Assembly: GCA_023150835.1 (NCBI GenBank)
Contig: JAKLKB010000109.1
Coordinates: 1 to 23,824 of the forward strand
Direction of reading: 5' to 3'
Length of the DNA: 23,824 bases
Source of the DNA: Myxococcota bacterium
Lineage (GTDB): Bacteria; Myxococcota_C; UBA6777
Shown here piece after piece: positions 1 to 23,824 of the stretch (positions are counted from its first letter, which is position 1; each line of letters begins with the position of its first letter). The translations under genes and the position numbers were made by a program. The notes beneath the pieces are model-generated. The model saw nothing but the letters and a program-made list of their open reading frames with translations. It was not told the DNA's origin and did no database searches.

Positions 1-414
1 TCTTTCGCAACAAAGCCATCGATGCCTTGTTTCGCCCCACTCTACAAGCCGAAGACTTCAATGACGACACTCTCGGTCGCGCACTCGACGCTCTATTCGA
101 GGAAAATCCCACGACTATCTTTGCTCAAGTTGCGTCTCACGCCCTTCGTACCGCAGGAATCGATGGTGTATTCGTTGGCAGAAAGAGAAGTGCGAAAAAA
201 GCTGAAAGAGAGTGGAGAAAGCCTGCCAGACCAAAAAGGAAAACCAACGCAAAACATCACGATGAGGCGGATATTTCAAATGTTTGAGGGGATTCATGTT
301 CTGTGGTATCGGGAAGAGGGCGTGCTGAAACGTATGATACTCAGCCTCACAGATCTCCATCATCGGATACTTCGCTGTTTTGGAGAGGAGGTGCTGCGGT
401 GTTATGCCCTTTGA
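1..414 (+). pseudogene. IS1634-family transposase relic, internally deleted and frameshifted
   Basis: Two reading frames each carry one end of the same transposase. From position 3, frame 3 gives the N-terminal region typical of IS1634-family (DUF4277) transposases, including NDDTLGRALDALFE. From about 168, frame 1 gives the extreme C-terminus: VYSLAEREVRKKL, then LPDQKGKPTQ, then LHHRILRCFGEEVLRCY, ending at 414. The two halves meet near 160-172. Full-length members have several hundred residues between these blocks, including the DDE catalytic core, so the core is missing and the frame is shifted. The left part of the element lies outside the window. It is a dead copy, comparable to an internally deleted, MITE-like derivative. 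The assignment rests on remembered family motifs. Confidence 0.8.
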
Positions 415-421
415 GCCCGTG

Positions 422-550
422 TTATTTCTTTGGATTCAAACGTTCAGTGTGGAAGGTGGGATAGAAAGATCTCTTTAGTCCTTCCCATACTTTTTCTTCT
501 CCAAAAGCTCCATCCCCGCTCATAGGTTCAGTTGGAATAAATTTACCCAT
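422..550 (-). pseudogene. 5' stub of a probable NERD-domain protein gene
   Basis: A 42-codon frame starts at ATG 550 behind a strong ribosome binding site (ggaggt, 5-6 bases upstream) and ends at 422-424. The peptide begins MGKFIPTEPMSGDGAFGEEK and continues VWEGLKRSF. That resembles the start of NERD (nuclease-related domain) proteins, where a GE-x-x-V motif precedes an amphipathic helix. The frame stops just beside the end of the IS1634 relic, which suggests the IS cut the gene off; the last residues may be read from IS end DNA. On the minus strand it lies just past the attC at 758-835, so it may be the next cassette's gene. It could instead be a genuine very small protein. Confidence 0.45.
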
Positions 551-757
551 AGCCGACCTCCATCTTCGCAACGTAAGAGAAAAAATTCTACGAACATTCC
601 GTAAGCAGTAAGCTTAGTATTGAGAGACAAAGACAAAGTGTATATAACTGGTAGAAATATTCAAGCGATTTTTTCGCGAAAGCAGTTCCTATACACAGGA
701 AAAATTTTAAATATAGAACATTTGGCTAGTATAAGAAGAGACAAAAAGAGAACTCGG

Positions 758-835
758 CTCCAACGCCTAAGCTCACCCGAAAAACTGCCGTAGCGAAGCG
801 AAGGCAGGTTTTTCGGGTGCAGCGCCTTGTTAGGC
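758..835 (-). other. attC (59-base element) integron recombination site
   Basis: On the minus strand the site opens with the core GCCTAAC (plus 829-835), which also holds the TAA stop of the gene before it, a typical cassette arrangement. A long stem follows: arms 774-789 and 803-819 on the plus strand pair almost perfectly with one extra G, like the extrahelical bases of attC sites, around a loop at 790-802. The site closes with GTTGGAG (plus 758-764), which fits the consensus GTTRRRY except for the last base. The 78-bp length is within the normal attC range. Confidence 0.82.
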
Positions 836-1490
836 ACAACAGCCCGCCTGGGTTTGAATGGATGGACACGGCACAGAGCCATAAGAGCAATAAACGCAGC
901 AATGTCCTTGCTTTGGCCGTAACACTGTTTTGCAACCTGAACACTCGTAGAAAAACTGGCAACTGTCTGTGGGCATTGTTTCTAGTTGGGATTTGCCGCA
1001 ACTTGGACAAGTAATAACCGACTGAAGCACAACCGGCTTGGCAGATGGCACGGGATTGCAGGTATTGCACTGCTTTGCAGCACGATGATTGAGAATGGCG
1101 GCAATAACCATGCCGACTAAACCGCCGTAAAGCCACGCGGCCTGATGAAGTAGATGGTAATAAGCAAGGATTGCTGCAAATGCTGCCGCCATGACCAGCA
1201 GGGGTAAAAGCTGCTTGTGACGGCGAAATGCAACCCCTACACCCAGCAATGCCAGCAGCGCGAAGCCCTGAAACACCCAACTTAAAACGGACTGATAAGG
1301 CGCAAGAAAACCAAGACCAAGAGATGCACCTACCGAGGCCAGCAAAGGAAGACAGCAGGGAGTAGCGGCTGCCAGCGCAGCAAAAACGCCGCCGATGGTG
1401 CCTGCTTTATCAAGGTAACTACGCATAAAAAGCCTGAATGTGAGACGTGTTACGACCTACGAGCCGCGATGAAGTTTCTTTGTGCCTAAC
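759..1490 (-). mobile_element. Integron gene cassette, no integrase present
   Basis: The unit consists of one gene (830-1426) plus the attC at its 3' end. The 5' boundary on the minus strand is a GTTAGGC (plus 1484-1490) that matches the recombination core GTTRRRY, 58 bases before the start codon. No second attC core is found further upstream within 130 bases, so this is either a lone cassette inserted at a secondary site or the remnant of an array. No tyrosine-recombinase integrase gene (intI) lies in the window. The DNA beyond the attC is A/T-rich and leads into the NERD stub. Confidence 0.65.
830..1426 (-). CDS. MerC-like membrane protein with Cys-rich C-terminal domain
   Basis: The 198-aa protein has about four membrane helices in residues 8-115. 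The first carries the pair C24-C25 in ATPCCLPLL, placed as in MerC/MerT-type mercury transporters. The soluble tail has a CPSCG...CSGC zinc-ribbon-like pattern, then GHCCVYCSYGSVPCP and a final QAGCCA. The tail belongs to a Cys-rich family that I recall near mercury genes and in integron cassettes. A role in binding or moving Hg(II) or another soft metal across the inner membrane is inferred. Start ATG 1426 has a weak AGG upstream. The stop overlaps the attC core, so this is the cassette's own gene. No merR, merA or merP is nearby. Confidence 0.75.
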   Translation of the reverse strand: MRSYLDKAGTIGGVFAALAAATPCCLPLLASVGASLGLGFLAPYQSVLSWVFQGFALLALLGVGVAFRRHKQLLPLLVMAAAFAAILAYYHLLHQAAWLYGGLVGMVIAAILNHRAAKQCNTCNPVPSAKPVVLQSVITCPSCGKSQLETMPTDSCQFFYECSGCKTVLRPKQGHCCVYCSYGSVPCPSIQTQAGCCA

Positions 1491-1812
1491 GATATCATTA
1501 TCCAGCAGATTTGCGTGATAATACAGGATTTCGCCAGTTATCACCGCATAGGTGTCAGGTATAACTGACGAAATCGACAAAGTCAAGCACATCCTGCCTC
1601 GATATCTGCCCAATATAAAGATTATCACGCAGACTTAGCTGTCCTTTCGTCGTTCCGTGCGGGATAATGCTTACATGGCATGGATATCCTTCACAACACG
1701 CGAATGTCTCACTTATCCGACAGCTTAGAACTCGAATGCAACGCAAATGAGCGAAGTGAAAGCATCCGCATGATTTTTGACAAAACTGACAAACCATTCA
1801 AAGACAAGCGGG
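1427..1812. other. 386-bp gap with no recognised gene
   Basis: No frame here gives a protein I recognise, and the short frames lack convincing ribosome binding sites. The stretch holds the cassette leader (1427-1490), a strong palindrome at 1527-1575 and A/T-richer DNA up to the end of the 731-aa gene. It looks like junction DNA between the mobile left end and the resident gene cluster. Confidence 0.5.
1527..1575. repeat. Palindrome, 15-bp arms around a 19-base centre
   Basis: Arms 1527-1541 (gatttcgccagttat) and 1561-1575 pair at 14 of 15 positions. The 19-base centre contains a smaller cacc/ggtg hairpin. There is no T-run on either side, so a simple terminator is unlikely. It lies about 40 bases beyond the cassette boundary core, so it could be a recombination or protein-binding site. 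Confidence 0.6.
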
Positions 1813-4008
1813 TCAGCCGACGTTGAGAACGCCGACACCTGCTTGCCCGAGTTGAGCGACGACAGAAGCGTCTAGATCTCCGCGCAGTGCTTCGACCGAA
1901 GCGCGGGAACCCGAATAATAGTGGCTATCGGCCTCGATCGCGGAGTTGACCGTAGACAAGGGGATGTTGGGCAGATTGTAGGCTTTCAGAAAAGCATCCC
2001 ACACGGCGCTGTCACGGTAGCCGCTGTCTGTTTTCAGGGACTGCGCCGCAAACACCAAGGCGTGCATCTTGTCATCCGCCCCTTTGAACGGCCACGTCGG
2101 ATCGGTCGCGCCTTTGTGCAACGCATACTCATAAGCCGAGGCCATCCGCAAGGCTTCTTCGGACATATGCGCAAAACGTGCATCCATCGTCATCTCGACG
2201 GTGCCTTCGGGGGTTTTGTTAAAGTGGAACAAGCCCGTCTCACCGGGCTTTGCATCATGGTATCCGCCCGGAACCACTTCGGCAGTTCCGTTGCGTTGGC
2301 TCGTTCCCAAGGTCTCGTTGTAGACGCTGATGCGGTTGGTACTCATGGCCGCAAAGTGGATGTTGGTTCCGATCAAGTCTTCGGTGGATCGGGGCTGTTG
2401 GATGGGTTGGAATTCGCGTGCTGTATCCGCCTTCACAGCAAAGGTGTTGAAGTTGACCATCCGATCGAAGATATCGGCTTGTCCGTCGTGATCGGTATCA
2501 AGGTGTTGGCGGCGGATCTTGAGGTCGGTGGGGAAGATAAAGTTGTTGTCGATGCCGCTTTCGCTTTTGTGTTCGCGAGTCCACGGGTTTGCGACACGGA
2601 CATCTTCGGCGATCGACTCGTAACCACGGCGTTCTGCGATCCCTTCAAACAGTTCTTTCATGGCATAATGGGACTCAGCAGTTCCTCCTTGGCGGAAGTA
2701 CTCGGAGTTGTAAGTCGTGATCACTTGCGCGTCGGGGAATTTGTCTTTGATTTGTTGGAGTTCGCCTTTTCCGACGCAGAGATTGGTCATGATCAGCTTG
2801 CCGTCGCCCGAAGCTGTGGGGGTGCCTTCGAGAGAGCCGCGCACATTTTTCCCCCAGCCCGAATGACCCGAATAGATCGCGATGTGTGTGTCGGGGTTGT
2901 TCATCTCTTTGAACATATTGTTTTGGCTGGTGCGGAAGTTCAGACGGAAGGTGGTTTCCACACCGTTCTTTTCGTAAGTCTTTTCCAAGATCGGGTTGGC
3001 GTCGGTTCCACCAGCGCGCTTAAAGCCGATCCCTTCGAAGTATTTGACGTTGTCTTCGATAAAGCCTTCGCCTGCGCCGTTGGAAAAGTCCACGTTGACG
3101 GTGTTGTTGCCGTTGGCGAACCATTTTTCGTAGGGGGGTTGGGTGGCGTTGGCGGAAGAGACCAAGGCATCGGCACGATCGCGCAGGGCCGAAGGAAGGC
3201 TGCTTTTGAGGCGATCAAGGTTCATCGCCATCGAGTCTTTGAGCAGGGGATGGGTTTCGCGTTGGAAGGCTTTTTCGTAAGCATCGAAGGCGCGTGTTTT
3301 GAGATCGTTGGAGATGTTGTGTTTGCTGGTCATCAGTTCGAGCAAGGTGGTTGCCGAAGAAGACCGAAGTTGCAGGGTTTGTGTTTGGTCGAGACCTTGG
3401 GCAGATTGACCGGGGGCGGTTTGTTGCAAGGTTTCGGTGAGATGGCCTAGCATCTTTTCTTTGAGGGCGGCGGGAGCTTGGATATCATCGAACAGATTGC
3501 CTTTGACGTCATCGATCAAACTGGCCATCCGAAACAGGCCATCGCCCACTTCTTTGAGGCCCTGCGGCTCGCGACCATCGGGCATGGCGACTTGTCCGCT
3601 TGGGGTCAACTGCACAGGTCGACGTGCGCCCGTGGGATCGAGATTTGGGGTTGTTGCGCTCAATTCACCCGATGCATCGGTCTTGATCACACGAAGGCGA
3701 GACATCTCAAGCCCCGATTGTGCATCAAAGACGCTCAACTTGGCGGCGCGGGGATCTTCGAGGGCGCGTTTGAGGGCGGCAGCGTCTTCGGTCGAAAGGC
3801 CGTCCGTTTTCACTCCGATGTGGCTGTGGCGATCCCACGACCACTTGTTTTCAGAGACCATCACATCGACGACTCCGTCACCTGCTTTGGATTTGTCAAA
3901 GCTCTGTTCCACGCCACCTTTGGACCAGCTTTGTTTCATGCGTTGGGCGTCGACTTCGACTTGGCGTCCTGTTTGTTGGTCACGAAAGCGGATCTTGTAA
4001 TCAGACAT
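1813..4008 (-). CDS. Putative clan CD (caspase/gingipain-like) cysteine peptidase with EF-hand-like loop
   Basis: A 731-aa protein. I chose ATG 4008 because AAGGAG sits 8 bases upstream; the open frame runs 100 codons further, but that part is translated repeat DNA. Residues 1-300 look mostly helical and soluble, with no signal peptide. Residues 371-440 show a hydrophobic strand ending in YSGHSGWG (H382), then KLIMTNLCVGKGEL (C411), then another strand, AQVITTYN. That is the strand-His, strand-Cys order of clan CD peptidases (caspases, gingipains, CHAT). Residues 504-515 read DTDHDGQADIFD, a DxDxDG calcium loop. The C-terminal 200 residues are not recognised. Last gene of the minus-strand cluster, separated from the pilin-like gene by a palindromic repeat. 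Enzyme activity is inferred. Confidence 0.55.
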   Translation of the reverse strand: MSDYKIRFRDQQTGRQVEVDAQRMKQSWSKGGVEQSFDKSKAGDGVVDVMVSENKWSWDRHSHIGVKTDGLSTEDAAALKRALEDPRAAKLSVFDAQSGLEMSRLRVIKTDASGELSATTPNLDPTGARRPVQLTPSGQVAMPDGREPQGLKEVGDGLFRMASLIDDVKGNLFDDIQAPAALKEKMLGHLTETLQQTAPGQSAQGLDQTQTLQLRSSSATTLLELMTSKHNISNDLKTRAFDAYEKAFQRETHPLLKDSMAMNLDRLKSSLPSALRDRADALVSSANATQPPYEKWFANGNNTVNVDFSNGAGEGFIEDNVKYFEGIGFKRAGGTDANPILEKTYEKNGVETTFRLNFRTSQNNMFKEMNNPDTHIAIYSGHSGWGKNVRGSLEGTPTASGDGKLIMTNLCVGKGELQQIKDKFPDAQVITTYNSEYFRQGGTAESHYAMKELFEGIAERRGYESIAEDVRVANPWTREHKSESGIDNNFIFPTDLKIRRQHLDTDHDGQADIFDRMVNFNTFAVKADTAREFQPIQQPRSTEDLIGTNIHFAAMSTNRISVYNETLGTSQRNGTAEVVPGGYHDAKPGETGLFHFNKTPEGTVEMTMDARFAHMSEEALRMASAYEYALHKGATDPTWPFKGADDKMHALVFAAQSLKTDSGYRDSAVWDAFLKAYNLPNIPLSTVNSAIEADSHYYSGSRASVEALRGDLDASVVAQLGQAGVGVLNVG

Positions 4009-4189
4009 CGGCTTGCTCCTTTTTGTAGCTCCCCTCCATTCAAGGAAAGGATGAAAAACGTTTGTTCGTATCGAGAGATCACAGCGATAGGTACAGACCG
4101 CCATTATCGTATGGTTTCCTCGAAAAGGTGCGTCTGTCGATGCGGGCAGAGGGAGGGCGGCGAAGGAACGTTGTGGGGTGTGGTGCAAC

Positions 4190-4272
4190 ATCCATAAGAA
4201 GCGCACACAAAGAGTCAATGCGATGCGTTGTGAACGCCCTGTGGTTGGGCAGCCACAGGGGGCTGCCCCTAC
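4190..4272 (+). repeat. Palindromic dispersed repeat (copy near the 731-aa gene)
   Basis: The core at 4247-4272 is a near-perfect palindrome, gggcagcc...ggctgcccc, with a central cacaggg. The preceding bases, from about 4190 (aagaagcgcacacaaag), match the leader of the tandem copies at 23.7 kb. Related copies occur at 16277-16302, 23652-23677, 23729-23754 and 23806 to the window end. Confidence 0.75.
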
Positions 4273-4304
4273 GTCATTCGCTCGGACCATAGGCGGATTT
4301 CGTA

Positions 4305-4895
4305 TCATTCCAGTTCGCGGTAGAGGATCATCCCTTGGGTTTGGATGGTTTGTGTTTTGGGAGAGACCACCCCGCGCAGCTTATAGCGGCTATAGATGCG
4401 GTTGCAGTTGAGATCCCCTTCGGCTTCGACAAAAAAGGCGGATACAGCGGCCTCATTGGAATTTCGGACGCTGTAGCGATAGTAGTGTTCGTCGGGGATG
4501 GAAAAGCCGATCTTGCTCCAGTCATGGCGCTTCCAGCGCTTGGGATCGGCTTTGTATTTGGGCGATCCTCCGAAGCAGGGCTTTTGTCGCGGAGTAAAGG
4601 GGATGTAGGGATAAGGAGTAAACGATTGCCCAAGCTTTTTTTTGGCGACTTGTTCTTCGTTATAGAACTTCACGCCTAGCATGATCCGCTTGATGTTGAG
4701 GGTGGCTTCGTTGCTGAGGGTGGTGAGGCGTTGCCGACGGAAAGCTTCGATGCCCGTGGCTCCAAGAACACTCAAGACCACCAAGAGCAACGCCACATCC
4801 GCCCACATCATCCCTGCTTGCGAACACAGCACAGGGCCTTTGGTGTGCAAAAAGCAAAGCGGAGAAGATATCGGAGCGTTCAACCTGCGCCGCAC
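4305..4895 (-). CDS. Degenerate type IV pilin-like / pseudopilin protein
   Basis: Up to 196 aa. Residues 29-50 form one hydrophobic helix (MMWADVALLLVVLSVLG) followed by a long amphipathic stretch and a globular C-terminus rich in Tyr and Lys, the build of type IV pilins and minor pilins. The usual G|FTLIE is replaced by G28|MMWAD, with Met at +1, as in type IVb pilins, and Asp in place of Glu at +5. Processing by a prepilin peptidase is therefore plausible but not certain. The start is unclear: GTG 4895 overlaps the upstream gene's end by 16 bases; GTG 4832 (AAAGG just upstream) would give a 7-residue leader; ATG 4811 would remove the leader. Placed between surface lipoproteins and the 731-aa gene. 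Confidence 0.55.
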   Translation of the reverse strand: MRRRLNAPISSPLCFLHTKGPVLCSQAGMMWADVALLLVVLSVLGATGIEAFRRQRLTTLSNEATLNIKRIMLGVKFYNEEQVAKKKLGQSFTPYPYIPFTPRQKPCFGGSPKYKADPKRWKRHDWSKIGFSIPDEHYYRYSVRNSNEAAVSAFFVEAEGDLNCNRIYSRYKLRGVVSPKTQTIQTQGMILYRELE

Positions 4896-5575
4896 GTTGT
4901 ATCACCATAGCATCGCCCGCAAAATGCGCTGTCTTCGGCATTCTTTGCATCAGGCTTTTCAAACTTCCCAGAGAGGTTAACGGTGGCGGTCCCTTTAATG
5001 GTGGGTGTGGTATCGGTGACGGTCATCGTTGCGGTGACGGTGTTTTCCGAAGTGAACTGCGCTTGGAGTGTAAACGATTCTTCTTTTCCAGTCGGCTTGT
5101 ATTCCCAGATCACGCGGTTGTTTTCGATCTTGGCTTCGTTGGCTCCAAGGCCGCTCAACCAAAAAGACAGATCGGTGTCTTTGTTAAGTTCTTTGCTGGT
5201 CAGACGAACGCGAAATTGGATGCAACGAACATATTGAACGCCCGTTTCCGAGTTGGTTCGGATCTCAAAATGCCAGTCGCTTTTGTCTTGTTTGGCATCT
5301 TGGGTGGTGAGTCGCCAATGCCCCGTAGTGAGGGTGAATTCATCGATTTGCCCGTTGCAATTGTCGTCGCGTTTGTTGGTGGTGTCTTCTTTGGCGAGTG
5401 GATTGATGCCGACATCTTCGTCGTTGCAGTCGCGTCCGCCAAAATCCGTGGAGGGATAGCCGTCCCCATCGGCATCGACGAGAGGGCGGCGCTTTTCTGG
5501 AGGGGGTGCCTGATCACAACCACCGATCATCGGCACAGTCAAACAACACAAGAGAAGAATCCAACGCCACGACAT
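4880..5575 (-). CDS. Lipoprotein with MopE-type metal-binding motif
   Basis: A 231-aa secreted lipoprotein. ATG 5575 is preceded by AAGGA at 8 bases and gives a classic signal, MSWRWILLLCCLTVPMIGGC, with the lipid-modified Cys at residue 20. Residues 34-79 read DADGDGYPS, GGRDCNDED, INP and DDNCNGQIDE. These are the blocks of the putative metal-binding motif named after MopE of Methylococcus, abundant in myxobacterial surface proteins. The rest (80-220) is beta-rich and not recognised, ending in a Cys-rich tail, FCGRCYGDTTCGAG. It overlaps the start of the pilin-like gene by 16 bases, suggesting co-translation. An outer-membrane location and calcium or copper binding are inferred from the family. 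Confidence 0.8.
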   Translation of the reverse strand: MSWRWILLLCCLTVPMIGGCDQAPPPEKRRPLVDADGDGYPSTDFGGRDCNDEDVGINPLAKEDTTNKRDDNCNGQIDEFTLTTGHWRLTTQDAKQDKSDWHFEIRTNSETGVQYVRCIQFRVRLTSKELNKDTDLSFWLSGLGANEAKIENNRVIWEYKPTGKEESFTLQAQFTSENTVTATMTVTDTTPTIKGTATVNLSGKFEKPDAKNAEDSAFCGRCYGDTTCGAG

Positions 5576-5938
5576 GCTACACATCCTTTTTGCTTGGGGT
5601 TCTTGCTTGCAAAGAGGCACCGAAAACATCTCTAACGGCGCGTCACCACACAACACTCAACAGTCGCCGCAGTGCAAGCCGTTGTAGCGCACAGACAGAA
5701 GAAACGCAAGATCCTACGCCGCCCCCGCAAGGAACAACGCACTTCGGAGTGACGGGGTTGACACATCGGAGTGCGCGGTTGGACAAAAACCCCCGTGTTC
5801 GCGCCACTTCAAGCGGCAGAGTCGTTGGGTTGAAAAACGCCTATTCGCTCCGCCAATACGGGGTCAAGGGAGCGTGGCTCCCTTGTGGGTCGTGGGGCAA
5901 AGCCCCGCACATCTATCCAACGTCGTGAACCCTACACA
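5576..5938. other. Intergenic region holding a dispersed 115-bp repeat
   Basis: No gene is supported here. The part next to the MopE-motif gene carries its ribosome binding site and presumably its promoter. The middle, 5793-5906, is a copy of the element found inverted at 15519-15633. Confidence 0.5.
5793..5906 (-). repeat. 115-bp dispersed repeat, copy 1
   Basis: Read on the minus strand, this copy runs from ggggctttgcccca through acaagggagc...ccttgacccc to gccgcttgaa and cgcgaacacgg. The same order of blocks, at roughly three quarters identity by eye, is present on the plus strand at 15519-15633. It contains two short nested palindromes (gggg...cccc and agggag...ctccct). Confidence 0.7.
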
Positions 5939-8437
5939 CTAGGCTTTTTTGCGCACTCGCAAGAAAAACAACAGCCCAAACCACACCATCCAAGCGACGG
6001 GGGAGACGGGCGTGGTTTGGCATCCGCACGCAGGCGGGGGCGAATGGGGCGAGGCTTTGTCGGACAAAAAGGGCGAAGGGAAACCAAGGCGAGGCAAGGC
6101 CACGACGTGCTGTTCGGCTTGGTGCAGCGTGGGTTTCCAGTCGATGGGGGGAAGCGTAGTGACGTTTCCTGCGGCATCTTGGGCGCGTAGAGAAACGGTG
6201 GTGTTTGGAGTGAGCCGCGCAGCCGGCAAAAACGCCTCGGTGGGAGACCATAGCGTTTGACCATCGAGGCGATAAGAGAAGCGAACAGGTGCGTGCGGAT
6301 CGCCGTGATCGACGGCTTCAAGAAAGATCCCTTGGGGCTGGATGCGTGCTTGGATCGCAGGCGGCGTATAATCCACCCTGATCGGGACAGAGCCGATCGC
6401 CACTTCGGTCCCTTGGGGCTGATCGACGCGCCGCGCACGAACCATCACGGTATGCTCACCTTGCATCAAAAATTGCGGACTTTCTACGCGCAAGCGTTGA
6501 CTTGCCACAAAAGCCTGCCACGGACCTTGGTTGACGCGCACAGCATAAGCCCACGCAGGATCTCCGTCCAAGATGTCGATCGATACGGAGGGATAAGCGC
6601 GGATCGGTCGTGCCGACTGGAGATCAGACCACAGCGACGGAGGGATCAGCGGCATCGCAGGGCGCAAGGCCAAGCCCCGTACTGCGGGCATCTGCGGGAT
6701 CGCTGGAGGCGCAAGTGCCAGATCGGCGAACAATCCGAGGAATTGGAAGCGATCAGGGCGATCCGTTCGTGGGACGATCCCCGTCATCCCACGGATCGAC
6801 AGCTTGAAACCTTGAAGCTCAGGGATATCAAACTCTGTCGAGCCGATTTGACCGATCAACACGGGGATCAGCGCTTGGAGTGTTGAGGCAAAGTTGGTGG
6901 CGACGTCTTCATTTTTTTCTTTGATCAAGTTGGAGTTGAGGACTTGGGGGTTCTGAAATGCCTGTTTGAGATCGCCAAGCAACAGCCCGATCTTGTTGTT
7001 CGGTCGCGTTTCGAGCGCCATCGGCAAAACGATATCTGTGCGAAACGTCAACAGCCGAACCCATCGGTCGTAAAGCACCATGTAAAACGTAAAGTCGATC
7101 TTCGGGATGCGCATCTCCAACAGCGGCTCTTTGACGACTGCGTTTCCATCTTTGTCTTTGGTGATCTCGCCCTTGCCAATGGACAGATCGATCGGCTCGT
7201 TGGGTTGTAAGACGATATACAATGGGGGGTTGTCTTTGCCCACAAGTTGAAGCAACGAAGGGCTTACCGCTGCCCCGATGCCTTGAGCGCGAAAGAACGT
7301 CCCCAACTGGTCGCTGATGCCGCTGTCTAGGCGCAAACACAACGCGCCACTTTGATACAGATCCCGCATAAACTGCGTCAGCATCGTTTGAGAGATGCCC
7401 ACGCCCACCATATACGGGCTTCCGTCGGGCGAAGCTGTGGGAAAAGTCAGCGCCGCAGGAGACGGTAGCTTCGGAAAGTTCGGCGCTTTGATACAAGCGT
7501 GCGGGGTGCTTTGGCTCCCTCCAAGACTGCCAAGGCGCATCCCCGAAGTCTGCACTTCCACGCTTCCGCCCATCTGCATCGCCATGTCCACAGGCTGCGC
7601 GGTCGGATTCCCAAACTCCCCAAGCAGCGTGCTTGTCGCGATACGGCCTTCAAACCCCATCACCATCGGCAAACACGCTTTGCCATCGGTGCAGATCTCG
7701 TCTTTGCAAGTCGTCCCAAAACCGCACTCACTGTCTTGTTTGCAAGACATACAAGTCGCCCCATCGATCGCATCTTTGAGTGCTTTTTTCACTTCTTTTT
7801 CGATCAAACCTGTAAACAACCCTTTGAGCGCGTTAATCAACGAACAACCGACGTTTCCACTCAGCTTAAAATCTTTGTTTTCCAACGAAAACGACGGCGT
7901 ACCGAGATCGATCCGCAGACCTTTGTTGCGCGAGTCGATGCTGAGGTTGAGATCGATGCTGATATCTTTTTTTGAGATCGTGACTTCGAGATCGCAATTA
8001 ATCGTGACCAGCAGCTTGTAGCTGATCGGGATCTTGTTGGAAGACATATCGAGGTTGATCTTGGCTTTCAACGTCTTGGGGGGCGTGGGTGTAATGGACG
8101 CGCTGTTGATCTTGCCGTTGACCGTGCAGGTTCCGCCTTTGTGGCAGATCTTTGGATCGCCGCTTGTATCGGGCGGGACATCAAAACTCAAACCGTTGGG
8201 CAAAAACTGTTTCACCAGCGCGTTGGTATTTTGCCCAATAAACTGGAACCCGCGATCCGTCACTTTCAACTGGACGATGTTGTCGAGCTTTGCGGCCTCT
8301 GGAAAGCCCCCCGGGATCTCGGACATACAGCTACATCCGCTGTTTCCCGAAGAAGAACACGCCGAAAACACAAACAACCACCCCAAAAGCAAGGCGCTTC
8401 GGCCCCACAAACCACGCCCAAACCAACACGCTCGCAT
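5939..8437 (-). CDS. Dual-anchored surface lipoprotein (lipobox plus MYXO-CTERM-like tail)
   Basis: An 832-aa protein; ATG 8437 has GGAGGT at 6 bases. The N-terminus is a lipoprotein signal with lipobox FSAC (C27). Residues 45-225 alternate hydrophobic strands and end in a helix (LIEKEVKKALKDAIDG), resembling one lobe of a BPI/LBP (TULIP) lipid-binding fold; this is a guess from pattern. A Cys-rich insert follows (C229, C232, C238, C244, C249, C255). Residues 650-780 look like beta-sandwich repeats. The last 30 residues, ACGCQTTPVSP + hydrophobic helix + RVRKKA, match the MYXO-CTERM layout: Cys, helix, basic end. Having both an N-terminal lipid anchor and a C-terminal sorting tail is unusual. 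First gene of the minus-strand cluster. Confidence 0.7.
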   Translation of the reverse strand: MRACWFGRGLWGRSALLLGWLFVFSACSSSGNSGCSCMSEIPGGFPEAAKLDNIVQLKVTDRGFQFIGQNTNALVKQFLPNGLSFDVPPDTSGDPKICHKGGTCTVNGKINSASITPTPPKTLKAKINLDMSSNKIPISYKLLVTINCDLEVTISKKDISIDLNLSIDSRNKGLRIDLGTPSFSLENKDFKLSGNVGCSLINALKGLFTGLIEKEVKKALKDAIDGATCMSCKQDSECGFGTTCKDEICTDGKACLPMVMGFEGRIATSTLLGEFGNPTAQPVDMAMQMGGSVEVQTSGMRLGSLGGSQSTPHACIKAPNFPKLPSPAALTFPTASPDGSPYMVGVGISQTMLTQFMRDLYQSGALCLRLDSGISDQLGTFFRAQGIGAAVSPSLLQLVGKDNPPLYIVLQPNEPIDLSIGKGEITKDKDGNAVVKEPLLEMRIPKIDFTFYMVLYDRWVRLLTFRTDIVLPMALETRPNNKIGLLLGDLKQAFQNPQVLNSNLIKEKNEDVATNFASTLQALIPVLIGQIGSTEFDIPELQGFKLSIRGMTGIVPRTDRPDRFQFLGLFADLALAPPAIPQMPAVRGLALRPAMPLIPPSLWSDLQSARPIRAYPSVSIDILDGDPAWAYAVRVNQGPWQAFVASQRLRVESPQFLMQGEHTVMVRARRVDQPQGTEVAIGSVPIRVDYTPPAIQARIQPQGIFLEAVDHGDPHAPVRFSYRLDGQTLWSPTEAFLPAARLTPNTTVSLRAQDAAGNVTTLPPIDWKPTLHQAEQHVVALPRLGFPSPFLSDKASPHSPPPACGCQTTPVSPVAWMVWFGLLFFLRVRKKA

Positions 8438-8743
8438 CTTCGACCTCCAAACGCACCCACAAAACCTCGATCAAACCAAACGATACCCCAACACAAACGC
8501 TGAGTATGCACGAGAGAGACCTCTCAGTATGCACGAGAGAGACCTCCCAGTATGCACGAGAGAGACCTCTCAAATCAACAACGGTCTCTGCTATGGCCTC
8601 CCAAGAGTACGGACGAGGCACAAAACAAAGGCTTGGCAAGGCGCGTCAAACAGGTTAAGAGCAAAGAGCGCAGGAACATCTCGGAAGGCTGGGAAGTGTC
8701 TTGCTTTGTCGTGTGTGCTGTGTTTTTTGTGGCGGAGTCTTCG
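8438..8743. promoter_or_regulatory. Divergent intergenic region with a triple 23-bp repeat
   Basis: This 306-bp stretch separates the minus-strand surface cluster from the plus-strand UbiA-kinase run and must hold promoters for both. I see no convincing -35/-10 pair. The only clear structure is the tandem repeat at 8503-8571. A frame reads through it into the UbiA gene, but it encodes the repeat and has no family-like sequence. Confidence 0.45.
8503..8571 (+). repeat. Three tandem 23-bp direct repeats
   Basis: The unit agtatgcacgagagagacct + 3 bases occurs at 8503-8525, 8526-8548 and 8549-8571 with a single-base difference among copies. The 23-bp period is about two helical turns, so the copies face the same side of the DNA, as expected of an operator array. 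It lies between two divergent genes, 66 bases from the start of the large lipoprotein gene. Confidence 0.85.
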
Positions 8744-9652
8744 ATGCTTGTAGCTGTCTTGCGAGCCATGCGACCCCATCAATGGGTCAAAAATTTCTTC
8801 TTGTATGCGCCGTTGCTTTTTTCGCTGCGCTTGTTTGACCTCGAATCTTTGTGGCGAGCGACTTTTGGGGTGGGATTGTTTTGCGTATTATCGGGCGCGA
8901 TCTACATCCTCAACGATCTGATGGATGTGGAAAAAGATCGGCTCCATCCGCACAAAAAACACCGGCCCATCGCAAGCGGTGCATTACCAGAGGCATCGGC
9001 TCGCCGTTTATGGCCGATATTGGCGGTCTTGTCTTTGGGACTTGGCTGGATCGTGTTGGGCTTTTGGTTTTTTGTTGTGGCCCTTTTGTACGGGATCTTG
9101 AACATCGCCTATTCGCTGCGCTTGAAGCATGTCGCTTATCTGGATGTTTTGTTGATCGCCAACGGCTTTTTGTTGCGCTTGTTGGCAGGCGCAAGCGCGA
9201 TCAATGTCGTTGTTTCCGCATGGTTGGTGGGCTGTGGCTTTTTGTTGGCGCTGTACCTTGCGCTTGGAAAACGCCGCCACGAACTGTCGACTTACGGCGA
9301 AAGTGCAACCCAACAACGCGCTGTCTTAGAGCGTTATGACGTCGCACAACTGGATCTTTTGCTTGGGTTGGTGGCCTCGCTCACCGTTCTGGCTTACTGC
9401 GGTTATACGCTCGATCCCACCACCTTGAAACGCTTTCAAACACCCTATCTGATCTACGCCATCCCCTTCGTGGTCTTTGGGATCGTGCGTTTTTTACAAC
9501 TGATCGAGCGCGGAGCCAAAACCGAAAGCCCCACCCAAGAACTTCTTCGCGATATCCCTTTCCTGCTCAATCTCTTCCTCTGGGTGGCTGTCGTGATCTA
9601 TATCCTTTACACACAACCGGGCCGAGATAGCCTGCTCTTGCGGGGTATCTAA
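8744..9652 (+). CDS. UbiA-family decaprenyl-phosphate phosphoribosyltransferase-like enzyme
   Basis: A 302-aa integral membrane prenyltransferase with about nine helices. Start ATG 8744 has GGAG at 6 bases. The first aspartate motif is N57-D58-L-M-D61-V-E-K-D65, followed by HKKHRPIASG. The second is Y123-S-L-R-L-K128...D134. The opening RPHQWVKN and the LYLALGKRRHEL block match the UbiA subgroup that includes mycobacterial Rv3806c. That enzyme moves phosphoribose from PRPP onto decaprenyl phosphate in the inner membrane. The subgroup also contains uncharacterised enzymes, so the polyprenyl donor here is inferred. First of four same-strand genes; 25 bases separate it from the kinase gene. Confidence 0.85.
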   Translation: MLVAVLRAMRPHQWVKNFFLYAPLLFSLRLFDLESLWRATFGVGLFCVLSGAIYILNDLMDVEKDRLHPHKKHRPIASGALPEASARRLWPILAVLSLGLGWIVLGFWFFVVALLYGILNIAYSLRLKHVAYLDVLLIANGFLLRLLAGASAINVVVSAWLVGCGFLLALYLALGKRRHELSTYGESATQQRAVLERYDVAQLDLLLGLVASLTVLAYCGYTLDPTTLKRFQTPYLIYAIPFVVFGIVRFLQLIERGAKTESPTQELLRDIPFLLNLFLWVAVVIYILYTQPGRDSLLLRGI

Positions 9653-9677
9653 TCGCCCGTCCCCCTTGGATAGCAAC

Positions 9678-12272
9678 GTGGACCCACTGATCAACCGACA
9701 ACTCGGCAACTATTGTCTCCAACAAAAGCTCGGCGCTGGCGCTTGTGGTGTCGTCTACAAAGCCGAACACCGCAAGCTCGGAACCCCCTTTGCTGTCAAG
9801 ATCTTGCACCCTGTCCTTGGCTCAAGCAAAGAATCCTCCGAGCGGTTCTTGCGAGAAGCCCGCACCGCTGCACGTATCGCTCACGAAAACGTCGTCTTTA
9901 TCGCCGACTTTGACGTCGAACCCGGCATCGGCCCTTACTTTGTCATGGAATACCTCGACGGCGAAAGCCTCCGACAGGGCCTTGATCGAGAGGCCCCTTT
10001 TCACGCTGAAAAGGTCGCCGTCTTGTCCGAACAGATCTGCCACGCACTCGCTGCCGCCCATCGCCTCGGCGTCGTTCACCGCGACCTCAAGCCCGACAAC
10101 ATCATGATCGTTCCTCGACCCGGTCGCCAACTGGTCAAGATCCTCGACTTCGGCATCGCCAAGATCACCCTCCCCGAAGAAACCGAACGCATCAACCTCA
10201 CCCAAAGCGGCCACATCCTCGGCACTCCCCGCTACTTCTCCCCCGAACAAGCCCAAGGCCAACACATCGATCACCGCTCCGATATCTACTCCTTTGGCAT
10301 CATCTTGTACGAGATGTTGACCGGCCAAACCCCCTTCCAAGGCCGCAATCCCGAAGAGATGCGACACCACCACATCTACACCCCACCCCCACCCCTTGGG
10401 CCTGCCTTCCCCAACGAACTCCAAGACCTCCTCGACTGGCTGCTCTCCAAGCACGTCGACGAACGCCCCGATGACATGGAGGAAGTCTGGTCTCTCCTCA
10501 AAGAAGCCCTTCCTTTGATCAAACGAGCCTCGATCCCTCGCGAAGAGACCCGCGAAACCCAACGACTCCCCGGCCTTCAAGCGGTCTTGGACACCAAACC
10601 TGCCCCCACGATCTCCAGAACTTCCGGCTACCAAGAAGACTCCGCAATGGCCGCTGTTCGCAACCTCGAACCCCGCAACAACCGCACCATCTCCCTCGGC
10701 GTCCCCGAACACGCTCTGCCCGATGCCAACCTCTTTCCACCCGAACCCACCGCACCACAGATCCGCCTCCAAGAACAAAACGCCCTCGACGACGAACACA
10801 CCCTCCACGAAAGTATGCTCCCTCAAAACTCCCGCAACGCTCAAGACGATGAACACGAAGGCCCCACCCTCTTCGATCCTGCCGCCCGCTTGCGCAAGCT
10901 ACTCCTCGCCTCCACTCAAACCTCTGATTCAAACCAAAACACCGATGGCACCGACGAGATCTCCCTACCCAATGCCGGCGATGACGACGAAGAAGGTGCC
11001 ACCATGATCTCCCCCTTGCACAACCAAAACGACGCAAACTCCCCCCCCTCCGCGCCTCGCAAAAAAACCACCACTCCCCTTTCTTCTCAACGCCTCTCCG
11101 AAGATATCGGCGTCGAAGTCCACACCAGCGCCCTCGATGCCGAAGATACCGCCATGCACCCCACCGCCTCACAACGCTTCTCCGACTTTTCTAACGCTGC
11201 ACCATCACGCTCCACCGACCTTTCTAACGCTGCACCACCACGCTCCACCGACCTTTCTAACGCTGCACCACCACGCTCCACCGACCTCTCTAACGCTGCA
11301 CCACCACACTCCACCGACCTTTCCAACGCTTCATCCCCTCGATTCTCCGAACTCCCCACCGCCAACGACGACGACCTCCCCACCACCATCGCCCGTCCCA
11401 CCAGCCTCGAAGAACACACTCTCCATCCCTACAAAACTCCCGCGTACTCCGACACCGAACCCGTCCGCACACACAATCCCCCTCCTGCCCGTTCGCACAC
11501 ACTCGAACGACGCTCCCCCAAACCCCCTCCTCCCGCCTCTTTTGCCGAAGACGCCCGCCCCACCCAAGACACGCTCGAAGCCGTCACCTCCGCCTCACCC
11601 TCCATCCAAACCGCCACCTCCTCCTCTGCCCCACCCGCCGCCCACGTCGACGCCCTGCTCGGCGCGGATGCCCTGCTCCTCAACGACACCCTCTGGAAAG
11701 GCGGCTGGTTTCAACGATGGCAAGCCCTCGATCCGCTCCCTCGCTTCTCATCCCTCGCAGGCATCATCCTCTTTGTTGCGCTGTTTGGATGGTTTTTGCT
11801 CGGACTCCTCTCCCCCACGCCCACCCGAATGTGCGAGATCTTGCTCAAAACCTCCCCTCAAAACGCAGAGATCTGGCTCGGAGATACCTTGATCGGACGT
11901 ACTCCCTACACCCTGCGCCGCCCATGCCTCGCCCAACTCTCTCTCTCCTTCCGTAAACCAAACTACGCCCCACACAAACAAGACTTGCTCCTGCGCGAAG
12001 ACAGCAGCGAGATCGATCTCCCCCTCCGCCCACAACCCAACCACGAATACACTCTCACCCTCTCTACCATACCCTCCGAAGCTGCCGTCTACACCGAAGA
12101 GGGCACCCTTGTTTGCCACACTCCTTGCTCTCTCAAAGCACCCCTCGGCAGCACTCGATCCTACGAAGTCAAAAAACATCTCCGACGACGTCGCAACCAA
12201 CGATGGTCCTCTCAGCGCGTCACCCTACAGTTCGCTCCACCCCACAAAACCCACACCTTGCGCCTACGCTGA
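9678..12272 (+). CDS. Transmembrane Ser/Thr protein kinase with PEGA-like C-terminus
   Basis: An 864-aa Hanks-type kinase. I prefer GTG 9678 (GGA 7 bases upstream, giving MDPLINRQLGNY); TTG 9666 is also possible. Residues 12-280 are the kinase: G-loop GAGACGVV (19-26), catalytic K41, H134-R-D136-LKPDN, D157-F-G, and SPE at 188-190, all intact. A long Pro/Ser/Asp-rich linker follows, including 11-residue tandem repeats (DLSNAAPPRST). One membrane helix lies near 693-712. The periplasmic end has a PEGA-like repeat (719-786: ILLKTSPQNAEIWLGD...GRTPY) and a second weaker one. Family knowledge: such kinases signal across the inner membrane. The substrate is unknown; neighbours suggest envelope lipid or glycan metabolism. 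Confidence 0.9.
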   Translation: MDPLINRQLGNYCLQQKLGAGACGVVYKAEHRKLGTPFAVKILHPVLGSSKESSERFLREARTAARIAHENVVFIADFDVEPGIGPYFVMEYLDGESLRQGLDREAPFHAEKVAVLSEQICHALAAAHRLGVVHRDLKPDNIMIVPRPGRQLVKILDFGIAKITLPEETERINLTQSGHILGTPRYFSPEQAQGQHIDHRSDIYSFGIILYEMLTGQTPFQGRNPEEMRHHHIYTPPPPLGPAFPNELQDLLDWLLSKHVDERPDDMEEVWSLLKEALPLIKRASIPREETRETQRLPGLQAVLDTKPAPTISRTSGYQEDSAMAAVRNLEPRNNRTISLGVPEHALPDANLFPPEPTAPQIRLQEQNALDDEHTLHESMLPQNSRNAQDDEHEGPTLFDPAARLRKLLLASTQTSDSNQNTDGTDEISLPNAGDDDEEGATMISPLHNQNDANSPPSAPRKKTTTPLSSQRLSEDIGVEVHTSALDAEDTAMHPTASQRFSDFSNAAPSRSTDLSNAAPPRSTDLSNAAPPRSTDLSNAAPPHSTDLSNASSPRFSELPTANDDDLPTTIARPTSLEEHTLHPYKTPAYSDTEPVRTHNPPPARSHTLERRSPKPPPPASFAEDARPTQDTLEAVTSASPSIQTATSSSAPPAAHVDALLGADALLLNDTLWKGGWFQRWQALDPLPRFSSLAGIILFVALFGWFLLGLLSPTPTRMCEILLKTSPQNAEIWLGDTLIGRTPYTLRRPCLAQLSLSFRKPNYAPHKQDLLLREDSSEIDLPLRPQPNHEYTLTLSTIPSEAAVYTEEGTLVCHTPCSLKAPLGSTRSYEVKKHLRRRRNQRWSSQRVTLQFAPPHKTHTLRLR
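11188..11340 (+). repeat. 33-bp in-frame tandem repeats in the first kinase gene
   Basis: Four copies, at 11188-11220, 11221-11253, 11254-11286 and 11287-11319, plus a decayed fifth, encode 11 residues each (around DLSNAAPPRST). Copies differ by only a few bases, so the expansion is recent. The units supply Ser and Thr residues in the linker between kinase and membrane segment. Confidence 0.9.
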
Positions 12273-12431
12273 CGCACCCCGCACCAACCCACAACACCCA
12301 CCCATTGTATTCTCCTTGAGACAATCCCGCGAAGAAGAAGACTTGGGTTTATCTTGCGGTTGTGTTAGATTTGTCACTCCTCTGGATCGCAAGAGCGCAA
12401 ACGCTTCTTCAACCTTGTGGAGACTCGGTCT

Positions 12432-14522
12432 GTGATCGTCTTTCAACCCGGCACCGTCATCGCAGATGGCTTGTACACGCTCCGAAACCAACTCGGCTCA
12501 GGAGCCACCGCACACGTTTGGTCCGCCACACAACAACTCCCCGACGGACAACAGCGCGATATCGTCCTCAAGATCCTCCTGCCCGAGATCCGCGTCGATG
12601 CCCAAAAACGCGAGATGTTTCTCGAAGAAGCCCGCCTCGCCGCCTCCCTCCATCACCCCGCCATCGTCGAAGTCTACTCCATCGATCAAACCCAAGAATT
12701 CGACTTCTTGGTCATGGAACGCATCTGGGGATCCGAACTCGACGATCTGATCACCCTCGCAAAAAAACAAAAATCCGTCATACCTTGGCCTCTCGCTGTC
12801 GCCATGATCCGCGACGCCGCTTGGGGCATCCACTACGCCAACACCCTACGCGATCGCAACGGAACCCCCCTCAACCTCGTCCACCGCGATATCAAACCCG
12901 GAAACCTTCTCCTCGATATCTTCGGACAACTCAAGATCATCGACTTTGGTATCGCCAAAACCGCCACCAGTCACCTCAAAACCCAAACGGGCATCATCAA
13001 AGGCACCATCGCCTACATGTCCCCAGAACACCTCCGTTCCGAAAAGCTCGACGTCCGCTCCGATATCTACGCCCTCTCCGTCGTCCTCTACGAACTCTGC
13101 ACCGGATACCGACCCTTTGCCGGCGAAAATATGACCTCCGTCATGTTCTCCATCCTCACCCAAGAACCCTACAACCCCCAAACCATGCGCTCCGATCTCC
13201 CCTCCGATCTCTGCATGCTTCTCCTGCGCAACCTCCACAAAAACAAAGAAGAACGCTCCACCAACGCCGCACTCTTTGTCCAAGAACTTAGCTCCCTCCT
13301 CCTCCAACACAACCAACAACCCACCCCCCACGATCTGCGCGATTATCTCAAACAACACAAACCCGAACTCTTCGACGAATACCGACTCGTCCACGGCCAA
13401 GATCCCCCCGAACCCTCTGACGAAAACCTCTCCACTCAAGCCATCTTCGCCACCCCCACCAACGCCGACACCGAAGCTTTTTCTGTCGCCTCCTCCGACC
13501 CCACCGCTCGCTTGCCCGGAGCCCCTCTCTCCGCCCCCACCATCGCCTCCATGCCCGGTGTCCTCCTCCAAAACTTTGATATCAACACCCTCAGCGACGA
13601 TGTCCGCGATACCATCGCCCAAGGCGAAGGCGCACAACTCCCCGATTATGTCCGCCAACTCGCCGCACAAATCCTCTCCGGACAATCTCCCTCCCATCCC
13701 CAAGAACTCGACACCACCAAGCCCATCCCCCACCACACCCTCAACACACCTCACCCCTCAAACGACCGCAACGCCCCCACCTCCATCCTACACAAACACA
13801 CCCTCGCTCCCTCCCCCCAAACCACCCCACCCTCCGCTACTTCCAAAAGCTCTCCAACCGCCCATCCCGCAAAGTCCGCCCCTCTTCCCACCGCCGAACA
13901 TACCGAACACAACCCCCAACGCAACGAGTTATTCGCTCGCACCGTTTCAGACAACGATATCCCCCTCTCTTTCCGCCTCCCTGCTCAACAGGACTTCGGC
14001 GCAACCCACCCCACCTCCGCTCGCACAACACCCGCCATCCCCGCCACTCCATCCAAACGCCCCAAAACCTTGGAGATCGACGGACGCAAGGCGCAACCCA
14101 AAAAACGCTCCTCTATCTGGACGTGGGTTCTGTTGATCTTTTTGAGCTTTGGCCTCGGTGTTGGCGGATTCCTCGCCCTCTACACCTCGCCCAACCCCAA
14201 CCCCGAAGACGAACCCTGTCACCCCAACAAACGCACCACCATCGAACTCGTCTCCACCAGCCCCCACTGCAAGATCATCCCTGATACCTTAAACCCCACC
14301 CGCACTTTCCCCGTCTACAAACAAACTTTCCCTTGTGGCCGCCACCACGTCACCTACCAATGCACTCAGCCCGGTAAAAAACCCATCAACCACGTCGGCA
14401 CTTACCTCATCTCCAAACAAAGTCCCAACGTCGAAACCTGCCATATCAAGTACCTCGATGGCCAATGGAAGATCGTCTGCCCTTTTTCCAAAGCCCGCGA
14501 AGAACGCACCCATCCCAAATAA
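12432..14522 (+). CDS. Second transmembrane Ser/Thr protein kinase
   Basis: A 696-aa kinase. GTG 12432 has GGAG 9 bases upstream; GTG 12417 lacks a site. Residues 14-280: G-loop GSGATAHV (22-29), K47, H151-R-D153-IKPGN, D171-F-G, SPE 197-199, all intact. A disordered Pro/Thr/His-rich linker spans about 325-550, then one membrane helix near 563-582. The outer domain of about 110 residues has several Cys (HCKII, FPCGRH, YQCTQ, ETCHI, VCPF), hinting at disulfides, and is not a PEGA or PASTA repeat I recognise. It follows the first kinase by 159 bases, but the two share little outside the catalytic motifs, so this is not a simple recent duplication. Confidence 0.9.
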   Translation: MIVFQPGTVIADGLYTLRNQLGSGATAHVWSATQQLPDGQQRDIVLKILLPEIRVDAQKREMFLEEARLAASLHHPAIVEVYSIDQTQEFDFLVMERIWGSELDDLITLAKKQKSVIPWPLAVAMIRDAAWGIHYANTLRDRNGTPLNLVHRDIKPGNLLLDIFGQLKIIDFGIAKTATSHLKTQTGIIKGTIAYMSPEHLRSEKLDVRSDIYALSVVLYELCTGYRPFAGENMTSVMFSILTQEPYNPQTMRSDLPSDLCMLLLRNLHKNKEERSTNAALFVQELSSLLLQHNQQPTPHDLRDYLKQHKPELFDEYRLVHGQDPPEPSDENLSTQAIFATPTNADTEAFSVASSDPTARLPGAPLSAPTIASMPGVLLQNFDINTLSDDVRDTIAQGEGAQLPDYVRQLAAQILSGQSPSHPQELDTTKPIPHHTLNTPHPSNDRNAPTSILHKHTLAPSPQTTPPSATSKSSPTAHPAKSAPLPTAEHTEHNPQRNELFARTVSDNDIPLSFRLPAQQDFGATHPTSARTTPAIPATPSKRPKTLEIDGRKAQPKKRSSIWTWVLLIFLSFGLGVGGFLALYTSPNPNPEDEPCHPNKRTTIELVSTSPHCKIIPDTLNPTRTFPVYKQTFPCGRHHVTYQCTQPGKKPINHVGTYLISKQSPNVETCHIKYLDGQWKIVCPFSKAREERTHPK

Positions 14523-14543
14523 AAACCCCTCTGCCCAAACCCA

Positions 14544-14581
14544 AACCTTCAACCCAACTCGAAACCTTCAACCCAACCCGA
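14544..14581 (+). repeat. Two tandem 19-bp repeats before the PAP2 gene
   Basis: aaaccttcaacccaactcg at 14544-14562 is followed at once by a copy with one change at 14563-14581. The pair fills most of the 72-base gap between the second kinase and the PAP2 start. It is C/A-rich, with no palindrome. Confidence 0.8.
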
Positions 14582-14594
14582 AAGAACTCCCCCC

Positions 14595-15488
14595 ATGCAA
14601 GCCTTTCTTGAAAGCCTCGTACCTTGGGGATATCAAGTCCTCCACAGCATCCAATCTTGGGCCCACCCTTGGCTTGACGCCTTCTTTCTCGTCCTCACTC
14701 GGCTTGGCGATGCCGAAGGCTACCTCTTGCTCCTTCCCGTCATGTATTGGTGCGTCGATGCGCACGCTGGACGCCGCATCAGCCTCGGCGTCTTGCACGT
14801 TCTGCTGCTCAACACAGTCATCAAGCTCTACGTCGCGATCCCCCGACCCGATCCCGCCAACATCCGTGTCATCGGATACGCCAAAGGCTTTTCTTTCCCC
14901 AGCGGCCACGCCCAAGGCGTCATGACCTTGGCCGCCTATCTTGGCCGTCACATCCGAAAACCTTGGTTCTGGTTCACCCTCGCCGTCTTGACCCTCTCCA
15001 TCGGCTTTTCTCGCCTGTACCTCGCCGTCCACTTCCCCCAAGATATCCTCGGCGGCTGGCTGCTCGCCCTCCTTGGACTCGCCCTGCTGTGGACCCTCGA
15101 AGCCCCCCTCTCTTCGTGGCTTTCCCGCCAACCCCTCCTCCTCCAACTCGCTCTCTGCTTTCCTCTCCCCCTCTTCGTCTACTTCGCTTTCCATCACCCC
15201 TCCCGTGTCCCCGCCGCCGCCGCCGTCCTCGGCTTTGGCCTCGGCATCGCCCTCGAACGCCGCTTTGTTCGCTTTTCCTCCGACGGCCCCCTTCACCATC
15301 GCGCCTTGCGCTATCTCGCCGTCCTCCCCCTCGGTCTGATCGTCTTCGGACTCAAGCTCCTTTTGCCCGACTCCGATCTCTCCCGCCTCTTCCGATACAC
15401 CCTCGCCGCCACCTTCGGCACCTTCCTCGCCCCTTGGTTCTTCCTCCGCCTCGGCATCGCCTCCAAAGAATCTCCCCCTGCCCATTAG
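14595..15488 (+). CDS. PAP2-family membrane phosphatase
   Basis: A 297-aa polytopic protein with all three PAP2 signatures: K77...R84-P85, PSGH (P102-H105), and S139-R140...H146...D150. These form the phosphatase site, with H105 and H146 as expected catalytic histidines. Several more helices follow the domain, so it is longer than minimal PAP2 enzymes. Family members remove phosphate from lipid phosphates such as undecaprenyl pyrophosphate. With a UbiA phosphoribosyltransferase in the same run, the mycobacterial phosphatase Rv3807c, beside Rv3806c, is the tempting parallel; undecaprenyl-pyrophosphate recycling is the plain alternative. The start lacks a clear ribosome binding site and follows the second kinase by 72 bases. 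Last gene of the run. Confidence 0.88.
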   Translation: MQAFLESLVPWGYQVLHSIQSWAHPWLDAFFLVLTRLGDAEGYLLLLPVMYWCVDAHAGRRISLGVLHVLLLNTVIKLYVAIPRPDPANIRVIGYAKGFSFPSGHAQGVMTLAAYLGRHIRKPWFWFTLAVLTLSIGFSRLYLAVHFPQDILGGWLLALLGLALLWTLEAPLSSWLSRQPLLLQLALCFPLPLFVYFAFHHPSRVPAAAAVLGFGLGIALERRFVRFSSDGPLHHRALRYLAVLPLGLIVFGLKLLLPDSDLSRLFRYTLAATFGTFLAPWFFLRLGIASKESPPAH

Positions 15489-15518
15489 CTTGGATTCGAT
15501 TTTTGTTTTTGTTTTTGT

Positions 15519-15633
15519 GGGGTTTCACCCCACACCCCACAAGGGAGCTTTGCCCCCTTGACCCCCGTGTTGGCGAAATGATCGTCGGTTTTTCAAACCA
15601 ACCGCTGTGTCGCTTGAAATGCCGCGAACACGG
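15519..15633 (+). repeat. 115-bp dispersed repeat, copy 2
   Basis: Same element as 5793-5906 but in the opposite orientation. It runs from ggggtttcacccca through acaagggagc and ccttgaccccc to gtcgcttgaaat and cgcgaacacgg. It starts 31 bases after the PAP2 stop. Confidence 0.7.
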
Positions 15634-15646
15634 CGCATTGGAAAAT

Positions 15647-15835
15647 TGCACTTTTCTCGAACCCACCCTCGCTAAAGTCCAGAAAACTGCACTTTCCCCG
15701 AACCCACCCTCGCTAAAGTCCAGAAAACTGCACTTTCCTCGAACCCACCCTCGCTAAAGTCCAGAAAACTGCACTTTCCTCGAACCCACCCTCGCTAAAG
15801 TCCAGAAAACTGCACTTTCCCCGAACCCACCCTCG
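15647..15835 (+). repeat. 41-bp tandem repeat array, 4.6 copies
   Basis: Units start at 15647, 15688, 15729, 15770 and 15811 (last one partial, about 25 bases). Each runs tgcactttcctcgaaccc...gctaaagtccagaaaac. Copies differ mainly at one or two C/T positions, so amplification is recent. The junction gaaaactgcacttt(t/c)c is close to a palindrome centred on tgca. Because 41 is not a multiple of three, the array cannot be a coding repeat. A further fragment of the unit sits at 16194-16221. Confidence 0.9.
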
Positions 15836-15836
15836 G

Positions 15837-16150
15837 GGTCCGTTCAAACCAACGCCATGAGAGAGGTATCAAGATGCAACACATTTCAGCGAGGTCAACC
15901 ACACATGGTTGCCCCTACGTGTTGGAAATCACACGGTGTTTTGTAGGGGCAGGCCCCCGTGCCTGCCCTCGCTCTGTTGCGTCGGTGACCTCGAGTGGGT
16001 CCGTTCAAACCAACCTCAGCTAGGGCAACCACACCTAGTTGCCCCTACGTGTTGGAAATCACACGGTGTTTACCACACATGGTTGCCCCGACGTGTTGGA
16101 ATCACACGGTGTTTCGTAGGGGCAGACAGGTGTGCCTGCCCTCGATCTAT
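15837..16150 (+). repeat. Cluster of palindromic repeat units
   Basis: Two units start with ggtccgttcaaaccaac (15837 and 15998) and then share a palindrome ending gttgcccctacgtgttgg and aatcacacggtgttt. A third partial copy of the latter begins near 16073. Each full unit also has a gggcag...ctgccc hairpin (15944-15969 and 16100-16141) and the tail ctattgcgtcggtgacctc or its variant. Palindrome 16021-16047 (tagggcaac...gttgccccta) is the cleanest. Confidence 0.75.
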
Positions 16151-16193
16151 TGCGTCGGTGACCTCTTCATCGCCATCTGTTTTGAACGAACCC

Positions 16194-16221
16194 TCCAGAA
16201 AACTGCACTTTCCTCGAACTC
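16194..16221 (+). repeat. Isolated fragment of the 41-bp repeat
   Basis: ccagaaaactgcactttcct + cgaac matches the junction of two 41-bp units from the array at 15647-15835. It sits about 360 bases beyond that array, between palindromic units. Confidence 0.75.
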
Positions 16222-16228
16222 ATACGGT

Positions 16229-16302
16229 GTCCGAGTGATCTGTGATCGAAGGAGAGTGCGTAGATGCCCGATTATTGGGCAGCCCCCTGTGGCTGCCCCT
16301 AA
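16229..16302 (+). repeat. Palindromic dispersed repeat (copy 2)
   Basis: The leader tccgagtgatctgtgatcg + aaggagagtgcgtag matches 23605-23640. The palindrome at 16277-16302 has the same arms as at 4247-4272, but with the centre inverted (ccccctgtgg rather than ccacaggggg). Confidence 0.75.
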
Positions 16303-16399
16303 CTTCTTTACGATCATACAACGGGCGGATCTCGTATCACCCTCGCAAAAGTCCAAAAAAGTTCAGAGAACACGGGCAGAAAAAATGGGGGGGGGATTT

Positions 16400-17197
16400 T
16401 TAGGGGGTAGGTGGATTCGGAGAGACAGGAGAAGGCGCGGGAGTGGGTTCGGAGGCAGGTTTGGGGGAGGCAGAAGGCTCGTTGTGGATACCGGGGAAAA
16501 GCTCAGCCTGATCGTCAGGCACGAGACAGAGAGCGAACTTGCGGAGCATCCGATAGCTTTCAGCCCAAAGGGTATAAGCGCGACGCCAAAGGTCGGCGCT
16601 CTCTGCAACGGAAGATATTTGAAGGCTCTGCAACAGATCGGAGGCGGCGATCTTGGCTTCGGTGAGGTAGGAGTCGGTTAAGAGGGCATAGGCGGCTCGT
16701 TGTTGGGGATAGCGGCCCAAGAGTTCGAGCCAAGCCAAGACATCTTCAGCATCGTCTCGACGCCCTCGTCCTTGTTGGATCTTTTTGATGCGTTCTTGTT
16801 CTTGGGCGACGCCTCGAAACAGCAACAAGCAGATCTGTTCAAGTTCGACATCGTAGCCACGCACGCGCTCTACCAACAAACGAAACGTCTCGGAACGTTC
16901 GCCCGCCGAAAGATCGTATTGATGGTCGGCTTGGTAGAACAACCAAAAGAGTTCAGGCAAGGCGCGGTAAGCTTGTTCGAGAGCGGCGATGCGTTCGGAG
17001 CTGAATTCTTTGGGGAGCTTGGGCAACAACACTTCGAATTGGGTACGCATGGTTTCGGTGAGCGTTTGTGCGCGCACACGACGAACACGCGGTCGCTGTA
17101 CCGCCTCCAGCGAGACGGCAAGAAGGCTGGGTTTCTTTTGCTGGAGGATCGTTGTGAGATCGGGTTGGGGCAAGACCTTGTTTTTTGTCGCGGTCAT
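16400..17197 (-). CDS. Unrecognised helical protein with Pro-rich tail
   Basis: A 265-aa soluble protein; ATG 17197 has GAGGAG 5 bases upstream, a strong start. Residues 1-45 are basic (RPRVRRVRAQ). Residues 46-225 are almost all helical, rich in Leu, Arg and Glu, with many Trp/Tyr (ELFWLFYQADHQYD; ADLWRRAYTLWAESYRML), which suggests a helical bundle or TPR-like packing. The last 30 residues are Pro/Ser-rich (PAPSPVSPNPPTP). There is no signal peptide or membrane segment. I do not recognise the family. It lies downstream of the O-methyltransferase on the same strand, 324 bases away, so a shared operon is doubtful. Confidence 0.8.
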   Translation of the reverse strand: MTATKNKVLPQPDLTTILQQKKPSLLAVSLEAVQRPRVRRVRAQTLTETMRTQFEVLLPKLPKEFSSERIAALEQAYRALPELFWLFYQADHQYDLSAGERSETFRLLVERVRGYDVELEQICLLLFRGVAQEQERIKKIQQGRGRRDDAEDVLAWLELLGRYPQQRAAYALLTDSYLTEAKIAASDLLQSLQISSVAESADLWRRAYTLWAESYRMLRKFALCLVPDDQAELFPGIHNEPSASPKPASEPTPAPSPVSPNPPTP

Positions 17198-17521
17198 GTG
17201 GACTCCTCAGTACATCAAAAAGGACAGAAGACGCTTCTCGCAGAAAACAATCGTTGATTCGCTAGGTGTTTGCGGCAGGTCTCCGCATCTCTCTGTTTTA
17301 CAGCGTGGTTGTTATCCTACAGATCTCCATCGCCCACGCAAGCCTTTTTTCTTCACCGCAAACCACCGCCCCACACTTCCTCTTCCTCTGCCTTGCGTTC
17401 TATCGCCCCCCCACGCTTCCTCTGCCTCTGCCTTGCGTTCTATCGCCTCCCTTCTCCTTCCTTCCCCTTCTCCTTTCTGCCTTCTTTCCGTGTCGTCCGT
17501 GGACTCTTCCTCTGCCGTATC
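17198..17521. other. 324-bp gap with a pyrimidine-rich direct repeat
   Basis: No gene is supported. On the plus strand, 17340-17520 is very C/T-rich and carries a 32-base direct repeat (17376-17407 and 17416-17447). The end near 17198 holds the ribosome binding site and presumed promoter of the 265-aa gene. Confidence 0.5.
17376..17447. repeat. Pair of 32-bp direct repeats, 40-bp period
   Basis: Two near-identical copies, cttcctcttcctctgccttg + cgttctatcgcc, at 17376-17407 and 17416-17447, separated by 8 bases. They lie downstream of the O-methyltransferase stop. Confidence 0.8.
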
Positions 17522-18184
17522 TTAGCGTTTGCGCACCAAGGTCAGTCCGTCAGCGATGGGGAGCAGACTCATCGACACGCGGTCGTCGTCGTGGATCTTG
17601 GCGTTGAGGGCGCGGATGGCGAGGGTATCGACTTCTTGGTCGTTGGGGTCGGCCACCGAACCGCCCCACAAGACGTTATCGACAAGCAGCAAACCGCCGC
17701 GCCGCAACAAGCGCAAGCAAAGTTCGTAATAAGCGTCATAGTTGCTTTTATCGGCATCGATGAACGCCATATCGAAGGTGCCAGCTTGTCCCGCATCCAA
17801 CAAGCCTTGCAACGTCTCCACCGCAGGAGCCAAACGCAACGTCATCTTGTGCGCGACTCCCGCATCCGCCCAATAACGCCGAGCGATATCCGTCCATTCT
17901 TCGCTGACATCACAGGCCCAAAGCTGCCCATCTTCGGGCAAAGCCAATGCCATCGACAGCGCACTATAACCCGTGAAGGTCCCCACTTCCACGATCTTCC
18001 TTGCCCCTGTCAGCTCGACCAAAAAGCCCATCAATTGGCCTTGTTCAGGCGCGATCTGCATCCGAGCCATCGGCAACAACGCTGTCTCTTCACGCAAAGA
18101 CCGCTGCAACGCCGTCTCTCGCAAAGAATGCTGTAAAAAATACGAAAATAGCCGATCATCCAACGCCAACGTCCGATTTGACAT
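17522..18184 (-). CDS. Class I SAM-dependent O-methyltransferase
   Basis: A 220-aa cytosolic enzyme of the catechol/caffeoyl-CoA O-methyltransferase type (Methyltransf_3). ATG 18184 follows AAGGAG at 8 bases; an upstream ATG at 18217 has no site. The SAM pocket is E66-V-G68-TFTG72-YSAL. FIDADKSNY (D143, D145, K146) and VDN (D169, N170) supply the expected metal ligands and catalytic residue. Length and motif order are normal for the family. It methylates a hydroxyl group on a small aromatic or similar acceptor using a divalent metal; the substrate cannot be read from the sequence. No biosynthetic partner genes are adjacent. Confidence 0.92.
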   Translation of the reverse strand: MSNRTLALDDRLFSYFLQHSLRETALQRSLREETALLPMARMQIAPEQGQLMGFLVELTGARKIVEVGTFTGYSALSMALALPEDGQLWACDVSEEWTDIARRYWADAGVAHKMTLRLAPAVETLQGLLDAGQAGTFDMAFIDADKSNYDAYYELCLRLLRRGGLLLVDNVLWGGSVADPNDQEVDTLAIRALNAKIHDDDRVSMSLLPIADGLTLVRKR

Positions 18185-18314
18185 CAGTTCTACTCCTTTT
18201 GGTTCTCGACACACCAACGAAAAACCCGCGACTGCGCCCTTGCTGATAGCATAGGAGCGGCGCGGTTGGATAGATTTGTGGGAAGATCGTGCGATGTCAA
18301 ACCAAGTGGTGCGG

Positions 18315-18379
18315 TGTCGAACTTTGAGGGCGGGCGTCGCGTCTGCGCGGATACGCTTGACCGCACAAGCCAGATCAGC
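18315..18379 (+). repeat. 65-bp direct repeat bracketing the toxin-antitoxin pair, left copy
   Basis: It begins tgtcgaactttg and ends agatcagc, with a 26-base core (18337-18362) identical to 19635-19660. Identity over the full 65 bases is about 85 percent by eye. Confidence 0.85.
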
Positions 18380-18440
18380 CTCAAGATATTCGAGTCCTCA
18401 TGCCTTCGGGCGTTGCGCCATCATCGCTCCTCTTCTTGGC

Positions 18441-18468
18441 TTGATTCTTTTGTTTCACTTGCTACACT
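18441..18468 (+). promoter_or_regulatory. Candidate promoter of the toxin-antitoxin operon
   Basis: ttgatt (18441-18446), 16 bases, then tacact (18463-18468): four of six matches to each of the usual -35 and -10 boxes. The palindrome at 18471-18492 follows directly, where a repressor would block the polymerase. Confidence 0.5.
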
Positions 18469-18470
18469 TG

Positions 18471-18492
18471 CTTCGTTTGTATCCAAACGAAG
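18471..18492 (+). promoter_or_regulatory. Perfect inverted repeat, likely autoregulatory operator
   Basis: cttcgtttg (18471-18479), tatc, caaacgaag (18484-18492): nine of nine bases pair. It sits between the candidate -10 box and the antitoxin start at 18508, the usual position of an antitoxin-bound operator. The HTH protein encoded next is the obvious binder. Confidence 0.7.
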
Positions 18493-18507
18493 GAACAGGA
18501 CAAAACA

Positions 18508-18963
18508 ATGGCTCTTCAAAACCCACCGTTGACCCCAACAGCCCAAGAAACATCGCTCGCCAAAAGGTCAAGCCAAATTCTCGCAAAGCACCTAAAGAGC
18601 GGAGGGAGCGTCAAGCTGAAACTCGATCAAGCGGGTCAGCCCGAAGAAGTACTTGAAATCCCTTCTTCTCTGTTGCACTTGCTTCACCGCGTGTTGGAAG
18701 AGATGGCGAAAGGAAACACGCTCGCCATCTTCCCACAAGAAGAAGAACTGACGACAAGTCAAGCCGCTGAGGTGTTGGGGGTTTCGAGGCCCTTCCTCCT
18801 GAAGCTGCTGGAAGACGGTGAAATAGCCTACCGACAAGTCGGCTCTCATCGGCGAATCACCTCCAAAGAACTGGTGGAATACAAAGAGCGAACAAAAAAG
18901 CAACGAAAAGAAGTGCTTGATCAACTCGCAGCAGAAGCACAAGAACTCGATATGGGTTATTAG
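18508..18963 (+). CDS. Excisionase-type HTH antitoxin
   Basis: A 151-aa protein; ATG 18508 has AGGA 7 bases upstream. Residues 1-70 are a variable region. Residues 80-130 are a MerR/excisionase-like helix-turn-helix: LTTSQAAEVLGVSRPFLLKL, then LEDGEIAYRQVGSHRRI and the following helix. This is the DNA-binding fold found in antitoxins paired with PIN-domain toxins. It should neutralise the toxin encoded 3 bases downstream and repress the operon through the palindrome at 18471-18492. The whole unit lies between 65-bp direct repeats. Confidence 0.82.
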   Translation: MALQNPPLTPTAQETSLAKRSSQILAKHLKSGGSVKLKLDQAGQPEEVLEIPSSLLHLLHRVLEEMAKGNTLAIFPQEEELTTSQAAEVLGVSRPFLLKLLEDGEIAYRQVGSHRRITSKELVEYKERTKKQRKEVLDQLAAEAQELDMGY

Positions 18964-18966
18964 GCG

Positions 18967-19536
18967 ATGCCTCATTTTTCCGCGCTGTTCGATGCTTGCG
19001 TTCTTTATCCAGCTCCTCTCCGAGATCTTTTGATGCGCCTTGCTTTGATCGGCTTGTTTCAAGCGAAATGGAGTGCGCAAATCCACGAGGAATGGATGCG
19101 AAATGTGTTGCAAAGTCGGCCTGACCTCAGCAGAGAAAGGCTTGAAAAAACGAGGGAGTTGATGGATCGGCACGCCACTGACGCGCTTGTTGAAGGATAC
19201 GAACATCTTATTCACCAACTCGAGCTTCCCGACGAAGGAGATCGACACGTTCTCGCTGCCGCGATACACGCCAAAGTCGACGTGATCGTGACATTTAACC
19301 TCAAGGATTTCCCTCGCTCTGTGTTGCGACCGTACGGAATCCTCCCTCTACACCCTGACGTCTTTCTTTGCGAATTGCTCGATATCGACCAAGACTCGGT
19401 CTGTCAAGCTGTGCGCGAGCAGCGTTTGTCTCTCAAAAATCCTCCCAAAACGGCACGCGATCTACTCGAAACCCTCGAACAGCAAGGCTTGAAAAAAAGC
19501 GTCGAGCGATTGAACGAGAAACTTGCTCTTCTCTGA
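18967..19536 (+). CDS. PIN-domain ribonuclease toxin (VapC-like)
   Basis: A 189-aa protein whose ATG follows the antitoxin stop by 3 bases, so translation is probably coupled. The N-terminus FDACVLYP gives the first acidic residue of the PIN site (D9). E41/E42 in IHEEWMRN, D89/D92 in PDEGDRHVLAAAI and D114 in TFNLKDFP supply the rest, as in PIN_3-type proteins. The acidic cluster binds Mg2+ or Mn2+ to cut RNA. The extra 50 C-terminal residues are helical and end KSVERLNEKLALL. All key acidic residues are present, so it should be active. The RNA target is unknown. Confidence 0.85.
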   Translation: MPHFSALFDACVLYPAPLRDLLMRLALIGLFQAKWSAQIHEEWMRNVLQSRPDLSRERLEKTRELMDRHATDALVEGYEHLIHQLELPDEGDRHVLAAAIHAKVDVIVTFNLKDFPRSVLRPYGILPLHPDVFLCELLDIDQDSVCQAVREQRLSLKNPPKTARDLLETLEQQGLKKSVERLNEKLALL

Positions 19537-19612
19537 CCTTTTTTGAAACCCGACACCTCAACAAACCCATCCAACCAGCGAACCCATCCAACAGCGGGCG
19601 AACACAAACCGA

Positions 19613-19677
19613 TGTCGAACTTTGGGGGAGGGCATCGCGTCTGCGCGGATACGCTTGACCACACACGCTAGATCAGC
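19613..19677 (+). repeat. 65-bp direct repeat bracketing the toxin-antitoxin pair, right copy
   Basis: Same orientation and length as 18315-18379; the 26-base core is at 19635-19660. It ends about 73 bases before the metG start codon, so it may lie inside the metG promoter region. Confidence 0.85.
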
Positions 19678-19750
19678 TAAAGAAGCCGTCTCTTTTTCTT
19701 TGGATGCTTCGCCCAACACGATCTAGGCTGTGAGATCCGCAGGAGGCCGC

Positions 19751-21718
19751 GTGAACACATTTTATATCTCGACGCCCATCTACTACGTTAACGGCGCACC
19801 GCACATCGGGCATGCGTACACAACGATCGTGGCCGATGCTTTTGCTCGCTACTATCGACAAGCCGGATACGACGTGTTTTTTCAAACAGGAACGGACGAA
19901 CACGGGCTCAAGATCCAACGGGCCGCCGAAAGCCTTGGCATCTCCCCCCGTGAATTGGCCGATATCAACTCCGCCAAGTTTCTCGAACTCTTCAAAAAAC
20001 TCGATATCCGATACGACCGATTCATCCGCACCACCGAAGAGGCCCACAAAGCCGTCGTCACCGAAGTGGTCCGACGCATGATCGAACATGGCGACGTCTA
20101 TCTCGCCAAGTACGCAGGCTGGTACTCCGCAAGCGATGAAGCCTATTACGATGAGCTAGAAGTCGAAAACGGTCGTGCCAAAGCCAGCGGTTCGGTGGTC
20201 GAATGGGTCGAAGAAGAAAGCTATTTCTTCCGATTGAGCCGATACGCCGAGCCTTTGCTGCGTTGGTACAAAGAGGATCCCCAAAGCGTTCAACCCGATG
20301 CGCGGCGCAATGAAGTGATCGCGTTCGTCGAAGGCGGCCTCAAAGACCTTTCGATCAGCCGCACGACTTTTTCTTGGGGAATCCCCATGCCCCAAGATCC
20401 CAAACACGTCCTCTACGTCTGGGTGGACGCCCTCACCAACTACATCACAGGCGCAGGTGCCTTCCAAGACGAAGAACGCTATGCGCGATATTGGCCTTGC
20501 GATATCCACCTGATCGGCAAAGATATCTTGCGCTTTCATGCGGTGTATTGGCCCGCTTTCTTGTTGAGCGCAGGACTGACCGTCCCCAAACAAGTCTTTG
20601 CACATGGCTGGTGGATGAACGAAGGCTACAAGATGAGCAAGTCGCTCAACAACTTTATTGATGCCTTCGCTCTGGCCGAAGAATACGAACTGGATGTCTT
20701 GCGCTACTATCTCTTGCGTGAAGTCCCCCTCGGAAACGACGGCAACTTTGCACGCGAACGGTTGATCGAACGCAACAACGGCGAACTGGCCGACAACATC
20801 GGCAACTTGGTGAATCGCACCTTGCGGATGGCCCAAGGCTACATCCAAAACCAAGCCCCCGCACCCGCCGAAACCAACGAAGAGATCGATCGCAACTTGC
20901 GCAATGCAGCCGCCGAAGCAGTCCAAAAGATCGATGAATTCGTCAGCAAGCGGCAGCTTCATTTTGCGCTTGAACAACTGCTATCGTGGAGCAGCGCGCT
21001 CAACCTGTATGTCCATACCACCGAGCCTTGGAAACTTCAAAAAGCCGAAGATCCCACGCGCTTGCACCAAGTCCTCTACCACGCCCTCGAAGGCATCCGT
21101 ATCTTGGGCATCCTCGCGGCTGCGTTTTTGCCCAACACCTCGGACAAGATCCTCGATGCGTTGAGCCAAACCGCCCCCGAACAACGGCTATTTTCTGCGC
21201 TTGCTTGGGGTGGACTCCAAGAAGGAACCCCCCTGAACAAACCCGAGATCCTCTTTACCAAGTTCGAGACCAAGATGACACAAGACAACACAAACCAAGC
21301 AACCACCGAACCCAAAGCCGCTGAAGCCAAACCCGCTGAAGCCAAAAAAGAAAAGAAAGACAAAAAAGAAAAAGTCGAAGAACCCACAGGCCCGATCGAC
21401 TTCAGCGACTTTACGAAGGTGGAACTGCGCGTCGCCAAGATCCTCTCCGCAGAACGCGTCGAAGGTGCAGAAAAGCTACTCAAGCTCTCCGTCGACCTCG
21501 GCGAAGAACTGCCCCGCACCGTCGTCGCAGGCATCGCCAAAAGCTTCGCCCCCGAAGAACTGGTCGGACTCCACGTCGCCACCGTCGCCAACCTCAAACC
21601 CGCCAAGCTCTTTGGCATCCCCAGTCAAGCCATGCTACTCGCTGCCGACCGCCCCGACGGAAAAGTCGAACTCACCCGCTACAGCACCGATATCACTCCC
21701 GGAACACGCATCCGCTAA
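19751..21718 (+). CDS. metG: Methionyl-tRNA synthetase with C-terminal tRNA-binding domain
   Basis: A 655-aa class I synthetase that charges tRNA-Met. GTG 19751 is chosen because GGAGG lies 4-5 bases upstream and the product starts MNTFYISTPIYYVNGAPHIG, as in the family; an upstream GTG at 19730 has no such support. HIGH is H18-H21 and KMSKS is 294-298. The connective region (GWYSASDEAYY) has no Cys pairs, so this is the zinc-free form seen in Bacillus and Thermus-like enzymes. A helical anticodon domain follows, then a Lys/Ala/Glu-rich linker (about 520-545) and a Trbp111/EMAP-type OB-fold (550-655: VELRVAKI, GIAKSF, NLKPAKLFGIPSQAM). It looks fully intact. Confidence 0.97.
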   Translation: MNTFYISTPIYYVNGAPHIGHAYTTIVADAFARYYRQAGYDVFFQTGTDEHGLKIQRAAESLGISPRELADINSAKFLELFKKLDIRYDRFIRTTEEAHKAVVTEVVRRMIEHGDVYLAKYAGWYSASDEAYYDELEVENGRAKASGSVVEWVEEESYFFRLSRYAEPLLRWYKEDPQSVQPDARRNEVIAFVEGGLKDLSISRTTFSWGIPMPQDPKHVLYVWVDALTNYITGAGAFQDEERYARYWPCDIHLIGKDILRFHAVYWPAFLLSAGLTVPKQVFAHGWWMNEGYKMSKSLNNFIDAFALAEEYELDVLRYYLLREVPLGNDGNFARERLIERNNGELADNIGNLVNRTLRMAQGYIQNQAPAPAETNEEIDRNLRNAAAEAVQKIDEFVSKRQLHFALEQLLSWSSALNLYVHTTEPWKLQKAEDPTRLHQVLYHALEGIRILGILAAAFLPNTSDKILDALSQTAPEQRLFSALAWGGLQEGTPLNKPEILFTKFETKMTQDNTNQATTEPKAAEAKPAEAKKEKKDKKEKVEEPTGPIDFSDFTKVELRVAKILSAERVEGAEKLLKLSVDLGEELPRTVVAGIAKSFAPEELVGLHVATVANLKPAKLFGIPSQAMLLAADRPDGKVELTRYSTDITPGTRIR

Positions 21719-23422
21719 TCAAAGCGTAGGTTCGGGTTCTTCCTTCTCTCCCCATCTCAGATTTCGCGCATAGCGCGGAAGCTCCCATGTTTTCGTGCTT
21801 TCGCTCCAAAAATAACGCGGCGGAAAATGCCCGTGCGAGAGGATTTTTTGTAAGTGCCGTCGCTGGTAAGGCGTGAGCTTTTGCCAACGCATCGGCGTAT
21901 CCACAAGGATCTTTTGCGTTTGTAAGGCAAGCAAATGTTGACGAAATATCTCAGAAAGCTGAGCGATGGCTTCTTCGTGTGGAGGCGGAGCTTTCGCAAG
22001 CACTGCCCGATTGGATTGCGAAAGCAAGAGCGCCGCCCCTGTCTGCTCGGGATCAGAAACCACCCAAAAGATCTCTCGCACACGCTCACCACCAAAAAAA
22101 TACAAGTCCACCACCCGAAACGCATGCAGATCCATCGGCCAACCATCCACATCCAACGCGATCTGCGTAGCACGATGATTCGATGACGGATCGCCTCCAT
22201 CATCCGTCGATTCGATAGGGATCGATCGTTGGAAAGCTCCATCGGCTTGCGATGAGTCAGAGGATACGGGTGGCTCCGAGGATGCGGATGATTCCACAGA
22301 TTCGGCAGGTTCGGAGGATTCGGGTTCGGCAGACTCGGAGGATGCGGGTGGTTTCGACGGCGTGGAAAGTTCGGAGGATGTGGAAGACTCGGCAGGTTCG
22401 GAGGATGTGGAAGATTCAGCAGGCTCGGACGATGTGAAAAGTTCGGAGGATGGAGAGAGTTCGGAGATATCGAGGATTTGGAAGGGATGAGGTTGAGGGG
22501 AAGAAGGGGGAGGCTTGGGAGAGGGAGTGGTGTAAGGAGCGTAAGGGTTGGCGGGTTTACAAAGGCGTTTTTGTGGATCGGTGAGGGTGCCGAGGACGGT
22601 ACGAAGGACAGGAAGAGGGTTGCCGTAATGCCAAGGGCGCTCGGAGCGGTACAGGTGTTCGTTAACGGGGGCGATCAGGCAGGGATAAGGATAATCGGCC
22701 CACGCGGAGCATTGTTCTTCGAGAAAGCGCTTGAGTTCTTGTACAGGGAGGAGGAGCAAACCAGCGATGACTTCGCCTTTGTAGAAAAACAGCAAGTCGG
22801 GGGAGTCGTTGCGTAGTTCGTGAGAGAGGCGAATAAAGTCCCATCCAGTCAGCCAAAGCTCGCTGTGTTCGGGCAAAGTGAACTCCAATTCGGCGCAAGT
22901 GCGAAATCCAGCCTCGGAGAGCCATTGGAGATGGAGGGCGGGGCCATGCCAGAGATGACGGGCGATATACATACGCTGATTGAGGCGGTGGATCGAGGTC
23001 AGATCGCGGCGAGCGCGATCGCGGAAGTGTTGCCAAAGCTTCGCACCAAGGGGCAGTTCGGGCATCGTTTCGAGCGCGAGGGCGAGATGGATCTGGGCCA
23101 AGATATCAGGCTCGTTGTGTGCAACCATCTCGGAAGGGATACGCAAAACACGCAGGCCTCGGCTTTCCATGATCTGATCGCGGTGAAGATCCGTCAGTAG
23201 GCGGGTTTCGTGATAAGGACCGTCGATCTCGACCACCAGTCCTTGTCGAGCAAAGTGCAGATCCGCGATCCATCCGAGGATGCGCTGTTGTCGCAGAACT
23301 TCGTTGCCCCACTCTGTTGCACGCAAAGACTCCCACAAGCGGCGTTCCGCATGGGTCGGATACTCGCGCATGATGCGAGCAAACTTTTGTTTGTGTTGAG
23401 TCGTGCGTCGAAAGCGAGCCAT
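21719..23422 (-). CDS. DUF559/Vsr-like nuclease domain fused to an unrecognised region
   Basis: A 567-aa protein starting at ATG 23422 (AAAGG about 8 bases upstream). Residues 15-115 are a DUF559 endonuclease-like fold: THAERRLWESLR, then RILGWIADLHF (D54), VVEIDGPYH (E65, D67, H71) and HRDQIMESRGLRVLRI. The acidic residues are intact. Residues 120-330 are not recognised. About 340-425 is a Ser/Glu/Pro-rich tandem repeat linker, followed by a 140-residue C-terminal region (VDLYFFGGERVREIFWVVSD), also unrecognised. DUF559 proteins usually are short single domains, so this fusion is odd. Its stop codon abuts the metG stop with no gap. Action on DNA is inferred from the fold; the target is unknown. 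Confidence 0.75.
   Translation of the reverse strand: MARFRRTTQHKQKFARIMREYPTHAERRLWESLRATEWGNEVLRQQRILGWIADLHFARQGLVVEIDGPYHETRLLTDLHRDQIMESRGLRVLRIPSEMVAHNEPDILAQIHLALALETMPELPLGAKLWQHFRDRARRDLTSIHRLNQRMYIARHLWHGPALHLQWLSEAGFRTCAELEFTLPEHSELWLTGWDFIRLSHELRNDSPDLLFFYKGEVIAGLLLLPVQELKRFLEEQCSAWADYPYPCLIAPVNEHLYRSERPWHYGNPLPVLRTVLGTLTDPQKRLCKPANPYAPYTTPSPKPPPSSPQPHPFQILDISELSPSSELFTSSEPAESSTSSEPAESSTSSELSTPSKPPASSESAEPESSEPAESVESSASSEPPVSSDSSQADGAFQRSIPIESTDDGGDPSSNHRATQIALDVDGWPMDLHAFRVVDLYFFGGERVREIFWVVSDPEQTGAALLLSQSNRAVLAKAPPPHEEAIAQLSEIFRQHLLALQTQKILVDTPMRWQKLTPYQRRHLQKILSHGHFPPRYFWSESTKTWELPRYARNLRWGEKEEPEPTL
22250..22470 (-). repeat. In-frame Ser/Glu-rich repeat tract in the DUF559 fusion gene
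   Basis: Approximate 30-bp units encode variants of SSEPAESSTS, with two nearly identical copies adjacent and several decayed ones around them. On the plus strand the tract reads as repeated tcggaggat and tcggcaggt motifs. It encodes a flexible acidic linker. Confidence 0.75.
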
Positions 23423-23440
23423 CCACGAGCCTTTCGGCGA

Positions 23441-23490
23441 CTCTCCCCCTCGCCTCTACGAAGTAGGGAGAGGCGGTCGGGGGGTGAGGG
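23441..23490. repeat. Imperfect palindrome upstream of the DUF559 fusion gene
   Basis: ctctccccctcgcctctac, then gaa, then gtagggagaggcg and ggggggtgaggg form an imperfect stem. It lies 20-70 bases before the start codon on the minus strand, where a transcript would fold into a long hairpin. The same type of sequence is common as dispersed intergenic palindromes. Confidence 0.5.
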
Positions 23491-23599
23491 TTGAGCGAGA
23501 TCGCGCCTGTAGATCAGACCATCATCACAAAGCGGGTTCTCCGTCAAGCCAATACCGCAAAACGTCGGGGGAGAGAACGCTTTGATGTGGTGTATTATA

Positions 23600-23824
23600 C
23601 GATATCCGAGTGATATGTGATCGTAGGAGAGTGCGTAGAGTCCCGATTATCGGGCAGCCACAGGGGGCTGCCCCTACAGTATCCGTAAAAAGCGTACACA
23701 AAGCGTCATTCGGAGACGCCCGATTCTTGGGCAGCCACAGGGGTCTGCCCCTACAGTATCCGTAAGAAGCGCACACAAAGCGTCATTCGGAGACGCCCGA
23801 TTCTTGGGCAGCCACAGGGGGCTG
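23600..23824 (+). repeat. Tandem palindromic repeats, 77-bp period, running off the window
   Basis: Palindromes at 23652-23677, 23729-23754 and 23806 to the window edge share the arms gggcag and ctgcccc. The last two units are nearly identical across 77 bases (cagtatccgtaa...gaagcgcacacaaagcgtcat); the first has a different leader matching 16229-16265. The array continues beyond the window. Confidence 0.85.

Follow-up and report, generated by a model that had tools for sequence, protein, structure and literature searches.

A gene on the minus strand of the window (the whole stretch of DNA analysed, 23,824 nt) likely encodes a multidomain cysteine peptidase of the clan CD type that is structurally nearest to CHAT, is predicted to cleave proteins, carries a putative Ca2+ loop and would belong to an effector-like set of enzymes. 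This joint assessment was weighted by the fold and catalytic dyad, which form its firmer part, and by calcium binding. The 731-aa open reading frame at 1813-4008 was read from the sequence with its ATG at 4008-4006 and its stop codon at 1815-1813; the gene runs from 4008 to 1813 on the minus strand, a correction to the original prediction. A plus-strand ORF of 509 aa (1921-3450) that overlaps the gene was set aside as most likely a codon-bias shadow. The features of the gene and its product are as follows.

1813-4008 (stop included), minus strand: coding sequence of the 731-aa clan CD-like cysteine peptidase family member (MSDYKIRF...VLNVG), called from the ORF, its homologues and a dN/dS of about 0.035
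4016-4020, minus strand: AGGAG ribosome-binding site, 7 nt 5' of the ATG, read from the sequence
3664-4008, minus strand: N-terminal beta-rich domain, residues 1-115, with invariant FRD and DGxxD
3121-3558, minus strand: helical repeat region, residues 151-296, with HEAT-like packing in the model
2431-3147, minus strand: peptidase core, residues 288-526, from the AlphaFold2 model and VIA-align
2851-2874, minus strand: YSGHSGWG motif, residues 379-386, its Y, G, H and G fully or almost fully conserved among homologues
2863-2865, minus strand: H382, predicted catalytic His, after core strand beta3, present in 81/81
2776-2778, minus strand: C411, predicted catalytic Cys nucleophile in NLCVGKGEL, after core strand beta4, present in 81/81 domain-bearing ORFs
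2464-2499, minus strand: 12-residue EF-hand-type loop DTDHDGQADIFD, residues 504-515, with D, D, D, G, D and D at positions 1, 3, 5, 6, 9 and 12
1816-2430, minus strand: C-terminal domain, residues 527-731, with the YAHxSEEALR region

The original prediction had named H382 in YSGHSGWG, C411 in NLCVGKGEL and a DxDxDG loop about 95 residues further on. This numbering is right, with DTDHDG (504-509) located 93 residues past C411. It had also stated that the protein lacks a signal peptide; hydropathy agrees and gives no transmembrane segment either (maximum 1.15 over 19 residues, with the N-terminus below 0). Within the five genomes of the window's phylum, the beta-rich N-terminal domain is confined to the unnamed peptidase family, and the helical region shows only a weak resemblance to TAF6_C/exportin.

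Modelling of the full-length protein by AlphaFold2 from 15 sequences gave a pLDDT of 80.9, and modelling of the core only (288-526) from 73 sequences gave a pLDDT of 93.3 and a pTM of 0.90. The core model has the order beta1-alpha1-beta2-(beta hairpin)-alpha2 (short)-beta3(His)-alpha3-beta4(Cys)-alpha-beta5-alpha, its elements being, in core numbering, strand 16-24, helix 29-39, strand 43-47, the hairpin strands 52-60 and 63-74, helix 80-83, strand 89-93, helix 100-108 and strand 118-122. H382 (core H95) is located 2 residues past strand 89-93, and C411 (core C124) 2 residues past strand 118-122. In clan CD, the His ends core strand 3 and the Cys ends core strand 4 (McLuskey and Mottram, PMC4357240); both this placement and the clan CD topology beta1-alpha1-beta2-alpha2-beta3-alpha3-beta4 were found in the core model. 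Five strands and the hairpin occur within 288-526, and the sixth, antiparallel strand of caspases was not seen in the model; this strand could lie in the C-terminal region, which was modelled at lower confidence.

Structural comparison of the core by VIA-align gave SAVED-CHAT (8tl0_D) as the top match, with a Z of 10.5 and an rmsd of 3.3 over 168 of 239 residues, 2.4 Z units over the next row. The CHAT region of 8tl0, 306-460 by sequence, falls within the aligned range of 300-493. Because of this Z of 10.5 to 8tl0_D, the core strands are presumed to run in parallel, a direction that was derived from the match and not from coordinates. Caspase-7 (4hqr, Z 7.6 over 163 residues) and the C11 peptidase iotapain (6nag, Z 7.6 over 178 residues) appeared lower, among small GTPases of similar Z, and only the CHAT row clears this background. 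With the full-length model, VIA-align placed exportin HEAT repeats first and caspases at Z 7.4, and Foldseek, with this model as with the core, returned weak matches headed by small GTPases, none of them convincing. The Foldseek search with the core was headed by Rab/Ran-type small GTPases (E 6e-4 to 3e-3), as would be expected if the core were an ordinary P-loop or Rossmann-like alpha/beta domain with a structural His and Cys. We disfavour this reading as very improbable: the TM-scores were low (0.25-0.40 by query), the GTPases reached a Z of at most 8.1 in VIA-align versus 10.5 for CHAT, and the invariant residues sit at the ends of two adjacent strands, where clan CD has its dyad. The small GTPase identity suggested by Foldseek was rejected as no homologue has a P-loop (GxxxxGK[S/T] in 0 of 87 ORFs). 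The confident AlphaFold2 model, CHAT as the top structural match and the invariance of H382 and C411 instead support the caspase/gingipain/CHAT arrangement that had originally been proposed, the comparison having recovered the clan CD strand order and not a fold without the caspase-haemoglobinase sheet. The assignment of fold and dyad is, in our judgement, highly probable.

No established family accounts for the protein by sequence. Scans of the protein and 15 homologues with Pfam, NCBIfam, PADLOC and PHROG yielded no family above the cut-off, nor did a Pfam scan of the 73 cores, and PDB sequence searches gave nothing convincing. The CHAT (PF12770) and C14 (PF00656) profiles matched neither the protein nor the 15 full-length sequences nor the 73 cores; C11 (PF03415) and C25 (PF01364) were absent from the Pfam scans of the 15 full-length sequences and from the 25 families listed for the 73 cores. 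An hhalign comparison with 34 CHAT sequences placed His on His and Cys on Cys at a non-significant E of 0.34, and one with 17 C14 sequences, likewise not significant (E 0.035), covered the His strand only, with GHS on GHG. Literature searches of openly accessible papers found no description of the unnamed family. The earlier claim of a new family thus stands, with no Pfam or NCBIfam model covering it. The family is a new family-level branch of a known enzyme type and not a wholly new kind of enzyme, and it has no sequence membership in CHAT, C14, C11 or C25.

Each of the nearest known groups resembles the family in part. CHAT proteins (SAVED-CHAT 8tl0, TPR-CHAT/Craspase) provide the best core match, share the His-then-Cys order on adjacent strands and are likewise multidomain, with the peptidase joined to helical repeats. 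In contrast to CHAT, the family is not matched by the Pfam CHAT profile at any of the E-values tried, carries GH[S/A] where CHAT has an HG motif, with a His-Cys spacing of 29 residues here, has an EF-hand-type loop after the core, and shows no CRISPR or cyclic-nucleotide-sensor link here. The C14 caspases, metacaspases and orthocaspases share the core order beta-alpha-beta-alpha-beta(His)-alpha-beta(Cys), as reflected in the caspase-7 alignment, but the family has an extra beta hairpin after beta2 and another sequence signature, in addition to lacking a Pfam C14 match. C11 enzymes are secreted and self-processed. The family resembles them in its alignment to iotapain and in its candidate Ca2+ loop, clostripain being Ca2+-dependent, whereas no sequence relation to C11 was detected. 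PmC11 has two additional strands that separate its second strand from the one bearing the His (PMC4357240), and these resemble the hairpin after beta2 of the family.

The gene is a member of a large unnamed family of predicted caspase-like peptidases in Myxococcota and neighbouring lineages. Searches recovered family members in all 5 genomes of the window's phylum and in 37 of 195 Myxococcota-type genomes; the matches listed include up to five or six per genome. The window's genome contains a paralogue at 34% identity, and a 98% identical copy of the window gene occurs in a neighbour from the same genus. Comparison with this copy gave a dN of 0.008 and a dS of 0.22 (dN/dS of about 0.035), with 94 differences at third, 12 at first and 2 at second codon positions; the window gene is under purifying selection.

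The homologue set comprised 87 distinct ORFs; the peptidase domain is present in 81 of them, with divergence down to about 20-25% identity. By pattern search, GH[S/A/W]-x(20-40)-C occurred in all 81 domain-bearing homologues, and DxDx[DN][GN] was located 60-125 residues beyond the Cys in 79 of them. The conservation of H382 and C411, raised as a check in the original prediction, was complete, no domain-bearing homologue lacking either residue. In the 73-sequence core alignment (A2), only G381, H382, G386, C411, D504 and D506 formed invariant columns, and K404, D508, G509, D512 and D515 were conserved at 90% or more. Constraint on just these residues at 20-25% identity has the look of an active site and a metal site. 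Composition shuffles produced DxDxDG somewhere in 2.3% and GHS-x(20-40)-C in 0.35% of cases; since the motifs can arise by composition, it is their conservation that constitutes real evidence. Three rows of the first alignment that appeared as 'C411V' exceptions were rejected, as they are transglutaminase (TGL) proteins with only the leader module in common.

Several loci depart from the usual architecture. In one member (L102, G172:C118), the whole peptidase domain is missing and the helical region is joined straight to the DxDxDG loop, either by natural deletion or by an assembly effect. Another, of at least 1614 aa (L099:3308-8149, G252:C65), carries about four tandem repeats of a C-terminal FRF...FAH...LAxEL unit; because this unit is repeated, the C-terminal domain is a separable module. 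At a third locus (L097, G075:C144), two adjoining family ORFs of more than 1000 codons each represent a tandem duplication. A stub (L009:1498-1785, G002:C90) codes for a close homologue only up to about residue 95 and is followed by unrelated genes, being either a decayed copy or an assembly break.

The loop at 504-515 has the 12-residue spacing of an EF-hand-type loop, with D504, D506, D508, G509, D512 and D515 at positions 1, 3, 5, 6, 9 and 12; our criterion was D at 1, D/N at 3, D/N at 5, G at 6 and D/E at 12. D504 and D506 were conserved in 81/81, D508 and G509 in 80/81, D512 in 73/81 and D515 in 83/87 (full-length alignment) sequences. Pfam Excalibur/EF-hand matches in the cores remained below threshold. 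The calcium loop of the original prediction is thus upheld as a near-universal EF-hand-type sequence (79/81), and its binding of Ca2+, which is deduced from the sequence, is likely. A D-rich DG loop past the core could also be read in the sequences of several C14 caspases of the same genomes, so the family is not alone in placing a calcium loop after its clan CD core. Activation by Ca2+ is known for clostripain and many metacaspases (C14), and separase is also listed with Ca2+ (PMC4357240, Table 2). On the model of clostripain and metacaspase activation, the loop, placed between the core and the C-terminal domain, would bind Ca2+ and couple it to folding or activation. The loop may instead be a structural calcium site that stiffens the domain linker and has no regulatory effect, which we hold to be the less probable of its uses but a serious one. 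Secreted bacterial proteins often have DxDxDG-type loops as structural Ca2+ sites, and two homologues (L098 and L101) keep the dyad without the loop; against this, 79 of 81 homologues retain it, more steadily than the residue after the catalytic His, and D-rich loops of a similar kind also come after the core in several C14 homologues from these genomes.

The residue after H382 is Ser in 59, Ala in 21 and Trp in 1 of the family members, and the preceding G381 is invariant. In clan CD, a Gly adjacent to the catalytic His is conserved in all families, and in caspases it is the residue after the His (PMC4357240). Ser or Ala at this place in the family counts against the clan CD assignment. The original prediction had taken GHS as a departure from known families. 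This did not hold: C14 domains mostly have GHG, as opposed to the GHS/GHA of the family, but among 17 Pfam-C14 domains sampled in the same five genomes, 5 had GHA and 1 had GHS (6/17), and Ser and Ala alternate within the family itself. GHS was therefore dropped as a diagnostic and is a modest variation. Pfam C14 caspase genes are plentiful in these genomes (G000-G004), with 11 in the window's genome and 18 and 21 in relatives. In L114, a C14-like minus-strand ORF from reverse-strand position 1480 has 'SGYG' in place of SGHG; it is near or overlaps a distant family relative on the opposite strand and is either a pseudo-caspase or a chance ORF.

From the position of the dyad we infer that, at the ends of beta4 and beta3 respectively, C411 would serve as nucleophile and H382 as base, and that the enzyme would cut protein substrates. 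A dyad by itself does not fix the reaction, and the Ser or Ala, not Gly, after the His and the transglutaminase-type enzymes among the leader-sharing relatives would also suit a clan CD-like fold with another activity, such as a Cys-His thiol acyltransferase or esterase, or a maturation protease that cuts itself once. We regard this as improbable, as to our knowledge every known clan CD enzyme class with such dyad geometry is a peptidase, and the sequence gives no hint of an acyl-carrier or acyl-donor site. Under the favoured reading as a peptidase acting on proteins, the N-terminal and C-terminal domains would govern targeting and activation.

Most Myxococcota family members carry, right after the Met, a helical module (A5) some 70 residues long that is sometimes doubled, and a search with this module gave matches in 53 of 193 Myxococcota-type genomes. 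Among 54 other A5-bearing ORFs that were read, the active-site pattern marks at least 14 as calpain-like and 17 as TGase-elicitor-like. Pfam analysis of A5-bearing examples gave Peptidase_C2 (PF00648) at 8e-32 to 8e-36 and TGase_elicitor at 1e-16 and 4e-13, and other examples matched TGL (3e-49), PLD (3e-23) and an ATLF-type zincin (1e-6); A5 also occurs on unassigned proteins. Examples of A5 are found at the following positions.

L219:101-1090
L222:92-2137
L240:80-1171
L227:378-2204
L033:529-2034
L265:1231-3195

L240 partly matches DUF533. A further ORF (L269:1-1710, G004:C88) combines the leader module with a domain that has no Pfam match and contains an 'EGGN' segment like that of amidinotransferases/deiminases, possibly another protein-modifying payload. 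In the window's genome, one A5-bearing protein has two modules and a sub-threshold TGase_elicitor match, and a caspase-like family member with an A5 module (L012) occurs in the same phylum as the window. The window protein has the beta-rich N-terminal domain instead of A5. GHS/GHA and the Cys persist in distant relatives (L112-L116) from outside the phylum; the N-terminus is lipoprotein-like in L112 and secreted-protein-like in L113 and L115.

Effector and polymorphic-toxin sets are built in this way, with one leader placed on different enzymes (PMC3482391), and the sharing of A5 suggests that its carriers form a single set of effector-type enzymes. The family would be one member of this effector-like set, alongside calpain-like, transglutaminase-like and other enzymes, many of them with the N-terminal leader. 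Tox-Caspase of polymorphic toxins (PMC3482391) offers a parallel, being a clan CD domain in large modular proteins with an N-terminal module common to other enzymes; by this likeness, such modular proteins may act as delivered effectors. Unlike in polymorphic toxins, the peptidase domain of the family is internal and not C-terminal, it has no known trafficking domain, and no immunity or secretion-system gene was found beside it. For the window protein, whose N-terminal domain is different, an effector role would be an extrapolation from its A5-bearing relatives, and we place an exported or effector role slightly short of an even chance. More tentatively still, A5 might serve as a sorting signal for a delivery route not yet described, which would export largely calcium-switched protein-modifying enzymes, with the caspase-like family as one payload; we consider this rather doubtful.

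The gene neighbourhood contains a MerC-like gene, a MopE-motif protein and a lipoprotein-like protein and, by reading of translations, two protein kinases and house-keeping genes. The MopE-motif protein, which has a lipoprotein-like N-terminus, and the lipoprotein-like protein are encoded upstream on the same strand, the gap to the upstream neighbour being 296 bp. With these two genes the surface-protein cluster claimed in the original prediction is real, but it is weak given this gap and the lack of conserved synteny: no neighbour gene was conserved across the distant loci L015-L018 and the window, and synteny occurred only in near-identical genomes. The protein had no match in plasmids, phages or viral contigs, and a mobile or viral origin is therefore without support. 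Elsewhere in the window, an 832-aa protein (5942-8437, minus strand) has a lipoprotein-like N-terminus and a MYXO-CTERM-like Cys-TM-basic tail, ACGCQTTPVSPVAWMVWFGLLFFLRVRKKA. Adjoining HTH_17 and PIN_3 genes (18508-19533, plus strand) are likely a type II toxin-antitoxin pair, and a DUF4277-matching fragment (3-284, plus strand) lies at the contig edge.

The lack of a signal peptide and transmembrane segment would also fit an intracellular regulatory or cell-death protease that, like orthocaspases and CHAT defence effectors, would remain cytosolic until Ca2+ or a partner activates it there. The best structural neighbour points the same way, SAVED-CHAT being a cytosolic protease of a type III CRISPR system (PMC11417357), as does the abundance of Pfam C14 caspases in the same genomes (11 in the window's own and 21 in one relative). 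We nevertheless hold such a role to be unlikely, since there was no PADLOC or PHROG match and there are no conserved partner genes, the leader module of the relatives is common to transglutaminases and calpain-like enzymes, and the distant relatives look exported. The cytosolic executioner of the original prediction is not supported: none of the analyses points to cell suicide, and the leader module on other members directs attention to a set of effectors and enzymes. The preferred reading is that of an effector-like peptidase probably meant for use outside the cytosol.

Clan CD peptidases function in cell death, immunity and toxin release. A bacterial branch that is missed by the standard family libraries would provide a testable group between CHAT, clostripain and the caspases. 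The wide occurrence of this branch among myxobacteria and related lineages, together with a leader common to calpains and transglutaminases, leads directly to the question of how social predators may deliver protein-modifying enzymes.
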